DNA of 64,000 bases from Haladaptatus sp. QDMS2 (GTDB lineage Archaea > Halobacteriota > Halobacteria > Halobacteriales > Halococcaceae), in assembly GCF_029338295.1 (NCBI RefSeq), contig NZ_CP119791.1, positions 806,001 through 870,000 of the forward strand, in the 5' to 3' direction. The position numbers were made by a program, and so were the translations under genes. Position 1 is the first letter of the stretch. Each line of letters starts with the position of its first letter. Shown one piece after another: positions 1 to 64,000 of this stretch. A model generated the notes under the pieces. That model saw only the letters and a program-made list of their open reading frames with translations, ran no database searches and had not been told where the DNA came from.

Positions 1-1
1 C

Positions 2-934
2 TCCGACGAGGTGGAACTCGAATTCGTCAACGTCACACACTCCATCATCGACGCCATCAACCCCGTCCTCCACACCCCGGAGGGTGCGGTCATCTACGGC
101 CTCGACAAGCGGATGGACCACACGCCGGTCCTCGGCGACCCAATCGACATGAAGCGCTTCCGCGAGATTGCGAACTCCGACAACGGCGTCCTCGCGTACA
201 TCGAAGACTGTACGAACGCCGGCCGCAAGGGGCGCACCCCGAGCGAGTCCGTCGCGCGCAAGCACCTCAAGGACGTCATCTACAGCATGGAGGACTACGA
301 CGGCGGCATCGTCGCCACCACGTTCTCCTCGCACGTCGCCCGTGTGAAGTCCCTCGTCGAGTTCGCCGAAGACATCGGCCGCCAGCCAGTCCTCCTCGGA
401 CGCTCGATGGAGAAGTACTCGGGCACCGCAGAGCGCCTGAACTTCGTCGACTTCCCCGACGACCTCGGCATGTACGGCCACCGCAAGTCGGTCGACCGCA
501 CGTTCAAGCGCATCATGAAGGAAGGCAAAGAGAACTTCCTCCCAATCGTGACGGGCCACCAGGGCGAGCCACGCGCTATGCTCACCCGCATGGGCCGCGG
601 CGAGACGCCGTACGAACTGGACGAGGGCGACAAGGTCGTCTTCTCCGCGCGCGTCATCCCCGAGCCAACCAACGAGGGCCAGCGCTACCAGTCCGAGAAA
701 CTCCTGCGGATGCAGGGTGCACGCATCTACGACGACGTCCACGTTTCCGGGCACATGTCCCAGGAAGGACTCTACCAGATGCTCCGCACGCTCCAGCCAC
801 AGCACGTCATCCCAGCCCACCAGGACATGCGAGGCTTCGCGCCGTACGTGGACCTCGCAGAGAGTGAGGGCTACACGATGGGCCGTGACCTCCACGTCAC
901 GCGCAACGGGAACATCATCCAGCTGGTCGACTAG
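2..934 (+). CDS. rnj: Ribonuclease J family beta-CASP nuclease, 5'-truncated by the window edge
   Basis: This is the C-terminal ~310 residues of a metallo-beta-lactamase/beta-CASP ribonuclease, which degrades RNA 5'-to-3' in archaea. The frame is open to the first base, so the GTG at 11 is internal and the true start lies upstream. The visible part carries the end of the beta-CASP domain and a late VHVSGH motif followed by [11 protein letters not shown], the histidine motifs expected near the C-terminus of RNase J. The N-terminal HxHxDH zinc motif is outside the window. The gene abuts idsA with no gap, an order I recall from other haloarchaea. Family assignment is firm; exo- versus endonuclease preference cannot be read from this fragment. 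Confidence 0.85.
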
Positions 935-1975
935 ATGCCTATGCGGAACATGGCTGTAACCGATGCAATCGCGGCCCGCCGTGACCTCGTCAACGAGGCC
1001 ATCGGCGCGGACCTGCCGATTACGAAGCCAGAGCGCCTCTATAAGGCCTCACGCCACCTGCTCGACGCCGGTGGCAAGCGCCTCCGCCCAGCGATGCTGT
1101 TGCTGGTCGGCGAGGCGCTGCTCGACGTCGACCCAGAAACGGTCGATTATCGGGCGTTTCCGACGCTCGATGGCAACACCATCGACCTGATGGCGGCCGC
1201 CGTGAGCATCGAGGTCATCCAGTCGTTCACGCTGATTCACGACGACATCATGGACGACGACGACCTGCGCCGCGGTGCGCCGTCGGTCCATCAGGCCTAC
1301 GACCTCGAAACCGCGATTCTCGCAGGTGACACGCTCTACTCGAAAGCGTTCGAGTTCATGCTCGAAACCGGGGCCTCCGCAGACCGGTCGGTCCGGGCGC
1401 TCTCGATGCTCGCGACGACGTGTACGAAGATTTGCGAGGGCCAGGCCCTCGACGTCGCCTTCGAGACGCGCACGGACGTCCTGCCCGAGGAGTACTTAGA
1501 GATGGCAGAACAGAAGACAGCGGTGCTGTACGCGGCGGCGACGGCCATCCCGGCCATCCTGCTCGGCGCAGACGACGAGACGGTCGACGCCCTCTACGGC
1601 TACGGCCTAGACGTCGGTCGCGCATTCCAGATTCAGGACGACCTGCTCGACCTGACGGTGCCGAGTGAGAAACTCGGCAAGCAGCGCGGCAGCGACCTCG
1701 TCGAGAACAAACAGACCATCATCACCCTCCACGCCCGCCAGCAGGGCGTGGACGTCGATTCGCTCGTCTCGGCGGACACCGTAGACGGCGTCTCAGAGGA
1801 CGAAATCGACGCGGCCGTCGAGCAACTCACCGAGGCGGGCTCTATCGAGTACGCCCGGGAGACGGCCGAGACGCTCGTCGCAGACGGGAAAGCACGCCTC
1901 GACGTGCTGCCGGACAGCGAGGTCCGCGACCTCCTCTACGACATCGCGGACTACCTCATCGACCGCGGCTACTGA
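935..1975 (+). CDS. idsA: Geranylgeranyl diphosphate synthase (polyprenyl synthetase family)
   Basis: This trans-isoprenyl diphosphate synthase condenses IPP with allylic diphosphates to make the C20 chain of archaeal ether lipids. The first aspartate-rich motif DDIMDDDDLRRG is at residues 103-114 and the second, QDDLLD, at about 234-239. Residue 98, five positions before the first DDxxD, is Phe, which fits an archaeal C20-type enzyme, though chain length cannot be proven from this. The start ATG at 935 directly follows the RNase J stop; ATGs at 941 and 950 are possible alternatives. At 346 residues the length is normal for the family. The two genes probably form one transcript. Confidence 0.92.
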   Translation: MPMRNMAVTDAIAARRDLVNEAIGADLPITKPERLYKASRHLLDAGGKRLRPAMLLLVGEALLDVDPETVDYRAFPTLDGNTIDLMAAAVSIEVIQSFTLIHDDIMDDDDLRRGAPSVHQAYDLETAILAGDTLYSKAFEFMLETGASADRSVRALSMLATTCTKICEGQALDVAFETRTDVLPEEYLEMAEQKTAVLYAAATAIPAILLGADDETVDALYGYGLDVGRAFQIQDDLLDLTVPSEKLGKQRGSDLVENKQTIITLHARQQGVDVDSLVSADTVDGVSEDEIDAAVEQLTEAGSIEYARETAETLVADGKARLDVLPDSEVRDLLYDIADYLIDRGY

Positions 1976-2035
1976 CCGGCGGGATACCACCCGTTTTCAA
2001 CGTAGTTTTGAACAGGGACAGTCAATGCTTCTGCA

Positions 2036-3751
2036 ATGGACCAGGAACTCCGAGAGCGAATCGAGAAGGAGGCCGAGAAGCACGCGCTCATCAACGCGGT
2101 CAAACACGAGAGCGACGCTGACGTCGGCGCGATTATGGGCCCGCTGATGGGTGAAAACCCGGAGTTTCGTCCCCACGGCGGTGACATTCCGGGCATCATC
2201 GGCCCCATCGTCGCGAAGGTGAACGCCGCGTCCACCGAGGAGAAACGCGAGCGGCTGGGCGAACTCGACCCCGAGTGGCTGGCGGACCTCGACGCAGAAG
2301 ACGAGGCAGACGACCGAGTCCTTCCAGACCTGCCGAATGCGGAGGATTACGACGAGATTCGGATGCGCGTCGCGCCGAACCCGAACGGCCCGTGGCACCT
2401 CGGCCACGCCCGGATGCCCGCGGTCATCGGGACGTACAAAGACCTCTACGACGGCTGGTTCGTCTGCCGGTTCGACGACACGGACCCCGAGACCAAGCGC
2501 CCGGACATGGACGCCTACGACGCGATTTTGGAGGATATCGAGTATCTCGGTTTCAAGCCTGACGACGTGATGCGTGCCTCAGACCGGGTGCCCATCTACT
2601 ACGACCACGCCCGCGAACTCATCGAGATGGGCGGGGCCTACACGTGCTCGTGTTCCGGCGAGACGTTCTCGGAGTTGAAGAACTCGGGCAAGCCGTGTCC
2701 CCACCGCGAGAAGGACGCCGAAACCACGATGGCGGAGTTCGAGAAGATGGTCGCAGGCGAGTACAGCGCCGGCGACATGGTGCTCCGCGTGAAGACGGAC
2801 ATCGAGCACAAGAACCCGGCGTTGCGCGACTTCGTGGCGTTCCGCATGGTCGATACGCCCCACCCGCGCGAGGAAGCGGCGGACTATCGGTGCTGGCCGA
2901 TGCTTGACTTCCAGTCGGGTATCGACGACCAGCTCACGGGCGTCACCCACATCATTCGCGGCATCGACTTACAGGACTCGGCGAAGCGCCAGCAGTTCGT
3001 CTACGACTACTTCGGCTGGGAGTACCCCGAAGTCATCCACTGGGGCCACGTCCAGATCGACGCCTACGACGTGAAGGTGTCCACCTCGACCATCAAGAAA
3101 CTCATCGACGACGGCGAACTCGACGGCTGGGACGACCCGCGAGCGCCGACGCTGAAGAGCGTCCGCCGCCGGGGTATCCGCGGAGAGGCTATCACCGAGG
3201 CGATGATTCAACTCGGAACCTCCACGAGCAACGTGGACCTCGCGATGAGTTCGATTTACGCGAACAACCGCGCTATCGTGGACGACGAGGCGGCGCGCTA
3301 CTTCTTCGTCCGTGACGGACAGGAGCTTCCCGTCGTCGGCGCACCAGAGGCAGGTCACCCGCCGGTTCACCCCGACCACGAGGACCGTGGGAAACGCGAC
3401 ATTCCCGTCTCCGGTGGGGTGCTCCTCGAAGCTGACGACGTGCCACCGAACGGTGAGCGCATCTGGCTCAAGGGTCTCGGCCTGTTCCAGCACACCCGCG
3501 ACGCCCTCGAATATCTCGGCAACGACCTCTCCGCCGTCCGCGAGGAGGGCGTGGACGTGGTTCACTGGGTCGGTGCAGACGAGAACGTCCCCGTCACCAT
3601 GCGAACGATGGAGGGCGACGTGACTGGCCACGCAGAACCCGACTTCGCAGAAACGGCTGTAGACGACGTAATTCAGTTCGAGCGCATTGGCTTCGTGCGC
3701 GTGGACGACCACGCTGGAGACGAGTCGGTCGTCTACTATACCCACCCCTAG
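2036..3751 (+). CDS. gltX: Glutamyl-tRNA synthetase, archaeal type
   Basis: This class I synthetase charges tRNA-Glu. Archaeal members resemble eukaryotic GluRS/GlnRS and usually have a long N-terminal extension, seen here as the first ~105 residues. The HIGH-type signature reads PNPNGPWHLGH at about residues 114-124, and the KMSKS loop is present as the variant KVSTS near residue 345. A cysteine/histidine-rich insert (YTCSCSGE ... PCPHRE) around residues 200-230 looks metal-binding. Length (571 aa) fits the family. It stands as a single gene 60 bp after idsA and converges with the small gene at 3752. Confidence 0.95.
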   Translation: MDQELRERIEKEAEKHALINAVKHESDADVGAIMGPLMGENPEFRPHGGDIPGIIGPIVAKVNAASTEEKRERLGELDPEWLADLDAEDEADDRVLPDLPNAEDYDEIRMRVAPNPNGPWHLGHARMPAVIGTYKDLYDGWFVCRFDDTDPETKRPDMDAYDAILEDIEYLGFKPDDVMRASDRVPIYYDHARELIEMGGAYTCSCSGETFSELKNSGKPCPHREKDAETTMAEFEKMVAGEYSAGDMVLRVKTDIEHKNPALRDFVAFRMVDTPHPREEAADYRCWPMLDFQSGIDDQLTGVTHIIRGIDLQDSAKRQQFVYDYFGWEYPEVIHWGHVQIDAYDVKVSTSTIKKLIDDGELDGWDDPRAPTLKSVRRRGIRGEAITEAMIQLGTSTSNVDLAMSSIYANNRAIVDDEAARYFFVRDGQELPVVGAPEAGHPPVHPDHEDRGKRDIPVSGGVLLEADDVPPNGERIWLKGLGLFQHTRDALEYLGNDLSAVREEGVDVVHWVGADENVPVTMRTMEGDVTGHAEPDFAETAVDDVIQFERIGFVRVDDHAGDESVVYYTHP

Positions 3752-3925
3752 TCAGTGCCAGTGATTCTCCGCGCCCGGTAAGGGTTCCGCGACGACGCCG
3801 TCTCGCTGGACCAGCACCCGGGCGTGTGCGGTACAGACGTCTTTTCTGTCGGCCCAGGGGATGTGCAGGCGGACCGTCGCTCGCTCGTCACACCCCTTCT
3901 CGTCGCAGCGTCGCATGGCGGGCAT
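3752..3925 (-). CDS. Small putative zinc-binding protein, 57 aa
   Basis: A short reading frame starts at ATG 3925 (or the in-frame ATG at 3916) and its stop touches the gltX stop. The protein begins MPAMRRCDEKGCDERATVRL and later has DVCTAHARV, so C-x4-C and C-x2-H pairs could hold one metal ion, as in haloarchaeal zinc-finger micro-proteins. It lies 31 bp downstream of the DUF456 gene on the same strand and may share that transcript. I recognise the style of protein but no named family or function. Support is coherent codon use and the paired Cys/His pattern. Confidence 0.6.
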   Translation of the reverse strand: MPAMRRCDEKGCDERATVRLHIPWADRKDVCTAHARVLVQRDGVVAEPLPGAENHWH

Positions 3926-3956
3926 TGGGCGGCCACGGTAACAATCCTTCCGTGAG

Positions 3957-4436
3957 TCAGGTAACGAGAACGAACGAGACGAGCATCGCGGCCGTGAGCA
4001 CGAACTGGAGGGCCGCCGAGGCGAGAATACCGACAGTCGTGTAAGCCGCAGCCTTGAGACTCTGGTCTACGTCCTCGTGTTTTCGGTACTCGAAGGCGAA
4101 GACGGTGCCCGCCACGCCGACGAAGATGCCAAGCGGGCCGAGCACGAACAGGAGCGCGAACCCAACCAGCGCGGCGAGTGCAGACACCTGCCAGGACGCG
4201 CCGGACACCTTCGCTGCGACGGCCCCGCCGAGATAGTCGAACGCCATCGCGGTGAGACCGACGAGGGTCAGTCCCACGAGGGCGAACAGGCCGGGTTCGG
4301 TGTAGCCCGTGTGCCACCAGTAGAGGTAGATACCCGCGAGCGAGGTTGGTGCACCGGGCAGGAGTGGGACGACGCTCCCGACGACGCCGAGGACGAGCAG
4401 GCAGATAGCGAGTAGGTACACGGTGTCGAGCATCAT
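3957..4436 (-). CDS. DUF456 family membrane protein
   Basis: This 159-residue protein is mostly hydrophobic with four or five predicted membrane segments: residues ~3-25, ~48-70, ~80-110 (containing GPLGIFVGVAG) and ~130-155. The N-terminal LLPGAPTSLAGIYLYWW stretch and the GPLGIFVG segment are typical of DUF456, a family of unknown function. Its ATG overlaps the stop of tmcA by four bases, so the two are translationally coupled. No catalytic motif is visible. Confidence 0.8.
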   Translation of the reverse strand: MMLDTVYLLAICLLVLGVVGSVVPLLPGAPTSLAGIYLYWWHTGYTEPGLFALVGLTLVGLTAMAFDYLGGAVAAKVSGASWQVSALAALVGFALLFVLGPLGIFVGVAGTVFAFEYRKHEDVDQSLKAAAYTTVGILASAALQFVLTAAMLVSFVLVT

Positions 4437-6673
4437 TCGAACCGCCTCCGTTCTGTCGCGACCACGGGCGAGCCGTAGGTTTCCACCAGCGGCCGGAGCG
4501 TGGCGCTCAGTTCGCGCATCGCGTGGGCCGGGGAGTGGAAGCCGAACTCCTCGGTGACGGTGCGCCAGTGGGTCGCCTGCAACACTTTTCTGACGAGCAG
4601 TCGTTCCTGACGGTCGGTGAGTAGCGTCTCGTCGTCGTGGTCCGTGAGGTGTTTCATCGCCAGTTTTCGCACGCTCGTCGGAGCGATTTCAGCGATGCCG
4701 GGGCCGAAGGCCGCCCCTGTGATGAGTCGCCACTCTCGCGCTGAGAGGGTCAGTTCCACGTCGGCATCAGTCGCTCGGAGCGCGGCGCGAACCACGTCGG
4801 GGTCGAGTCCGGAGAGTGCGTCTGAGAGCATGTCTCGCGTGCGTGCGACGAACCACCGGACGTGGCGGTCGTGGAGTGCTGTACCCGCGCCAGAGAGCGG
4901 GAGCATCATTACAGCAGAATGTTCGCCGCTCGCGTCGTTGCGCCCCGTCGAGAGGTAGACGGTGTGGTAGCCGTTTTGCCGCCAGAAGGAGAGGAGTTCC
5001 GGGGTTGCGCCGTAGCCGACACCGAGCCAGTCGAGCTGCTCGTCGAACTCCGCTCTGATGTCCGCGAGCAACCGAGAGCCGAGTCCACGAGAGCGAACCG
5101 CGGGGTGGGTGGCGATACGCATCACCCGCAGACCCGCGGTGGTGCCTGCAGACTCGTCTCTGACTTGACTCGTGAGCACGTCGGGGAGCATGTTGCCCCG
5201 GACGCGCCCGCCTTCGTACATCTCGGCGCGCAGGGAGGCCGGAAGGTTGCCCTCCCGGGCGAGGAGGGCGACGCAGACGACGTGGCCATCGTGGGTCAGT
5301 GTCCGAAGTTCGAGGTTCGGCGCGTCGAGCAGTCGGGCCAGGTCGTCGGGTTCGGTTCGGTAGTGGGCGTAGACGAGGAGGCCGAACACCTCGCGGAGCA
5401 AATGCTCGTCCTCGCGCAGGGTTTCGGGAGTTGGGGATTCGTAGGTGGCCAATTCGGGCGAAGCAGTTTCGACCAGCGGGTCCACTGCGGGCCGGGCGTC
5501 GAGCAGGAGCGTGCGGAAGGCCCAAATCTCGACCGGGTCGCCGGCGGCGTAGCGGATTGGTGCGTCGAGACGGACGTCGGTCACGTCGTGGTCGGATGCG
5601 TCCAGTCGGTCGCGAAAGCGGACGGAGAAGCCTCTCCCTGTACCCTCGTAGCCGTGGACGGTCGTCGTGAACGCGACCCGGGAGGCGGCGAGGAAGCGTT
5701 CGAGAACGCGAACCGGGAGTGCGGCGGCCTCGTCTACGATGACCACGTTCTGGTCGTCCGGAAGTTCCGCCGCCGTGGTTGGCTTTTCGAAGCGGATTCG
5801 CCTGCCCGTCGTCGTCGTGAGCAGAGAGGGGTTGTCCGGGTGATTCACCGTTTCGAGTGCGCCGAGTGAGTCGAGGAGTTCCCGCGCCCGGGCGAACACC
5901 TCCGCGGCGTTCTGGTAGACGGGAGCGGTGACGAGCACGTCGTCTCCCGCGTGTGCGAGCGACCCGGCGGCGAGGCCCGCGGCACTGGATTTGCCCCGGC
6001 CCCGGTCTGCTTCGACGACGATGGCCGTCTCGGGGTCGGCGAGGCGCTCGAATGCTTCGACGGTCTCTGCCTGGTCTGTGGTGAGACAGCGCGTGTACGC
6101 CTCGGCCGGGAATCGGTGGGTCTTCGGTGGCGTCGGCGTCTCCGGTGGCCGGGCCGGCAGTGGGTCGGTCAGTCCGTCTTTTTCGACCCGTCCGGCGTCC
6201 ACGTCGTAGATTGCGACGCCGGGGTGGGTTCGAAGGAGGTCGACCGTTCGCGTGCGGAAGTTACCCGTTACGTCTTCGAGTGAGAACGGAGGAACCGCGA
6301 GGCCCTCGTCGAACTCGTCTCGCTCGTGGGGCCACTGGTCGAGTGGGGGTGTGAGGATGAGAACGAGTCCGCCGCCCTCGACGGCTCCGACTGACCTGCC
6401 GAGGACGTTCGGACGGAAGGCGTCGTGGGCATCGATGACGACGGTGGTGCGGGTCGTTCCGAGGAGTGCGCTGGCTCGTTTGGGGGAGATGCGCTCGCAG
6501 TCGAGGTCGGTGTGGTGACTGAGGAACGTCGTGTCAGCGAGAGAGATATCGGCTGCAGAGAGGGCGGAACGTGCGGCTGTGACGGTCGCGTCGCGGTCGC
6601 CCGCGAGGACGAGCAGCCGGCGTTCGTTCGCCCGTGTGGCTTCGGCGCGAAGGGAGCGCGCGAGGTCTTCCAT
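4433..6673 (-). CDS. tmcA: tRNA(Met) cytidine acetyltransferase TmcA
   Basis: TmcA uses ATP and acetyl-CoA to make N4-acetylcytidine; archaeal homologues modify tRNA and rRNA. Domains in order are an N-terminal DUF1726-like region (~1-190), a helicase-like ATPase with Walker [15 protein letters not shown] and Walker [11 protein letters not shown], a GNAT acetyltransferase domain with [18 protein letters not shown], and a C-terminal tRNA-binding region. The chosen start is ATG 6673 ([14 protein letters not shown]), giving 746 aa. The frame stays open to 6817, but that extension overlaps the L7Ae promoter and has non-haloarchaeal composition. The gene is divergent from rpl7ae and overlaps DUF456 by four bases. 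Confidence 0.92.
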
Positions 6674-6744
6674 ACTCGGTGTCAGACGTTCTACGAAAAA
6701 GGGCGTTTCTGTGCGTGTCTCGCCGTCGCATGGCGTACTCGCTT

Positions 6745-6760
6745 TGAAAGCGCTTTTATG
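6745..6760 (+). promoter_or_regulatory. BRE/TATA promoter of the L7Ae operon
   Basis: GAAAGCGCTTTTATG is a purine-rich BRE followed by a TATA-like TTTTATG, lying in the divergent gap between tmcA and rpl7ae. Transcription would start near 6783, leaving a leader of about 90 nt. This is read by eye from the archaeal promoter consensus. Confidence 0.5.
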
Positions 6761-6783
6761 GAGGGACTCTCTACTCGGTTGTA

Positions 6784-6871
6784 CAGCCTGTGCGGGGTTG
6801 ATGATGCTCCTAGCCATCTAGGACCCTTACGGCAGGGGAGCGCGAGCCCACGCACAGGAGGTGAACATATC
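6784..6871 (+). promoter_or_regulatory. Long leader of the L7Ae operon with a strong Shine-Dalgarno
   Basis: The predicted leader contains AGGAGGTG at 6856-6863, eight bases before the ATG, an unusually complete Shine-Dalgarno for this window, where most genes look leaderless. It also contains TTGATGA at 6798-6804, one base from the box C consensus RUGAUGA. L7Ae binds kink-turns and some archaeal L7Ae mRNAs are autoregulated through a leader kink-turn, so feedback control is possible. No clear partner GA strand completes a kink-turn by eye. Confidence 0.4.
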
Positions 6872-7234
6872 ATGCCAGTGTACGTCGATTTCGATGTACC
6901 CGCCGACCTTCAAGAGTCTGCCCTTGAGGCGCTCGAAGTCGCGCGGGACACGGGAGCTGTAAAGAAAGGAACAAACGAAACCACGAAAGCCGTCGAGCGC
7001 GGCAACGCGCAACTCGTCTTCATCGCAGAAGACGTCCAGCCTGAGGAGATCGTCATGCATCTCCCAGAGCTCGCAGACGAAAAGGGCATTCCGTACCTCT
7101 TCGTCGAGACCCAAGACGACGTCGGACACGCCGCCGGTCTCGAGGTTGGCAGCGCGGCTGCCGCCATCACCGACGCCGGTGAGGCATCCGACCAAGTCGA
7201 GGACATCGCCGGCAAACTCGAGGACCTCCGCTGA
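6872..7234 (+). CDS. rpl7ae: Ribosomal protein L7Ae
   Basis: L7Ae is a kink-turn RNA-binding protein shared by the 50S subunit, archaeal C/D and H/ACA RNPs and RNase P. The 120-residue product contains the family motif [14 protein letters not shown] at about residues 31-44, in the RNA-contacting helix, followed by [19 protein letters not shown]. The start at 6872 is set by the SD at 6856-6863; the frame runs further upstream but has no ribosomal sequence there. It heads the operon L7Ae-S28e-L24e-Ndk. Its RNP partners Nop5 and fibrillarin are at 35.8-37.2 kb. Confidence 0.97.
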
Positions 7235-7245
7235 GGTGACTGTTG

Positions 7246-7470
7246 ATGAGTGCTGAAGAGAACACTGACGGAGCCACTCCCGCCGAAGTCATCGAGGTCG
7301 TCGGCAAGACCGGGATGCACGGCGAGGCGATGCAGGTCAAGTGCCGCATCCAGCAGGGCTCCAACACGGGTCGCATCATCACGCGAAACGTGCTTGGACC
7401 AGTCCGAGAGGGCGACATCCTGCAGCTGCGCGAAACGGCTCGTGAGGCAGACTCCATTGGAGGCCAATAA
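7246..7470 (+). CDS. rps28e: 30S ribosomal protein S28e
   Basis: The 74-residue protein matches the small OB-fold protein S28e: [20 protein letters not shown], then VRCRI-like [22 protein letters not shown] and the terminal [18 protein letters not shown] 7246 is preceded by GAGGTGA at 7233-7239 with a six-base spacer, which decides this start over the TTG at 7243. The stop overlaps the next ATG in TAATG. The N-terminal extension of about ten residues is acidic, as is common in haloarchaea. Confidence 0.95.
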
Positions 7471-7799
7471 TGGTTCGCACACGAGACTGTGACTACTGTG
7501 GCGACGACATTGAGCCCGGGACGGGCACGATGTTCGTCTTCACTGACGGACGTACCGTAAACTACTGCTCGTCGAAGTGCGAGAAGAATGCCGAACTCGG
7601 CCGCGAGTCCCGCAACCTGCGCTGGACCGAAGAAGGCCGCCGCGTCGGTGGCACGAACAAACGCGCAGCCGAGAAGGCAGACGCCGAAGCCGCAGCTGCC
7701 GCCGAGGCAGCAGCAGAAGAGGAAGAAGCGGAGAACGCAGACGCTGCGCCTGACCTCGAATCTGCCGAGGCCGAGGACGACGAGGAGACCGAAGAATGA
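7470..7799 (+). CDS. rpl24e: 50S ribosomal protein L24e with long acidic C-terminal tail
   Basis: The first ~62 residues are a canonical L24e zinc ribbon: [21 protein letters not shown] with two cysteines, then [14 protein letters not shown] with the other two. After residue ~65 comes an Ala/Glu/Asp-rich tail of about 45 residues, likely disordered. The gene overlaps rps28e by one base and ndk by four, so it is translationally coupled to both. Ribosomal function is secure; the tail has no recognised motif. Confidence 0.95.
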
Positions 7800-8260
7800 G
7801 CGACCACGAGCGCACCTTCGTGATGGTCAAGCCGGACGGCGTCCAGCGTGGCCTCATCGGCGACATCGTCTCCCGCTTCGAGGACCGCGGCCTGAAGATG
7901 GTCGGCGGCAAGTTCATGCAAATCGACCAGGAGCTCGCCCACGAACACTACGGCGAGCACGAGGGCAAGCCCTTCTTCGAGGGCCTCGTCGACTTCATCA
8001 CCTCCGGACCGGTCTTCGCGATGGTCTGGGAAGGACAGGACGCGACGCGTCAGGTCCGCGGCATGATGGGCGAGACGGACCCCGCAGACTCCGCCCCGGG
8101 CACCATCCGCGGTGACTTCGGCCTCGACCTCGGCCGCAACGTCATCCACGGCTCGGACCACGAGGACGAGGGCGCGAACGAACGCGAAATCGCGCTCTTC
8201 TTCGACGAGGACGAACTCGTCGACTACGAGCGCATCAACGAAGGCTGGCTGTACGAGTAA
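7796..8260 (+). CDS. ndk: Nucleoside diphosphate kinase
   Basis: Ndk transfers the gamma-phosphate between NTPs and NDPs through a phosphohistidine. Features are [16 protein letters not shown] at the N-terminus (the Lys-Pro-Asp motif), the [20 protein letters not shown] stretch, and the active-site NVIHGSD near residues 116-122. The length of 154 is normal. It overlaps rpl24e by four bases and closes the operon. In many archaea infB follows at this position; here the anomalous 8.3-9.3 kb island follows instead. Confidence 0.96.
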
Positions 8261-8331
8261 GCCAGTTCGATTTCACTTCACTTTCTACACCACGCGTAAG
8301 CGACGGCTGTATCGCGTGCAAACAGGACTGA

Positions 8332-8668
8332 CCGAATCGTTCAATTTCGGTAGGAAATTCCTATCTTCGAGAATTACCGGACCCACAGGTTCTCACCGAC
8401 GGCCTCCACCGCTCGCGATACGCCGAATGGATTTCCTACGGCAGTCTCATCGCAGACCTCGGCAGCCGTCACGTCGAGATGGACTCCATCGCGGACCGTC
8501 TGCATCGATTCGGGAAAGCGCGTCGTGTACGACCGCGAGAGCGACCTCTACGGCGTCCTCGACGGCGAGACGCTCTATTTCTATGCGACCGGGAAGGAGG
8601 AGCACGCTCCAACCAAGCTGGACTCGCCACCGGGCAACGCTCGACCCGAACTCTCCGACGAGCAGTGA
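8332..8668 (+). pseudogene. Frameshifted remnant of an unrecognised small gene
   Basis: One frame is open from 8332 and reads PDPQVLTDGLHRSRYAEWIS ... SLIADLGSRHVEMDSIADR with protein-like composition, then degrades into Arg-rich sequence near 8510. The next frame takes over near 8490-8505 as IDSGKRVVYDRESDLYGVLD ... GETLYFYATGKEEHAP and ends at TGA 8668. No start codon is visible at the left. The two pieces read as one acidic haloarchaeal protein broken by a frameshift. I do not recognise the family. Its place in the island suggests a decayed insertion rather than part of the ndk operon. Confidence 0.35.
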
Positions 8669-8899
8669 TGACGGACCGACCTTGGACTTTCTTTCACCCC
8701 TTCTTCGCGGAGATTATGTATTCTTGAGGGAGTGCCATGATACTCTCCGAGTATTCTCAGAATCACCACATAAATATTACAAATTAAATTTGTAAATAAT
8801 AACTCTGTCCTAACATCGTTCACTGATTCTGTTTTCTCAGACTATCGTGGGGGATTTATCATTTTTATTGAGAATTTTCGGAATGGGTACATTTATGCT
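8669..8899. other. AT-rich gene-free stretch
   Basis: This stretch is much richer in A/T than the flanking genes and contains no convincing reading frame. It includes a long AT palindrome at 8777-8795, listed separately, and several T runs. ATTTATGC at 8891-8898 resembles a TATA box and could start a transcript near 8920 through the hairpin array. Low GC content in a haloarchaeal chromosome is common where foreign DNA has inserted, but no transposase or integrase is visible. Confidence 0.5.
8777..8795. repeat. Perfect 8-bp inverted repeat with 3-bp spacer
   Basis: TTACAAAT-TAA-ATTTGTAA is a perfect dyad at 8777-8784 and 8788-8795. It could be a regulator-binding site or a mobile-element end. 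No gene starts within 500 bp downstream, so a simple operator role is not obvious. Confidence 0.6.
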
Positions 8900-8962
8900 C
8901 TCAGCGGGTAATTTATTGCTTGTGTCCTGTTGGGGGCGCAAGGCGGGAATCGACCCGCTGAG
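8900..8962. repeat. 9-bp inverted repeat enclosing a tRNA T-arm-like hairpin
   Basis: CTCAGCGGG at 8900-8908 is the exact reverse complement of CCCGCTGAG at 8954-8962. Inside it GCGGG at 8943-8947 can pair with CCCGC at 8954-8958. Read on the minus strand this inner hairpin is GCGGG-TCGATT-CCCGC, close to a tRNA T-arm (loop one base short), followed by CTTGCGCC like an acceptor strand. No complete tRNA surrounds it. Confidence 0.45.
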
Positions 8963-9012
8963 CCGAACGTGACTGGAGTCGCGAAACGGTGACACGAGGT
9001 TGAATTGTACAC

Positions 9013-9225
9013 TGGTCCGGGGGGACCAAAAACCAACTTGGGGGATGGCTCGGGGGAGCCAACAAGTGGGAGAATGTTCGACCGGTTCGGGGGGACTGGC
9101 GACGAACAAACGCGTTTCGGGGGAAATGCAAACTGGTCCAGGGGGACCAACAAATTGGGGGCTCGCACACCGTTCGGGGGGACGCGTGTGCACAACGGAA
9201 ATCGGGTGGTTTCGGGGGGAGCCAC
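9013..9225 (+). repeat. Array of seven hairpins with conserved GGGG-type loop and variable stems
   Basis: Seven hairpins follow each other with loop-to-loop spacings of 33, 37, 30, 21, 36 and 38 nt. Loops are GGGG at 9019, 9052, 9089, 9119, 9176 and 9214 and AGGG at 9140, each four nt long and closed by a C-G pair. Stems are 9013-9018/9023-9028, 9046-9051/9056-9061, 9082-9088/9093-9099 (with an outer stem 9076-9080/9103-9107), 9112-9118/9123-9129, 9134-9139/9144-9149, 9165-9175/9180-9191 (one bulge at 9185) and 9206-9213/9218-9225. Examples are TGGTCC-GGGG-GGACCA and TGGCTC-GGGG-GAGCCA. Stem sequences differ but pairing is kept, and six pairs are G-T as read on the plus strand. I know no family that matches. 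Confidence 0.75.
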
Positions 9226-9293
9226 AAGGGGTGGACGAGTTGCAAAAGAGGCACCGTCCGGGCAAGGAACTATTCTGTGTCGGTCATGGTAAC

Positions 9294-9306
9294 GTAAACA
9301 TAATTG
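9294..9306 (+). promoter_or_regulatory. Candidate TATA box for the methyltransferase gene
   Basis: The AT-rich stretch GTAAACATAATTG lies 30-42 bases before ATG 9336. If used, transcription would start at about 9328, downstream of the hairpin array, so the array would not be part of this mRNA. Confidence 0.35.
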
Positions 9307-9335
9307 CTATCCTCGTTCCTGAACTGGTCCATCTC

Positions 9336-10154
9336 ATGGACGAATTTCAGGAAGCGAACCGTCAAAATTGGGAGGAACGCGCTGCGTTGCATCCCGGGAC
9401 GGATTTTTACGACGTCGATGGATTCCTCGCCGGAGCGTCGACGCTCAAACCACTCGAACGCGAGGAGCTCGGTGACGTCGCGGGGAAATCACTGCTTCAC
9501 CTCCAGTGTCACTTTGGACTCGACACGCTCTCCTGGGCGCGCGAGGGGGCCACGGTCACCGGCGTGGACTTTTCGGAAACCGCTATCGAGAAAGCGAGAG
9601 AACTCAGAGACGAGACGGGACTCGATGCGAGATTCATCGCCGCGAATATCTACGACCTCCCAGCGCATCTCGACGACCAGTTTGACATCGTGTTCACCTC
9701 CTACGGGGTGCTGTACTGGCTTCCAGACATCGAGGGGTGGGCCGCCGTCGTCGCGCATTTCCTCGCCCCCGGCGGGACGTTCTACATCGCCGAAATTCAT
9801 CCCTACACCGGCTCGCTGGCGTCGCTCGACGCAGCGGGTAACGCGACCTTCGAGTTTCCGTACTTCCACGAGGAAGACCCACTGCGCTTCGACGAGGACG
9901 GCTCCTACGCAGACCCGGACGCCGAGTTCGACCACGCGACGACCTACGAGTGGTTCCACAGCATGAGCGACATCTTGACGGCGCTGCTCGACGCGGGTCT
10001 GGACATCGAATTCGTCCACGAACACCCCTTCGCCACGTTCCAGATGTTTCCGACGATGGAACAGGCCGACGATGGCTGGTGGTACGTGCCGGGTCTCGAA
10101 ACGAACCTGCCGTTTACCTTCTCGCTCAAAGCGACGAAACCGGCGCAAAAATAG
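9336..10154 (+). CDS. Class I SAM-dependent methyltransferase
   Basis: This 272-residue protein has a Rossmann methyltransferase core: motif I LLHLQCHFGLDTLSWAREGA at about residues 53-72, an acidic loop in TGVDFSETAIEKAR, and motif IV-V DIVFTSYGVLYWLPD. Motif I reads HLQCHFGLD, as in ubiquinone/menaquinone-type and YcgJ-like methyltransferases, so small-molecule methylation is likely, but the substrate is unknown. The C-terminal half has an aromatic-rich lid. The frame is open back to about 9000 through the hairpin array; ATG 9336 is preferred because homology-like sequence and a TATA box begin here. Confidence 0.8.
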   Translation: MDEFQEANRQNWEERAALHPGTDFYDVDGFLAGASTLKPLEREELGDVAGKSLLHLQCHFGLDTLSWAREGATVTGVDFSETAIEKARELRDETGLDARFIAANIYDLPAHLDDQFDIVFTSYGVLYWLPDIEGWAAVVAHFLAPGGTFYIAEIHPYTGSLASLDAAGNATFEFPYFHEEDPLRFDEDGSYADPDAEFDHATTYEWFHSMSDILTALLDAGLDIEFVHEHPFATFQMFPTMEQADDGWWYVPGLETNLPFTFSLKATKPAQK

Positions 10155-10167
10155 CTCTTCGGTCGGC

Positions 10168-11226
10168 TCAGTCGGCCTTGACCGGTGCCCAGTCGAGTTC
10201 GAGTTCGCCTGCGTCGAGTTCGGCCTCGATTTCGCGGGCTGCCTGCACCATGTTGGCCATTTTGCCGTAGGCAACCTCGCGTGGAAGCAGCTTCAGCCCG
10301 CAGTCGGGGCTGACGACGAGTTGTTCTGGGGGCACGACTTCGAGGCCCTTCAGAATGTTCTCCTTTATCTGTTCGACGCTCTCGACCTTCGCGACGTGGG
10401 CGTCCGTGACGCCGAGTGCGAGGTCCTTCGTGAACTCGTGGGCCTTGAACACGTCCAGTTGGTCGTAGTCGCCGTTTGCGAGTTCGAGGTCGAACTCGTC
10501 GACTGGGTACTCGAGAATCTCCGGGTAGATGCGCGAGTAGTCGCCGTAACAGACGTGCAGGCCGATGCGCACGTTTTCGGGGATGTCCTTGACGATGCGC
10601 GAGAGACACTCGCCGACGATGGCGTGGTCGTCCGGCGTCGTCGCGAGGGCGGGTTCGTCTATCTGGATGTACTTCGCGCCCGCTTCGACCAGCTTCTGAA
10701 TCTCCTCGTTTACGAGGTCAGCGAGGTCGTAGGAGAGGGCTTCTTCGTCGTCGTAGGCCTCGTTGAACGACCAGTTGGCGAGCGTGTACGGGCCGGTAAT
10801 CGGCACCTTGACCGGGCGCTCTGCGACGCTCGCGGTGTACTTGTACTCGTCTACGAGCCACGTCTCGTCGTACTCGACTTTGGAGACGACGCTCGGCTTG
10901 TCGAAGTAGTTGTGTCCCCACACCTTGACGGGGCCGTTGAACTCGTAGCCGTCGATGCGGTGGGCGAAGTACTCGACCATCTCGGTGCGGCGCATCTCGC
11001 CGTCTACGACCACGTCGATGCCGGCGCGTTCGTGTTCGCGGGTGATGAGACGGGAAGCGTCGTTAGTCGCCTCCTCCCAGTCGTCGTCGTCGAAGTCCGC
11101 GTTCTCGTCGTTGTAGAGCGCGCGGACGCGGTCCAGCCACTTTGGCTTCGGATAGCTGCCGACGACCGTCGTCAGGATGAAGTGCTCGTTCGGGTGGTCC
11201 GGGCGGCGGAACTGGTCGCGAGTCAT
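10168..11226 (-). CDS. metE: Cobalamin-independent methionine synthase, MetE C-terminal family
   Basis: The 352-residue TIM-barrel protein corresponds to the catalytic C-terminal half of MetE. It should transfer a methyl group to homocysteine; archaeal versions often do not use polyglutamyl folate, so the donor is uncertain. Zinc ligands are visible as His and Cys in GLHVCYGDYS and Cys in VSPDCGLKLL, with an intervening acidic residue. The start overlaps the stop of the upstream paralogue by four bases, so the two are made together and may act as a pair replacing the two halves of bacterial MetE. Confidence 0.88.
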   Translation of the reverse strand: MTRDQFRRPDHPNEHFILTTVVGSYPKPKWLDRVRALYNDENADFDDDDWEEATNDASRLITREHERAGIDVVVDGEMRRTEMVEYFAHRIDGYEFNGPVKVWGHNYFDKPSVVSKVEYDETWLVDEYKYTASVAERPVKVPITGPYTLANWSFNEAYDDEEALSYDLADLVNEEIQKLVEAGAKYIQIDEPALATTPDDHAIVGECLSRIVKDIPENVRIGLHVCYGDYSRIYPEILEYPVDEFDLELANGDYDQLDVFKAHEFTKDLALGVTDAHVAKVESVEQIKENILKGLEVVPPEQLVVSPDCGLKLLPREVAYGKMANMVQAAREIEAELDAGELELDWAPVKAD

Positions 11227-12224
11227 GCGGTGGTCACCTCTTTGCGCAGCGCAGCGGCGTCACCGAGCGCGGCGAGTTTCTCCTGATATTTGTTCACCGG
11301 CAGGTAGAACAGTTCTGTGTTGGGGGTCATGTATACGGTGTCAAACGACGCGACGGGGGTGTTGTCGAGCACCCAGTCTACGCGTTCGTTGATTTTCTCA
11401 GGCGTTTCGACGAGCGTGTTCTGCCCGTTGGTGACGCCGAGCGAGATGGATTTCTTGGTGCCGTACTCGTTGATGTTGTAGAGGTTCTCCTCGTGGTTCG
11501 AGACGAAGTCGTAGCCGACGGCGTCGATGTCCGCGTCGAGCAGGTGGGCGTGGACCTTCTCCGTGAGTGAGCCGTAGTGGGTGTGAACTACGACATCGGT
11601 GTCCGTCGCCGCGGCCACCGCGTCGATGACCTCGCTCGCGTGCTCGTCTGCGCCGTCTTCGGGCGGGTTCGTGACGAGCGACGGTTCGAGCAGGTAGAGC
11701 GTCTCCGTCGCGGGAAACGCTTCGATTTCCCCGGCAAGGAACTCCCCGATGGCGTCGAGGAACGCTGCATCGTCTTCGTAATACTGATTCGAGGCGAGGT
11801 CGGCGAGAGAGTATGGGCCGGGAAGTACCGCCTGCAAGGCGTCGGTCTGGGAGGCGGTCTTCTCCAGTTCTGCGGCCACGTCGCCGCTGAAAGTGAGGTC
11901 ACCCGTGACGACCGGGTCACGGTAGAAGTTGTTGTTGTCGTAGTACCGAACGATGCCCTTCGTCTCTACGTTCTCGTGGACGGCGAGGGGGTGGGCGAGC
12001 ATGTCGTCCCACCGAAGTTGGCCCTCGACGATACGGTTGAGACCGGCGTTCTGCTGGTCCTCGATGACGGCGGTACGTGCACGGTCGGTGACACTCTCTA
12101 TTTCGGGGCCTTCGTTCCCGGAGACCAGGTCCTCTTTCTGGTGGCCTTTCAGGTCCGAAAGCTCATCCTTTGCCCAGTCGGGCAGCGGGAACAATCCCGG
12201 CGTTGTCGCGACGAACTCTGTCAT
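11223..12224 (-). CDS. MetE-like TIM-barrel paralogue lacking zinc ligands
   Basis: This 333-residue protein has the same fold as the downstream MetE gene, for example LPGPYSLADLASNQYYEDD against TGPYTLANWSFNE. The zinc positions are changed: VVHTHYGSLTEK stands where the active paralogue has HVCYGD, and MTPNTELFYLP replaces SPDCGL. It probably cannot activate homocysteine and may supply the methyl-donor or substrate-positioning half, like the N-terminal domain of bacterial MetE. It is first in a two-gene operon with a four-base overlap. Confidence 0.8.
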   Translation of the reverse strand: MTEFVATTPGLFPLPDWAKDELSDLKGHQKEDLVSGNEGPEIESVTDRARTAVIEDQQNAGLNRIVEGQLRWDDMLAHPLAVHENVETKGIVRYYDNNNFYRDPVVTGDLTFSGDVAAELEKTASQTDALQAVLPGPYSLADLASNQYYEDDAAFLDAIGEFLAGEIEAFPATETLYLLEPSLVTNPPEDGADEHASEVIDAVAAATDTDVVVHTHYGSLTEKVHAHLLDADIDAVGYDFVSNHEENLYNINEYGTKKSISLGVTNGQNTLVETPEKINERVDWVLDNTPVASFDTVYMTPNTELFYLPVNKYQEKLAALGDAAALRKEVTTA

Positions 12225-12287
12225 TCACCTGTGCAAACGATATGCTGCTGTTTAATATTTACTACTTCGACAAATTACTTCGAGTAA

Positions 12288-12866
12288 TTACTCCTGGAAG
12301 AGTCGCTCGATGGTCAACCGCTCGAAGGGGTAGGATTCTTCGAGAATCGTCTCTGCGTCGAATCCTGCGTGGGCTGCCCGCTCGCGCACCGCTTCGAGGT
12401 TGGTGAGCGTGCTCACGAGCAACAGCACGTCGCCATCGGGGGCAAGGACGCGCCCCACCGAATCGAGGAACGGCTCGATGACTGCACGGCCGTCCTCGCC
12501 GCCAGAGAGCGCGACTTCCATCCAGTCGTCCCACTCTTCGGCCGGTTCGGTTGGCAGGTACGGCGGGTTGAACAGCACCACGTCGAAACTCCCGTCGCGA
12601 AACCCGTCGGTCAGGTTCGTTCGGACGGCTTCGACGCCCCGTTCGCGAGCCTGGACACAGGCGTGGGGGTTCACGTCACAGCCGACGACTCGCGCGCCGG
12701 TCTCTTGTGCGACGGTCGCCGCGACGTATCCAGACCCGGTTCCGACTTCGAGCACGCGATCGTCGGGCGTGACGTGCGAGACGGCGGCTTCCGCGAGTAG
12801 CCGCGAATCCTCCGCTGGCTGATACACCTCGGTCTCCACGCCACGACGGTCGGCGAGGTCTTTCAT
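12288..12866 (-). CDS. HemK2/Mtq2-type release-factor glutamine methyltransferase
   Basis: This SAM methyltransferase likely methylates the GGQ glutamine of archaeal release factor aRF1. It has VLEVGTGSGYVA at residues ~38-49, the acidic CDVNPHA, and the diagnostic VVLFNPPYLP (NPPY ~100-103) of enzymes that methylate amide or exocyclic nitrogen. The length of 192 matches the short archaeal/eukaryotic HemK2 form, which lacks the bacterial N-terminal domain. It overlaps the mscS stop by four bases and belongs to the minus-strand cluster beginning at rpl21e. Confidence 0.85.
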   Translation of the reverse strand: MKDLADRRGVETEVYQPAEDSRLLAEAAVSHVTPDDRVLEVGTGSGYVAATVAQETGARVVGCDVNPHACVQARERGVEAVRTNLTDGFRDGSFDVVLFNPPYLPTEPAEEWDDWMEVALSGGEDGRAVIEPFLDSVGRVLAPDGDVLLLVSTLTNLEAVRERAAHAGFDAETILEESYPFERLTIERLFQE

Positions 12867-14206
12867 TCCGTTGCCTCCCCGTCTGCGGCCTGCTTTTCGG
12901 TTTCTGTTGACGCTTCGTCTTCTGGCGGTTCTCCGCCCTCCGACGACTCGTCGTCCTCCGTCGTCTCCTCGATGATGTCGGCGACGGTCTTGTCGTCGTC
13001 ATCTTCTTCATTCCCATCGCCATCGTCATCCGTAGCCTCGTGGTCGTCGGCTGACTCGCCGCTGCTGTTCGCCGCGACTCCGGCCTGCGATTCCTGCCGA
13101 GCACTTGCTGCGCGCTGTTCCCCGCGAACCCGAAGGCCTTCGGATTCCGGGCGGCCCGTGAGTTCGCGCTGTGGGAACGGGATCTTGATGCCATCCTCGT
13201 CGAAGGTGGTTTTCACCGCGCTGATGACGGCCGTCTGGGCCTTCCACTTCTTGCGGGCGGTCGGGTCGTCGATCCAGAAGCGCAGTTCGAGGACGACCGC
13301 CGAGTCGCCGAACTCCTTTAACACGGCGTGGGAACTCGGAACTGAACGAATCTCGTCCAGCCCGTTCATCGCCTGTCCGGCGACTTCGACGGCGCGGTCT
13401 ACGTCCGTCTCGTAATCGACGCCGACATCGACGGTGACGCGGAGGCGACCCCGTCGTGACTTGTTCACGATTTCGTCGCCCGTCACCTGGTCGTTCGGGA
13501 TGATGAGGTACTCGTCGTCGAAGGTGCGAATGCGCGTGTTGACGAGGGTGATGTCGGTGACGATGCCCTCGTTTTCGCCGATTTCCACCCAGTCGCGCAC
13601 CTCGAACGGACGGGAGAACAACAGGACGAAGCCCGCGAGCGCGGACCCGAGCGTCTGGCGGGCAGCGAGCCCGAGCACGAGGCCGAGGAATCCAGCGCCG
13701 AGCAGGAGGTTCCCGAGGTCCACGCCCCAGAGATTGAGCGCGATGAGCGAGGCGAGCGCGAAAATCGTGACCTGCGCGATGCGGTTGGTCATCTGGCGCT
13801 GGTGGTCTGTCACCTCGTCGTGTTTCTCGACGAATCGGTCGACGGTGTGCTTGACCGCCCGCATGAGTGCGACTGCGGTCATGAACAACACGAAGGTGAA
13901 CAACACGAGGACGACTTGCGCTGGTGTGAGCGCGAGAAACGAGAGTGCAGAGAGGACCTGCGATGCTGCACCCCAGATGACGACGAGAAGCAACACTGCT
14001 CCCGTAATCAATGCTCCGCCGATTGCAATCTGTGAGACTTCGACCAGCCAACTGTTGATGTAGTCTTTCAGCACCGCTCCGGAGGCATTGAGCCCTAGGA
14101 GCGCAATGGCGAGTCCGACGGCGACGACGACCGTTCCGACGATTTGCGACTCGGGAGTCAAGAACAGCGATTCGAGCCACGCGAGAAATTCAGCGTGAAA
14201 ACTCAT
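12863..14206 (-). CDS. mscS: MscS-family mechanosensitive channel with acidic C-terminal tail
   Basis: Three to four membrane helices fall at about residues 20-45, 58-125 and 148-200, the last being the pore helix GAGFLGLVLGLAARQTLGSALAG. The MscS beta-domain follows with FEVRDWVEIGENEGIVTDIT and the later IPNDQVTGDEIVNKS. The C-terminal ~110 residues after KIPFPQREL are Asp/Glu-rich, as expected for a cytoplasmic tail at high salt. The gene overlaps ksgA and the HemK2 gene by four bases each, so a channel gene sits inside a translation-related operon. A second, unrelated-looking MscS is at 42.6 kb. Confidence 0.9.
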   Translation of the reverse strand: MSFHAEFLAWLESLFLTPESQIVGTVVVAVGLAIALLGLNASGAVLKDYINSWLVEVSQIAIGGALITGAVLLLVVIWGAASQVLSALSFLALTPAQVVLVLFTFVLFMTAVALMRAVKHTVDRFVEKHDEVTDHQRQMTNRIAQVTIFALASLIALNLWGVDLGNLLLGAGFLGLVLGLAARQTLGSALAGFVLLFSRPFEVRDWVEIGENEGIVTDITLVNTRIRTFDDEYLIIPNDQVTGDEIVNKSRRGRLRVTVDVGVDYETDVDRAVEVAGQAMNGLDEIRSVPSSHAVLKEFGDSAVVLELRFWIDDPTARKKWKAQTAVISAVKTTFDEDGIKIPFPQRELTGRPESEGLRVRGEQRAASARQESQAGVAANSSGESADDHEATDDDGDGNEEDDDDKTVADIIEETTEDDESSEGGEPPEDEASTETEKQAADGEATE

Positions 14207-15090
14207 ACGTCGGGGTCGCCCACCTCGTAGGCCAGCGTCGCCAGTTCGGCGAACTGCGCAGGCGTCACCTTCCCTGCGCGCATACTCATCAGGTCCTCGT
14301 CGGCCGCCGCGACGACGGCCTTCGGGTCACCGAGGTGTGAGATGTGCGCCGTGTTCCGCACCGCGTTGCGCATCGTTTTGCGTCGCTGGGTGAACACCGC
14401 GGTCACGAAGTTCAGGAAGAACTCGTCGTCGGGCACTTCGTACTCCGGTTTTCGGGGCATCGCCCGGACGATGGCACTCTCGACCTGTGGCGGCGGCGAG
14501 AACGCCGACTTCGGGACCGTTTCGACGACGTCGATGTCGGCGTAGTGGCCTGCCGTCACCGAGAGACGACCGTACTCGTCGGTGGCGGGGGCCGCGGCCA
14601 TTCGCTCTGCGAACTCCTTTTGGAACATCAAGATGAGTGGAATCTCGCGGGGAAGCAGGCGGAAGGAAATCTCACTGGAAACGCTGTACGGCAGGTTCGA
14701 GATGGAGGCCGTCACGTCGTCGGGCAGGTCCACGTCGAGGGCGTCGCCTTCGATGAGGGTGAGCCTTCCCGCGTCGATTTCTTCTGCGAACTCACGGCGC
14801 AGGAACTCGGCGAACCGTTTGTCGCGCTCGACGGCGGTGACTCGGTCTGCGACCGCGAGCAGGCGGGCCGTGAGCACGCCCGCACCGGGGCCGATTTCGA
14901 GAACGTGCGAGAGGTCGATGTCCGCGCCCGTCGCGTGGGTCGGCAAGCGGTCCAGCACACGGTCGTCTACGAGAAAGTGCTGGTCCTGGTTGGTGTCGGC
15001 GCGAACCCCCGCCCGCTTGATGAGTGCGTCTGCTCGTCGGTGGCCGCTCGTCGGGTCACGCGTCGTCTCGCTCCCATCTGGGTTCGTCAT
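14203..15090 (-). CDS. rsmA: 16S rRNA dimethyladenosine transferase (KsgA/Dim1)
   Basis: KsgA dimethylates two adjacent adenines in the 3' hairpin of 16S rRNA, a late quality-control step for the 30S subunit. Visible motifs are NQDQHFLVDDRVLDRL at the N-terminus, LEIGPGAGVLTARLL (SAM binding), and SISNLPYSVSSEI with the NLPY catalytic motif. The C-terminus carries the RNA-binding FTQRRKTMRNAVRN. At 295 residues the length is normal. It is coupled to mscS downstream by a four-base overlap and follows the DUF655 gene. Confidence 0.95.
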   Translation of the reverse strand: MTNPDGSETTRDPTSGHRRADALIKRAGVRADTNQDQHFLVDDRVLDRLPTHATGADIDLSHVLEIGPGAGVLTARLLAVADRVTAVERDKRFAEFLRREFAEEIDAGRLTLIEGDALDVDLPDDVTASISNLPYSVSSEISFRLLPREIPLILMFQKEFAERMAAAPATDEYGRLSVTAGHYADIDVVETVPKSAFSPPPQVESAIVRAMPRKPEYEVPDDEFFLNFVTAVFTQRRKTMRNAVRNTAHISHLGDPKAVVAAADEDLMSMRAGKVTPAQFAELATLAYEVGDPDV

Positions 15091-15130
15091 TGGTTGGTGG
15101 CGAGTAGGAGGCCGCCCGTATCTAAAGCCT

Positions 15131-15700
15131 TCAGTTCTCCCGGCGGACGAACGCCTTGTACTTCAGGTCGTCGTCGTGGAGTTCCTCTAAGATGCGCTCT
15201 ACGAGCACTTCCTTTGGCTTGTGCAGGCCTTTGACGCGCTCTTCGAGTTCCTCGAAGCTCTCGAAGGGGCCGCGCTTTCGCTGTTCTAAGATGTTGTTGC
15301 GCAGTTTCTTCCCGATGCCGGGCAGCAGGTTCAACTGGTGGAGGCGCAGGGAGATGGGTTGGGCGTCGTTGTAGAAATCGACGAACCGCTGTTCGTTCGC
15401 GTCCACGATATCGCGGACGACGTATTCGAGTTCCGCCCGGCCCGCCCCCGTCAGGTCGTCGTACTCGACGCGTCGAACCGTCTCGACCTGGTCGTCTCTC
15501 GGTTTTACGGTTACGCGGTCACCGATGTTCAGGTCGGCCTCCTCGGTGAGCAGCAACTCGAGGAGTTCGAAGCCTGCTTCGGTGAGTGCGTACGCGACGG
15601 CCTGTTTCTGGTACTGTGGTCGGTCGTCGCCACTCTTGCCGTGTGGAAGGTAGTCCAAGATGACGGCAGTCGTCGGTTCACCGCTCTCGGTATCGCTCAT
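15131..15700 (-). CDS. DUF655 family nucleic-acid-binding protein
   Basis: The 189-residue protein belongs to the archaeal DUF655 family, which joins an OB-like N-terminal part (GDRVTVKPRDDQVETVRRVE) to a helix-hairpin-helix region (LHQLNLLPGIGKKLRNNILE). The HhH motif implies nucleic-acid contact. Its conserved place between rpoF and ksgA suggests a role in translation or rRNA maturation, but no activity is established. ATG 15700 is chosen over the TTG at 15706. Confidence 0.85.
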   Translation of the reverse strand: MSDTESGEPTTAVILDYLPHGKSGDDRPQYQKQAVAYALTEAGFELLELLLTEEADLNIGDRVTVKPRDDQVETVRRVEYDDLTGAGRAELEYVVRDIVDANEQRFVDFYNDAQPISLRLHQLNLLPGIGKKLRNNILEQRKRGPFESFEELEERVKGLHKPKEVLVERILEELHDDDLKYKAFVRREN

Positions 15701-15742
15701 ATGCAAAACCGTAGGACGGTGGCGAACTTAAATAGTCGCCAC

Positions 15743-16099
15743 TCAGACGTATTTCGAGACGACGTTGAGAATCTCGTCGAGTTCGTCGCCCGAAAGTGCG
15801 AACCGCTCCTGTGCGTAGATGGCCCGCAGTTCGTCGCGGTCGCGCGGCAGGAGGTCCGCGATTTTGTACGCCGTCGGCTCCTCGACCTTCTCCAGGTCCT
15901 GGAGTTCGGCGACGAGCTCGTTCGCGTCCTCGGCAGAGAGGACCGCAAAGCGGTTTACGTGCTCAATGGCACGCGCGAGTTCATAGCGCATCTCACGCTC
16001 TTCGTCCGCGGCGCGCTCCATCTCTATCTCGGCGAGGAGTTCCTTCGCTTCGGAGATAGTGAGATACTCCTCGTCGAGCTTTTCTTTGAATATCGTCAT
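15743..16099 (-). CDS. rpoF: DNA-directed RNA polymerase subunit F (Rpo4/Rpb4-like)
   Basis: Subunit F pairs with subunit E to form the stalk of archaeal RNA polymerase. The 118-residue protein has the family pattern: N-terminal [16 protein letters not shown], a central helical [15 protein letters not shown], and the HRDC-like C-terminal half [21 protein letters not shown]. It overlaps rpl21e by four bases. The rpl21e-rpoF-DUF655-ksgA order is a well-known archaeal neighbourhood, which supports the assignment. Confidence 0.93.
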
Positions 16100-16386
16100 T
16101 TCTGACGGCGGAGGTGAGCGGGCTTCGCGATGATGGTCTTCCGCTTTCCACCGTCAGTGATTGCGATTTTGTACGCGCGGCCCTGTGCTTCGAGGACCTC
16201 GCCGGTGTGACCGTTGAACCGCGGGTGGAAGCGGCCGTCCGGGACGGATGGGTCGATGTGCAGGTGCACCTTCTCGCCAGCCTCGAACTGCTGGACAGCA
16301 CGCTGTGGCGGGGAAGTACCGCGCTCTCGTGGTTTGTTCGAAAGCTTGTTCCGGGTGTTTTTGAGGGGCCCGTGGGAGTTCGGCAT
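16096..16386 (-). CDS. rpl21e: 50S ribosomal protein L21e
   Basis: The 96-residue product begins [20 protein letters not shown], a typical basic L21e N-terminus, followed by an SH3-like domain with [20 protein letters not shown] and [18 protein letters not shown]. It is the first gene of the minus-strand cluster that continues through rpoF, DUF655, ksgA, mscS and HemK2. Confidence 0.95.
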
Positions 16387-16450
16387 AGTCGTGGGCCAAT
16401 CTTATCCGGTCGGACTAATAAAACGTGCGTTCCCAGTCCGTCGAATCGAA

Positions 16451-17521
16451 CTACTGGAGTGGGGGTATCGGGGCAGCCTCTGCTGCCGGTTCGAGGTCGA
16501 GTGCGACGCCGTGTGCGCCCTCGCGCTCCTGTGCGCTCGCTGCCACGCGAATGAACTCCGCGTTTGCCCGGGCTTCGGCGATGGTGTGTCCGCCGCAGTA
16601 GCTCACGCCGGACCGCACGCCCGCGAGGAACTCGGAGACGAGCGGCGCGAGGGAGCCTTTGTACGGCGTCAGACCGTCTACGCCCTCGTCGGCCGATGGG
16701 TTGCTCTCCTTGTCCGTTCGGGCGTTCGCGGCCGCCGAACTCGCCATCCCGCGGGTTCGCTTGAACCGCTGGTCGCCGTGGGTGACGATGTCGCCCGGTG
16801 CCTCGTCAGTTCCAGCGAAGAAACTGCCCATCATGACGGTGTCCGCCCCGGCCATGAGCGCCTTCGCTGCGTCGCCCGAGGTGCGGACGCCGCCGTCCGC
16901 GCAGAGTGGAATGCCCAGTTCCGTGGCGACGTCGGCACAGTCGTCGATAGCGGTCAGTTGCGGTTTGCCCGCGCCTGCCACCTCGCGGGTCGTGCAGTGT
17001 GACCCCGGCCCGACGCCGACTTTCACGCCGTCTGCGCCAGCCTCGTAGAGGTCCTGGACGGCTTCGGCGGTGACCACGTTCCCGACGACGAGTTCGGCGT
17101 CGTACTCCCAGTCGATGCGGGCGGCGGCGTCGAGACATGCCTCCATGTGGCCGTGGGCGACGTCCATCATGATACAGTCTGCGCCCGCTTCGAGGCACGC
17201 CTCCGTGCGTTCGCGGTAATCTTCGTTGATGCCGACGGCGGCGGCAACGCGTTCGCCTGCTGCCTTCACGCGTTCGACCTGTGCGGCCTGTTCGGCAATC
17301 GTGAGAAAGCGGTGGATGGTGCCGATGCCACCGAGCCGCGAGAGTTCGATTGCCAGGTCGGCTTCCGTCACTGTGTCCATCGCCGCGCTGACGAGCGGCG
17401 TGTCGAGTTCGAGATTCGGCGTCAAATTTGTCGAGAGGTCGATATCGCTCCGACTGTCCACCGCAGACCGCTGTGGCACGAGGAGCACGTCGCCGTAAGA
17501 AAGTCCCGTTCTGATTTCCAT
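16451..17521 (-). CDS. IMP dehydrogenase/GMP reductase family enzyme without CBS domains
   Basis: The 356-residue TIM barrel carries the IMPDH/GMPR signature: N-terminal [14 protein letters not shown], a phosphate loop and catalytic cysteine in [31 protein letters not shown], and the flap TRGMASS. Full IMPDH has a CBS pair inserted after ~100 residues; here the barrel is uninterrupted, as in GMP reductase and some archaeal paralogues. Which reaction it runs cannot be settled from sequence. ATG 17521 is chosen because the extension to 17554 does not resemble the family. An AACTTAAG element at 17554-17561 is a plausible minus-strand TATA box. Confidence 0.85.
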
Positions 17522-17639
17522 CGTTTGAACCCTCCTACACCAGATAGTTCCCAAACTTAAGCGTACTGAATTGGGTCGCTTCCAGAACGTGGCACGCCGG
17601 AACGGTACACGTAACCCGCAGGACTCCTATGTCTCGCCC

Positions 17640-18794
17640 ATGGACTCAGAGCACATCGAGACGCGCGCCATCCACGCCGGCCAGGAACCCGACGAGGAGA
17701 CGGGTGCGCTGATGACGCCAATCCACGCGAACTCGACGTACGTCCAGGACGGCCCCGGCGAGCACCGTGGCTACGAGTACTCTCGGACGGGCAACCCGAC
17801 GCGCACCGACCTCGAAGCGAATCTCGCCGCGCTCGAAAACGGCGCACACGGGCGCTGTTTCTCCTCGGGGATGGGGGCCATCAACACCGTGCTCAACCTC
17901 CTCGAGTCGGGTGACCACGTCGTCGCGGGCAACGACGTCTACGGGGGCACCCACCGCATCTTCACACAGGTCTACGAGAAGTACGACCTCTCGTTCGACT
18001 TCGTGGACACGACCGATTTATCCGCCGTCCGCGATGCCATGCGCGACGAGACGGCACTCGTCTGGGTCGAGACGCCGACCAACCCGCTGATGAACATAAA
18101 CGACATCGGCGCGCTCGCGGACATCGCCCACGAACACGACGCCCTCTGCACGGTGGACAACACCTTCGCCACGCCGTACCTCCAGCGCCCCCTCGACCAC
18201 GGCGCGGACATCGTCGCCCACTCGCTCACGAAGTACCTCGGCGGCCACTCCGACGTCATCGGCGGCGCGCTCGTCACGGACGACGCAGACTTAGACGAGG
18301 AAATCGGCTTCTACCAGAACTCCGTCGGCGCGACGCCCGGCCCGTTCGGGTGCTTCCTCGTCCTTCGCGGGACGAAAACTCTTCCCGTCCGCATGGACCG
18401 TCACTGCGAGAACGCCCGCGCACTCGCCGAGTGGTTAGCCGACCACGAGAACGTCTCCGAGGTGTTCTACCCCGGCCTCGAATCCCACCCACAACACGAC
18501 CTCGCCGCAGAACAGATGGACGACTTCGGCGGGATGCTCTCGTTCGAATTCGACGGAACGCTCGAACAGGCCAGCACTGTCGTGAGCGAGACTGACGTAT
18601 TCACGCTCGCAGAGAGTCTCGGCGGCGTCGAGAGCCTCATCGAGCAGCCGGCAGCGATGACCCACGCCGCTATCCCGAAAGAAGAGCGCCTCGCAGCAGG
18701 CCTCACGGACAGCCTCATCCGCGTCAGCGTGGGCATCGAACACGTAGACGACCTGAAAGCAGACCTCCAGCAGGCCTTCGACGCCGCGCTGTAG
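17640..18794 (+). CDS. Cystathionine gamma-synthase/lyase family PLP enzyme
   Basis: This fold-type I PLP enzyme acts in transsulfuration, joining or splitting cystathionine, or as a related sulfhydrylase. It has the family pattern ETRAIHAGQEPDEETGAL at the start, YEYSRTGNPTR, the PLP-stacking SSGMGAIN, the VDNTFATPYLQRPL segment, and the PLP lysine in AHSLTKYLGGHSDVIGGAL. The length of 384 is normal. ATG 17640 is used; the earlier in-frame codon gives an unrelated extension. It is divergent from the GuaB-family gene. Synthase, beta-lyase and gamma-lyase activities cannot be separated by eye. Confidence 0.88.
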   Translation: MDSEHIETRAIHAGQEPDEETGALMTPIHANSTYVQDGPGEHRGYEYSRTGNPTRTDLEANLAALENGAHGRCFSSGMGAINTVLNLLESGDHVVAGNDVYGGTHRIFTQVYEKYDLSFDFVDTTDLSAVRDAMRDETALVWVETPTNPLMNINDIGALADIAHEHDALCTVDNTFATPYLQRPLDHGADIVAHSLTKYLGGHSDVIGGALVTDDADLDEEIGFYQNSVGATPGPFGCFLVLRGTKTLPVRMDRHCENARALAEWLADHENVSEVFYPGLESHPQHDLAAEQMDDFGGMLSFEFDGTLEQASTVVSETDVFTLAESLGGVESLIEQPAAMTHAAIPKEERLAAGLTDSLIRVSVGIEHVDDLKADLQQAFDAAL

Positions 18795-18824
18795 CTTTAC
18801 GGCAACCGCCCGCGTAGTGCCCGT

Positions 18825-19490
18825 ATGTCGCTCCCTGCGGCGGTTCACGACATCGCACTCTCCGTCCCGTTTGGTGACCGAGACATCCAGATTCATCCAG
18901 TCGCAATCGAAACTGACCACGGACTCATTCTCGTGGATGCGGCGGTTCCTGACGCGGTCGGTGATATCGACGCCCAACTTGGCGAGTTCGATTATTCCGT
19001 CGAAGACATCGCCATTGTCCTCCTCACGCACCACGACGCAGACCACATCGCTGGCCTCGCACAGGTCGTCGAACGAAGCCGTGCGCTCGTCTGTGCCCAC
19101 CGCGACGAAGCCCCCTACATCGAGGGGCGGAAAGACCCAGTGAAGGGCAACTGGGTTCCTGACCCGGTGTCGGTCGACATCGAACTCGTCGATGGTGTCA
19201 CGTTCCGCACCGACGCCGGCCCGATGCGCGTCGTCGCCACGCCCGGCCACTCACCGGGGCACTGCTCGCTCTATTTCCCGACAGCGCGGACGCTCGTCGC
19301 GGGCGACGCGCTCAACGTGGGCGACGGACTCGTGGGACCAAAGCCGGAGTTCACGCCCGATATGGACGGGGCGATAGAATCGGTTGCGAAACTCGCCCGG
19401 CTGGACGTGGCAACCACTCACTGCTACCACGGCGGAACCGTGGACGAAGGGACGAGCCGAATCAAGCGAATACGCGACGAACTCCAGTAG
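18825..19490 (+). CDS. MBL-fold metallo-hydrolase
   Basis: The 221-residue protein has the metallo-beta-lactamase fold motif LLTHHDADHIAGL (HxHxDH at about residues 67-72), a second histidine in VVATPGHSPGHCSL, the bridging aspartate in LVAGDALNVGDGL, and a late THCYHGG. It resembles glyoxalase II-like and lactonase-like members. The substrate is unknown. It follows the cystathionine-enzyme gene by 30 bp and could share its transcript. Confidence 0.85.
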   Translation: MSLPAAVHDIALSVPFGDRDIQIHPVAIETDHGLILVDAAVPDAVGDIDAQLGEFDYSVEDIAIVLLTHHDADHIAGLAQVVERSRALVCAHRDEAPYIEGRKDPVKGNWVPDPVSVDIELVDGVTFRTDAGPMRVVATPGHSPGHCSLYFPTARTLVAGDALNVGDGLVGPKPEFTPDMDGAIESVAKLARLDVATTHCYHGGTVDEGTSRIKRIRDELQ

Positions 19491-19537
19491 TCGCGTCGCT
19501 CTTCGATCGCTGTCCCGAAAGAAGTGACGCGTCGGCG

Positions 19538-19804
19538 TTAGATACGGCCGACGTTCTCGACGGAGACGGACTCGACCCCGTCGACTTCGATGAACGCTTC
19601 TTCGACTGCTTCCGTGCCGCCGGCACCGTCGGGGACGATGACGGTTGGCAGGAGTGCGATGAGGCCGAACGCGACGTTGTCGCGCTCGAAGCCGTTGATC
19701 TTTGCGCCCTCGGGCAGGGCCTGCTCCAGGCGGTCCTGGAGGTCGTCGAGATCGATTTCAGGGCTGCTCGGCATGACCTTCATCTTGGCGGCTACTTTTC
19801 CCAT
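19538..19804 (-). CDS. ef1b: Translation elongation factor aEF-1beta
   Basis: aEF-1beta is the guanine-nucleotide exchange factor for EF-1alpha. The 88-residue ferredoxin-like protein matches in length and pattern: [20 protein letters not shown], the [17 protein letters not shown] central strand and the terminal [19 protein letters not shown]. It starts two bases after the stop of the zinc micro-protein gene, so the two are almost certainly one operon. Confidence 0.95.
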
Positions 19805-19806
19805 GA

Positions 19807-19986
19807 TTATGGACCCGTGAATCCGCAGTCAGGACACTCATAGAGGTTACTCTGCTTTCGGCACTTCGCACAGCGGTAAATCTGCTGGCCGCAGTCTGGA
19901 CACTTGAATGCGGCGGCGTTGGTGCCGGAAATGTTGATTCCGCACGAAACGCACTTCCGTGCAGAAACTTGTTGACTCCCGCTCAT
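19807..19986 (-). CDS. Four-CPxCG zinc-finger micro-protein, HVO_2753-like
   Basis: The 59-residue protein has four cysteine pairs: CVSCG, CPDCG, CAKC and CPDCG, enough for two zinc sites. It closely resembles the characterised Haloferax micro-protein HVO_2753, which binds two zinc ions and affects swarming and biofilm formation; I rely on memory for this. ATG 19986 is chosen because the upstream extension is unlike the family. Placement directly before aEF-1beta suggests a link to translation or ribosome-bound regulation, which is an inference. Confidence 0.88.
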
Positions 19987-20038
19987 ACCCCCTCCTTCCG
20001 TCTCGCCGCTTTTAACCGTTATCAAACGCGGTGGGAAC

Positions 20039-20614
20039 TCAACTGCCCGGCAGAATATCGCCGAGCGCAGCGCCGATGACCATCGGCACGAACGCAACGC
20101 TCACCTGACAGAACGCGAGCCACGGGTCGGCCCAGCCAACCCGTCCCCACGCGCTCATCATGAGCACCGCCGCGCCAAAGGAGATGCCGACGACGCCGAC
20201 CAGTCGCCGGGGGAACACTCCGAGGATAGGGTTCGTAATCCGCACGTCCTGAATGTCCGCGACGTAGAGCAGGCCGATGACGATGCCGACGGCGATGAGC
20301 ACCGTCGCAACCAGATACAACGGGTGCGTCGAGATGAATGCTCCCGCTTCGAGCGTGCCACTTTCGACGAACATCGGGATGCCGAAGATGATGGCTCCGA
20401 CGAACGCCTCCGCGGCGTCCGCCCGGTCGAAACCCTTGATCGTGTTCCCGAACACGGAGGCGGTGGTCTGCCCGACTTCCATCGCGACGGCACGCGCCTC
20501 GCGGACCTGTTCTTTCGCCTGTTCGTCGACCGTGGATTCGAGGCGGTCGAACTGCTGGGCGAGGTCCGCGAGCGTCGACCCCCCGTCTCGTGACCCGTTT
20601 CCACGGTCGTCCAT
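20039..20614 (-). CDS. DUF2391-type integral membrane protein
   Basis: The 191-residue protein has a charged cytoplasmic N-terminus with a likely coiled coil (residues ~12-45, [20 protein letters not shown]), then five hydrophobic segments from [20 protein letters not shown] to the C-terminal [18 protein letters not shown]. This layout fits the DUF2391 family of putative membrane proteins, for which no function is known. ATG 20614 is preferred to the longer frame to 20683, which lacks membrane-protein character. Confidence 0.65.
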
Positions 20615-20752
20615 ACCCGACAGTCCCACGCGGTAACTAAAAGTGTGCCTGCGTCCCGTACCGAAAACAGGCGGTTGAGTCAATTACTCTGCGAGCGTCT
20701 ACGTAGGTGTGACCAGCGCGGAATCGCTCCAAAATTCCGAGAGAGTGCTTCG

Positions 20753-21286
20753 ATGATTGGCCAGTTACTCGGCGACGACATCGAGCCTTCGGGCCGATAC
20801 ATCGCCGAACTCGTCTATGGCGCAAACGACGGCATCGTCACCACGTTCGCCGTCGTCGCTGGCGTCGCCGGGGCCACGCTCTCGCCGACCATCGTCATCA
20901 TCCTCGGCGTTGCCAACCTCTTTGCAGACGGCTTCTCGATGGGGATGAGCAACTTTCTCAGCCGTCGGTCTGACATCGCCTACAGAGAGACGATTGGTGA
21001 AGCGCCGGTCGCAGACGACAAAACGCCTGGAAAGACGGCCTTCGCCACCTTCCTCGGGTTCGTGACGATCGGGTGGACTCCGCTTCTACCCTACGTGTTC
21101 GGCATGGAACCGGCGTTCACCATCTCGATTTTCGTCACTGCGTTCGTCTTCTTCTTCGTCGGCGCGAGTCGAAGCTTCGTCACGTCGCTGGGCTGGCTTC
21201 GCGCCGGTCTCGAAATGCTCGTCGTCGGGATGCTCGCCGCAGGCGTGGCCTACGCCATCGGTGCGGCCATTGCGGGACTCCTCTAA
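20753..21286 (+). CDS. VIT1/CCC1-family membrane protein
   Basis: The 177-residue protein has the VIT/CCC1 signature [20 protein letters not shown] in its first helix, then [18 protein letters not shown], both typical of iron/manganese transporters of this family. Three further membrane segments follow. The cytoplasmic metal-binding region between TM2 and TM3, long in plant and yeast VIT1, is reduced here to about 25 residues ([20 protein letters not shown]). It converges with uspA (stop-to-stop distance one base). A transport substrate such as Fe2+ or Mn2+ is likely but not shown. Confidence 0.8.
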
Positions 21287-21287
21287 C

Positions 21288-21716
21288 TCAGGCTGGTCCT
21301 TCTCGAATCGTCAGCACCGGTACCGGTGACATACGAACGACGCGCTCTGCGGTACTCCCGAGAAAGTACCGGCTGACTCCACGACGTCCGTGTGTTCCCA
21401 TCACGACGAGGTCCACGTCGTGTTCGGTCGCGTAGTCCACGATTTCGTCGTCCGGAACGCCGACGACGACGGTCCCCGCTGTGGCAACTCCGGCCTTCGT
21501 TCCTCCGTCACGGGCTTTCTCGATGACCTTCGCCCCCTCGCGTTCGAGTCCTGCCTGGATGTCGTCGAGGAGGAGTACCTCACCGTAGTGACTCGTATCG
21601 ACCACGTAGAGAAAGTGAATGTGTGCACCGACCACATGCGCGAGCGAGATCGCGTGGTTCTCGGCGAGAGCCGCCCCATCACTCCCGTCGGTGGGGACGA
21701 GAATCGTGTCGTACAT
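21288..21716 (-). CDS. Universal stress protein UspA family
   Basis: The 142-residue protein is a standard UspA fold. The N-terminal strand is MYDTILVPTDGSDGAALAEN and the C-terminal ATP-binding motif is VVMGTHGRRGVSRYFLGSTAERVVR, matching G-2x-G-9x-G(S/T). It is therefore likely ATP-binding. It sits between two VIT-family genes, convergent with the first and divergent from the second. Confidence 0.92.
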   Translation of the reverse strand: MYDTILVPTDGSDGAALAENHAISLAHVVGAHIHFLYVVDTSHYGEVLLLDDIQAGLEREGAKVIEKARDGGTKAGVATAGTVVVGVPDDEIVDYATEHDVDLVVMGTHGRRGVSRYFLGSTAERVVRMSPVPVLTIREGPA

Positions 21717-21813
21717 GCAAGAAGTAGGGTGGATACTTCGGTGAACTTGTCGGTGAACCGCCGTAAGGAGGCGAGCCTACGGGGCTAAGCCGTCTGCAAG
21801 CGTTTATGCTGTC

Positions 21814-22938
21814 ATGGTCACCGCTGCTGACAGAGCTCGGTATCTTGCTAACTGGCAGGATGAAATCGACAGCGCGTCACTCTATCGAACAATCGCCGCG
21901 AGTGAACCACAACCGCAACTCGCGGAGGTATACGCACGACTCGCCGAAACGGAAGCTGAACACGCGGCCTTCTGGGCCGAGAAGGCCGAGGCCGCAGGCG
22001 GAACGCTTCCACCGGAACGCCCATCGTGGCGGGCACGAACGCTCGGCTGGCTCGCCCGGCGATTCGGCCCGAACCTGATTCTCCCGACGCTCACCGCCGC
22101 GGAGAATGCAGGACGGTCTTCCTACCTCGGGCAACCGGAAGTCGCGGGAACCACCCTGCCTGCGGACGAACGCTCGCACGCGACTTTGCTCCGGACCATC
22201 GACGCGACAGGGGGCGTCGAAGGGAGTACGCTCGCCCGACTGGAAGGTCGTCATCGCTCTGCGAGCGGGAACGCCCTTCGGGCTGCCGTTCTCGGGGCGA
22301 ACGACGGCCTCGTCTCGAATCTGAGTCTCGTGATGGGCGTCGCGGGTGCGGCACTTTCCGGGTCTGCCATCCTCATCACTGGCCTCGCCGGACTGCTCGC
22401 CGGGGCGGGTTCGATGGCCATGGGCGAGTGGCTCTCGGTCCAGAGTTCGCGCGAACTCTACCAGCGTCAAATCGACATCGAAGCCGAAGAACTCCGTACG
22501 GTTCCAGCCGAAGAAGCCGAAGAACTCGCGCTCATCTACCAAGCGAAAGGGTTGCCGGAAGAACAGGCCCGCCACCTTGCGGACCGACTCGTTTCTGACG
22601 AGCAGACGGCGCTCGACACGCTGGCTCGTGAAGAACTCGGTATCAATCCCGAAGAACTCGGGGGTTCCGCGTGGGAGGCGGCGGCCACTTCGTTCGTGCT
22701 GTTTGCGCTCGGAGCCATCGTCCCCGTCGCGCCCTTTGCGTTCCTCAGCGGGACCACGGCCGTCGTCACCAGCCTCGGACTCAGCGCCGTCGCACTGTTC
22801 GCCATCGGTGCTGCAATCACCCTTCTCACCGGTCGGAGCCTGCTCTATTCCGGTGGCCGTCAGGTACTCATCGGGCTTGCTGCGGCCGCGCTCACCTTCG
22901 GCGTCGGGACGCTCATCGGCGTCTCGCTCGCCGGGTAA
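21814..22938 (+). CDS. Ferritin-like domain fused to a VIT/CCC1 transporter (MbfA-like)
   Basis: Residues ~1-140 form a rubrerythrin/ferritin-like domain with diiron-type motifs: DEIDSASLYRTIA, ETEAEHAAFW (ExxH) and DERSHATLLRTID. Residues ~155-374 are a VIT/CCC1 domain with LGANDGLVSNLSLVMGVAGA, AGSMAMGEWLSVQSSRELY, a charged helical loop to ~275, and three C-terminal helices. The architecture matches the bacterial iron exporter MbfA, in which the soluble domain senses or delivers iron to the membrane domain. Iron or manganese export is the best inference. ATG 21814 is used. Confidence 0.82.
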   Translation: MVTAADRARYLANWQDEIDSASLYRTIAASEPQPQLAEVYARLAETEAEHAAFWAEKAEAAGGTLPPERPSWRARTLGWLARRFGPNLILPTLTAAENAGRSSYLGQPEVAGTTLPADERSHATLLRTIDATGGVEGSTLARLEGRHRSASGNALRAAVLGANDGLVSNLSLVMGVAGAALSGSAILITGLAGLLAGAGSMAMGEWLSVQSSRELYQRQIDIEAEELRTVPAEEAEELALIYQAKGLPEEQARHLADRLVSDEQTALDTLAREELGINPEELGGSAWEAAATSFVLFALGAIVPVAPFAFLSGTTAVVTSLGLSAVALFAIGAAITLLTGRSLLYSGGRQVLIGLAAAALTFGVGTLIGVSLAG

Positions 22939-23754
22939 TCAGCGGCCCGTCCACTCGGGGTCGCGCTTCTCGAAGAAGGCGTCCATGCCCTCCTGTTTAT
23001 CTTCCGTGGCGAACAACTGCGTGAACAGTTCGGCCTCGTACTCGATGCCTTGGTCGAGGCTCATCCGCGAAGCTGCTTTGATGGCGTCTTTCGCAAATTC
23101 GAGCGCCACGGGACTCTTCGCGGCCATCTTCCCCGCAAGGTCGTAGACGCGCTCGTCGAATTCGTCGTCGCCGTACACCTCGTCTACGAGGCCGATTTCC
23201 TGCGCGTCCGCAGCGGAAATCAGCTCGCCAGAGAGAATCAGGCGCATCGCGTGGCCCTCCCCAACGAGGCGAGTCAGGCGCTGAGTGCCGCCGCCGCCGG
23301 GGATGATGCCGAGATTAATCTCTGGTTGCCCCAGTTTCGCCTTCTCGTAGGCGATGCGCACGTCGCAGGCCTGGGCAAGTTCACAGCCGCCGCCGAGCGC
23401 GTGGCCGTTGATGCGGGCGATGACCGGCTTCGGGAGTTCGTCTACCAACTCGTACACACGGGGCCGACGGCTCACCGTGCGCTGTTCGAGCGCGGAGCGT
23501 TCTCGCAACTCGCCGACGTCCGCCCCGGCGACGAACGCCTTCGCCTCGTCAGAGCCTGTGAGCACGACGACGCGAACCTCGTCTGCCTCCTCGATTGCGC
23601 TGAATAGTTTCTTCAACTCCTCTCGAACCTGCGCGTTCAGGGCGTTTCGGGCGTCCGGGCGGTCGATGGTGACCGTAGCGACGTGTTCGACCTCGCTTCC
23701 CACGTCGAGGTGGACGAGCGAGCAGTCTGCTGCCACGGCTTCGAGGTCGCTCAT
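22939..23754 (-). CDS. Enoyl-CoA hydratase/isomerase family protein
   Basis: This crotonase-fold protein (271 aa) probably hydrates a 2-enoyl-CoA in beta-oxidation or the lower phenylacetate pathway. It has the CoA-binding IDRPDARNALN, the oxyanion-hole segment AFVAGADVGEL, and the catalytic region INGHALGGGCELAQACD with the glutamate, followed by GIIPGGGGTQRL containing a second acidic-loop position. It overlaps the 3-hydroxyacyl-CoA dehydrogenase gene by four bases. The PaaF or PaaG equivalent is plausible given the neighbourhood. Confidence 0.88.
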   Translation of the reverse strand: MSDLEAVAADCSLVHLDVGSEVEHVATVTIDRPDARNALNAQVREELKKLFSAIEEADEVRVVVLTGSDEAKAFVAGADVGELRERSALEQRTVSRRPRVYELVDELPKPVIARINGHALGGGCELAQACDVRIAYEKAKLGQPEINLGIIPGGGGTQRLTRLVGEGHAMRLILSGELISAADAQEIGLVDEVYGDDEFDERVYDLAGKMAAKSPVALEFAKDAIKAASRMSLDQGIEYEAELFTQLFATEDKQEGMDAFFEKRDPEWTGR

Positions 23755-24623
23755 CGTTCCACCTCGCCGACGTTCTCACCGTTCTCCCACCGGTAGAATC
23801 CCTGCCCTGATTTCTTCCCGTGATGGCCGGCCCGGACCTTCCGCTTGAGCACCTGCGGCGGCCGGAATCGCTCACCGAGTTCCTCACGCAGGTATTCGAG
23901 GATGTCGAGTCGCACGTCCAGGCCCACGAGGTCGGTCAGTTCGAGCGGTCCCATCGGGTGGTTGTAACCGAGCGTCATCGCCGCGTCGATGTCGGCGGCG
24001 CTCGCGACGCCCTCTTCGTACATTCGCATGGCTTCGACGCCAATGGCGACGCCGAGACGAGAGGAGGCAAAACCGGGCGAGTCGGTGACGACGATGGGCG
24101 TCTTCGCGATGCCCTCGACGAACTCGACGGCCACCTCGCGCGTGGCGTCGTCGGTCTGCTCTGCGAGGACGACTTCCACGAGCGCCATGATGTGCACCGG
24201 ATTGAAAAAGTGGATGCCGACGGCCCGGTGTGGGTCGCTAAGTTCGCTCGCGATGGCCGTCACCGACAGCGAGGAGGTGTTCGTCGCGAGAATGGCGTCG
24301 TCGGGCGCGACCGCCTCCACATCCGCGAACACCTGCTGTTTGAGGTCGAGGCGCTCGGGGACGGCCTCCACGATGAGGTCGGCGTCGCCCGCCGCTTCCT
24401 TCAGGTCCGTCGTCGTCGTGATGCGCGAGCGTGCTGCGTCCATCTCGTCCGCGGTGAGTTTGTCGTGCTCGACGCCGCCCTGGAGGTTGCGTTCGATAGC
24501 CGAGACGCCCTCGCTCAGGACGCTCTCGTCGATGTCTCGCAGAAAAACGTCGTGGCCGGCCATCGCGCTCACCTGCGCGATACCGTGGCCCATGGTCCCT
24601 GCACCGAGTACGGTGACGTGCAT
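23751..24623 (-). CDS. 3-hydroxyacyl-CoA dehydrogenase
   Basis: This NAD-dependent dehydrogenase (290 aa) oxidises 3-hydroxyacyl-CoA. The dinucleotide-binding motif VTVLGAGTMGHGIAQVSA is at residues 3-20, followed by the catalytic His in VGIHFFNPVHIMALVEVV and the substrate loop DSPGFASSRL. The C-terminal helical domain begins at about residue 185. ATG 24623 places the Rossmann motif at the N-terminus as usual. It is PaaH-like by context and is coupled to the enoyl-CoA hydratase gene. Confidence 0.9.
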   Translation of the reverse strand: MHVTVLGAGTMGHGIAQVSAMAGHDVFLRDIDESVLSEGVSAIERNLQGGVEHDKLTADEMDAARSRITTTTDLKEAAGDADLIVEAVPERLDLKQQVFADVEAVAPDDAILATNTSSLSVTAIASELSDPHRAVGIHFFNPVHIMALVEVVLAEQTDDATREVAVEFVEGIAKTPIVVTDSPGFASSRLGVAIGVEAMRMYEEGVASAADIDAAMTLGYNHPMGPLELTDLVGLDVRLDILEYLREELGERFRPPQVLKRKVRAGHHGKKSGQGFYRWENGENVGEVER

Positions 24624-24648
24624 ACCGAAAGACCGCACGCGAACCGGG

Positions 24649-26061
24649 TTAATCGTTACCGTCGGCCGGACGCACCTTGAAGCCGTAACGGGTGACCCCT
24701 TCCTGGGTGTAGATGCGCCGGATGACTGCCTGCACGCGGTCGCCGACCGCGAGGTCGCCGTGGGCCACCTGTGCGGGGGCGCTCACCGTGTCACCCTCGT
24801 AGTCGAAGGCGACGATGGTGATGCCAAAGTCGCCGCTCTGTGCCTGCTGGACCGCGAACTCCGGCGGTGCGCCACCTTGTCCAACTCTGGTCACCGCTTC
24901 GACCGTTCCAGTCCCGGGTAACTGTATTGGGTCGTAGTCACCGAGGTGGCCGCACGCGTCGCAGGCACCCTCCGGCGGGAAGGCGAGCGCCCCGCACTCG
25001 GTGCATTTCCCGGCGATGAGTCGGTGGCGGTGCGGGAGTGACTGGTGCCACGCAGGCATGGAGACGTAGGCTCCGCCGCCTGTGGGCGAGTCACCGGTCA
25101 GGTCGCCTCGGAGCCGGAGGTACTCGGCGTACTCGATTTCCTCGCTCTCGTCGAGGGCGAGATTCGTCGCCACATCGTCTCCCTCGATGACGAGCGCGTC
25201 CGCGCCGCCGCCGGCCCCGTAACCGACCGCGAGGAGACGTTCGTGGCCCGCGTCGAGCGCCTTCGCGATACCGAGTGGGGCGCTCGCTGCGCCGGTGTCT
25301 CCGAGGTCGTGGACCGTCGTCCCGTTTTGGACGAGGCCTGCCTCGAAGCCGAGCGCCTTGGCCGCGCGATACGGGAGTTTCCCGTCGGGTGACTGGAGGC
25401 AGACCGCCCCGACGTCGCCGGGATACACTTGCTCGACTGCACCCCGGATGGTCGCGGAGAACGCCTCGCGGTCGTACCCCGTGACGCCCAACCCTTCGAC
25501 GAACTCACTCCCGCGCTGGCGGAAACGGGTGCCGGGATACGGTGTCGTGTATTCTGCCTGACTTACGACCGCTGCGCCCGTCTCGCCGAGGACGAAGGCT
25601 ACTGCCCCTGCCCCGGCGGCGTGTTCGTGTGAATCCGATGGATGGCCACGCGGACTGTCGCTCGCGATGACGAGCCCGACGCTATCGTGCCACGGTCCAG
25701 ATTCGAGGCTGGCGACGAGGGCGCGGGTCCCAGCGCGGGTGCTCCCACCGAACTGCTGGTGGGTGGCGGTCTCAGAGACGGCAAGCATCGACCCGAGGCG
25801 GGCGGTCAGCTCCTCCTCTTCTGCGGGCGGCGTGGAAGACGCGAACGAAAGGTGGGCGACGTCTTCGCCGGTCAGGTCCGCCGCTTCGAGTACGCGTTTA
25901 CCCGCCTCGACGGCCATCGTGAGGGCGTCCTCGTCCGCGTCGAGCACCGACTTTTGTTTGATTCCCGCCGGCCCGCGACTCCATTCCGCCGCGAACTCCT
26001 TCGCCGAGATTCGGAATCGAGGCGCGTACGCCCCGACCGCCGTGATTTTCGGCACGGTCAT
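24649..26061 (-). CDS. HMG-CoA-synthase-like domain fused to a DUF35 zinc-ribbon/OB domain
   Basis: Residues ~1-330 form a thiolase/KAS-III-like fold similar to HMG-CoA synthase (VPKITAVGAYAPRFRIS; GEDVAHLSFASSTPP). Where HMG-CoA synthase has its acylated cysteine, this protein reads QQFGGSTRAGTRALVAS with no cysteine. Residues ~345-470 are a DUF35 module with a zinc ribbon (CTECGALAFPPEGACDACG) and an OB fold (GTGTVEAVTRVGQGG). The stop of the thiolase gene upstream overlaps its start by four bases. It probably forms an acyl-CoA-handling complex with that thiolase rather than making HMG-CoA. Confidence 0.8.
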   Translation of the reverse strand: MTVPKITAVGAYAPRFRISAKEFAAEWSRGPAGIKQKSVLDADEDALTMAVEAGKRVLEAADLTGEDVAHLSFASSTPPAEEEELTARLGSMLAVSETATHQQFGGSTRAGTRALVASLESGPWHDSVGLVIASDSPRGHPSDSHEHAAGAGAVAFVLGETGAAVVSQAEYTTPYPGTRFRQRGSEFVEGLGVTGYDREAFSATIRGAVEQVYPGDVGAVCLQSPDGKLPYRAAKALGFEAGLVQNGTTVHDLGDTGAASAPLGIAKALDAGHERLLAVGYGAGGGADALVIEGDDVATNLALDESEEIEYAEYLRLRGDLTGDSPTGGGAYVSMPAWHQSLPHRHRLIAGKCTECGALAFPPEGACDACGHLGDYDPIQLPGTGTVEAVTRVGQGGAPPEFAVQQAQSGDFGITIVAFDYEGDTVSAPAQVAHGDLAVGDRVQAVIRRIYTQEGVTRYGFKVRPADGND

Positions 26062-27230
26062 GCTGTCTCCTCCTTCTCGAAGATGTGGACGACGGCTGCA
26101 CCGCCGCTCCCGCCGACGTTGTGCGTGAGGCCCCAGCGGGCGTCCTCGACCTGTCGGTCACCCGCCTTCCCAGAGAGTTGCGTGAAGGCTTCTGCGACCT
26201 GTCCCGCCCCCGTCGCGCCGATTGGGTGCCCTTTCGATTTGAGGCCCCCGGAGGCGTTCACGACCACGTCGCCGCCGTAGTCGGTCGCCCCGGATTCGAC
26301 GTAGGAACCCGCCTCGCCCGGCTCGCAGAAGCCGAGGTCCTCGTAGGCCATGAGTTCGGCAATCGAAAAGCAGTCGTGGACCTCGGCGAAGTCGATGTCT
26401 ACGGGGCCGACGCCGGCCATCTCGTAGGCCTGTTTCGCGGCACGTTGAGAGGCTGGCACGCCGGTGTAGGTTTCGCGCTGGAAGAGTCCAACCTTGTCCG
26501 AGCCAGCACCCACCCCAGCGACCCGGATGGGGTCGTCCGTGTACTCCCCGACAACATCCTCGCTCACGATGAGCGCGCAGGCCGCCCCGTCAGTGGTCGG
26601 ACAGCAGTGGTACAGCGTGAGTGGGTCGGCGACGGTTGGGGCGTTCATCGCGTCTTCGAGCGAGCACTCGAAGCGGAGTTGTGCGTGTGGGTTCTTCGCC
26701 CCGTTCCGGTGATTCTTGACGGCGACGTGCGAGAGGTGTTCTTTCGTGGTTCCGAACGCTTTCATGTGGGCGCTCGCCATCTGGGCGTAGACGCCGGCGA
26801 AGGTGGTTCCCGAGAGGCGTTCCCACTCGGTTTCGCCAGAGACGCCGAGCCACCAGCGCGTGGCGTCGCCAGAGAGGTCGGTCATGATTTCGACGCCGCC
26901 GGCGAGGACGACGTCCGCCATGCCACTCTTGACCGCCTGTACCGCCTGCCGGACGGAGTATCCGGAGGCGGCGCAGGCGTTCTCGACGCGGGTACAGGGA
27001 ATGCCCGAGAGGCCGACGTGTTCGGTGACGGCGGGACCGGGGAGGCCAATCTGGCGACCGCCGACGCCGAGCGTGCCGACGATGGCCTCGTCTACGTCGG
27101 CGGGGGCGACCCCCTTCTCGACGCTCGCGAGCGTCGATTTGTACGCTTGTTCGAACAGGGAGCGGTAGGATTCGTCGGGGAACGACCCGAAATCGGACTG
27201 GGCCGCGCCAACGAGGTACGCTTCGCGCAT
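26058..27230 (-). CDS. Thiolase family protein (acetyl-CoA acetyltransferase type)
   Basis: The 390-residue protein has the nucleophilic cysteine in VENACAASGYSVRQA (Cys ~86) and the GGLKSKGHPIGATGAGQ histidine motif. The second CxG cysteine of classical thiolases is replaced by THNVGGSGG, which is typical of SCP2-type and archaeal thiolases that work in complex with DUF35 proteins. It is coupled to the HMGCS-like/DUF35 fusion gene by a four-base overlap. ATG 27230 is chosen over the 24-base-longer frame. A thiolytic step in phenylacetate or fatty-acid degradation is likely. Confidence 0.88.
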   Translation of the reverse strand: MREAYLVGAAQSDFGSFPDESYRSLFEQAYKSTLASVEKGVAPADVDEAIVGTLGVGGRQIGLPGPAVTEHVGLSGIPCTRVENACAASGYSVRQAVQAVKSGMADVVLAGGVEIMTDLSGDATRWWLGVSGETEWERLSGTTFAGVYAQMASAHMKAFGTTKEHLSHVAVKNHRNGAKNPHAQLRFECSLEDAMNAPTVADPLTLYHCCPTTDGAACALIVSEDVVGEYTDDPIRVAGVGAGSDKVGLFQRETYTGVPASQRAAKQAYEMAGVGPVDIDFAEVHDCFSIAELMAYEDLGFCEPGEAGSYVESGATDYGGDVVVNASGGLKSKGHPIGATGAGQVAEAFTQLSGKAGDRQVEDARWGLTHNVGGSGGAAVVHIFEKEETA

Positions 27231-27335
27231 ACTCGCCAGTTGGCCGCCCGGCAAATATAGTGTGGGTGTCGCTCCCGCGAACTGTGTGCCCGACCGACAG
27301 AACGGTTTTGTGGGGTGGTAACATTGTCCGAAATA

Positions 27336-28616
27336 ATGTACGGCGTTGTGGAATCTGCGACCCGGGACGAGTTGCGCGACATCCAGTCAGACCGCTTGCG
27401 AAACATGGTCGAGACGGCCGCTGGCGTGCCGTTTTACCAGCAGGCATTCGAGGAGGCGGGCATCACGGCCGAAGACGTAGAATCGGTCGAAGACATCGAC
27501 AAACTCCCCTTCACCACGAAAGAGGACCTCCGGGACAACTACCCGGACAAACTGTTCGCCGTCCCTCGCGTGGACATCGTCCGCCTGCACGCCTCCTCGG
27601 GGACGACGGGCAAGCCGAAAATCGTCGCCTACACCCGCGACGACCTCGACGTGTGGCGCGAGGTGATGGCCCGGTCGCTCAACGCGGCGGGCGTCTCGGC
27701 GAACGACACGGTCCAGAACGCCTACGGCTACGGCTTGTTCACTGGAGGCCTCGGCTTCCACGACGGCGCAGAGGAACTCGGCGCGACGGTCATCCCCATC
27801 GGTGGCGGGAACACCGACCGCCAAATCGACTTCCTGCAGGACCTCGGGAGCACGGTGCTTTCGTGTACGCCCTCGTACTGTCTCTACCTCGCAGAGGCGC
27901 TGGAAGAGCGAGACGTGGACCCCCGCGACCTGCCACTCTCGACGGTCGTCATCGGGGCCGAACCCTTCACCGACCCGATGCGCGCAGAAATCGAAGACGC
28001 GCTCGACGTGACGGCAATCGACGTGTACGGGCTCTCTGAAATCGTCGGGCCGGGTGTCTCCATCGAGTGTGCGGAAGCCCAGGACGGCCTCCACGTCTGG
28101 GAGGACTACTTCTACCCCGAAGTGGTGAACCCGGAGACGGGCGAGGTACTCGACGAGGGCGAGGAGGGCGAACTCGTCCTCACGACGCTCTCGAAGCAGG
28201 CGATGCCCGTCCTGCGCTACCGCACGGGCGACATCACCTCCCTCAACTACGACGAGTGTGAGTGTGGACGAACCCACGTCCGGATGGACAACGTCACTGG
28301 TCGGGTGGATGACCTGCTCATCGTCCGCGGCGTGAACGTCTACCCGAGCCAAATCGAAGAGGCGATGCTCGAATTCGCTGAGGCGGCCCCGCACTATCGC
28401 ATCGACCTGCGCCGAGAGGGGACGCTGGATACGATTGAACTCACCGTCGAGCATCATGCAGACGCAGAGAACGTGGAGGAACTCCGTGAGAAGATTCACG
28501 AGAAACTGAACTCCACGCTCGACGTGAGTTTGGACGAACTGCACGTTGTGGAACCGGGGACCATCGAGCGCACGACGGTTGGCAAGGTCAAGCGAGTGTT
28601 CGACCACCGCGAATAA
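27336..28616 (+). CDS. paaK: Phenylacetate-CoA ligase
   Basis: PaaK activates phenylacetate to phenylacetyl-CoA using ATP. The 426-residue protein has the adenylate-forming P-loop LHASSGTTGKPKIVAYT, the YGLSEIVGPGVSIEC motif, the RYRTGDITSL hinge region, a small cysteine pair (ECECGR) and the VRGVNVYPSQIEEAM C-terminal motif characteristic of PaaK. The ATG at 27336 is preferred to the GTG at 27315; GGTTTTGTG at 27303-27311 is a possible TATA box for it. It is divergent from the thiolase gene. Confidence 0.92.
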   Translation: MYGVVESATRDELRDIQSDRLRNMVETAAGVPFYQQAFEEAGITAEDVESVEDIDKLPFTTKEDLRDNYPDKLFAVPRVDIVRLHASSGTTGKPKIVAYTRDDLDVWREVMARSLNAAGVSANDTVQNAYGYGLFTGGLGFHDGAEELGATVIPIGGGNTDRQIDFLQDLGSTVLSCTPSYCLYLAEALEERDVDPRDLPLSTVVIGAEPFTDPMRAEIEDALDVTAIDVYGLSEIVGPGVSIECAEAQDGLHVWEDYFYPEVVNPETGEVLDEGEEGELVLTTLSKQAMPVLRYRTGDITSLNYDECECGRTHVRMDNVTGRVDDLLIVRGVNVYPSQIEEAMLEFAEAAPHYRIDLRREGTLDTIELTVEHHADAENVEELREKIHEKLNSTLDVSLDELHVVEPGTIERTTVGKVKRVFDHRE

Positions 28617-28626
28617 TTCCCGGTAA

Positions 28627-28632
28627 TTTTTT
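28627..28632 (+). terminator. Oligo-T terminator after paaK
   Basis: A run of six T residues follows the paaK stop by ten bases, the usual form of an archaeal intrinsic terminator. A MaoC gene starts 25 bases later, so termination may be partial. Confidence 0.4.
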
Positions 28633-28656
28633 CTCGTCTTTCGGTGAAATCAGGGT

Positions 28657-29118
28657 GTGCCATACAGTTACGAACCGCACTTCTTCGAGGACATGGAAGT
28701 CGGGAAAACCTTCGAGAGCGTCGGCCGAACCATCACCGAGACGGACTTCGTCAATCACTCTGCGTTCGCGGGCGACTGGACGGAACTCCACACGAACAAA
28801 GAATACTCAAAAGACGGCCCGTTCGGCAAGCGCATCGGGCACGGGCCGATGACCTTCATCGTGACCACCGGGCTGGTCCAGCGCTGTGGGTTCGTCGAGC
28901 GCACCGTCATCGCCTTCCTCGGGATGAACTACATGGATGTACCTAATCCGGTTTTCATCGGCGACACCCTCTCTGCCGAGTTCGAAGTCACCGAGAAACG
29001 CGAGTTCGAAAGCCGCGACGACGCGGGCCTCGTGGTCATCGACGCGACGACGACGAACCAGAACGGAACCGTCGTCTTCCAGGGCGACATGAAGTTCATG
29101 TTCAAGCGCAAGGAGTGA
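28657..29118 (+). CDS. MaoC-like hot-dog-fold dehydratase
   Basis: The 153-residue protein is a single MaoC domain: YFEDMEVGK-type N-terminus (FFEDMEVGKTFESVGRTIT), then the hydratase motif DWTELHTNKEYSK and GHGPMTFIVTTGLV. MaoC domains add water to enoyl-CoA or, in PaaZ, open the oxepin ring. The start is GTG 28657. In this neighbourhood it could supply the ring-hydrolase step that bacterial PaaZ performs with its C-terminal domain; the aldehyde-dehydrogenase half of PaaZ is not in the window. Confidence 0.85.
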   Translation: MPYSYEPHFFEDMEVGKTFESVGRTITETDFVNHSAFAGDWTELHTNKEYSKDGPFGKRIGHGPMTFIVTTGLVQRCGFVERTVIAFLGMNYMDVPNPVFIGDTLSAEFEVTEKREFESRDDAGLVVIDATTTNQNGTVVFQGDMKFMFKRKE

Positions 29119-29201
29119 CCCATCCCTGAAAGTCACCAGAATCGGACGGTTCACATAGCGTTTTCTCCCTTTCCGGCGATTGGATAGTGAGGGGTTCAAT
29201 C

Positions 29202-29645
29202 ATGGCCGTACAAGATGTAAGAGAGATGAAAGACCTCGTTCTGAACATGGCTGTCGATGTGATGAACGACCGGAAACTGGACGACCTATCGAAATACTAC
29301 ATCGACGACTGCGTCACCCACTTCGCAGACCAGCGTCCTGACACCCACGGCATCGAAGGGGTGAAAACAAACTGGGAGGACGTCTTCCAGGGCTTCCCGG
29401 ACTTCATGGCCGACCTGGACCACGTCGTCGCTGAGGGCGACAAAATCTGTGGCCACTTCACCTACAAAGGGACCCACGACGGTGAGTTCCTGGGGATGGA
29501 GCCGACGAACAAGGCAGCGAAGATTAGCGGGATGACCATGTACCGGTTCGAGGACGGGAAGATTGCAGAATCGTGGGTTCACACTGACTTCCTCGGCCTG
29601 ATGCAGCAACTGGGCCTCGCGCCGATGCCCGGCGAGCAAGCCTGA
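29202..29645 (+). CDS. SnoaL-like (NTF2-fold) protein, copy 1
   Basis: The 147-residue protein has the NTF2/SnoaL fold pattern: a helical N-terminus (VMNDRKLDDLSKYYIDDCVTH), GIEGVKTNWEDVFQGFPDF, VVAEGDKICGHFTYKGTHDG and the GMEPTNK motif, ending LGLMQQLGLAPMPG. Members include polyketide cyclases and ketosteroid-isomerase-like enzymes; substrate is unknown. The next gene encodes a paralogue with the same GMEPTNK and MQQLG motifs. ATG 29202 is used. Confidence 0.8.
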   Translation: MAVQDVREMKDLVLNMAVDVMNDRKLDDLSKYYIDDCVTHFADQRPDTHGIEGVKTNWEDVFQGFPDFMADLDHVVAEGDKICGHFTYKGTHDGEFLGMEPTNKAAKISGMTMYRFEDGKIAESWVHTDFLGLMQQLGLAPMPGEQA

Positions 29646-29719
29646 AATCACGACACCTTTTCTGACGTTCGAGCAAGGGAAATGCTCTCAGCCGTCCTAC
29701 CTACTCGTGGGTGGAACCC

Positions 29720-30160
29720 ATGGCAGTACAATCGTCAATTGCAGAGAACAAAGCGCTCGCCCGACGCTTCTTCGAGGAAGTGCAGACGATGGACGACATC
29801 GACACGGTAGACGACATCTTCGCAGAGAGCTACGTCCACCACGACACCAACATGCCAGAACCGGTGCGCGGTCGTGACGCGTTTAAGGAATCGCTCTCCC
29901 AGTGGATGGGTGGCTTCTCTGACGCGACAATGACCGTTCTCGACCAGGTCGCAGAGGGTGACCGCGTCGTCTCCCGCGTCCGGATGGAAGGCTCGCACGA
30001 CGGCCCGCTTCAGGGCATGGAGCCAACCAACAAGCACGTCGAGATTGAGGGCATCGTCGAACATCGCATCGAGAACGGCCGCATCGTCGAAGGGTTCCCG
30101 CAGTGGGACATCATGGGCATGATGCAGCAACTCGGCGCGATGGACGACCAGCGCGCGTAA
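29720..30160 (+). CDS. SnoaL-like (NTF2-fold) protein, copy 2
   Basis: This 146-residue paralogue of the preceding gene keeps the same order of motifs: LARRFFEEVQTMDDIDTVDD, RGRDAFKESLSQWMGGFSD, EGDRVVSRVRMEGSHDG, GMEPTNKHVEIEGI and the terminal IMGMMQQLGAMD. The two copies have clearly diverged, so they may bind different ligands or form a heteromer. The 74-bp gap between them has no obvious terminator. ATG 29720 is preferred to the upstream GTG at 29711. Confidence 0.8.
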   Translation: MAVQSSIAENKALARRFFEEVQTMDDIDTVDDIFAESYVHHDTNMPEPVRGRDAFKESLSQWMGGFSDATMTVLDQVAEGDRVVSRVRMEGSHDGPLQGMEPTNKHVEIEGIVEHRIENGRIVEGFPQWDIMGMMQQLGAMDDQRA

Positions 30161-30215
30161 CCGTCACACGAACTGACGGCATCACTTTTTGCGGTGTGGA
30201 ACCAACTGTCGAGGT

Positions 30216-31091
30216 ATGCCTGTAGATGTCCTCGCCGATGGCGAACCGCGTGCCATCGACGTCCACGCTCACCAGCCGACCAAAGAGTTCCTGGAGGATG
30301 CCGGGGGCGAAATGATGCGTGACGCGGCGAAGAAGTTCGGCGCGACGATGGAGTTCGACACCTACGAGGGGATGCGCGAGGAGTACCACGCTGCGGGGGT
30401 AAAGCACGCCGTTCTCGTCGCGTGGGACGCCGAAACGAACACGGGGAATCCGCCGGTCACGAACGACTACGTCGCGGAGGTCCGAGACGAATTCTCCGAT
30501 TTCATCATCGGGTTTGGCAGTGTGGACCCGCTGAAAGACGACTGCGCAGAAGAGGCAGCACGCGCCGTAGAGGACCTTGGTCTCTCGGGGTTCAAGTTTC
30601 AGCAAATCGCCCAGGGGTTCGACCCGAGTGCACCGAAACACGAACACCTGTTCGACACCATCGAGGACCTCGGCGTGCCCGTCATCTTCCACGGCGGAAA
30701 CTCCACGCTCGGCGCGGGCAGTCCGGGCGGGCGCGGGCTGCGAATCAAGTACGGCAACCCGATGCTCGTAGACGACGTGGCGGCCTCCCACCCTGACCTC
30801 CAGATTCTCATCGCGCACCCCGCCTTCCCGTGGGAGCGCGAGCAACTCGCCATCTGCCAGCAGAAGGGGAACGTCTACATGGACTTCTCGGGGTGGATGC
30901 CCAAGTACATCGACGACGACTGGTTGCACTACGCGGGGACGCTCCTCCGGGAAAAGACGATGTTCGGGACCGACTATCCCATGATTCGCCCGGGGCAGTG
31001 GCTCGATAACTTCGCCGAGTACACCAACTACCCCGAGGACGTCCAGCGAAAGTTGCTCTGGGAGAACGCTGCGGAGTTCCTCGGCCTGTGA
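30216..31091 (+). CDS. Amidohydrolase family 2 TIM-barrel protein
   Basis: The 291-residue protein resembles the ACMSD/amidohydrolase-2 family of metal-dependent hydrolases and decarboxylases. The metal motif HxH is in AIDVHAHQPT (residues ~14-21); further ligands are the histidine of VIFHGGNST, the histidine of ILIAHPAFPW and the aspartate of MFGTDYPMI. It overlaps the alpha/beta hydrolase gene by four bases. A role in hydrolysing or decarboxylating a ring-derived intermediate is possible, but the substrate is unknown. An ACTTTTTG element at about 30184-30191 could be its TATA box. Confidence 0.8.
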   Translation: MPVDVLADGEPRAIDVHAHQPTKEFLEDAGGEMMRDAAKKFGATMEFDTYEGMREEYHAAGVKHAVLVAWDAETNTGNPPVTNDYVAEVRDEFSDFIIGFGSVDPLKDDCAEEAARAVEDLGLSGFKFQQIAQGFDPSAPKHEHLFDTIEDLGVPVIFHGGNSTLGAGSPGGRGLRIKYGNPMLVDDVAASHPDLQILIAHPAFPWEREQLAICQQKGNVYMDFSGWMPKYIDDDWLHYAGTLLREKTMFGTDYPMIRPGQWLDNFAEYTNYPEDVQRKLLWENAAEFLGL

Positions 31092-31885
31092 AAACTGAAC
31101 AAATTGCGGGACATCCGGCCGTCACCGTCGGGAACGGGGCGGACCGCCTGCTCATCATCCCCGGATTGAACGACCCGCTCATGCGGGTCACCGAGACGTT
31201 CTGGTTCGCACGAATTGTCGCCGCCTACTGCAATCGCTACGCCGAGGACCGGACGGTGTCGATGGTGTCTCGACCCGTCGGTTTTGGGCAGCAATCGACG
31301 GCGGCGATGGCCGACGGCTACGCAGGAGTCCTCGAAGAGACCGGCCCAGCGGCCATCATGGGGCTCTCGATGGGTGGGTTCATCGTCCAGCACCTCGCCG
31401 CCGAGCGCCCGGACCTCGTCACCGGGGCGATTCTTGGCCTCTCCGCGGCGGCGTTCAGTCACGATGGCCACGAAACAATCAGTCGGTGGCACGAGTGGGG
31501 CGGCCGTCGTCAATGGCGTCGCATCTATCGGGAAGCGGCAGATACAGTCTCGTCTGGACTCGTCCAACGGGGTTTCTCACTTGTCGCGCAGGCCTACAGT
31601 GTGATTACGCGCGGGCCGAAAACGCCCGCCGACTTCCTCGGAACTGCACAGTCCAGTCTCGACCACGACGCCCGAGCAACCCTCGGAGACATCGAGGTTC
31701 CGACCCTCACGATAGGCGGGACGAACGACCCGTTCTTCGACGAGGCGGACTTCCGTGAAACCGCGAATCTGCTGGGTGGCGACCTGCACCTTCTGCCGGG
31801 CCTCGGCCACGAGGCGGTTATCCACCACAGCAGAGACTTCGACGACCCAATCAATCGGTTTCTCGCGGACGGGGCACAGTTTTAA
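31088..31885 (+). CDS. Alpha/beta hydrolase
   Basis: The 265-residue protein has the nucleophile elbow GLSMGGFIVQHLAAE at about residues 92-106, an acid residue in TIGGTNDPFFDEADF and the catalytic histidine in LLPGLGHEAVIHH. The start is GTG 31088, overlapping the amidohydrolase stop by four bases, which indicates coupled expression. Substrate unknown; by context an ester or ring-cleavage product is plausible. Confidence 0.82.
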   Translation: MKTEQIAGHPAVTVGNGADRLLIIPGLNDPLMRVTETFWFARIVAAYCNRYAEDRTVSMVSRPVGFGQQSTAAMADGYAGVLEETGPAAIMGLSMGGFIVQHLAAERPDLVTGAILGLSAAAFSHDGHETISRWHEWGGRRQWRRIYREAADTVSSGLVQRGFSLVAQAYSVITRGPKTPADFLGTAQSSLDHDARATLGDIEVPTLTIGGTNDPFFDEADFRETANLLGGDLHLLPGLGHEAVIHHSRDFDDPINRFLADGAQF

Positions 31886-31910
31886 CCACCCGGCGGGCGT
31901 CTCCCGGCGC

Positions 31911-32294
31911 ATGGACGTAGAAGCCTTCTTCGAAGGGATGCCGTTCGCCGATTTCCTCGGTGTCGAGGTCACAGACGTCGGAGACGGTCACGCCGAGGGC
32001 CACATCGAGATGCGCCCAGAACTTTCGTGGAACGAAGAGAAACTCATGGCCCACGGCGGCGTCGCGTTCACGCTCGCGGACACCGTCGGCGGCGCGGCGC
32101 TCGTCTCGCTCGTCGACCAGCCCGTCCCGACCATCGACATGCGCATCGACTACTTGAAAGCCGGCACGGGCGACCTCTACGCCGAGGCAGACGTCGTGCG
32201 GTGTGGCTCCTCTGTCGGCGTCGTCGACGTGCTGGTCACAGACGAGGACGGAACTGAGGTGGCGAGTGTTCGCGGCGTGTACAAAACAGGGTAG
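31911..32294 (+). CDS. PaaI-family hot-dog thioesterase
   Basis: The 127-residue hot-dog protein has the PaaI pattern: GVEVTDVGDGHAEGHIEM, the active-site LMAHGGVAFTLADTVGGAAL and the C-terminal VVDVLVTDEDGTEVASVRGVY. PaaI hydrolyses hydroxyphenylacetyl-CoA and rescues CoA from dead-end intermediates. ATG 31911 gives the usual family length. A GTTTTAA stretch at about 31879-31885 could be its own TATA box. Confidence 0.85.
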   Translation: MDVEAFFEGMPFADFLGVEVTDVGDGHAEGHIEMRPELSWNEEKLMAHGGVAFTLADTVGGAALVSLVDQPVPTIDMRIDYLKAGTGDLYAEADVVRCGSSVGVVDVLVTDEDGTEVASVRGVYKTG

Positions 32295-32313
32295 AACAGA
32301 ACACCGATACGGG

Positions 32314-32970
32314 TTAGAACACCTGCGTGAGCAGCCCGCGCTCACCTCGGTGCAACCGTTCTAAGAACGACGATTTGGTGATGCCGAGCGCCGCGGCGAC
32401 CTCCGCGGCGTCGACGTTTCGCGGAACCTCGAAATACCCCATCTCGACCGCCGTTCTGAGCGCCTCCTCCTGGGCAGGCGTGATGTCCCATTGCTGGGCG
32501 ACGGTCGTCTCGTCGTCCGACCCGAGTGGGTAGATGCGTTCGAGCGTGACTCCGACGGCGTCCGCCCCGGCCTCTGCGTTGCGGGCGGCGACGGTGTCGA
32601 GGACGCCCTGGAGCACGTCGCGTCCGACCACTGCCCCCGTGTACCGTTCGGTTCCGCGGTGGTACTGGAGCGATTCGGCGAGGAACCCGGCGTTCGTCAG
32701 TTCGTGGACGACACAGCGCTGTTTCGCGAGACAGCGAAAGTTGTAGCGCCCCTCTGTCTGGGACATGTGCAGGTAGCGAATGCGCTCGTCAGAATCGAGG
32801 ATGGGGGCCACCGCGTCGTCCGGCGCACTGAATCGGAGAAGCACGTTTCCATCTGCGCGCAATTGCGGCGGGCGGGCGACGAGCGTGGTTCCGGCCTCCC
32901 GCGAGGCGTCCGCGAGCGGGCAGTTGTCACCCGTAACTCGGAACTCGACGACGAGGCATTCGGCAATCAT
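32314..32970 (-). CDS. HTH-10 (bacterio-opsin activator type) transcriptional regulator
   Basis: The 218-residue haloarchaeal regulator has an N-terminal sensory half (HLMSQTEGRYNF-like HMSQTEGRYNFRCL, RCVVHELTNAGFLAESLQY) and a C-terminal HTH-10 domain: ITPAQEEALRTAVEMGYFEVPR followed by DAAEVAAALGITKSSFLERLHRGE. It is divergent from paaABCD across an 86-bp gap holding a TATA box and a palindrome, so it is the obvious candidate regulator of the paa genes. Ligand and sign of regulation are unknown. Confidence 0.85.
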   Translation of the reverse strand: MIAECLVVEFRVTGDNCPLADASREAGTTLVARPPQLRADGNVLLRFSAPDDAVAPILDSDERIRYLHMSQTEGRYNFRCLAKQRCVVHELTNAGFLAESLQYHRGTERYTGAVVGRDVLQGVLDTVAARNAEAGADAVGVTLERIYPLGSDDETTVAQQWDITPAQEEALRTAVEMGYFEVPRNVDAAEVAAALGITKSSFLERLHRGERGLLTQVF

Positions 32971-32989
32971 GCGGAAAATGTAGCCGTCA

Positions 32990-33000
32990 ACATATTTAAA
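32990..33000. promoter_or_regulatory. TATA element between the regulator and paaA
   Basis: ACATATTTAAA is near-symmetric. On the minus strand its centre is 26 bases from the regulator ATG at 32970, predicting a leaderless mRNA. On the plus strand it would start transcription near 33022, giving paaA a 35-nt leader. Confidence 0.55.
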
Positions 33001-33018
33001 CCCCTGTCATGAACGGGG
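33001..33018. promoter_or_regulatory. Candidate operator palindrome upstream of paaA
   Basis: CCCCTGTCATGAACGGGG is a dyad of form CCCC-N2-TCATGA-N2-GGGG. It directly follows the TATA element and precedes the predicted paaA start site, where a bound protein would block transcription. It is the only strong dyad I see in this gap. Confidence 0.5.
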
Positions 33019-33056
33019 TAAGGAGTATCCGGTGTGGTCTGTTATTATCTTCCATC

Positions 33057-33986
33057 ATGGACCTCGATACCGTGTTCGAACGGGCTGGTCCGCGGGCGTT
33101 CAGCCCGAAGGACGACATGCCCCAGGAATACCGCGAGGCGGCGACGCGGATGATTCAGTTCCACGCGAACTCAGAAATCATGGGCGCGTACTTAGAACGC
33201 CCCTTCATCCGCCAGGCCCCGAGCCTCGACCGAAAACTCGCGTTCAGCGCGAAAGTACAGGACGAAATCGGTCACGGTCAGTTGCTCTACCGCGCCGCAG
33301 AGTCCCTCGGCGTGAAAACCCGCGAGCAGATGTTAGACGAACTCGCCAATGGGAAAGGCAAGTTCCTCAACTGCTTCCACTATCCGATGGAACACTGGTG
33401 GGAAGTGCCGATGATTGGCTTCTTCGTGGATGGCGCGGCGATGCGCCGGCAGGCCACGCTCAAGGACACGAGTTGGGAGCCGTACGCCCACGCGATGGAC
33501 AAAATCTGCTTCGAAGAAGGTTTCCACATCAAACACGGCGAGCACATCCTGCGGGAACTCGGCACGGGACCGAAGAAGCACCAGGAACTCGTCCAGGAAG
33601 CGTTCGAGGACTGGTGGCCGCGCATCATCCAGTTCTTCGGGCCAACGAACGACAAGAGCACCCACCACGACTTCGCCGCGAAGGTCGGTCTCAAGCGCAA
33701 GTCCAACGACGAACTCCGCAGTGAGTTCCTCACCGTCTACGTTCCGAAGGCAGAGCGTTACGGCCTCGAAATCCCCGAGTACCCGCGCATCTACCACGAC
33801 GAAGAAACGGGGACCTACACCGTCGAAGAGGACGACCTCGACTGGGACGAGTTCTTCCAGATTGCGAAAAACCAATACGAACCCGGTCTCGGCCAGATCA
33901 ACACCCGCAAGGCGGCACAGGACGCGGTCGAATGGGTCACCGAATCCTTAGAGAATCCGGGGTCCACGCCCCAGGCGGCTGACTGA
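33057..33986 (+). CDS. paaA: Phenylacetyl-CoA epoxidase subunit PaaA
   Basis: PaaA is the catalytic diiron subunit of the multicomponent monooxygenase that epoxidises the ring of phenylacetyl-CoA. The 309-residue protein has the ferritin-like diiron motifs VQDEIGHGQLLYRAAESLG (ExxH) and KICFEEGFHIKHGEHIL (EExxH), and the conserved FLNCFHYPMEHWWEVPMIGFF. ATG 33057 is used because family similarity starts at MDLDTVFERAGPRAF. It is the first gene of paaABCD. Confidence 0.95.
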   Translation: MDLDTVFERAGPRAFSPKDDMPQEYREAATRMIQFHANSEIMGAYLERPFIRQAPSLDRKLAFSAKVQDEIGHGQLLYRAAESLGVKTREQMLDELANGKGKFLNCFHYPMEHWWEVPMIGFFVDGAAMRRQATLKDTSWEPYAHAMDKICFEEGFHIKHGEHILRELGTGPKKHQELVQEAFEDWWPRIIQFFGPTNDKSTHHDFAAKVGLKRKSNDELRSEFLTVYVPKAERYGLEIPEYPRIYHDEETGTYTVEEDDLDWDEFFQIAKNQYEPGLGQINTRKAAQDAVEWVTESLENPGSTPQAAD

Positions 33987-33988
33987 CC

Positions 33989-34306
33989 ATGATCTGGGAA
34001 GTGTTCCGCCAGGAGAAACAGGGTGGCTACCACACCCACTGCGGGAACGTCCACGCGCCCGACCGCGAGATGGCGCTGATGTTCGCTCAGATTCAACACG
34101 CGCGCCGTCGGCCAACCCACAGCCTCTGGGTCGTTCCGAAGGACGAGATTGGCGAAGTAGACGCAGAAGAAGCCTCTTTCGGCGGCACGACCGACAAGAT
34201 GTACCGCTGGGCGATGACGTTCAACACGGACGCGAGTTTCGCGAAGGAAATCGAGGACTCGGAGAAAGAGCAAATCGAGGCCGAACGCCAGCGGAGGGAG
34301 AAGTAA
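33989..34306 (+). CDS. paaB: Phenylacetyl-CoA epoxidase subunit PaaB
   Basis: PaaB is a small subunit that bridges PaaAC dimers. The 105-residue protein shows the family sequence WEVFRQEKQGGYHTHCGNVH, then APDREMALMFAQIQHARRRP and SLWVVPKDEI. It starts two bases after paaA and ends in TAATG shared with paaC, so translation is coupled. Confidence 0.94.
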   Translation: MIWEVFRQEKQGGYHTHCGNVHAPDREMALMFAQIQHARRRPTHSLWVVPKDEIGEVDAEEASFGGTTDKMYRWAMTFNTDASFAKEIEDSEKEQIEAERQRREK

Positions 34307-35148
34307 TGTCCGTCGCAGAACTCCCCGGCCCGCAGGAATTAGACGAGGCCCAGCAGGCCGCGGTCGAAGAACTCCTCTTTCGGATGGCCGACGACGAATT
34401 CGTCCTCGCAGAACGCTACACCGAGTGGCAGGTTCGCGCGCCGACGCTCGAATCCGACCTCGCCATCGCGAACAACGCACAGGACGAGTACGGGCACGCA
34501 CGGCTCTGGTACGATCTGCTCGAGGACTTTGGCTACGAGGAACCAGAACTCATCTGGGAGCGCGACCCGGACGACTTCCGCCACGCGACGCTCGTCGAAC
34601 TGCCCGTCTTCGAGGGCGACTGGGCCGACACCATCCTTCGAAGTTACCTGTTCGACCAGTACGAGAAACTGCACCTGGAGTCGCTCAACGCTTCGTCGTA
34701 CCCGCGTCTTCGCGACCGCATCGAGAAGGTGCAACTGGAAGAACGCTACCACCTGGAACACGGACAGAACTGGCTCGAACGCCTCTGTGACGACGACCCG
34801 GGCCGCGAGCGTGTTCAGCAAGCACTCGACCGCGTGCTGCCGTACGCCCTGACGCTATTCGAACCGGGTGACCACGAGGACGCGATTCTGGAGTACGGCA
34901 TCCGCACGGAACCGCTCGACTCCCTGCGCACGCAGTGGCTCGAAATCGTCGTGCCGTTCCTCACCGCACTCGGCCTCGACGTGCCACACGACGTGGACGA
35001 ACTGCCGGACGTGCCTGCCAAAACGGGCCGTCGCGGCGACCACACCGACGACTGGGAACCGCTGTACGAGGACTTCACGTTCACGTACCGCACCCTCGGG
35101 CTGAGCACCCCGACGAAGCTGCTCAAGGACCCAGACGATGTCAAGTAA
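34306..35148 (+). CDS. paaC: Phenylacetyl-CoA epoxidase subunit PaaC
   Basis: PaaC is the structural ferritin-like partner of PaaA. The 280-residue protein has IANNAQDEYGHARLWYDLL and QLEERYHLEHGQNWLERL, echoing PaaA motifs but with the diiron site not fully conserved in the family. The C-terminus YRTLGLSTPTKLLKDPDDV reads as normal. It overlaps paaD by 11 bases. Confidence 0.93.
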   Translation: MSVAELPGPQELDEAQQAAVEELLFRMADDEFVLAERYTEWQVRAPTLESDLAIANNAQDEYGHARLWYDLLEDFGYEEPELIWERDPDDFRHATLVELPVFEGDWADTILRSYLFDQYEKLHLESLNASSYPRLRDRIEKVQLEERYHLEHGQNWLERLCDDDPGRERVQQALDRVLPYALTLFEPGDHEDAILEYGIRTEPLDSLRTQWLEIVVPFLTALGLDVPHDVDELPDVPAKTGRRGDHTDDWEPLYEDFTFTYRTLGLSTPTKLLKDPDDVK

Positions 35149-35551
35149 CCCAACCGAAAACACCGGCACGCCGTGTTCCTACACGGACTACGTCCACGGC
35201 CCCGAACGCGAGGGCTTCCCTGCAACCGGCGAGGGCGCGACGGGCGTCGAACGCCGCGTCTGGGACGCCCTCTACGAAATCGAGGACCCCGAGATGCCAA
35301 TCAGCATCGTCGATTTGGGCCTCATCTACGGCGTCACCGTTGAAGACGGCCACGCAGACGTGAAGATGACGCTCACCTACACTGGCTGTCCGGCCCGCAA
35401 GATGCTGACCACGGACATCGAGGAGGCCGTCGCCGCCGTGGAAGGCGTCGAGAGCATGGACTTAGACCTCGTCTGGAGTCCGCCGTGGACCGTCGAGATG
35501 GTCACCGAGCAGGGAAAGGAGGACCTGCGCGAGTTCGGCCTCTCCATCTGA
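35138..35551 (+). CDS. paaD: PaaD, N-terminal MIP18/DUF59 part
   Basis: PaaD is needed for maturation of the epoxidase, probably in Fe-S or metal delivery. The 137-residue protein contains the DUF59 core VWDALYEIEDPEMPISIVDL, LTYTGCPARKMLTTDIEEAV with the conserved cysteine, and LVWSPPWTVEMVTEQGKEDL. Bacterial PaaD continues into a C-terminal zinc ribbon; here the frame stops at 35551 and the ribbon is encoded by the next gene. Confidence 0.92.
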   Translation: MSSNPTENTGTPCSYTDYVHGPEREGFPATGEGATGVERRVWDALYEIEDPEMPISIVDLGLIYGVTVEDGHADVKMTLTYTGCPARKMLTTDIEEAVAAVEGVESMDLDLVWSPPWTVEMVTEQGKEDLREFGLSI

Positions 35552-35553
35552 CC

Positions 35554-35721
35554 ATGCGATTCAACGACCCGAGCGTCACGACGACTGCGGACGAATCGCC
35601 AGCGGAGTGCCCGTACTGTGGCTCCGACGACACGGTTCGCGACCACCCGAAAGGGCCTGGCCTCTGCCGGTCGATGCACTACTGCAACGGCTGTGACCAG
35701 CCGTTCGAGAAGTTCGGGTAG
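35554..35721 (+). CDS. PaaD zinc-ribbon domain encoded as a separate gene
   Basis: This 55-residue gene starts two bases after paaD. The protein has ECPYCGSDDTVRDHPKGPG and YCNGCDQPFEKFG, which matches the C-terminal zinc ribbon of bacterial PaaD (CPxCGS ... CRDCxxPFxxF) in spacing and ending. Four cysteines from two pairs can bind one zinc ion. It is likely an obligate partner of PaaD. A further cysteine lies in GLCRSMHY. Confidence 0.85.
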   Translation: MRFNDPSVTTTADESPAECPYCGSDDTVRDHPKGPGLCRSMHYCNGCDQPFEKFG

Positions 35722-35772
35722 TCGGTCCCCAGAACGCGCCTTTTAACCCCAACCCACTCGCTACCGACAGGT

Positions 35773-36606
35773 ATGACCGAAAACGGATGGTTCGTCGGCG
35801 TCGATTCCGACGACACCGCCGAGGCCGTCGCGCACATTCGCGAGGGGTCGGCCGACGCTCCCGCCGACTGGCCCGCGCAGGCCGTCGACGCTGGGTTCGC
35901 CGCGGACGAGGAGTCGTATTACGAGCGACTCCACGCGGTGACCGTCGAGGCGGCCCGCCAGGAAGTCGTCGAGAAGGAGCGCGCGACGGACAAGCAGTTG
36001 ATTCACGCCGTTCGCGCGATGGACGACGCCCGTCGCATGGCGAACGAACTGGCCGAACGCGTCGCGGAGTGGGCGGGAAGCCGTTTCGCCGACGCCGGCA
36101 CGGGCGTGGAGTCCGCCCGGAAACTCGCCGAACGGGAACCCAAAGACGCCGCAGACGAGCGCCTCATCGCGCTCGCCACCCGGTGTGCGGAACTCGACGA
36201 CGAGGCCAACGCACTCAAGGAGTTCGTCGAAGAGACGACGCCCCTCGTCGCACCGAACCTCTCGAACCTCGCAGAGCCGGTTCTCGCGGCGCGACTCATC
36301 GCGCTCGCCGGTGGCCTCGACACGCTCGCGAAGAAGCCAAGTGGGACGGTGCAGGTCCTTGGCGCGGAGGACGCCCTCTTTGCCCACCTGAAGGGGCAGG
36401 CATCGTCGCCGAAACACGGTATCATCTTCATGCACCCGGCGATTCGACACACCCGCCGAGAGGACCGCGGGTCTGCGGCCCGCGCCCTCGCAGGGAAACT
36501 CACCATCGCCGCGCGCATCGACCACTACGCGGGTGACCTGCGCCCCGAATTGAAAGACGAATTGGACGAACGTATCGCGACTATCCAGGCACGGGGTGAG
36601 AACTGA
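35773..36606 (+). CDS. nop5: Nop5/Nop56-family C/D box RNP protein
   Basis: Nop5 links L7Ae-bound C/D guide RNA to fibrillarin for rRNA and tRNA 2'-O-methylation. The 277-residue protein keeps the coiled coil and Nop domain (LVAPNLSNLAEPVLAARLIA, LAGGLDTLAKKPSGTVQVLG, KHGIIFMHPAIRHT). It is shorter than typical archaeal Nop5 because the N-terminal fibrillarin-binding domain is reduced. The start ATG 35773 sits about 30 bases after a CTTTTAAC TATA element. It shares one base with flpA. Confidence 0.92.
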   Translation: MTENGWFVGVDSDDTAEAVAHIREGSADAPADWPAQAVDAGFAADEESYYERLHAVTVEAARQEVVEKERATDKQLIHAVRAMDDARRMANELAERVAEWAGSRFADAGTGVESARKLAEREPKDAADERLIALATRCAELDDEANALKEFVEETTPLVAPNLSNLAEPVLAARLIALAGGLDTLAKKPSGTVQVLGAEDALFAHLKGQASSPKHGIIFMHPAIRHTRREDRGSAARALAGKLTIAARIDHYAGDLRPELKDELDERIATIQARGEN

Positions 36607-37232
36607 TGTTGCCGGCTGGTGTCGAGCGGCGCACCTTCGACGGCAAAGAACGCCTCGCGACGAAGGGGCAATCCGTGTACGGCGAACCCGTCTCCGAGGG
36701 GTGGCGACTCTGGGATGCGAACCGCTCGAAACTCGGTGCGATGCTCGAAACGGAGATGGACGTCGGCCTCTCGGGCGGCGAGAAAGTGCTGTACCTCGGT
36801 GCGGCAAGTGGGACCACCGTGAGCCACGTCGCGGACTTTTCTGGTCCCACATACGCCGTGGAGTTCGCCCCGCGCCCGGTCCGTGACCTGGTGGGTGTGG
36901 CGCGTGACCGCCCGAACCTGTTCCCGCTGCTCAAAGACGCCCGGAAACCCGAAACCTACGCCCACGTCGTCGAATCGAAGCTGGACGTACTCGTCCAGGA
37001 CGTGGCCACCCGCGGGCAGGCAACCGTGGCCGTCCGCAACCGTCAGTTCCTCGCGGACGATGGACGCGCGCTCATCGCCATCAAGGCCCGCAGTGAGGAC
37101 GTAACTCGCGACCCAGACGTCGTGTTCGAGGACGTGCTCGCTGAGCTGGAGGAGGGCTACGATATCGTCGAAACGGCCCGACTCGAACCGTTCCACGCGG
37201 ACCACCTCGGCGTGGTTGCGACACCGAAGTGA
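36606..37232 (+). CDS. flpA: Fibrillarin-like rRNA/tRNA 2'-O-methyltransferase
   Basis: Fibrillarin is the SAM-dependent methyltransferase of the C/D box RNP. The 208-residue protein has the family signature VLYLGAASGTTVSHVADF, YAVEFAPRPVRDLV and VLVQDVATRGQA at the expected spacing. The start ATG overlaps the nop5 stop by one base (TGATG), so the two subunits are made together; L7Ae, the third protein, is at 6.9 kb. Confidence 0.96.
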   Translation: MLPAGVERRTFDGKERLATKGQSVYGEPVSEGWRLWDANRSKLGAMLETEMDVGLSGGEKVLYLGAASGTTVSHVADFSGPTYAVEFAPRPVRDLVGVARDRPNLFPLLKDARKPETYAHVVESKLDVLVQDVATRGQATVAVRNRQFLADDGRALIAIKARSEDVTRDPDVVFEDVLAELEEGYDIVETARLEPFHADHLGVVATPK

Positions 37233-37328
37233 GCGACTGGTCAATTCCCATACCTTTCGATACAGTTGGGTAACACCTGTGCGGGAAGCCAGAACTGTTT
37301 AAGTTCCGGCGGACGTACCGCGGACAAG

Positions 37329-38402
37329 ATGGATACGGGCTCTGCCGAGAATTTCACCCGAACCGGGACACTCGGAATCGAAGAGGAGTTTTTCGTCGTC
37401 GATGACGTAGGCCGGCCGACGTCGGGGACGGACGAACTCGTCTACGAATCTGACCCTCCCGAACTGCTGGCTGGTCGCATCGACCACGAACTGTTCAAGT
37501 GCGTCGTAGAGACGCAGACGCCGGTCATCGAACGACTTTCTGCGGCCCGCGAGCAGCTGCTCGCAATCCGTGAGGCGCTTCTGTCCCACGCCGAAACCCA
37601 CGGTTTTGGCATCGCCGCGGCGGGCCTCCACCCGGCGGCAAAATGGCGCGAACTCGAACACGCCGAGAAATCGCGCTACAAGGCGCAACTCGACCGGATT
37701 CAGTACCCGCAGCACCGCAACACGACGGCTGGCTTGCACGTCCACATCGGCGTCGACGATGCGGACAAGGCGGTCTGGATTGCGAACGAGATTCGCTGGT
37801 ATCTCCCCGTGATGCTCGCACTCTCCGCGAACTCGCCGTTCTGGAACGGGTTCGACACCGGCCTCGCCTCCGCACGGGCGAAGATTTTCGAAAACCTCCC
37901 CAACACCGGGATGCCGACCGACTTCGACTCCTACGAGGACTTCCTCTCGTTCGAACACATGATGGTCACGCAAGGGTCGATAAACGACCGCGGTGAACTC
38001 TGGTACGACGTTCGCCCCCACACCGAGTACGGCACACTCGAAGTTAGAACGCCGGACGGACAGACCGACCCGGAGCGCGTCATGGCGTTCGTCGAGTACA
38101 CGGCGGCGCTGGTCGAGGACCTCGGCGCGCGCTACGACGACGGCGAGGAAGGCTATCGCCACCGGCGGGAACTCTTAGACGAGAACAAGTGGCGGGCGAT
38201 GCGCTACGGCCACGACGCCTCGTTCATCGACCTCGACAGACAAGGGACGAGCACCCTCGGCGAAATCGTCGACGAAGAGTGTGAGAGACTCGGCATCTCC
38301 GGCATCCGCGAGCTGTACGACGGCGAGAGCGGGGCCGACATGCAGCGCAGACTCCTCGAAGCGGAGGGGCTCCCCGCGCTCTGTGACGCACTTCGACTGT
38401 AG
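37329..38402 (+). CDS. gshA: Glutamate-cysteine ligase
   Basis: Haloarchaea use gamma-glutamylcysteine as a main thiol, and this ligase makes it. The 357-residue protein belongs to the GCS2 family: [17 protein letters not shown] at the N-terminus, [13 protein letters not shown] in the centre and [20 protein letters not shown] with substrate-binding residues. ATG 37329 lies about 30 bases after a CTGTTTAAG TATA element, predicting a nearly leaderless message. A winged-helix regulator gene follows after 46 bp. Confidence 0.93.
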
Positions 38403-38448
38403 CCAAGGGTTTTTACCCGACAGTCTCTTTTCCCCTTCTCAGAGGAGC

Positions 38449-38964
38449 ATGGCTGCTGACGACGCACCAGACAAACCGAAGGAGGGTGAACCAGCGGGTC
38501 ACAGGGGACCACGGGAGCGACTCGAGCAACACCGGTCGCGACTCGAAGACGAAACCGACCGGGCTGTCGGGCAGTTCGACGACCGCATCGTCGAACTCCT
38601 CTCGTGGGTCCTCGACACCGAAACGCGAGCACGCATCTACGTCTATCTGCGCCAGCATCCGTGGGCGACCAGCGAGGAAATCGCCGACGGAACCGGGCTG
38701 TATCCGAGCACCGTCCGGGAGGCGCTCGCGGAACTCCATACCGAAGAAGTGCTCGAACGCCGGAAACGCAAGAGTTCGGGCGCGGGGAACAACCCATATG
38801 AGTACACGGCGATGCCGCCGAGCGAACTCGTCACCGCGCTCGCAGAGCAGGTGCAGGACGAACTCAATACGGTGTTCAACCTCGACTGCTATCTCGGCAG
38901 GCGCGACCCGAAGACGGCGACCGAACCCGTGACGATCACCGTCGAGGAAGAGGCGGACGAATAA
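38449..38964 (+). CDS. Winged-helix transcriptional regulator
   Basis: The 171-residue protein has an acidic, charged N-terminus (~45 residues), then a winged-helix domain: VLDTETRARIYVYLRQHPWA, TSEEIADGTGLYPSTVREAL (recognition helix) and VLERRKRKSSGAGNNPYEYT (wing). The C-terminal helix ALAEQVQDELNTVFNLDCYL may dimerise. It could regulate gshA or itself; the gap contains a GGTTTTTAC TATA-like element at 38407-38415. Confidence 0.82.
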   Translation: MAADDAPDKPKEGEPAGHRGPRERLEQHRSRLEDETDRAVGQFDDRIVELLSWVLDTETRARIYVYLRQHPWATSEEIADGTGLYPSTVREALAELHTEEVLERRKRKSSGAGNNPYEYTAMPPSELVTALAEQVQDELNTVFNLDCYLGRRDPKTATEPVTITVEEEADE

Positions 38965-39048
38965 CCGGTCTGTGCGCGTCGGTTTTCTGATTGTTCATCG
39001 ATTCATTGAGTCGAAGCCACTAAGCCAGCGGCGGTAGTTGGGTGGGGT

Positions 39049-39543
39049 ATGAAAGTCGCGCTGGGCGGGACGTTCGACCCGGTCCATGATGGGCATCGAG
39101 AACTGCTCAAACGGGCCTTCGAACTCGGGGACGTGACAGTTGGCCTCACGAGTGACGAACTTGCGCCGAAGACGCGCAAGGAGGACCGCTACGTCAGACC
39201 GTACGACGAGCGCAAGGCGGACCTCGAAAAAGAACTCGAACAGTTCGCCGCCGAGTACGACCGCGAGTGGGAAATCCGGACGCTCACCGAGCCGACTGGC
39301 ATCGCCACCGAACCGCAGTTCGACGTGCTCGTCGTCTCCACCGAGACTCAGCGCGGAGGCGAACTCGTAAACGAAATCCGCGAAGAGCGCGGCCTCGAAC
39401 CGCTCCGAATCGAGGTTGTAGACCGCGTCTACGCGAAAGACGAGGACGTGATTTCGAGTACGCGCATCGTCCGTGGCGAAATCGACGAACACGGGAACCT
39501 CACGCCCGAACGCGAGGGGCGACCCGCAGAACGAGAGCAGTAA
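39049..39543 (+). CDS. coaD: Phosphopantetheine adenylyltransferase, archaeal type
   Basis: This nucleotidyltransferase makes dephospho-CoA from 4'-phosphopantetheine. The 164-residue protein has the ATP-binding motif VALGGTFDPVHDGHRELL (residues 3-20), the DVLVVSTETQRGG region and the C-terminal VISSTRIVRGEI. Archaeal enzymes lack some residues of bacterial CoaD but share this pattern. It converges with the TFB-like gene (stops one base apart). Confidence 0.9.
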   Translation: MKVALGGTFDPVHDGHRELLKRAFELGDVTVGLTSDELAPKTRKEDRYVRPYDERKADLEKELEQFAAEYDREWEIRTLTEPTGIATEPQFDVLVVSTETQRGGELVNEIREERGLEPLRIEVVDRVYAKDEDVISSTRIVRGEIDEHGNLTPEREGRPAEREQ

Positions 39544-39544
39544 G

Positions 39545-39853
39545 TTACCAGCCCGGCGGCCGCAGGCCCGCGGTCTCCAACAACTCCTTCCAGCGCTGTT
39601 GAATCGTCAGACGAGCGACGCCGACGGCCTCAGCGACGTCACCCTGTGAGCGTTCGTCACCGGCGATGAGTGCCCCGGCGTAGAGACTCGCCGCGACGGC
39701 CGCGCGCTTCGAGCGTTCCTTTTCGGGGACCGTCGAGAGAAAGAGGTCCGCCGCCCGAGAGCGCGCTTCGGTTCCGAGCGACAGTCGGTCTGCCGCCTGT
39801 TCGAGTTGCGCGAGCCACTCTTCGTTTTCCACCTGGTCGCGGGCCCGATACAC
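39545..39853 (-). CDS. Single cyclin-fold TFB/TFIIB-like protein
   Basis: The 102-residue protein resembles one cyclin repeat of transcription factor B: LGTEARSRAADLFLSTVPEK, AAVAASLYAGALIAGDERSQ and GDVAEAVGVARLTIQQRWKE, the last being an HTH-like element. Full TFB has a zinc ribbon, B-finger and two repeats, all missing here. Its start is a GTG at 39853 with a TATA box at 39877-39882, 27 bases away, so the mRNA is leaderless. It may modulate transcription initiation, but its function is not known. Confidence 0.8.
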   Translation of the reverse strand: MYRARDQVENEEWLAQLEQAADRLSLGTEARSRAADLFLSTVPEKERSKRAAVAASLYAGALIAGDERSQGDVAEAVGVARLTIQQRWKELLETAGLRPPGW

Positions 39854-39876
39854 GAACTGCGATTCGGCGTGATAGG

Positions 39877-39882
39877 ATATAA
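39877..39882 (-). promoter_or_regulatory. TATA box of the TFB-like gene
   Basis: On the minus strand this reads TTATAT, centred 27 bases before the GTG at 39853. The spacing predicts transcription starting at the GTG itself and supports that start codon. Confidence 0.6.
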
Positions 39883-39908
39883 GCCCTCGCCACCCGAGAG
39901 CGACAGGT

Positions 39909-39920
39909 ATTTTGTTTAAT
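39909..39920 (+). promoter_or_regulatory. TATA element of tRNA-Leu
   Basis: ATTTTGTTTAAT lies 20-31 bases before the first tRNA base, the normal place for an archaeal tRNA promoter. It is divergent from the TFB-like gene promoter 30 bp away. Confidence 0.5.
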
Positions 39921-39939
39921 GCGGGAAATCGGTAGACGC

Positions 39940-40023
39940 GCGTGGGTAGCCAAGCCAGGAAACGGCGCAGCGCTTAGGACGCTGTCTCGTAGGAGTCCGC
40001 CGGTTCAAATCCGGTCCCACGCA
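39940..40023 (+). tRNA. tRNA-Leu (anticodon UAG)
   Basis: An 84-nt class II tRNA folds with acceptor stem GCGTGGG/CCCACGC, D-arm region TAGCCAAGCCAGG, anticodon stem CAGCG/CGCTG with loop CTTAGGA (anticodon TAG, reading CUA), a variable arm, and T-arm CCGGTTCAAATCCGG. The discriminator is A at 40023. CCA is not encoded. No intron is visible. The sequence is very close to haloarchaeal tRNA-Leu as I recall it. Confidence 0.95.
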
Positions 40024-40101
40024 TTTTCTGTCGCGAACCAAACGGTGAGCGACGAAAATCGTACGGTCGGTTTGAAGCAGGGAGCAACTTGTTGCGACCG
40101 A

Positions 40102-40228
40102 GGTTCAAATCCGGTCCCACGTACTCTTCTGCGCGAGTATCACGAGCGCTAAAAATGGTCTGACCGATTTGAACGTTCGAGCGAAGCGAGAGAAGTTCAA
40201 ATCCGGTCCGTCTTCGTCAAATCCGGTC
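40102..40228 (+). repeat. Repeated copies of the tRNA-Leu 3' end
   Basis: The 20 bases at 40102-40121 are identical to the T-arm/acceptor end of tRNA-Leu at 40002-40021, exactly 100 bp downstream. Shorter copies are GTTCAAATCCGGTC at 40195-40208 and TCAAATCCGGTC at 40217-40228. An inverted copy, GACCGATTTGAAC at 40162-40174, can pair with 40195-40208 with one bulge. No gene is present. This is the pattern left by integration events at a tRNA 3' end, though no integrase remains. Confidence 0.75.
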
Positions 40229-40254
40229 TCTCGTTCCAAAAAAAGCGTCCGTCG

Positions 40255-40566
40255 TCACTCCGTCCGTTTCCCGCCGTCTGCGATGCGTTCTGCGTCCGCG
40301 TGCCCGTCGTTGAGTGGTTCTGCGCGATTCGAGTCAGCAATTCGGATGTGTTCTCTCCCGGTTCCATCGACGGCGCGTGCGGCGCGATTTTGCTGGAGTG
40401 CGGTGCCGATGCGGATGCCCGCGACGCCGAGGAAGAAGGGGACGAGCACCCACCAGAAGAGGGTCTGTGTGCCCGCGAAAAACCAGACGAGTGCGGCGAC
40501 CGGCGCGAGAAGGAAAAGGGCGAGCCGGAGGCCCCACCAGGAGGATGCTGTGAGAGGTGTTCGCAT
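40255..40566 (-). CDS. Small predicted membrane protein
   Basis: The 103-residue protein has two hydrophobic segments, LRLALFLLAPVAALVWFFAG (about 13-32) and TLFWWVLVPFFLGVAGIRIG (about 35-54), then a hydrophilic, charged C-terminus. It looks like a haloarchaeal two-helix membrane protein of unknown function. It is on the same strand as, and just downstream of, the S66 peptidase gene. Confidence 0.55.
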   Translation of the reverse strand: MRTPLTASSWWGLRLALFLLAPVAALVWFFAGTQTLFWWVLVPFFLGVAGIRIGTALQQNRAARAVDGTGREHIRIADSNRAEPLNDGHADAERIADGGKRTE

Positions 40567-40624
40567 TACACGGCATTACGCCGTCTGTATGATAAGTGTT
40601 GGGACAGCGCCAACGATTTCGCGG

Positions 40625-41680
40625 TCACTCCGCGAAGGTGATGCGTTCTCGTGCAGAATCGACCACGACGCGCCCGCCGATTGGTGGTGCGGCGGTCGGA
40701 TACGTGTGGCCGAATTCGAGGTCGAAGACGATGGGTGCGTCAGGGTTGTATTCTCGGACCGTGTCGATGATGGCTTCGCGCTGGCGGGTTCGGTACGCCT
40801 CGCGTTCGTCGGGTGGGTTGGGGTCGAAGACGCTTCTGGCGCGGGCGCGGCCGACGAGTACGGCGGCAAAGCGTTCGAGCAGGCCGCGTTCGCCGAGGCC
40901 GAGGAGGAACCACCGGACGTCGAAGTCGCGGGGCAGTTCCTCTGAGGTTTCGAGGCAGAGGACGGTGCCAGAGAGTGCGTCCGGGTCGGGAAGGTAGTGG
41001 CTCACCGCGAGCTGGAGGTCCACGATTTCGAGACAGCCACCCCACGTCCGTCCGGAGACGACGGTTTCGGGGCCGTCCCAGTGCCAGCCGTCGCTGTCCT
41101 CCCATTCTGGTTCGTAGTCGAGCGTGTCCGGGTCGGCCCAGTCGTGGCCGTCGTCGGTGAACGCGGTGGCGGGTTCGAGTTCGCCGTGTTCCTCCTCGAA
41201 GAAGGCGCGTCTGAGATAGCGTTCGGTGTAGTCGGGGTGGCCGCCGTGGACCGCGAGGTCGGTCATGACCATGCCACCGTAGTAGGAGACGAGGCCCGCG
41301 TTCCAGAGTGCGAGTTGGAGGTTCGTGTTGTCACTCACGCCGTAGAACCGGGTGGGATGCTCCCGGAGCACGTCGGTGTCGAGGTGTTTGAGGATGCGAA
41401 TCTGGTCCTCGCCGCCGATGGTGGCGATGACGCCCGCGATGTCCGGGTCGACGAAGGCGTCTTCGACGTCCCGTGCTCGTTCTTCCGGGTGGTCGTAGAG
41501 GTACTCGCTCGACTTCGTCGCCGTCGGGAATTCGACGGGTTCGAGGTCGAACGTCTCGCGCAGCGTTTCGAGGCCCTGTTCGTAGACGTGGGGAAACTGG
41601 CTGGCGTGACCGCCGGCTGGAGCGACGATGGCGACTCGGTCGCCGGGTTCGAGCGGTGGTGGGACGACGAATTCGTGCAT
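40625..41680 (-). CDS. S66 family peptidase (LD-carboxypeptidase/MccF-like)
   Basis: The 351-residue protein starts PPLEPGDRVAIVAPAGGHAS, the usual S66 N-terminus, and has the nucleophile region RFYGVSDNTNLQLALWNAGL, with the catalytic serine in GVSD, plus TVLCLETSEELPRDFDVRWF (acidic residue) and the late LEFGHTYPTAAPPIGG (histidine). S66 enzymes cleave murein tetrapeptides or inactivate microcin C. Archaea lack murein, so another peptide-nucleotide or peptide substrate is likely. Confidence 0.88.
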   Translation of the reverse strand: MHEFVVPPPLEPGDRVAIVAPAGGHASQFPHVYEQGLETLRETFDLEPVEFPTATKSSEYLYDHPEERARDVEDAFVDPDIAGVIATIGGEDQIRILKHLDTDVLREHPTRFYGVSDNTNLQLALWNAGLVSYYGGMVMTDLAVHGGHPDYTERYLRRAFFEEEHGELEPATAFTDDGHDWADPDTLDYEPEWEDSDGWHWDGPETVVSGRTWGGCLEIVDLQLAVSHYLPDPDALSGTVLCLETSEELPRDFDVRWFLLGLGERGLLERFAAVLVGRARARSVFDPNPPDEREAYRTRQREAIIDTVREYNPDAPIVFDLEFGHTYPTAAPPIGGRVVVDSARERITFAE

Positions 41681-41786
41681 GCGTTGGTTTCACCGAATCG
41701 TCTGATAACAGTTATGCACGTTCTGCCGGGAAATCGCACCCGGGCGCCACAAACCTTTTTGTCGGCTTCACGAGTGGATAGAACCA

Positions 41787-42599
41787 ATGAGTGAAATCCG
41801 CGACCTTCTGGGACCGATTGTGTCCGAGGTCGACGCTATCTTGCTGTTCTCTCCGAGCGCCTCCTACTACGGGCGCTTCGCAGAGGTTGACGATGTCAAG
41901 GTCGTGGTCGTCGCCCCCGAGAACACGGTCTCTGCTACCCAGTTTGTGGAACTTCCACTCGAATTCGATAACGTCGCCTCACGCATTCGCTACGGTATCG
42001 AAGGGGCGATCAACAACGACATCATCGACGACGGCGACGACCTGCTCTGTGCGACGAAGATGTTCGACGAGGAAATCGATTCCCTCACGCGGGTCCGCGC
42101 GAGTGAGTTCACCCACACCGGCATCTACGACCTCTTCATGAACTCGCGGGCAGAGCCGACTGTCATCCGCGACGTGCTCGAAGTCGCCATCGAACTCGGG
42201 AAGAAAGGACAGAAAGGCAAGCCCGTCGGCGCGCTGTTCGTGGTTGGCGACGCGGGCAAGGTGATGAACAAGTCTCGGCCCCTCTCGTACAACCCGTTCG
42301 AGAAGTCTCACGTCCACGTCGGCGACCCCATCGTGAACGTCATGCTGAAGGAATTCTCCCGTCTCGACGGGGCGTTCGTCATCTCTGATGCGGGCAAGAT
42401 TGTCTCAGCCTACCGCTATCTCGAACCGTCTGCGGAGGGCGTCGACATTCCGAAAGGACTCGGGGCGCGGCACATGGCAGCGGCGGCGACCACTCGTGAC
42501 ACCAACGCAATCTGCATCGTGTTGAGCGAGAGCGACGGGCTGGTTCGGGCGTTCAAGGGTGGCGAACTCATCCTCGAACTGGACCCCGAGGAGTACTGA
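41787..42599 (+). CDS. dacZ: Archaeal diadenylate cyclase
   Basis: DacZ makes cyclic di-AMP from two ATP. The 270-residue protein carries the DisA_N catalytic domain in its C-terminal half: KEFSRLDGAFVISDAGKIV (the DGA motif) and GLGARHMAAAATTRDTNAI (the RHx motif, here RHM). The N-terminal ~140 residues form the archaeal regulatory or oligomerisation domain. A CCTTTTT element about 30 bases upstream suggests a leaderless mRNA. It is followed after 3 bp by an MscS channel gene; c-di-AMP is tied to osmotic control. Confidence 0.92.
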   Translation: MSEIRDLLGPIVSEVDAILLFSPSASYYGRFAEVDDVKVVVVAPENTVSATQFVELPLEFDNVASRIRYGIEGAINNDIIDDGDDLLCATKMFDEEIDSLTRVRASEFTHTGIYDLFMNSRAEPTVIRDVLEVAIELGKKGQKGKPVGALFVVGDAGKVMNKSRPLSYNPFEKSHVHVGDPIVNVMLKEFSRLDGAFVISDAGKIVSAYRYLEPSAEGVDIPKGLGARHMAAAATTRDTNAICIVLSESDGLVRAFKGGELILELDPEEY

Positions 42600-42602
42600 A
42601 CA

Positions 42603-43385
42603 ATGGTCGACGTCATCTCGCAACTGGAGCAGTTGTTCACCGACGAGTTCAGGTTCTTCTTTGCGCTGTTCGTCTTCGTCGGCGGCCTCCTCCTCGGCTA
42701 CGTCATCGGGCGGTCGATTCAGCGACTGCTCGTCTCCTCTGGCGTTCCGGATGCGGTGGAGGGGACGCCCTTCGAGCGCACGGCTCGCGGCCTCGGGACT
42801 TCGACCGTCTCGCTCATCTCACAACTCACAGCCCTGTTTATCGCCATCCTCGCCACGCTGCTGGCGCTCAGGATTCTCGGTCTCAGCACGGAGTTTTTCT
42901 TCGGTCAACTGACGGCGTTCATGCCGCGACTGTTCGTCGCGGCGCTCGCCATCATCCTCGGCCTCATCATTTCTGACAAAGCCGGACTGGTCGTCTCAGA
43001 GCGCCTTCGTAGCATCAAACTCCCCGAGGTGAACATCATCCCGCAGATGGTGCGCTACAGCATCATCTACATCGCCGTGCTCATCGCGCTCGGGCAAATC
43101 GGCGTCGCCACGGGCGCACTGCTCATCCTGCTCGGGGTGTACGTCTTCGGCGTCGTCTTCCTCGGGGGTATCGCCTTTCGCGACCTGCTCTCGTCGAGTG
43201 CGGCGGGCGTGTATCTCCTGCTCAACCAGCCCTACGGCATCGGCGACGAAATCGCAATCGGCGACCGCCGGGGTATCGTTCAGGAGGTGGACGTGTTCGT
43301 CACTCACATCGAGAGCGACGGCGAGGAGTACATCATCCCGAACGCCCACGTCTTCGACTCGGGAATCGTCCGAATTCGAACTTAA
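42603..43385 (+). CDS. MscS-family mechanosensitive channel, short form
   Basis: The 260-residue protein has four or five helices: [70 protein letters not shown] and a pore-like [21 protein letters not shown] beta-domain follows with [20 protein letters not shown] and [15 protein letters not shown]. The C-terminal alpha-beta cage of bacterial MscS is absent. It is coupled to dacZ and converges with the acyltransferase gene, overlapping it by three bases at the stops. Confidence 0.88.
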
Positions 43386-43903
43386 TCGGACACTGATTCT
43401 GCAGACATCTCTTTTGCCGGAACGCCCGCCACAGTTGCACCGGCGGGCACGTCTCGCGTGACGAGCGAGTTCGCCGCCACGGAGGCTCCGTCGCCAATCG
43501 TGACGCCCGGCAGGACGATGGCTCCCGCGCCAATCATCGCCCGTTCGCCGATGTGGACTTCCCCGGTTCGGTACTCGTCCTGCAGAAACTCGTGGCAAAG
43601 AATTGTCGCGTTGTAGCCGATGATGGCGTGGTCACCCACCGTGATGAGGTCAGGCCAGAACACGTCCGGCGTCGATTCGAGGCCCCACGAAACCCCCGTT
43701 CCAATCGTCACGCCGAGGCGACGCAGGAGCCAGTTTTTGAGCCGCAGGCTCGGTGAGATTCGCGCGAGGACGATGACGGCGTAGTTGATGGAGACGCGAA
43801 CGGGGTTGCGGGCGCTGGTCCAGTGGCGAAGCGAGTTCGCCGGCCCGGGCGTCGGGTGGCGCGTGATGCGCTCGTGGCGCGGCGTCGAGGCGTCGTCGGT
43901 CAC
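43382..43903 (-). CDS. Left-handed beta-helix acetyltransferase (hexapeptide family)
   Basis: The 173-residue protein has hexapeptide repeats typical of maltose/galactoside O-acetyltransferases: [34 protein letters not shown] and [20 protein letters not shown] followed by [19 protein letters not shown] and the terminal VAGVPAKEM. The start is taken as GTG 43903 because upstream sequence enters the helicase gene. The substrate is probably a sugar or other hydroxyl acceptor; context gives no clue. Confidence 0.8.
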
Positions 43904-43934
43904 GTCAGTTGGTTCGGCCGTGGAGGATTTGAAC

Positions 43935-45809
43935 CTACTCCCACGCGGCCGACTCCGTTTCGACGATTCGCACGCCCTTCGCCGCGAGGTGACGCATCCG
44001 CTGGCGGGCGAAGTCCTCCTCAGAAGTGCCGCGCGTGGCGAGGACGTACATCCGCGAGTTGCCCACCGGGCGCATGGTTCGTCCGGCGCGCTGTGCACCC
44101 TGCCGACGCGACCCCCCGAGCCCGGAGGCGGCGATGGCAACCGACGCTTCGGGCAGGTCGATACCCTCGTCACCAATTCGAGAGACGATGAGCGCGTCGC
44201 GCGGGCCGGTGTTGAACTGTGAGAAGAGACGACGGCGCTCTGCGTGAGGCGTCTCACCGCTCACGAACGGGATGTTGAGTTCCTCGCTCAACTGCTGGCC
44301 CTGTTCGAGATACTCGACGAAAATCAGGGCTTTCTCGCCGGGGTGCTCGTCGAGAATCGACCGTACCTCCTCGATTTTCGCCGGATTCGAGGCGGCAATC
44401 ATCCGCTTTTCGTGGCCCTCTGCGCTTCCGTATTCGTTCAGGCCGAACTCGTCGATCCACGGCACGTAGCGGATTTCGACCTCCGGTTCGGCCACGTAGC
44501 CCGCTTCGAACAGCGCGTTCCAATCGGTGCCGATTGGCGGGCCGATGAGCGTAAAAATCTCCTGTTGTTTGTCGTCTTCGCGGATGGGCGTCGCGGAGAG
44601 ACCGAGGCGGTGGCGGGTCTGTAAATCCGCACTCCGGCGGTGAATCGGACTCGGGATGTGGTGGACTTCGTCGTAGACGATGAGGCCCCAGCGGCGTTCG
44701 TCGAACAGTATCCGGTGGCGGTCCATCCCCGCCGTCTGGTAGGTAGCGATGGTGACGGGCCGAATCTCCTTTTTGCCGCCGTGGTACTCGCCGACCTGGT
44801 CAGGGTCGAGAGTGGTGTGCAGGAGAATTTCGTCTTTCCACTGGGCGGCGAGTTCTCGACCCGGAACCAGAATCAGCGTCTCGCCCTCGATGGCGGCCAT
44901 GATACCGAGTGCAGCGACGGTCTTCCCGCTGCCCGGCGGCCCGACGAGGACGCCCGACTTGGCTTCGAGGAAGCGCGTCACCCACGTCTGCTGGTAGTCG
45001 CGCAACGGCAGGAGGAGTTCGTGGGGCAGGTCGTCGCCCTCCTCCAGCGTGCGCTCGTCCTGGACGGGGTAGCCCGCCTCGTAGAGAATTCGCTTGACGG
45101 AGGCGGTGGCCTCGTTCGCGACCCACGCCTCCTCGTCGGAGATGCGAGCGCGAATCTCGCCGTTCTGGAGTTTCGGCAGCGCGACGTTCCCGAGCAGGTC
45201 CGCACTCCCGGCTTCCAACACGACGTACCCGTCATCGTGGGTGTAGAGGCGGAACTTCCGGGCGCGCTCCCACTGGCTTTCGACCCACTCTTCGAGGTGG
45301 GGCGAACGTTCCCCGAACGCCTGGCGCATGGTGCGCAGGAGGTCGCCGAGACTCTCGTAGGGGGCCTGCCAGATGTCCTCTTCACGGAGTTTGTAGACGT
45401 AGCCACCGGTGCGGTTGGTCTCCACGAGGTGCGAGAACTGCGTGAGCTGCGCCCGGGTGAACTGCGAGGGGTGGTCCACCACGACTTCGCGGCGTTTCGG
45501 AAAGAGGACGACTCGCTCGCGATTGGTCGTCTCCTTCCAGTCGCGCGGATACCAGACGATGGGGTCGGTTTCGACGTTCAGTGATTCGACCCGGCCGTCT
45601 TTCGTGAGTTGGGAGAGGGCGTCGGTGGCTTCGGCCTGGGAGATACCCAATCGGCGGGCGACTTCACTCGCCGTGACGACGGGTCGGCCTCGGTCTTCGA
45701 GGACGTCGTAGAACTCGTCTATGTCGAAGGTTTCGGACAGGTCGTCGTCGGTGGGTTCTGGGGACTCGTCGGCTTCGGGCGAGCCGTCGGGTGCCTCTGA
45801 ATCAGTCAC
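43935..45809 (-). CDS. XPB/Rad25-type superfamily 2 helicase
   Basis: The 624-residue protein has an N-terminal winged-helix-like region ([20 protein letters not shown]), a damage-recognition-like region and an SF2 core: motif [17 protein letters not shown], motif [14 protein letters not shown] (DEVH), motif [15 protein letters not shown], then motifs [20 protein letters not shown] and [14 protein letters not shown]. Archaeal XPB acts in nucleotide-excision repair, often with Bax1; no Bax1 homologue is adjacent. Initial ~35 residues are acidic. Confidence 0.92.
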
Positions 45810-46030
45810 TGGACTCGTGTAGGGGGTGTGGCGCTAAAAGGAACCGCTCTTACGAGGGTTTGTTCGATTTAGACTACGCGAACGCTGTGACCGCACGACT
45901 GCCGGGTCACAATGAATCAGCACGCCTGCCCTCCCCCGGGTCGCGCGACGAGACGCGCTTCCCGGCCCACCGTGTGGGCGCACCTGTTCAGATAGTCTTA
46001 TCCGCGTGTCAATTCAACTACAAAACCACG

Positions 46031-46471
46031 ATGGAATCAAGCATCTCGCGAGGGTGGCGGGTAACGTTTTCGCTGCTCTTTGGTTACTTTCTCGTGAGCG
46101 CTGCGAGTGAGTTTGTCCTCGATGCAGCTTCCCTGTCTAACGAACTGACAATCGCCGTGTTGAGTTCGCTCTTTGCCTTTGGAATCGTGTTCGGTTTCAT
46201 CCTGAGCACTGCCGTTTCGAGATACGCTGGCCGACGTGGCGTCCCATCCTCGAAAAGTGTCTCCGCGTTTTATCTCGTGATTACGCTGGTCCTGCTGTAC
46301 AGCGTGGGTTCGACGTTCGTCTTCGTCACGTTCCGCAATCACGCGCCTGACCACTCGCTGGTGTGGCCGGTCACCAACGCGGCCAGAATCCTCGTCGCTG
46401 TCGTTGGCGGTGTGTACCTGTACCGCGAGCAACTCGGACGCTCGCTCTCTTCCCCGACGAAAAATCAGTAA
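46031..46471 (+). CDS. Predicted four-helix membrane protein
   Basis: The 146-residue protein has about four hydrophobic segments: VTFSLLFGYFLVSAASEFVL, TIAVLSSLFAFGIVFGFILS, VSAFYLVITLVLLYSVGSTF and VTNAARILVAVVGGVYLY. No family is recognised. AGTCTTATCC at about 45995-46004 is a plausible TATA box. It converges with purD. The 220 bp upstream hold no recognisable gene. Confidence 0.6.
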   Translation: MESSISRGWRVTFSLLFGYFLVSAASEFVLDAASLSNELTIAVLSSLFAFGIVFGFILSTAVSRYAGRRGVPSSKSVSAFYLVITLVLLYSVGSTFVFVTFRNHAPDHSLVWPVTNAARILVAVVGGVYLYREQLGRSLSSPTKNQ

Positions 46472-46479
46472 CGGACCGA

Positions 46480-47766
46480 CTATCCGCGTAGCGCTTTCAT
46501 GTGGTCGATTCTACGCTGGACGAGGTCCGCCTTTCCGATGTCGTGGCGGATGTGGAGGCCTTCCTCGCCAGCGACGGCGAGGGCGTCCTCGGCGATTTCC
46601 TCGGCCTCGGCAATCGTGTCCGCGACGCCGACGAGGGCGAAGGACCGAGAGGTAGTCGTGTAGATGCCGTCGTCTCGGTCGTCAACGCTGGCGTAGTAGA
46701 GCAGCGCGTCGCCTGCGCTCTCCTCGTCGACTTCGACTTTCGCGCCGGCTTTCGGATTCTCGGGGTACCCCTCGGGTACGGCGTACTTACACACCGTCGC
46801 CTGCGCCGAGAAGGCGAGTTCAGGCAGTTCCTCACCGTCACGCGCGGCGGTGAGAACGTCCGCAAACCGGGTTTCGAGGACGGGCAGCGTGTTCATCGCC
46901 TCCGGGTCGCCGAATCGGGCGTTGAACTCGATGACCTTCGGACCCTCCTTCGTGAGCATGAACTGGCCGTAGAGGATGCCCTTGTAGCCGTCCAGCGCGG
47001 AGACCGTCGCGTCGAGGATGCGCAGAGCTTCGTCGTAGTCGCGCTCGGTCATGAACGGCAGTTCCCACGTCGCGTCGGAGTAACTGCCCATGCCGCCGGT
47101 GTTCGGCCCCTCGTCGCCTTCGTAGGCGCGCTTGTGGTCCTGCACGGCGGGCGTGGCGCGGAACTCGCCGTTTGCCACGAAGGCCTGCACCGTGAACTCC
47201 TCACCAATCAGGCGCTCTTCGAGGACGAGGCGGTCGTAGTCGTTGTCTCGAATGTACTGCTTCGCGCCCTCGGCGTCCACCTGGTCGCCCATGACGACGA
47301 CGCCCTTGCCGCCGGTCAAGCCCGCGGGTTTCACCACGAGGTCGCCGTCGTACTCGTCGATGAAGGCACAGGCTTCCTCGGGGTCGTCGAACGTCTCGAA
47401 GTCGGGGCATCCCGGAATGTCGTACGAGCGCATGAACCGCCGCTGGAACGCCTTGTCAGTCTCGATGCGGGCTTCCTCGGCGTGCGGGCCGAAGGCGTAG
47501 ATGCCCGCCTCGTCGAGTGCGTCTGCGACACCCGCCGCGAGGGGAGCCTCTGGACCCACCACGGCGATGGTCGCGCCGACGTCTTCGGCGTAGGCGACGA
47601 TTGCGTCTGCGTCCGTCTCAGAGAGCGTCTCGAAGCCGTCCGCCAAGCGAGCGATGCCGGGGTTGCGGTTGCTCAAACAGGCGTAGAGGTTCACGTCGGG
47701 CGCGAGGGCGCGGGCGATGGCGTGCTCGCGGCCGCCGCCACCGACCAGCAGGATGGTCTCGGTCAT
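46480..47766 (-). CDS. purD: Phosphoribosylamine-glycine ligase (GAR synthetase)
   Basis: PurD catalyses the second step of de novo purine synthesis. The 428-residue ATP-grasp protein has ETILLVGGGGREHAIARAL at the N-terminus, PAGLTGGKGVVVMGDQ in the ATP-binding loop, the EGDEGPNTGGMGSYS glycine-rich loop and KVIEFNARFGDPEAMNTLP with metal-binding residues. Length is normal and no fusion is present. It is monocistronic here. Confidence 0.97.
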   Translation of the reverse strand: MTETILLVGGGGREHAIARALAPDVNLYACLSNRNPGIARLADGFETLSETDADAIVAYAEDVGATIAVVGPEAPLAAGVADALDEAGIYAFGPHAEEARIETDKAFQRRFMRSYDIPGCPDFETFDDPEEACAFIDEYDGDLVVKPAGLTGGKGVVVMGDQVDAEGAKQYIRDNDYDRLVLEERLIGEEFTVQAFVANGEFRATPAVQDHKRAYEGDEGPNTGGMGSYSDATWELPFMTERDYDEALRILDATVSALDGYKGILYGQFMLTKEGPKVIEFNARFGDPEAMNTLPVLETRFADVLTAARDGEELPELAFSAQATVCKYAVPEGYPENPKAGAKVEVDEESAGDALLYYASVDDRDDGIYTTTSRSFALVGVADTIAEAEEIAEDALAVAGEEGLHIRHDIGKADLVQRRIDHMKALRG

Positions 47767-47841
47767 ATCCGAATACCCTACACATGGGAGTGTAAAGGTT
47801 GCCCTTCAGCCGGCTGTAATTGTGCAAGAACGTGTATCGGT

Positions 47842-48078
47842 TCAGCGTCGAAGGCTGCCCCGCGAACGGTCTAGCGAGAGGACGTACAGGACGGCGGTGA
47901 CGATGCCCGTGTACTGGAGCGTGCCGGCGATGGTGGAGCCGAATCCTCTGAGTACCCCAACCGCGGCGAACAGTTCCCCGACGACCAGCCCGGCGAAGAA
48001 GCCGGTGAAGATGATGGCAGCGATATACTTTGCGTGACCGAGAAGCCAGTACACGTTCGGCTGGGTCTGCGTTTTCAT
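47842..48078 (-). CDS. Small predicted membrane protein
   Basis: The 78-residue protein starts at ATG 48078 (MKTQTQPNVYWLLGHAKYIA) and has two membrane segments: IAAIIFTGFFAGLVVGELFA and TLQYTGIVTAVLYVLSL. No family is recognised. It is divergent from a small gene at 48169. Confidence 0.55.
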   Translation of the reverse strand: MKTQTQPNVYWLLGHAKYIAAIIFTGFFAGLVVGELFAAVGVLRGFGSTIAGTLQYTGIVTAVLYVLSLDRSRGSLRR

Positions 48079-48168
48079 CCTCGAAATCAAATCAGGGAGT
48101 TGAAATAAGTGAGAGGGTTGCCAGCCCAGCCACCGAACGTACTTGTGAACCTCCTGCGAACGACTCGT

Positions 48169-48339
48169 ATGCCCCGCGACACGTTCATCTCCTGGAAGTG
48201 GTTCGCGCTGTTCCTCCTTTTTCCGGGGTTGCTGGTCGTCGCCATCGTCTTCTTCCCACTCCCCCTCGCCGTACTGTTTTGGCTGTACTACCGCGGAAAG
48301 CGTCAGACGCGATTCGGGGAATCATCCACGAAAGAGTAA
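48169..48339 (+). CDS. Very small predicted membrane protein, 56 aa
   Basis: The frame from ATG 48169 (MPRDTFISWKWFALFLLFPG) encodes one long hydrophobic stretch, possibly two short helices, then a basic end YYRGKRQTRFGESS. Composition and an oligo-T terminator right after it support a real gene. Function unknown. Confidence 0.5.
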   Translation: MPRDTFISWKWFALFLLFPGLLVVAIVFFPLPLAVLFWLYYRGKRQTRFGESSTKE

Positions 48340-48341
48340 GG

Positions 48342-48348
48342 TTTTTTT
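48342..48348 (+). terminator. Oligo-T terminator
   Basis: Seven T residues directly follow the stop of the small membrane-protein gene. The run could also serve as part of the AT-rich promoter of the gene starting at 48371. Confidence 0.45.
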
Positions 48349-48370
48349 CGCTTATCCCGTCGTTCGAACA

Positions 48371-48706
48371 ATGAATCGAACTCGCCTCGCAGAGTGGGTC
48401 ATCGTCGCCCACGCGGCGACGGCACTCGCCCTCCACGCATTTCTCCTACTCTGGATTGGGGCCATCTTCCTCCCAATTCCAGGGGTCGTTCAAACTGGCC
48501 TCATCGCGTTCATTCCGCTTCCAATTCTCCTCGCAATTCCGTTTTTCTACGCCTTTCAGCTCCAGAAACGCGCGATGGTAGCGGAGTTCGACTGGTCACC
48601 GAGCGTTCTCTACTATCTGGCTGCGCTGCCGGCGATGACCAGCCTCCTGTCTGCGGTTTACCTGTTCGAGCGACGGCGGCGAGTCGGACGGTATCAGCTT
48701 GTTTGA
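48371..48706 (+). CDS. Predicted three-helix membrane protein
   Basis: The 111-residue protein has hydrophobic segments at EWVIVAHAATALALHAFLLL, LIAFIPLPILLAIPFFYAFQ and VLYYLAALPAMTSLLSAVYL and ends with a positive tail ERRRRVGRYQLV. The family is not recognised. It converges with the methyltransferase gene at 48713. Confidence 0.55.
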   Translation: MNRTRLAEWVIVAHAATALALHAFLLLWIGAIFLPIPGVVQTGLIAFIPLPILLAIPFFYAFQLQKRAMVAEFDWSPSVLYYLAALPAMTSLLSAVYLFERRRRVGRYQLV

Positions 48707-48712
48707 CCAGTT

Positions 48713-49294
48713 CTACGGGTCCCCCACCCGCCCCAGCACGCAGAACGCGTCCGCCGTCTCAACCACGTCGACAAATTCGAGCTCGCTCGCTGAAACCGTC
48801 TCGACTGCCGCATCGCGCGACAGCCCGCTGTGCGTGGAAAACGAGAGCGCCACCGTCCCGTCGGGTTTACAGACGCGCCGAATCTCTTTCAGCCCCGCCT
48901 GCGCGTCGGGCCACACTTGCATCGAGTTGGTGCTGAAGGCGCACTCGAACGTGTCGGCTTCGAAGGGGAGCGCCTCAACGTCGCCTCGACACAGACTTGT
49001 TCGTCCAGTGGCCAGGGCTTGCTCGTTGCGGGCAGCGGCCTGTTCGACCATGGGACGGGACGGGTCCACCCCAACGACGTGCCCGTCGAAGACGCGGGCG
49101 AGTGCGCTTTCGACGCCGAGACCCGGCCCGAACCCAATTTCGAGGACCGAATCGGCGGGTTCCGGGTCGAGTAGCGACAGCGTCCACGCTGTGCTCTCAG
49201 TGCTGGACGACGCCATCAGGCGGCCGCCGAGGCGGCCGAGTCGGCCACGCGGGCGGGCGAACATCCGGTGGAGGAGCGCGTACAGAGGATTCAT
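48713..49294 (-). CDS. Class I SAM-dependent methyltransferase
   Basis: The 193-residue protein has motif I SVLEIGFGPGLGVESALAR, an acidic loop VVGVDPSRPMVEQA, and CAFSTNSMQVWPDAQAGL after a motif II-like GDVEALPFEAD. It resembles UbiE/Methyltransf_11 enzymes acting on small molecules. The start is set at ATG 49294 (MNPLYALLHRMFARPRG); ATG 49348 is an alternative. Substrate unknown. Confidence 0.75.
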   Translation of the reverse strand: MNPLYALLHRMFARPRGRLGRLGGRLMASSSTESTAWTLSLLDPEPADSVLEIGFGPGLGVESALARVFDGHVVGVDPSRPMVEQAAARNEQALATGRTSLCRGDVEALPFEADTFECAFSTNSMQVWPDAQAGLKEIRRVCKPDGTVALSFSTHSGLSRDAAVETVSASELEFVDVVETADAFCVLGRVGDP

Positions 49295-49405
49295 GATTCG
49301 AATGCCGGATGCTAGCACTCGTCCAGTCGGGATAAAAACGATTTTCATGGCCCACGTGCCGCCGCAACTTCGACCTTTTACGTGTCCGCAGGCCCAATCT
49401 CCGGT

Positions 49406-51517
49406 ATGGACGACCCCACCGGACGCAACCGCCTGTCGGAAGAGGAGAGTCCGTACCTCCGACAACACGCGGAAAACCCCGTGAACTGGCAGCCGTGGGA
49501 CGACGACGCCCTCGACGCGGCCCGCGAGCGCGACGTGCCCATCTTCCTCTCTATTGGCTACTCGGCGTGTCACTGGTGTCACGTCATGGAGGAGGAGAGT
49601 TTCGAGGACGAGGAGGTGGCCGAACTGATGAACGAGAAGTTCGTGCCCATCAAAGTAGACCGCGAGGAGCGCCCGGACTTAGACCGCATCTACCAGACCA
49701 TCGGGCAACTCGTGACCGCCCACGGCGGGTGGCCGCTTTCCGTCTGGCTCACCCCGCAGGGCAAACCGTTCTACGTCGGGACGTACTTCCCGAAAGAGCC
49801 ACGCGGCCAGATGCCGGGCTTCCTCGACCTGCTCGACAACATCGCTCACTCGTGGGAGACAGACCGCGAAGAAATCGAGAATCGGGCGACTCAGTGGACG
49901 GCGGCGCTCACCGACGAACTCGAAGACGTGCCCGACCAACCCGGGGAAGCGCCCGGCCCGGACTTCCTCGAAATGGCCGCGAACGCCGCGCTCCGGGGCG
50001 CAGACCGCGAGCACGGCGGGTTCGGGAGCAGCGGGCCGAAGTTTCCCCAGACCACGCGGCTTGACCTTCTGTTCCGGGCGTACGAGCGAACCGGGCGGGA
50101 TGCCTACCGCGAGGTGGCACTCGAAAATCTCGACGCGATGACTTCTGGTGGCCTCTACGACCACGTCGGCGGCGGGTTCCACCGCTACGTCGTCGACCAA
50201 ACGTGGACCGTCCCGCACTTCGAGAAGATGCTCTACGACAACGCGGAGATTCCGCGTGCCCTGCTCTGGGGCTATCAGGTGACGGGCAACGAGCGATACG
50301 CCGACGTGGTGCGAGAGACGTTCGAATTCGTCGAGCGCGAACTCACCCACGACGAAGGTGGCTTCTTCAGCACGCTCGACGCCCAGAGCGAGGGTGAAGA
50401 GGGCAAGTTCTACGTCTGGACGCGACAGCAGGTTCGAGACGCCGTCGAGGACGAGGCGGCGGCGAACGTTTTCATCGACCGCTTTGGCGTCACGAAACGC
50501 GGGAACTTCGAGGGGACGACGGTGCTCGGCCTCGCAAAGAGCATCGCAGACATCGCAGAGAAGTACGACCTCTCCGAAGCCGAGGTCGAGGAGAAAATCG
50601 AGGAGGCCCGCGAGCAGGTGTTCGCCGCCCGCGCAGACCGTGTCCGCCCGGCCCGCGACGAGAAAGTCCTGGCTAGCTGGAACGGCATGATGATTTCGGC
50701 GTTCGCGGAAGGCGGCCTCGTCCTCGCAGACCAGTACACGCACACCGCAGAACGCGCCCTCGCCTTCGTCAAGCGACACCTCTGGGACGCGGAGACGCAG
50801 ACGCTCTCCCGGCGGTTCAAGGACGGCGATGTGAAGGGCGACGGCTACCTCGAAGACTACGCCTTCCTCGGGCGAGGGGCCTTCGACCTGTACCAGGCGA
50901 CGGGCGACGTGGCGCATCTCGCGTTCGCCCTCGAACTGGCCCGCGCCATCGACCGCGAGTTCTGGGACGAGGAACGGGGCGCGCTCTACTTCACTCCCGA
51001 ATCCGGCGAAGCCCTCGTCACCCGACCGCAGGAACTCGGCGACCAGTCTACTCCCTCGTCCGTGGGCGTTGCCCTCTCGCTGTTCCAGTCGCTCTCCCAC
51101 TTCGCCCCCGACGAGGACTTCGGCGAGAAGGCAGAACGCGTCATCGAAACCCACTCGTCGAAGATTCAGGCGAATCCGCTCCAGTACGGCACCCTCGGCC
51201 TCGCGGCCGACCGTGTCGGCACGGGCGACCTCGAACTGACCGTGGTCGCCGACGACCTTCCAGCGGTGTGGCGAGCGCGTATCGTCGAGACCTATTTGCC
51301 GAACCGCATCCTCGCCCGCAGACCGGCGTCGGACGCGGAACTGGACGCCTGGCTCTCCGAACTCGGACTGGACGAGACGCCGTCAATCTGGGCCGACCGA
51401 ACCCAGCGCGACGGCGAACCCACCATCTACGTCTGCCGGTCGTTCACCTGCTCGCCGCCCCAGACGGACATCGAGGCGGCCCTCGACTGGGTGGACGAAC
51501 TCGGAAACGACGCGTAG
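49406..51517 (+). CDS. DUF255 thioredoxin-domain protein (YyaL/SSP411 family)
   Basis: The 703-residue protein has the DUF255 thioredoxin-like N-terminal domain (ENPVNWQPWDDDALDAARE, then SIGYSACHWCHVMEEESFED with a CxxC pair and VKVDREERPD-like IKVDREERPDLDRIYQ) and a long alpha/alpha-barrel C-terminal region related to glycoside-hydrolase and epimerase folds (GGGFHRYVVDQTWTVPHFEK, LASWNGMMISAFAEGG). The family is widespread but uncharacterised. ATG 49406 is chosen; CCTTTTA at about 49373-49379 may be its TATA box. Confidence 0.9.
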   Translation: MDDPTGRNRLSEEESPYLRQHAENPVNWQPWDDDALDAARERDVPIFLSIGYSACHWCHVMEEESFEDEEVAELMNEKFVPIKVDREERPDLDRIYQTIGQLVTAHGGWPLSVWLTPQGKPFYVGTYFPKEPRGQMPGFLDLLDNIAHSWETDREEIENRATQWTAALTDELEDVPDQPGEAPGPDFLEMAANAALRGADREHGGFGSSGPKFPQTTRLDLLFRAYERTGRDAYREVALENLDAMTSGGLYDHVGGGFHRYVVDQTWTVPHFEKMLYDNAEIPRALLWGYQVTGNERYADVVRETFEFVERELTHDEGGFFSTLDAQSEGEEGKFYVWTRQQVRDAVEDEAAANVFIDRFGVTKRGNFEGTTVLGLAKSIADIAEKYDLSEAEVEEKIEEAREQVFAARADRVRPARDEKVLASWNGMMISAFAEGGLVLADQYTHTAERALAFVKRHLWDAETQTLSRRFKDGDVKGDGYLEDYAFLGRGAFDLYQATGDVAHLAFALELARAIDREFWDEERGALYFTPESGEALVTRPQELGDQSTPSSVGVALSLFQSLSHFAPDEDFGEKAERVIETHSSKIQANPLQYGTLGLAADRVGTGDLELTVVADDLPAVWRARIVETYLPNRILARRPASDAELDAWLSELGLDETPSIWADRTQRDGEPTIYVCRSFTCSPPQTDIEAALDWVDELGNDA

Positions 51518-51527
51518 GCGGGATTGG

Positions 51528-51536
51528 AATTATAAC
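51528..51536 (+). promoter_or_regulatory. TATA box of the second uspA gene
   Basis: AATTATAAC is centred about 27 bases before ATG 51560, which favours this start over the GTG at 51545 and predicts a leaderless mRNA. Confidence 0.55.
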
Positions 51537-51559
51537 ACTTCACCGTGTTGTCTCGGCTG

Positions 51560-52069
51560 ATGACGTTTCTTGTTCCGTTCGACGGGTCGTCACTCGCCGA
51601 GGCCGCACTCGTTCGGGCGGTGGAGTTCGCGAAAGTGTTCGACGAGAAAGTGGTCGCCGTGAGCATCATCCCCCTCGACGACGAGACGTACGCACAGGAA
51701 AAAGGATGGCTCGCGACGGGCGACCCATTCGACCGTCACGCCATCGTGGCTCACCTGCACGAGCAAGTGACCGACCTCGCGCCGACGGTCGATTTCTCCC
51801 ATGAGTTCGTCGGCCGGTACGCCTCCTCGGGGAGCATCGCCCTTGCCATCAGGAAAGCCGCAAAGGAGTTCGACACCTCGATGCTGTTTATCGGGAGCGA
51901 GAACGCTGGCCGCCTCGTTAACTCGCTCGCGAGCGTCGGGAGTCAGGTCACCGCAGACCAGGATTACGACGTGGTCATCGTGAGAGACCGGACGCCGGCG
52001 AAAATCGAGCGCCTGAAGCGCGTTTCACCGTTTAGGAAAGAGAAATCAGACTTCTACCTCTCGCAATAA
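51560..52069 (+). CDS. Universal stress protein UspA family
   Basis: The 169-residue protein is UspA-like: TFLVPFDGSSLAEAALVRAV at the N-terminus and a C-terminal SMLFIGSENAGRLVNSLASV. The glycine-rich ATP motif G-2x-G-9x-G(S/T) is not clear, so this may be the non-ATP-binding type, unlike the copy at 21.3 kb. It converges with a thioredoxin-like gene (two-base gap). Confidence 0.85.
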   Translation: MTFLVPFDGSSLAEAALVRAVEFAKVFDEKVVAVSIIPLDDETYAQEKGWLATGDPFDRHAIVAHLHEQVTDLAPTVDFSHEFVGRYASSGSIALAIRKAAKEFDTSMLFIGSENAGRLVNSLASVGSQVTADQDYDVVIVRDRTPAKIERLKRVSPFRKEKSDFYLSQ

Positions 52070-52071
52070 CC

Positions 52072-52434
52072 TTACAACTGTTTTTGCAGCTGCTCTGCGA
52101 GATAGACGGCCGCCGGTTGTCGTTCCTGCTCGACGTAGCGGGCGACCTCCTTGCCGTCTTTCTCGACGACGATGGTCGGGATGTACTCGATCCCGTACTC
52201 GTCGGTGAGTTCGCCCTGTTTGTCATTGTCCACGGGGTACTCGTGGAGGTTCTCGTCGGGGATGCCTGCGGCTTGCATGGCAGCGGCGAAGTCGGGCAGT
52301 TGGTTCCGGCAGTCGCCACACCAGTCGCCGCCCCAGACGCGAATCGTGAGTTCGTCGCCGAGCGCCGCGAACGTCTCGACGGTGGAGGGGTAGGACTCCG
52401 CGTCCCAGACGGGGTTCGGTGACATCGTTTCCAT
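52072..52434 (-). CDS. Thioredoxin-family protein
   Basis: The 120-residue protein has a thioredoxin fold with active site RVWGGDWCGDCRNQLPDF (CxxC at about residues 38-41) and the cis-proline motif GIEYIPTIVVEKDGKEV. The unusual WCGDC motif is common in haloarchaeal thioredoxin-like proteins of this type. The start is set at ATG 52434. Confidence 0.88.
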   Translation of the reverse strand: METMSPNPVWDAESYPSTVETFAALGDELTIRVWGGDWCGDCRNQLPDFAAAMQAAGIPDENLHEYPVDNDKQGELTDEYGIEYIPTIVVEKDGKEVARYVEQERQPAAVYLAEQLQKQL

Positions 52435-52483
52435 GGACACGGCTACGAAGCGGATTCACTTAACCGGCGCGCTCTGTGCAAAT

Positions 52484-53500
52484 TCACGCGAAATCGTCGT
52501 ACAGCGGCAGCGAGTCGAGGTGGTGCTGTGTCAACTCGGCAACGGCTTTGCTTCGGTCGGAGTAGTCCTGCGCGAGCATGTACGCCTCTGCGGTTCCCTC
52601 GGGGTCTGCGACGGGGACGTACCTGACGGTGGTGCCCTCCCCATTCACCGTCACCAGCAGATAGCCCTGCGGGAACGAAGAGAGTGCGGGACAGATGAGT
52701 TCGTTCACGCGCTCGGTCCGGGCGACGGCGGGGATGTGCAGGTGACCAGAGAGCGTGAGGGGAACGTCGTGCGTTTCGAGCACTTCGACGAGCGGGTCGT
52801 AGTCGAGCATCGGGAACGACGAGCGCCAGGAGACGCCGCCGGTCAGGTCGAGCATCCCCGGGAGGTTGTGGTGCATCACGACGAGCGGACAGATGGCACC
52901 GTCTAACACCTCGTCGAGCCACGCCACCTGCGCGGCAGAAATTTTGCCCTTGTGCGTATCGCTGAGGGAGTCGCCGGGGCCCGTCGCAGAATCGAGTCCG
53001 ACGACGTCTATGCCGCCGATGCGCGTCTCGAACGGCAATCCGCCGGGCGTGAACGTCTCTTCGAACCACTCGAGCGTGGCGGACTCGTGGTGGTCGAACT
53101 CCTTTGGCACGTCGTGATTTCCGGGGACGGCGACGGCTGGCGGGTCCAGTTTCGAAACGAGGTCGGCGACGCGCTCGAAGTCCCCTCGCTCGCCGTTCTC
53201 CGTCAGGTCACCCGTGAACACGACGCCGTCCACGCCACGACCGTTGATGTCGGCGATGGCGGTTTCGAGGCGCTGTTCGGTTCGGTGGTACACCTTCCAA
53301 CTGCCGGACTCGCGAGTCGAGAGGTGGACGTCTGAAATAATCGCGAGGGTCGTCTCGGTGGCCGTTCGTGGTCGCGCAAAGCGGGCAAACAGCGGCCCTG
53401 CGGCTTCGTGCGGGTGGGCGGGTGTCGGTCGCCGGCTCGGTTGCTGGGGTGCGTCCCGGCGGTTCATGCGGCTTGCTGGTGACTTAGATGCGGTGGACAT
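52484..53500 (-). CDS. Calcineurin-like metallophosphoesterase
   Basis: The 338-residue protein has all five metal-binding blocks of the superfamily: LAIISDVHLSTRE (DxH), GVVFTGDLTENGER (GDxx), AVPGNHDVPKEF (GNHD), LVVMHHNLPGM (H) and LTLSGHLHIPAVAR (GHxH). It resembles cAMP/cGMP phosphodiesterase-like Icc proteins. ATG 53500 is used; 53467 is also possible. The N-terminal ~45 residues are Pro/Arg-rich and look unstructured. It is divergent from the ATP-grasp gene across a shared TATA element. Confidence 0.88.
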   Translation of the reverse strand: MSTASKSPASRMNRRDAPQQPSRRPTPAHPHEAAGPLFARFARPRTATETTLAIISDVHLSTRESGSWKVYHRTEQRLETAIADINGRGVDGVVFTGDLTENGERGDFERVADLVSKLDPPAVAVPGNHDVPKEFDHHESATLEWFEETFTPGGLPFETRIGGIDVVGLDSATGPGDSLSDTHKGKISAAQVAWLDEVLDGAICPLVVMHHNLPGMLDLTGGVSWRSSFPMLDYDPLVEVLETHDVPLTLSGHLHIPAVARTERVNELICPALSSFPQGYLLVTVNGEGTTVRYVPVADPEGTAEAYMLAQDYSDRSKAVAELTQHHLDSLPLYDDFA

Positions 53501-53566
53501 AAGCGTTCCCCCACTGTCAGTTGGTAGCATTGAACATTCGAGAGACCGAACTATGGAGGGCTCAAT

Positions 53567-53577
53567 AGTAATATATA
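53567..53577. promoter_or_regulatory. Symmetric TATA element in a divergent gap
   Basis: GTAATATATAC lies between the metallophosphoesterase (start 53500, minus) and the ATP-grasp gene (start 53646, plus). Read either way it would give leaders of roughly 45 nt. Confidence 0.4.
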
Positions 53578-53645
53578 CAGTAATCTGGACAGTCTCGTTG
53601 ACCCCGAAAAAACGATAAGCCAGCGACGGTGCTACAGGGGGCGTT

Positions 53646-54431
53646 GTGTCGCACGTGGGAATCTCGTACTGGCCAGTCGGTGGTAACCAGACCAAACAGC
53701 GGGTCTTCCGTCGGTTGGGCGAGCGAGTTGAGGTCACGTTCCTCGACCCGTCCGCAGACCATCCCGACCTTGTAGCCCACGAGTTCGACCTCTACCACCT
53801 CGCAAAACGTCGCACCGAGTCGATTCGAGACCTCCACCGGGCCGCTCGCGCCGGCGTCCCCACCCTGAATCCGCCAGCCGCCGTGGCCCAGTCGAGCGAC
53901 CGAGTGGCGACGCTCGATGCGCTTCGCCGCGGGGGTATTCCGGTCCCCGACTATCAGTACAACGCGGCGACGGACGTGACGTTCGACCCGCCGTACATCA
54001 TCAAGACGCGCCACGAAACCGACGACGGGGCCCACGACCACGACGTCGTGCTCACCGGGAGACCCGCATTCGACGGGGTCAAACTCGTCCAGGAATACGT
54101 CCTCGCGACGCGCCACCTGAAGGTGTATCGCGTCGGAGCGACCGTGCGCGTCGTCGAACTCGGCCTCGTTCGCGGCGCGGTTCGCGGCGAACTCGAACCG
54201 ACGCCTGCACTCGTCGCGCTGACTGAGCACGTCGCGGCGCTCACGGGGCTTTCGCTGTTCGAAGTCGATGTCCTCGACGGGCACGAACCCCTGGTCGTCG
54301 ACGTGAATCCGGTCGTCAGTCTCGCCGGCGTTGCTGATGCTGAGTCGGTGTATCTCGACTACCTGCTCGCGTCGCTCGCGAAAACAGAACACGCGCAGAA
54401 TCCGATGCGGGCGACGGCGAGTCTCGACTGA
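53646..54431 (+). CDS. RimK-like ATP-grasp protein
   Basis: The 261-residue protein resembles RimK/glutathione-synthetase ATP-grasp ligases: an N-terminal preATP-grasp part (HVGISYWPVGGNQTKQRVFR), a central SDRVATLDALRRGGIPVPDY and ATP-binding PYIIKTRHETDDGAHDHDVV, then metal-binding VDVLDGHEPLVVDVNPVVSL. It is somewhat short for a full ligase. The start is GTG 53646. Substrate (amino acid or small acid) unknown. Confidence 0.8.
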   Translation: MSHVGISYWPVGGNQTKQRVFRRLGERVEVTFLDPSADHPDLVAHEFDLYHLAKRRTESIRDLHRAARAGVPTLNPPAAVAQSSDRVATLDALRRGGIPVPDYQYNAATDVTFDPPYIIKTRHETDDGAHDHDVVLTGRPAFDGVKLVQEYVLATRHLKVYRVGATVRVVELGLVRGAVRGELEPTPALVALTEHVAALTGLSLFEVDVLDGHEPLVVDVNPVVSLAGVADAESVYLDYLLASLAKTEHAQNPMRATASLD

Positions 54432-54939
54432 CGCGAAAAGGGGTGTCGAATCCCGAAGCGAGTTCGGCGTGGACAGGAGATGGACAGTCGTCCGACTGAT
54501 TCGACCACCCTTCGGTGACTCCGTTTTCGCGTCTGTGCGACACTGAGCGACCGTAATCCGGCTTCGACAGAGCCCGTCGCGGAGTGAAGGCGGTGACACG
54601 GGTGTGATGACGATGAAAGTGTCTCGCCGTCCCTCGCTGCGTGCGTCGGCTGACGCTGACGATGACGCCGGCCGGAACCGAACTGTCTCAGTGTCGTGGT
54701 TCACGTCCCGTCGGTACGACGGAGAGCATCCGTCTCCCAACGCGGACACTCGCTTCTACCCGTTCCATCCTCATTATTATCCTGCGAATAAGCGACGGGA
54801 ACGGGCGGGTTATCTACACATTAAGCAAGAGTGTTCGAACGGAACGGTATGTCATGCCCAGCGTCTGTCCACCGCGGTTGTCTGGAAAAACTGCCCGACT
54901 CCATCATCGGTATAAGCACCCGATTCGTAAGAGAGGGCA
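54432..54939. other. Gene-poor stretch before cysK
   Basis: About 500 bp without a convincing gene. Short frames near 54604-54915 have poor composition (Arg/Ser/His-rich) and no recognisable motif. The only supported feature is the cysK promoter at its right end. Confidence 0.5.
54909..54917 (+). promoter_or_regulatory. TATA box of cysK
   Basis: GGTATAAGC is centred 27 bases before the cysK ATG at 54940, predicting a leaderless transcript. Confidence 0.65.
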
Positions 54940-55887
<948 letters not shown>

Positions 55888-55945
55888 AGTCCCTCGATTG
55901 CTGTTTTCCCGGCAGGTTTACCGCCTGCTCGCGATAGCTTTCTCC

Positions 55946-56890
55946 ATGCGCAGACGAACGGACCTCGACGCTCAGGTACGCGAGGTTCTCGCTGAGTTCG
56001 AAGTACAGGGCATCCCGCCGTGGCACGCGATATCCGTGGAGGCCGCGAGAGCGCTGGAAGACGAACTGTTCTCGGCGGGCAGTGGCCCTGAAGTCGGGCG
56101 CGTCCAACACCTCGGCATCCCACGGCGGGATGGCCCGGGAACCATCCCGATTCGGACCTACCATCCAGACCCAGCAGCCCCAGAGGACCCGCCGATTCTC
56201 GTCTTTTACCACGGCGGTCTCTGGGCGATGGGCACGCTCGATTCGGCGGACGACCTCGCGAGGAATCTGGCTGCACGAGTCGGTGCACTCCTCATCTCCG
56301 TCGAGTATCGACTCGCACCGGAACACCCGTTCCCCGCGGGTCTCGAAGACGCCTACGCCGCGTTCGAGTGGGCCAGAGAGCACGGAGCGTCTCTCGGCGG
56401 CGACCCAGCGCGCGTCGGCGTCGTCGGCTCCAGCTCCGGCGGTAATTTGGCCGCGGCGGTTGCACTCTGGGCGCGCGACGAGCGTCGGAACGTCGCCGTG
56501 CAAGGGCTGTTGTATCCCATTCTTCGGTCCGACTTCGAGACTGGCTCCTACGAGGAAAACGCGGATGCGCCACTGCTGACGCGCGACGCCATCGCCCACT
56601 ACTTCGACCGGTACGTCAGAAGCGAGGTGGACAGGGCACATCCATTCGTCGCACCTCTTTTGTCCGCAGACCTCTCGAACGTCGCCCCAGCGGTCATCGT
56701 GACGGCCGGCCACGACCCGCTGCGCGACGACGGATTCGCCTACGCCGAACGTCTCTCCGAAGCGGGCGTAGAGGTCGCACACCGCAATGAACCGGCGATG
56801 TGCCACAGTTTCCTGAGTCTGGCAGACGACGTAGACAGGGCCGCAAAAACGTTCGAGGCTGTTACCGCGGAACTCCGAGCCCGGCTCTAA
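55946..56890 (+). CDS. Alpha/beta hydrolase, hormone-sensitive-lipase family
   Basis: The 314-residue protein has the HSL oxyanion motif FYHGGLWAMGTLDSADDLA, the nucleophile GVVGSSSGGNLAAAVALWA (GxSxG), the acid AVIVTAGHDPLRDDGFAYAE and the histidine PAMCHSFLSLADD. This is the usual set for carboxylesterases/lipases of the HSL family. It converges with the DUF5804-like gene by a four-base overlap. Confidence 0.9.
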   Translation: MRRRTDLDAQVREVLAEFEVQGIPPWHAISVEAARALEDELFSAGSGPEVGRVQHLGIPRRDGPGTIPIRTYHPDPAAPEDPPILVFYHGGLWAMGTLDSADDLARNLAARVGALLISVEYRLAPEHPFPAGLEDAYAAFEWAREHGASLGGDPARVGVVGSSSGGNLAAAVALWARDERRNVAVQGLLYPILRSDFETGSYEENADAPLLTRDAIAHYFDRYVRSEVDRAHPFVAPLLSADLSNVAPAVIVTAGHDPLRDDGFAYAERLSEAGVEVAHRNEPAMCHSFLSLADDVDRAAKTFEAVTAELRARL

Positions 56891-57330
56891 AATTCGGCTT
56901 CAGTCACTCGCACGACGACCGTTTCATCCACGTCGGCGAGGTCGTAGTCGGGCAGGTTTCCGTCGCGTTCCACGGCGAGTGGTTCGGTCAGCTCGCCGTC
57001 TTTCACGCCGTAGATGTGGACGAATTCGGCCGACTGCTCGCGGCTGACGTCACCTTCGCGGATGGCCTTCGCCAGTTTTCGCGAGAGCCACTCGTCTTCG
57101 GCGACGCTCGGTTCTGTTACGAGCGTAAGTGAGGCAAAGCGCACGAGATACCAGTTCAGGTCGTTCATCAGCGAGACGGCCGCGCCGAGCGAGATGGTAT
57201 CGACGGCGATGGAGTTCGCGTACGGCTGGTGGAGCCGATACGTCGAGAGCGCCTCGCGGGCGGTGTCCCGCGAGAGCAGTTCGTACCGGAGGTCAACCTC
57301 CGGCGACCCGACGATACACACCTGCGTCAT
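56887..57330 (-). CDS. Conserved haloarchaeal protein (probably DUF5804)
   Basis: The 147-residue protein begins MTQVCIVGSPEVDLRYELLS and contains SIAVDTISLGAAVSLMNDLN with a later VYGVKDGEL-like IYGVKDGELTEP. I recall this pattern from the haloarchaeal DUF5804 family, function unknown; the assignment is from memory. It lies 33 bp downstream of thiI on the same strand and may be co-transcribed. Confidence 0.7.
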   Translation of the reverse strand: MTQVCIVGSPEVDLRYELLSRDTAREALSTYRLHQPYANSIAVDTISLGAAVSLMNDLNWYLVRFASLTLVTEPSVAEDEWLSRKLAKAIREGDVSREQSAEFVHIYGVKDGELTEPLAVERDGNLPDYDLADVDETVVVRVTEAEF

Positions 57331-57362
57331 ATTCAGAACGTGTTTGCCGCCGCGTAAAGCGA

Positions 57363-58556
57363 TTACGCTGTCTGCAGGGCGATGCGTCGCGCCTTCTTCG
57401 CCGCCTCGACGGCGAGTTCGGAGAGCTCGTCGGGTTCTGCGGCCTCCACCTGCCCGATGCTGGCACGCGTCTCTGGGCGATTCGGCGCGATACGGTTACA
57501 CCCGGCTTCGATGTTCGCGGTGGTGAACGTGCCGAGTGCTCGTGCGCGTTCGACGATGTCCGGTTTGTCCATCGTGACGAGCGGCCGGTAGACTGGTAGA
57601 CTCGTCGCAGCCGTCGTCGTCATGAGGTTCGCGCCGGTCTGACTGGACTTCTGCCCGATCGCCTCGCCGGTGACGATGCCGACGGCGTGTTCCTCGCGGG
57701 CGACGTGCTCTGCGACCATGAACATAAAGCGTCGAAGCGACAGCATCCGGGTGTTCTGGAGTTCGTCTACGAGCAGGCGGGCGACCTTCCCAGCGGGAAC
57801 CATCCGCAGTTCCATATCGAAGTTCGGCGCGTAGCGAGCGAGCGTCTCGACCGATTCGACGACTCGTGCCTGATGGTCCACGCCGCCGAACTCCTCGAAG
57901 TCGAAGTAGACGGGGATGATGGGACACCCACGTTTCATGAGTTCCCACGCAGCGACGGGCGAGTCGATGCCGCCGGAGATGAGCGCGACGACGGGGTCCT
58001 GCGTTCCGAGTGGGAGACCACCCGGTCCCGCGCGCTTCTCGACGTAGACGTAGGCGTGGTCGGCGCGACACTCGACGAACAGTTCACAGTCGGGCTGTTC
58101 TAAGTCCACTTCCGGTTCGAATCGTTCCTCGGTCGCCTCCCAGACGGCAGTCCCGACCTCTCGTTCGATGTCTTCAGAGGAGAATGGGTGGGCGGATTTC
58201 TCCCCTGCGCGGCGGGCGCTGACGGCGAACGCACCCTCGGTGTATACCTCGCGGGCGGCCTCGACGACGGCGGATTTCATCGCATCCATCGTCGGGTCGG
58301 TGACGGTGACGGGACTCGCAGAGACTACGCCGAAGGCGTCACAGGCGGCGTCGGTGGCCGCGTCTATCGCTTCTTCGGTCGTGTCGATGAAGAGCCGAGA
58401 GTGCTGCTTTCGAACGGTGCCCTCGATGGCGCGGTCTGAGAGGAGGGCTCGGATGTTGTCACGGAGCATCTGCTCCATGCGGCCGAGGACCTGCGGACTT
58501 TTCACCCCCATATCGCCGTACCTGACGAGGACGGTGTCCGCTCCCGGTGGATTCAT
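57363..58556 (-). CDS. thiI: tRNA 4-thiouridine synthetase ThiI
   Basis: ThiI adenylates U8 of tRNA and inserts sulfur. The 397-residue protein has the N-terminal ferredoxin-like/THUMP region (LVRYGDMGVKSPQVLGRMEQ) and the PP-loop VALISGGIDSPVAAWELMKR at about residues 190-209. There is no C-terminal rhodanese domain, so another sulfur donor is needed. A cysteine is in NIEAGCNRIAPNRPETRA, a position sometimes used in archaeal and thermophilic ThiI. Confidence 0.93.
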   Translation of the reverse strand: MNPPGADTVLVRYGDMGVKSPQVLGRMEQMLRDNIRALLSDRAIEGTVRKQHSRLFIDTTEEAIDAATDAACDAFGVVSASPVTVTDPTMDAMKSAVVEAAREVYTEGAFAVSARRAGEKSAHPFSSEDIEREVGTAVWEATEERFEPEVDLEQPDCELFVECRADHAYVYVEKRAGPGGLPLGTQDPVVALISGGIDSPVAAWELMKRGCPIIPVYFDFEEFGGVDHQARVVESVETLARYAPNFDMELRMVPAGKVARLLVDELQNTRMLSLRRFMFMVAEHVAREEHAVGIVTGEAIGQKSSQTGANLMTTTAATSLPVYRPLVTMDKPDIVERARALGTFTTANIEAGCNRIAPNRPETRASIGQVEAAEPDELSELAVEAAKKARRIALQTA

Positions 58557-58606
58557 ACACGAAAATGAACGAGGGGCGAATAAACCCCTATCGCCTTCTT
58601 CGCGGC

Positions 58607-59830
58607 TTAGAACGTGGAGAGTTCGCCGTCGATGACCTGTCGGGTGACGTCGGTCACGTTGGCGAGGCGCTGGTCGATGATGGCCCGGACGTCCGCCTCG
58701 ATATCTTCGAGTTCAACGCCTTCCTCGGTGACGAGTCGGGCGTCAGCGACGTGGGGTTGGTCGATTGGCTTACCAATCTGGGAGAGTAGGCGGATGCGCA
58801 GGTCGCGGATGCCCGCTACGTTCGCGACGACGTCCTCTGCGATTTGCGTGCTGAGCAGGTTGTAAATCTTCCCGATGTGATTGACCGGGTTCTTCCCGGA
58901 GGTCGCTTCCATGGACATCGAGCGATTCGGCGTGATGAGACCGTTCGCGCGGTTACCACGGCCCACAGAACCGTCGTCGCCCATCTCTGCTGAGGTCCCG
59001 GTGACAGTGAGGTAGACCGACCCAGTCTCGTAGTTGTCTGCGGTGTTGACGTAGACCTCGACAGAGCGGTCCGTGTACTCGCTCGCGAGTTCGGTGACGT
59101 ACTCGCGGACGTCGTTTACGGCCTCGATGTAGTCGTCTAAGCCTTCGAGATACTTGTCCACCATCGCGGCGGCGACGGTGATGTCGATGTGGTCGCCCTC
59201 GCGTTTGCCCATCACCTTAATGTCCTGGCCGAGTTCGCGGTGGTCCGCGGCGTAGACGCCGTTCAGGTGGCGTTCGGTTTCGAGGACGATGGTTTCGGTT
59301 TCCGAGAGGGGCGCGTGGCCGACGCCGAAGGAGGTGTCGTTGGCCATCGGAATTGTGGCGTTGTCCTCGCCGAACACCGACTGGAGGTCGCCGGAGCCTT
59401 CGCCGAGTTTCACGTCCACGATGATGTCCGTCCCCACGTCGATTTCCGGGAAGTGAGCTGAAAGGTACTCGCGGGCGGCGCGGAGGGCGATTTTCTCCGT
59501 CGGAATGTGGATGACCTCGTCTTTCTCCTCGTCTTCGTAAATCTTGGTCGCCCGCCCGACGATGAGCAGGTAGATGGGATTCATGACCTCGCCGCCACCG
59601 TACTTCGGGGCCGAGTTGCCAGCGACTAACTGCGTCTCGTCTGTGTTGTAGTGGAGGACCTTTCCGACACGCGTTAAGTATTCGTTGGCGAGCGCCTGGC
59701 AGACTGCCTCGGCGACGCCGTCGCAGATGGAGTCCGGGTGGCCGATGCCTTTTCGCTCGACGATTTCGACCTCCTGGTCTTCCACTGCACGTCGATCGAT
59801 CGGTTCGACGCGAATATTGCGTTCTGTCAT
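58607..59830 (-). CDS. mat: S-adenosylmethionine synthetase, archaeal type
   Basis: Archaeal MAT makes SAM from methionine and ATP. The 407-residue protein has the archaeal signature [20 protein letters not shown] near residues 25-44, the [20 protein letters not shown] motif and [23 protein letters not shown] 59830 is supported by a TATA box centred 28 bases away. It supplies SAM to the many methyltransferases in this window. Confidence 0.95.
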
Positions 59831-59854
59831 TACATCGTATTCGACACCAGCATT

Positions 59855-59862
59855 TCTATAAC
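59855..59862 (-). promoter_or_regulatory. TATA box of the SAM synthetase gene
   Basis: On the minus strand this reads GTTATAGA, centred 28 bases before the ATG at 59830, which fits a leaderless mRNA. Confidence 0.55.
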
Positions 59863-59889
59863 TTCCGAAAACCACGACCGCCAAAAAAA

Positions 59890-60435
59890 TTACTCTGAGT
59901 TATTCGATTCGAGCAGTAAACCGAGATACGACGTCCGAATTTGGGTCTCAGGGTCCACGCCTAATTTCTCCAGTACGTTGTAGGCCCCCTCTCGCGCCGG
60001 TTCTACCGCCCCCTCGACTTCCGTCTCGACTTCGACGAACTCCCCGAGCCCGGTCACGTCGTCCAGTGTGACGGTGTAGCCGTCGAGCTCGTAGAATACT
60101 CGACGCTTCTCCACCGTCGCGGTGGCCGCGTATCCGAGACCGGACAGGATGCGGTCCATCGTCTCTCCGTCCGCGACGACGGTTTCTGCCTCTTTGCGGG
60201 TTTTCGACTCCTGCTCTACGAGCGGTCCCTTGTAGGTCACCTTCGTGACCGTCTCCTCGTCTGTCATCTCGGTTCGGATACGGAGTGCCTCGTCAGTCTC
60301 AGCGAAATCGCGGTCGGGAGCGTTGTAGTAGGTGTCTCGTTGGGTAACGGTGCGCACCTGCGTCGCGCCGCACGCGGCGAGTTTTTCGCGCACGGCGTTG
60401 TGGTCGGCCCGGACCTTGACTTCGACCTCGTACAT
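59890..60435 (-). CDS. CYTH-domain protein (class IV adenylate cyclase/ThTPase-like)
   Basis: The 181-residue protein starts MYEVEVKVRADHNAVREKLA, carrying the ExExK signature of CYTH proteins at residues 3-7. Other charged tunnel residues appear in ALRIRTEMTDEETVTKVTYK and TVTLDDVTGLGEFVEVETEV. CYTH proteins bind triphosphates and metal ions; archaeal CyaB-like members may be triphosphatases rather than cyclases. It is a single gene between MAT and FKBP. Confidence 0.88.
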   Translation of the reverse strand: MYEVEVKVRADHNAVREKLAACGATQVRTVTQRDTYYNAPDRDFAETDEALRIRTEMTDEETVTKVTYKGPLVEQESKTRKEAETVVADGETMDRILSGLGYAATATVEKRRVFYELDGYTVTLDDVTGLGEFVEVETEVEGAVEPAREGAYNVLEKLGVDPETQIRTSYLGLLLESNNSE

Positions 60436-60497
60436 GGCATTTCGGAGGTGCTACCTGCTGAAAAACGTGGGTGTTCTTCCGGCGCGAGAAACGTGAT

Positions 60498-60504
60498 TCT
60501 TAAG
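60498..60504 (+). promoter_or_regulatory. TATA box of the FKBP gene
   Basis: TCTTAAG is centred 28 bases before ATG 60529, giving a leaderless message. Confidence 0.5.
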
Positions 60505-60528
60505 GGTGCAACGACTGTCCGTTGACGT

Positions 60529-61503
60529 ATGAGTGAAGAACCTCAGGCCGAGGAGGCCGAGCAACCGGACGACGTCGAAGAAGAAGTCGAAGAGACGGAG
60601 GCTGAGGCTGAGGAAGGCGGGCTCCAGGACGGAGATTTCGTCAAACTCGCCTACACCGCACGCACCGTCGAAGGCGGCCAGCTCGTCGACACGACGGACG
60701 AAGAAATCGCAGAGGAAGAGGGCGTCGCAGACCAGGGCGAGTTCGAGCCCCGCGTCATCGTCCTCGGTGCCGGCCACATCTTCTCCGCAGTCGAAGAGGC
60801 AATCATCGGCGGCGAAGTCGGTGACTCCGGCACAGTGACCGTGCCTGCCGAAGAAGCGTTCGGCGAGTACGACGAGTCCGAAGTCCGCACCGTCGCCGCC
60901 TCGAAGATTCCAGAAGACGACCGCTACCCAGGCGGCCACGTCGACATCGACGGCCAGCACGGTCACGTCGAGACCATCATCGGCGGCCGCGCCCGTGTCG
61001 ACTTCAACCACCCGCTTGCCGGTGAGGACATCGAGTACGAGTACGAAGTGCTCGGCGTCGTCGAAGACCGCGAGGAACAGGCGAAAGGGCTGCTCGGGAT
61101 GTACCTGGACGCGGACCTCGAACTCTGGATCCAGACCGACGAGGTCGAAGAGGAAGTCGTCGTCGAATCCGACGACGATGACGAGGACGCAGAGCCGGAG
61201 ACGGAGATGGAGACCGTCGAGAAGGAGACGCTCTACATCGAGTCTACGCCACAGCTCGCGTTCAACCAGCAGTGGATGTTCCAGAAACAGCAGATTGCCC
61301 AGCAGATTATGGACCGCCTCGACTTAGACCGCGTCATCATCCAGGAGACCATCGACGGCTCCGGCGGCATGATGGGCGGCATGGGCGGTATGATGGGCGG
61401 CATGGGTGGCACTGGCGGTGCAGGCGGCGCTGACTTAGAAGAACTCGTCGAAGACGCAGACATCGACGCCGAAGAACTCGTCGAAGACTTAGACGAAGAG
61501 TAA
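60529..61503 (+). CDS. FKBP-type peptidyl-prolyl isomerase with GGM-rich tail
   Basis: The 324-residue SlyD-like isomerase has an acidic N-terminus (~25 residues), an FKBP core (DGDFVKLAYTARTVEGGQLV, VLGAGHIFSAVEEAIIGGEV, VPAEEAFGEYDESEVRTV) with an inserted flap, and a C-terminal extension. The end of that extension (about residues 279-301) consists of Gly-Gly-Met repeats followed by an acidic ending. This resembles the GGM tails of GroEL and some thermosomes. It is likely a cytoplasmic folding helper; whether the tail has chaperone function is an inference. Confidence 0.9.
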   Translation: MSEEPQAEEAEQPDDVEEEVEETEAEAEEGGLQDGDFVKLAYTARTVEGGQLVDTTDEEIAEEEGVADQGEFEPRVIVLGAGHIFSAVEEAIIGGEVGDSGTVTVPAEEAFGEYDESEVRTVAASKIPEDDRYPGGHVDIDGQHGHVETIIGGRARVDFNHPLAGEDIEYEYEVLGVVEDREEQAKGLLGMYLDADLELWIQTDEVEEEVVVESDDDDEDAEPETEMETVEKETLYIESTPQLAFNQQWMFQKQQIAQQIMDRLDLDRVIIQETIDGSGGMMGGMGGMMGGMGGTGGAGGADLEELVEDADIDAEELVEDLDEE

Positions 61504-61584
61504 GTCGGCTTCCCCATTTTCGATTTTCACGCGACGAGCCGCAGGCTTTGCGGCACAGGCAACGAGGAGAAACGCGCAGTCGCC

Positions 61585-62211
61585 TCAGGCGATGTCCCGG
61601 CTGGTGTCGATGGCGACGCGCTCTGAAAGCTGGAGCTTCACCGTCTCCGGCAGTGCCGCGCCACCGCGGAACTTCGGAATGGCGAGTCGGTTCACGATTT
61701 GGTCGCCCTGCACCTTCGTCTCCAGTTGGAAGATGACGTCCACCATGTGTTCGGTGGTGTCCCGAAGTTCGGGGACGTTTCTGCCTTCCAGTGCGTGAAG
61801 GACGGCGAGGCTTCCGGTGTTGTAGATGTGATTTTGCAACTCGTTCAGGAAGTTCCGATAGCGGGGGGCCTCCTGCTCTTCGAGGATGTTGACCGGGTCG
61901 ATGATGAGGTTCGACTCCTCTGGCAGGCTCTTTATCATCTGTCCAGCCCGGTCGAGCGGCGCGTCGCCGGAAACGTATCGTACCGTCGGTTTCCCGGTGC
62001 GTGCCGTCGTGTTCTTGATGCTGTCTGAGACCGCCTGCTCCGTCCGGTCGAGCGTGAGATAGAGCGTTCGTCTGCCAGCGGTGAGCTCGTAGAGGAAGAG
62101 CTCCGCCTGACTCGCTGGGCTCGCGGTCAGGGCGACGACGCTCCCTGCCGGAATCCCGCCGCCAAGCTTCCGGTCAAGTACGTCGATTCCGGTTGGCAGC
62201 CGCTTCGACAT
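61585..62211 (-). CDS. RAD55/RecA-like protein with degenerate Walker A
   Basis: The 208-residue protein starts MSKRLPTGIDVLDRKLGGGI, the usual opening of RAD55/KaiC-like ATPases. The Walker A position then reads PAGSVVALTASPASQAELFL, without the GKT/S lysine, so ATP hydrolysis is doubtful. The Walker B-like strand SNLIIDPVNILEEQEAPRYR is kept. Haloarchaea have several such proteins of unknown role. It lies just downstream of the broken MinD-like gene on the same strand. Confidence 0.75.
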   Translation of the reverse strand: MSKRLPTGIDVLDRKLGGGIPAGSVVALTASPASQAELFLYELTAGRRTLYLTLDRTEQAVSDSIKNTTARTGKPTVRYVSGDAPLDRAGQMIKSLPEESNLIIDPVNILEEQEAPRYRNFLNELQNHIYNTGSLAVLHALEGRNVPELRDTTEHMVDVIFQLETKVQGDQIVNRLAIPKFRGGAALPETVKLQLSERVAIDTSRDIA

Positions 62212-62236
62212 ACCCGAACATACCAATTCCACCGAA

Positions 62237-62865
62237 TTAAGTGTTCCCCAGTACTGTCCGGGAAACGAGCCGGTCGAACACCTTCGCTTTCTGGCGATTC
62301 TGTGTCTCCGGCGCCGCGTCCAAATCGAGTGCGGCGAGCACGTCACACTGGAGGAGTCGGTCGATTCCGTCCGGCGTCGTCTCACAGCGCGTGAGCACTA
62401 CGCCAATGGGGGGCGCGTCGAGCGCTCGGGCCATGGCGGCGGTTTTGGCGGCGTCACGGAGACTCGCCGGATTGCACGTCGAAACGAGGAGCGTTTGCGT
62501 GGCGAAGCGGCGTAGCCGCCGCGTTCCCCGCACCCGCCGGACAGTCGAGAAGCGTGCATCCCGCGTCCGGCAGGCGCGAGAGCGCCCTGTTGAGGCTGTG
62601 CGCCGCGCCCGGTTTGCCGGCGGGTACGATTCGGAGACGCGGGGTCCTCGGGCAGTGGATGACTCGCCGCCTGGAGGGTCGCACCTCTTTCGAGCGCTGG
62701 CAGGCCGGGTTCCCGGTCTACGTCGGCGACGGCGTGGAGGTTCGGCATGGCGGTGTCAGTATCCACCGCGACGACGTCGTGGCCGTGGCGAGCGAGTGCG
62801 CGAGCCAGTCCGAGCGTCGTCGTCGTCTTTCCACAGCTTCCTTTGCCTCCCGCGACGGCGAGCAT
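62237..62865 (-). pseudogene. MinD/ParA-like ATPase gene with two frameshifts
   Basis: The N-terminal part reads [20 protein letters not shown] (deviant Walker A) and [20 protein letters not shown] in one frame. Past 62644 the sense continues one frame over as [20 protein letters not shown] and [12 protein letters not shown]. Past 62496 it moves again to [20 protein letters not shown] and [20 protein letters not shown], ending at 62237. Removing one G from the run 62641-62644 and one T from 62494-62496 restores a single ~208-residue MinD-like protein. Either the gene is dead or the two homopolymers are sequencing errors. Confidence 0.8.
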
Positions 62866-62942
62866 GTGCTCGTCTGGTTCCGTGTTCCTACTTGAACCTT
62901 CGGCGGGTGTCGGGAGTTTCAAGAGTGCTGGCGTCAGCCTCT

Positions 62943-63860
62943 ATGATGATGTGGAAGGACCAGCTCGTCAGCGCGAAACAGCTGTCGCGGGCGGACATTG
63001 AGGCCGTTCTCGACCACGCGGCTGCAATCGACGACGACCCCGCAGCGTTCGCCGACCGACACACCGACAAACTCCTCGCACTGCTTTTCTACGAACCCAG
63101 TACCCGGACCCGCCTCAGCTTCGAGACGGCGATGAAGCGCCTCGGCGGCGACGTCATCGACATGGGTTCGGTCGAAGCGTCGAGCGTAAAGAAGGGTGAA
63201 ACCCTCGCGGACACGGTGCGCGTCATCGAGGGCTACGCCGACGCAATCGTGCTCCGCCACCCAAGCCAGGGGGCGGCGACGATGGCCGCGGAGTTCGTAG
63301 ACGTTCCGCTCATCAACGCGGGCGATGGGGCCGGCCAGCACCCGACCCAGACGCTCCTCGACCTCTACACCATCCGCAAGAACGTCGGGTTCGACGACCT
63401 GACCGTGGGCATCATGGGCGACCTGAAGTACGGGCGGACGGTCCACTCGCTTGCCCACGCGCTCACGCAGGTGGACGCGAGCCAGCACTTCATCAGCCCC
63501 GAGAGCCTGAAACTCCCTCGCCGGGTGCGCTACGACCTCCACGAGGCGGGCGCGAACGTCAAGGAACACACCGACCTCGCAGAGATTTTACCGAGCCTCG
63601 ACGTGCTCTACGTGACGCGCATTCAGCGCGAGCGGTTCCCCGACGAGAGCGAGTACCGGGCGGTCGCCGGGCAGTACCAAATCGACGCGGAACTCCTCGA
63701 AGCGGCCAAGGACGACTGCATCGTCATGCACCCGCTGCCTCGCGTGGACGAAATCGCCCCGGACGTAGACGAGACCGACTTTGCGAACTACTTCGAGCAG
63801 GCCCACAACGGCATCCCCGTTCGCATGGCGCTGCTCGACATGATGTTAGACCATGAGTGA
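62943..63860 (+). CDS. pyrB: Aspartate carbamoyltransferase catalytic subunit
   Basis: PyrB makes carbamoyl-aspartate in pyrimidine synthesis. The 305-residue protein has the carbamoyl-phosphate motif [20 protein letters not shown], the [20 protein letters not shown]-like [18 protein letters not shown] and the aspartate-binding [18 protein letters not shown]. Three ATGs at 62943, 62946 and 62949 are in frame; the first is given. The frame is open much further upstream, but that part is antisense to the MinD-like gene. It overlaps pyrI by eight bases. Confidence 0.95.
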
Positions 63861-64000
63861 ACACGAACTTCGCGTCAGCAAAATCAAAAGCGGCACCGTC
63901 ATCGACCACATCCCCGGTGGACAGGCGCTCAACGTGCTCGCCATCCTCGGCATCGACGGCTCGACGGGCGAGGCCGTGAGCGTCGGGATGAACGTTCCGT
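63853..64000 (+). CDS. pyrI: Aspartate carbamoyltransferase regulatory subunit, 3'-truncated by the window edge
   Basis: The first 49 residues are visible: [20 protein letters not shown], then [20 protein letters not shown], the normal N-terminal allosteric domain of PyrI, which binds nucleotide effectors. The zinc domain lies beyond the window. Overlap with pyrB by eight bases indicates a coupled pyrBI operon. Confidence 0.93.

Follow-up and report, generated by a model that had tools for sequence, protein, structure and literature searches.

A candidate structured RNA restricted to Haladaptatus, with a GGGG-loop hairpin module expanded in one lineage

RNAs that use the loops of several hairpins to sequester a protein form a well-established class (PMC7652899). 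Of the described systems, the bacterial CsrB/CsrC and RsmX/Y/Z RNAs (PMC7652899, PMC4005645) come closest to the haloarchaeal locus described here, since they too carry a series of hairpins with one loop motif on variable stems, and since the copy number of their motif can change, as it does here. There are also differences: the CsrB/RsmZ loop motif is A-N-GGA whereas the loops here read C-GGGG-G, with GGA found only in the 3' arm of stems; the host is archaeal, not bacterial; the candidate adds a conserved 5' three-way junction and a 3' element; and in two relatives it carries a single motif, unlike the CsrB/RsmZ series. CsrA (PF02599) was not found in this genome or in either relative, in a search whose controls matched in E. 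coli, B. subtilis and T. maritima. Because the loops are not A-N-GGA and CsrA was not found, we do not regard the locus as a member of the CsrB/RsmZ family.

Within the archaea, the haloarchaeal intergenic small RNAs (PMC7002113) resemble the candidate in intergenic site, putative archaeal promoter signal, size range and lack of an assigned function; they are known from transcriptomes, whereas the present candidate is known from sequence alone. Archaeal RNase P and SRP RNAs are likewise structured and of similar size in haloarchaea; both were considered and rejected as identities, since each (RF00373 and RF01857, respectively) scores above cut-off elsewhere in all three genomes. (A second, sub-threshold SRP RNA match of 26.5 bits lies on contig C1 at 154314-154465, apart from the true SRP RNA.) Rfam 15 at gathering score found only a tRNA in the window (the whole 64,000-nt stretch of the Haladaptatus sp. 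QDMS2 chromosome that was analysed), and with a lax E-value neither the locus nor its counterpart in the first of the two congeners, G001, gave a weak match that was credible. To our knowledge, no global sponge-RNA system has been described in archaea; the literature searched yielded none, nor any haloarchaeal small RNA with a repeated G-loop hairpin.

The locus contains a plus-strand array of seven C-[A/G]GGG-G hairpins at window positions 9013-9225, with stems of 5-8 bp:

9013..9028, plus strand: H1, TGGTCC-GGGG-GGACCA
9046..9061, plus strand: H2, TGGCTC-GGGG-GAGCCA, with outer stem CTTG/CAAG
9082..9099, plus strand: H3, CCGGTTC-GGGG-GGACTGG, with outer stem TGTTCG/CGAACA spanning 9075-9108
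9112..9129, plus strand: H4, GCGTTTC-GGGG-GAAATGC
9134..9149, plus strand: H5, TGGTCC-AGGG-GGACCA, a near copy of H1
9171..9184, plus strand: H6, CGTTC-GGGG-GGACG, with outer stem GCACAC/GTGTGC; its tip is that of the single G001 hairpin
9206..9225, plus strand: H7, GTGGTTTC-GGGG-GGAGCCAC

All seven loops are of 4 nt (GGGG in six, AGGG in one) and all are closed by C-G; successive hairpins start 22-37 nt apart; and six stem pairs are G-T on the plus strand (two each in H3 and H7, one each in H4 and H6). A sequence-only reading of this DNA had reported these hairpins, all of which are where it placed them, with these loops, closures and six G-T pairs and a near-regular spacing of 21-38 nt. Its picture of the units needs minor correction: the seven tips stand, three of them (H2, H3 and H6) extend into outer stems, and H1 and H5 share one duplicated stem. 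Unpaired stretches also share a recurring TTGGGGG motif, found once in the 5' domain (8932-8936) and twice in array linkers (9040-9044, 9157-9161).

Chance does not account for such an array. The observed counts are seven hairpins with stems of at least 5 bp and six with stems of at least 6 bp; the maximum in 5000 dinucleotide shuffles of 9000-9240 was two, as it was in 5000 further shuffles with the G-runs kept as blocks, so that the shuffling proposed with the sequence-only reading bears it out. Arm pairing is unit-specific, every arm fitting its own partner best: when the 3' arms were permuted, with H5 omitted as a near copy of H1, the native order alone out of 720 reached 35 of the 36 pairs. 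Across nine hairpins (the seven here and one from each congener) there are 10 compensatory cells, against 2.8 +/- 1.3 in shuffles; none of 500 shuffles was as high, a count that is no probability because the hairpin units are mutually related. Changes on both sides occur at four of six stem positions, slid registers fail, and what stays constant among the hairpins is the loop and the closing C. The earlier observation that the stems differ from unit to unit yet stay paired is borne out. Folding of the region gave z-scores against shuffles of -5.5 for the plus strand and -4.4 for the minus strand and, taken as a single strand of either chemistry, the plus strand folds better.

The array is likely the middle of a longer candidate RNA gene of about 343 nt, at about 8920-9262, whose further features and neighbours are as follows:

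7796..8260, plus strand: ndk (nucleoside diphosphate kinase; PF00334), upstream, in conserved synteny
8892..8897, plus strand: TATA-like box TTTATG, putative promoter of the RNA, found in all three congeners 22 nt before P1
8920..8997, plus strand: 5' three-way-junction domain, with the same stand-alone fold in all three species
8920-8931 with 8985-8997: its stem P1, with one bulged base
8935-8937 and 8942-8947 with 8954-8959 and 8962-8964: its stem P2
8968-8973 with 8978-8983: its stem P3
9233..9259, plus strand: predicted 3' hairpin GGACG..CGTCC; G001 and G002 have a related hairpin with a bulge
9247..9262, plus strand: 3' element AGAGGCACCGTCCGGG, 16 nt, putative end region of the RNA, identical in the three congeners
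9336..10154, plus strand: class I SAM-dependent methyltransferase (PF08242/PF13649/PF08241), downstream, in synteny within the genus

The locus is very probably a structured RNA gene, and its transcription as a separate RNA is something we infer from these features. The distance from TTTATG to the first base of P1 (TTGTGTCCTGTTGGGGGC) is exactly 22 nt in all three species, with the intervening bases differing; this is the spacing expected between an archaeal TATA box and a start at that base. A scan for bacterial-type promoters and terminators gave nothing above chance. The 5' domain, 73-78 nt long, takes the same three-way-junction shape when folded alone in each of the three species. Its covariation in the three orthologues shows no excess over shuffles, as computed on a draft structure in which P1 has 7 bp (a later fold extends P1 further), and it is the shape common to the three species, the slid-register control and the constraint on the ends that speak for this domain. 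In the predicted fold of the whole RNA, mean stem probabilities are 0.75-1.0 and loops are unpaired at 0.82-1.0. The earlier suggestion of a structured noncoding RNA is supported by the fixed-distance TATA-like box, by conservation of both the 5' domain and the 3' element, and by the compensatory pairing of the plus strand. That the RNA binds a protein at several sites, another of the earlier suggestions, is possible. A protein-coding explanation was tried and set aside: an open frame that starts at 9000 stays open as far as the methyltransferase and continues in it, but the 112 residues it adds have no Pfam match, and the array is not preserved in the relatives. As this through-running frame has no Pfam match, the array region is unlikely to code.

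Comparison with the two congeners separates what is conserved from what has grown. The order ndk, RNA, methyltransferase is the same in all three genomes; G001 and G002 carry one G-loop hairpin each against seven here, and their candidate RNAs measure 168 and 163 nt against 343 nt. The single hairpin (CCGTTC-GGGG-GGACGG in G001; CGTTCGGGGGCACG in G002, with a mismatch at the pair adjoining the closing pair) is carried by a long outer stem, the sequence of which is different in every species. Between G001 and G002 the 5' domain is 93% and the 3' element 100% identical, against 46% for the upstream DNA and 57% for the middle, which indicates that the ends of the RNA are under constraint. At these homologous loci, to which the sequence-only reading had pointed as a check, one G-loop hairpin is conserved; the array as such is not, and it forms the inner part of the ~343-nt RNA. 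Between ndk and the RNA, at 8384-8668, this genome also has extra DNA resembling a broken small gene; G001 and G002, where the intergenic DNA is shorter, showed none of it.

Near copies inside the array indicate that it grew by duplication and that the copies then drifted with compensation: H1 and H5 with their flank are 84% identical over 31 nt, and H2 and H7 are 75% identical over 20 nt. Because H6 and the G001 hairpin have identical tips, the ancestral copy is probably H6, to which the other six were added; alternatively, extra hairpins may have been lost in both congeners. The same duplications are visible at the level of DNA, where the inverted repeats exist too, and it could be argued that the locus is a DNA element (for recombination, replication or protein binding at inverted repeats) or a functionless by-product of repeat slippage. 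This we consider very improbable: the six G-T pairs would disrupt pairing on the other strand, the plus strand folds better in either chemistry, and chance is excluded by the shuffles; moreover, the conserved ends, the TATA-like box and the unchanged synteny speak against it, as do searches that found no match in phage records and nothing beyond a chance match in plasmid records. The recombination site that had been suggested for the array, in particular, finds no support, since synteny is unchanged in relatives carrying one hairpin.

The constant position of the methyltransferase invites the thought that the RNA is a long leader, a cis-regulatory RNA of that gene that senses or binds something. 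It lies on the same strand, upstream of the gene in all three species, across a similar gap of 73-79 nt, and G001 and G002 share 79% identity in this spacer. In all three species another copy of TGTGTC (at 9275-9284 here) follows the 3' element AGAGGCACCGTCCGGG; by competing for GACAC against the 5' strand of P1, it might act as a switch. Against this, the spacer of this genome is just 50% identical to that of G001; an AT-rich stretch (judged by eye) some 25-35 nt before the methyltransferase start would permit the gene a leaderless mRNA of its own; and species-specific growth of an array is atypical for a ligand sensor. On balance a leader is unlikely. A search for homologues of the methyltransferase elsewhere returned none from the genus.

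The G-runs themselves may be thought to matter by stacking, within or between RNAs, into quartets contributed by loops and linkers, with the high internal potassium of haloarchaea as an aid. Archaeal G-quadruplex motifs (PMC7565180) are likewise dense G-runs on one strand; here the runs lie in the loops of covarying stems, and quartets are not favoured by the predicted energies in this species. The array has ten runs of at least four G in 241 nt, and the G4Hunter check proposed with the earlier reading finds the highest 200-nt mean of the window at the array (1.0, against a window mean of 0.015, sd 0.16). In the congeners, three G-runs follow directly 3' of the hairpin, in a G-rich linker (GGGGACGGGGTAGGG in G001, GGGTAAGGGATAGGGG in G002) that brings the RNA to at least four, and the fold of G001 is slightly better with a quartet (-69.3 vs -67.6 in ViennaRNA). 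For this RNA and that of G002, however, ViennaRNA leaves the best fold unchanged when quartets are allowed, with parameters that are not meant for multi-molar KCl; the array has no motif of four G3 runs with short spacers; and quartets alone leave the complementary, covarying arms unexplained. The quadruplex proposed earlier is thus not favoured in the RNA of this species, and as the function of the locus we hold it improbable.

The loops might instead act by base pairing, the GGGG(G) of each serving a small RNA as a seed for C-rich stretches of mRNA, with seven of them widening or strengthening targeting. The loops are predicted to be open, a single one would suffice in the congeners, and the RNA has fifteen runs of at least three G and one CCC, so that the G-runs are free of internal partners. 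A four-base G seed is poorly specific in a GC-rich genome. We hold this function to be rather unlikely.

Searches beyond the locus confine the candidate to its genus. A covariance model built on the 5' domain and run on 392 genomes of the order recovered the three congeners, with E from 1e-17 to 1e-24, and nothing convincing beyond the genus; the next-best matches examined looked by eye like coding DNA and lacked the other features. Each congener has one exact copy of the 3' 16-mer, and none of the others of 146 genomes of the order has any; its one-mismatch matches lack the 5' motif, and that motif with two mismatches is unspecific, a control giving as many matches. No such RNA was seen 3' of ndk in the 15 further genomes of the family that were inspected. 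A three-fold TCGGGGG pattern, sought in viral contigs and across the order, otherwise matched largely exact tandem repeats, and none of the TCGGGGG loci examined had as many as three such hairpins on stems that differ. Scans with the 5' domain of genome and viral contig collections, which possibly lack near relatives, found none. We present the locus as a new candidate for a structured RNA, restricted to the genus, in which a GGGG-loop module has expanded in one lineage. The host itself has close relatives in Haladaptatus sp. YSMS36 and DYSN1: its contigs C2 and C3 are large plasmids 98-99.5% identical to plasmids of those strains, with 99.3-99.5% identity over 18 kb for C2, although the taxonomy used places Haladaptatus litoreus in another family.

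As to mechanism, a multivalent decoy or scaffold RNA seems to us the most likely, and we put it forward tentatively. The RNA would be transcribed from its own TATA-like box and would consist of the 5' three-way junction, the central G-loop hairpins and the 3' hairpin. Because the loop and the closing C-G are constant and the stems change with compensation, a partner, either an RNA-binding protein or another RNA, would read the loop and need only some stem beneath it. Duplication from one site to seven would raise valency, and the RNA would titrate its partner in the manner of CsrB or RsmZ. The single hairpin of two of the three species implies that multivalency is unneeded for whatever is conserved. 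It is possible, if doubtful, that the locus is an independently evolved archaeal counterpart of CsrB with a C-GGGG-G loop code of its own, expanded from one to seven within the genus.

If true, an archaeal counterpart of CsrB would imply an RNA-binding regulator in haloarchaea that has so far escaped recognition, and the constant G-loop would be the bait with which to fish out the partner. The genus itself offers a natural experiment, with the same locus and the same ends presented at a valency of one in two congeners and of seven in the third.

Follow-up and report, generated by a model that had tools for sequence, protein, structure and literature searches.

Tandem copies of tRNA 3′ ends in Halobacteria: candidate boundaries of small non-coding mobile cassettes

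tRNA genes are classic landing pads of mobile DNA. Casposons and similar elements would duplicate the tRNA 3′ end as a target around their insert, whatever the isotype. In integron arrays, modular units are stacked behind a fixed anchor site, and each ends in a fold-back structure (attC) of which one strand folds. Repeats are also found at the E. coli tyrosine tRNA locus, where they carry a 178-bp name. Among archaeal tRNA-targeting elements, which use tyrosine integrases, the att site of SNJ2 is given as 13–14 nt in the part of the source cited here (PMC8371274). For prophages and islands in tRNA genes of Haloquadratum walsbyi, the cited part of the report describes partial tRNA copies of 22–57 nt behind the tRNA genes (PMC3119063).

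The window analysed here is a stretch of 64,000 nucleotides from Haladaptatus sp. QDMS2 (contig NZ_CP119791.1, positions 806,001 to 870,000, forward strand). In this window, two units of about 100 nt stand behind the tRNA-Leu(UAG) gene, each closing on a copy of the tRNA 3′ end, and a further, truncated copy follows. Our preferred reading, to which we assign a probability of roughly 0.55, is that such repeats are the boundaries of small mobile non-coding cassettes of Halobacteria, inserting exactly at the 3′ ends of tRNA genes. Species appear to acquire such cassettes, lose them and exchange them with one another.

Anatomy of the tRNA-Leu(UAG) array

The features of the array are given below in window coordinates, all on the plus strand.

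39940–40023 (+): tRNA-Leu(UAG), head of the array (ARAGORN; Rfam tRNA model, 50.6 bits); its nt 53–73 (40003–40023) are the copied core
40024–40058 (+): hairpin P1 of unit 1, the left module, with tandem GA/GA within the stem (fold of 40024–40121)
40060–40121 (+): hairpin P2 of unit 1, ending in a 20/20 copy of the tRNA 3′ end (predicted fold)
40065–40076 (+): inverted half-core of unit 1 (sequence), pairing with the copy at 40102–40121 in the predicted fold
40077–40102 (+): right module of unit 1, of the AGGGAGC..GCGACCG type (sequence)
40102–40121 (+): core copy 1, 20/20 (sequence match)
40131–40149 (+): hairpin P1 of unit 2, with GA/GA (fold of 40122–40214, which as a whole is not better than shuffles)
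40162–40174 (+): inverted half-core of unit 2 (sequence and fold)
40175–40194 (+): right module of unit 2 (sequence and fold)
40195–40209 (+): core copy 2, 15/15, then diverging (sequence match)
40217–40228 (+): truncated core copy, 12/12 (sequence match)

The segment 40002–40021 (GGTTCAAATCCGGTCCCACG) recurs with 20 identities out of 20 at 40102–40121, at a spacing of exactly 100 nt, as the initial annotation had reported, and the two shorter direct copies that it mentioned are those at 40195–40209 and 40217–40228. It had also described a single inverted partial copy forming a hairpin. The pairing is indeed predicted, though the number has to be corrected to two (40065–40076 and 40162–40174), and each inverted copy pairs in the predicted fold with the direct copy that follows. 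The initial annotation had missed that the copies delimit units, that a hairpin immediately follows the tRNA, and that the layout recurs behind other tRNAs and in other genomes.

As a single strand, unit 1 has a predicted fold that beats all of 200 shuffles. The fold of unit 2 is unremarkable, 12 of 200 shuffles being equally good. The right module of unit 1 is also found behind several other tRNAs of the same genome. In a covariance-model search with Rfam 15 over positions 38000–42000, the array had no match; only the tRNA was recovered, together with a far-sub-threshold match at 39237–39394. A short gene on the opposite strand lies between coaD and tRNA-Leu(UAG) (39049–40023), and coaD, whose named relatives belong to Halobacteria, is found near tRNA-Leu(UAG) in 62 of 80 named haloarchaeal loci.

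Distribution and architecture of the units

Taking a match of at least 15/21 to tRNA nt 53–73 within 400 nt, a copy of the gene's own 3′ end lies downstream of 21 of the 44 tRNA genes of the Haladaptatus genome and upstream of none, so the repeats go beyond chance. Among 139 Halobacteria tRNAs (own genome included, a sample rich in tRNA-Leu), copies were found downstream of 83 and upstream of none. The same test on other genomes of the phylum gave one downstream copy for 78 tRNAs and no upstream copy. Within this sample, the arrays are restricted to Halobacteria. In a second complete genome, from a different family (G041), 14 of 31 tRNAs have a copy within 500 nt downstream and none upstream, the 31 being the tRNAs among the matches listed (30 of 42 loci). 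For tRNA-Leu(UAG) of named genomes, a copy of at least 13/17 is present within 600 nt downstream in 44 of 62 cases and upstream in 2, the 62 being those of 80 named coaD loci that contain tRNA-Leu(UAG); in two of the 62, less than 100 nt of sequence was available downstream. In Haloarcula (L098, L109, L134, L155), tRNA-Leu(UAG) and tRNA-Leu(GAG) lie on opposite strands, at most about 2 kb apart, and the 3′ arrays of both genes face each other.

A set of 116 units (27 from the own genome, 22 from other genomes and 67 from named genomes) was restricted to copies of at least 15/21 and spacers of at most 190 nt. Loci L001–L009 are omitted from this set and from the analyses of 40 own tRNAs, so that the window's own array and three other own tRNAs are absent from these statistics, while the 44-tRNA copy count is complete. 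Core-to-core length has a median of 113 bp (quartiles 106–127, range 36–182). Identity of the copy to its tRNA is 0.82–0.98 from nt 52 to nt 73, a value raised by the dropping of copies below 15/21, which also leaves uncounted those trailers that keep just the T-loop half (several Ser, Asp and Lys tRNAs). Past nt 73, identity falls to 0.46–0.48 at the next two bases and then to 0.2–0.4, and before nt 52 it is at most 0.6. The edges are thus sharp, with a start at nt 52/53 and an end at nt 73: the copies run from the T-loop to the discriminator base and do not include the trailer. In this respect the initial view of the copies as attachment-type cores (tRNA nt 53–73) stands, insertion at the tRNA 3′ end being the best reading.

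Between two cores, the order is left hairpin P1, inverted half-core and right module, and P2 pairs the inverted half-copy of the tRNA's own T-loop with the direct copy. The inverted half-core tracks the isotype: in 14 of 26 own-genome units none of the 16 cores compared fits better than the unit's own, which is strictly best in 5, and none of 5000 permutations of the core labels fits equally well. Internal copies are near-identical to the tRNA (mean 19.9/21). Of 29 arrays with several units, 20 have a last copy that is poorer than their best internal one, and 1 has a better last copy; outward drift of old units would produce this pattern, and so would a lack of constraint on the last copy. The units are related to one another, so the p values for this ranking, and for the strand folding below, are not those of independent samples.

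No gene-bearing cassette occurs among the 116 units (36–182 bp); a possible exception of 1.35 kb is found in L032. At this locus (minus strand, 1–1600), a tRNA-Leu(UAG) with an altered 3′ end is followed 1.35 kb further on by a core copy, and the intervening DNA resembles the right end of the Haloferax massiliensis element described below. L032 may represent a gene-bearing cassette or else a tRNA that has been broken.

Variant layouts were also noticed. Some Ser, Asp and Lys trailers of the own genome (L057, L064, L067, L048) have an inverted half-core and no full copy; a T-loop half-copy stands behind the inverted half-core, except at Ser(GGA). In a second unit type (L047, L068, L070, L076, L194, L206), the copy does not begin until about nt 61, and the hairpin in front of it ends like GCTCACTCCC or GCTCAGTCCC.

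Sharing of units between loci and strand preference

Comparison of all units with one another gave 733 cross-locus matches at E ≤ 1e-4. Of these, 8 are within the own genome, and 92 are between genomes with at least 85% identity over at least 50 nt; shuffled units (one set) gave no hit. Unit identity exceeds coaD nucleotide identity in 17 of the 19 genome pairs with a best unit identity of at least 0.8. Over 903 pairs, drawn from named loci only and including congeneric ones, the correlation between unit and coaD identity is weak but not nil (Spearman 0.11). In the Halorientalis pair L112/L119, for example, coaD identity is 0.96 and the best unit identity 0.67. The link of the units to species divergence is therefore weak.

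One unit of 105 nt is matched in 53 of 194 genomes of the class, the own genome not being among them. Among the 30 loci listed, 28 matches directly follow a detected tRNA and share its strand; of the remaining two, one follows an intron-bearing tRNA (read as tRNA-Trp) and the other a displaced 3′ part of tRNA-Leu. At all 30 listed loci, with tRNAs of many isotypes, the unit is on a single strand relative to the tRNA. Among the non-Leu loci of the matches listed, 12 of 15 match only from query position 37 onward, which corresponds to the right module. Modules are shared across isotypes and genera, and what is shared across isotypes is mostly the right module, so that jumps of entire cassettes from one isotype to another may be rare.

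At the orthologous tRNA-Leu(UAG) of the congener G002, a similar P1 is present with one pair changed on both sides; the right module differs from that of the window and is of a type widespread in other families. A second congener, G001, has no unit at this tRNA. The initial annotation had held that conservation of the repeats in all relatives, with no element ever found there, would speak against its view. The layout is indeed widespread, but individual cassettes are not conserved.

A near-clean difference of one unit separates two species of Halobaculum. H. gomorrense (L113) and H. saliterrae (L143) have identical tRNA-Leu(UAG) genes (86/86), and 182 of 191 aligned positions downstream match. 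L143 carries an extra unit of 91 bp (70 bp plus a 21-bp core), unlike its neighbour, exactly between nt 73 and the P1 that adjoins the tRNA in L113. Farther along, 39 nt are missing from L143; in L113 this stretch includes the older core copy. Either one species may have gained the unit, or the other may have lost it via the 21-bp repeats. Elsewhere, L155 has an extra distal unit relative to L134, so arrays need not always grow at the end nearest the tRNA. The median identity between adjacent units is 0.57 (shuffle null 0.48, 95% at 0.55), and 1 of 37 cases reaches 0.8 or more.

The tRNA-sense strand is predicted to fold better than its complement in 82 of the 116 units (mean z −3.41 versus −2.70). 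Against single-shuffle controls, which also served for unit matching, the units contain 114 helices of at least 8 pairs versus 11, and 31 C-GNA-G triloops versus 4, with no enrichment of GNRA tetraloops (5 versus 3). The triloop excess is small in the downstream regions of the own genome alone (9, against 4 upstream). GNA loops of DNA are known for their stability, and given this the enrichment of GNA triloops and not of GNRA loops would lean towards DNA as the folded strand. G·U and A·C mismatches, counted to tell RNA from DNA, number 4 versus 1 in one count and 38 versus 29 in another, and favour neither. A strict GA/GA hairpin is found behind 44 of 99 tRNAs of other Halobacteria, compared with none upstream and 4 of 99 on the opposite strand; the respective figures for 40 own tRNAs are 11, 1 and 1. 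In an alignment of 14 P2 sequences from Leu, Gly, Met, Arg and Lys tRNAs, chosen by a pattern with conserved module letters, 8 of 23 pairs are kept through two-sided changes, and of two outer pairs, one is disrupted in 5 of the sequences and the other in 2.

Competing explanations and relation to known systems

In the preferred reading, a cassette of about 90–130 bp without genes would land at a tRNA 3′ end; after each insertion the tRNA would stand intact ahead of the cassette, and tRNA nt 53–73 would be present a second time behind it. Successive insertions would in this way build a short array with the tRNA as fixed head. Each cassette would comprise two modules: on the left the hairpin P1, on the right the hairpin P2, which consists of inverted half-core, variable middle and core copy. 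Right modules would be exchanged among cassettes at T-loop-like sequences. Beyond such exchange and loss, we infer that insertion would spread the cassettes, with new units entering next to the tRNA and a recombinase acting in trans. The core could either be carried in as an attachment site or be made by target duplication. A carrier was sought by comparing one 127-nt unit with plasmids and phages, where nothing was found, and by searching viral contigs with two patterns, which gave no genuine hit; two exact pattern hits were discarded, as they lie inside an open frame on contigs in which no tRNA was detected. A strand-biased fold is not what plain double-strand integration would lead one to expect. 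A doubtful extension of the cassette reading would be an integron-like, gene-free system anchored at tRNA 3′ ends, in which the tRNA-sense strand of the cassettes folds as single-stranded DNA (GA/GA stems, GNA loops and P2 as the folded site) and an unrecognised recombinase reading the T-loop captures, stacks and reshuffles them.

The main rival, possible though clearly less probable than mobile cassettes, is a structured 3′-trailer RNA. The units would be transcribed with the tRNA, with roles for P1 and P2 in processing, in termination or in regulation. Pairing of the inverted half-core with the T-arm of its own tRNA would be possible, and the downstream copy would keep the half-core sequestered. 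Selection would act on the RNA, and modules would be passed on by gene conversion and by ordinary horizontal transfer. Much of the folding evidence would fit such an RNA: the better fold of the sense strand (82/116 units), the GA/GA hairpin behind 44/99 tRNAs as against 4/99 on the other strand and 0/99 upstream, the 8 of 23 P2 pairs kept through double changes in 14 sequences of five isotypes, and the inverted half-core that follows the isotype, matched by 0 of 5000 label permutations. However, about half of the tRNA genes have no copy and the congener G001 has no unit at tRNA-Leu(UAG), the copies match the acceptor strand up to nt 73, beyond the paired T-loop, and the enriched loops are GNA triloops (31 versus 4) and not the RNA-type GNRA loops (5 versus 3). 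The two readings could each hold in part, because a passenger located behind an essential tRNA gene has to leave that gene undisturbed.

The initial annotation had proposed repeated integration and loss of ordinary tRNA-targeting integrase elements, whose remnants the repeats would be. The core does equal a 3′-end att site, the inserts are bounded by a duplicated tRNA 3′ end, and elements of this sort exist at the genes concerned. Haloferax massiliensis (L180, G060:C2:467700-478900) carries a 9.8-kb element with a PF00589 gene at tRNA-Leu(UAG), the displaced, larger old tRNA 3′ part still having a cassette behind it; the 3′ end of this tRNA-Leu(UAG) is now unlike that of other Haloferax. In the own genome (L213, G000:C1:2454000-2464300), an element of about 9.25 kb with an integrase inside lies behind tRNA-Arg(CCG), and additional palindromic stretches break up what seems to be its displaced tRNA 3′ part. 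Both traced elements seem to have left such a larger displaced part, not units of the present kind, and their ends were rejected as parents of the cassettes because no unit layout lies between tRNA and copy. A far direct copy in L125 likewise turned out to be a displaced tRNA 3′ part. No integrase gene is left in or near the insert, as had been noted initially: none of the ten PF00589 matches of the genome lies in the window. Random remnants would not be expected to be short and uniform (about 110 bp), unrelated to one another and built of hairpin modules common to genera and isotypes. The inserts also stand behind about half of the tRNA genes in the two genomes examined, and we consider this origin unlikely. 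Plain tandem duplication of the tRNA 3′ end with its trailer, as at the E. coli tyrosine tRNA/rttR locus, would account for the tandem layout, and duplication does occur, as judged by two identical units in the L029 array and an A-B-A order in L141. As the main source it was rejected on the grounds of the stop of identity at nt 73 and of neighbours that are dissimilar (median 0.57, against 0.92 and 0.88 for the E. coli trailers), the inserted L143 unit among them; as a general account we hold it very improbable. Least probable of all would be decoy attachment sites, suggested at first as copies kept by selection and drawing integrases off the tRNA: internal copies are near-identical to the tRNA, as such decoys should be, but hairpins, modules and shared spacers would be left unexplained, and both traced integrase elements hit the tRNA and not a copy.

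A literature search by titles and abstract openings, most subscription papers lying outside its reach, found no description of such arrays. Widespread, tiny and gene-free modular cassettes would represent a new scale of mobile element, or else a new structured trailer of many tRNAs. For annotation, a partial tRNA 3′ copy near a haloarchaeal tRNA should not on its own be read as marking a provirus or island. Since the arrays are short and sufficiently common in the class, simple PCR and RNA work in a model haloarchaeon is feasible.

Archaeal tRNA-targeting elements, as described in the cited part of the source (PMC8371274), are alike in that they insert at a tRNA gene, leave the tRNA intact and have a partial tRNA copy at the far end. 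In contrast to them, the cassettes carry no integrase or other gene, measure about 110 bp instead of kilobases, stand as several unrelated inserts in a row and have hairpin modules common to isotypes. The H. walsbyi copies lie 6.7–52 kb away around gene-bearing DNA, and the cited part of that report makes no mention of short arrays (PMC3119063). Compared with casposons, the arrays are without a large element; a casposon/Cas1 origin is not supported, as PF01867 (Cas1), present in 14 of 60 genomes searched, is absent from the own genome and from the array-rich G041.

The E. coli tyrosine tRNA/rttR locus likewise has regularly spaced copies of the tRNA 3′ end downstream of the tRNA. Its trailers are near-identical (0.92 and 0.88 for those following the first two copies; copies 16/21), whereas the haloarchaeal units are unrelated, are not mutual copies that include the trailer, and have copies ending sharply at nt 73. 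The haloarchaeal arrays resemble integron cassette arrays in their fixed anchor, in modular units that are stacked and exchangeable and that each end in a fold-back structure, and in the folding of one strand. They differ in that the units have no genes, the anchor is a tRNA and no integron integrase was identified. Taken together, the component parts resemble known att duplications, rttR repeats and integron arrays; a dedicated single-strand recombinase, if true, would make the arrays a new kind.
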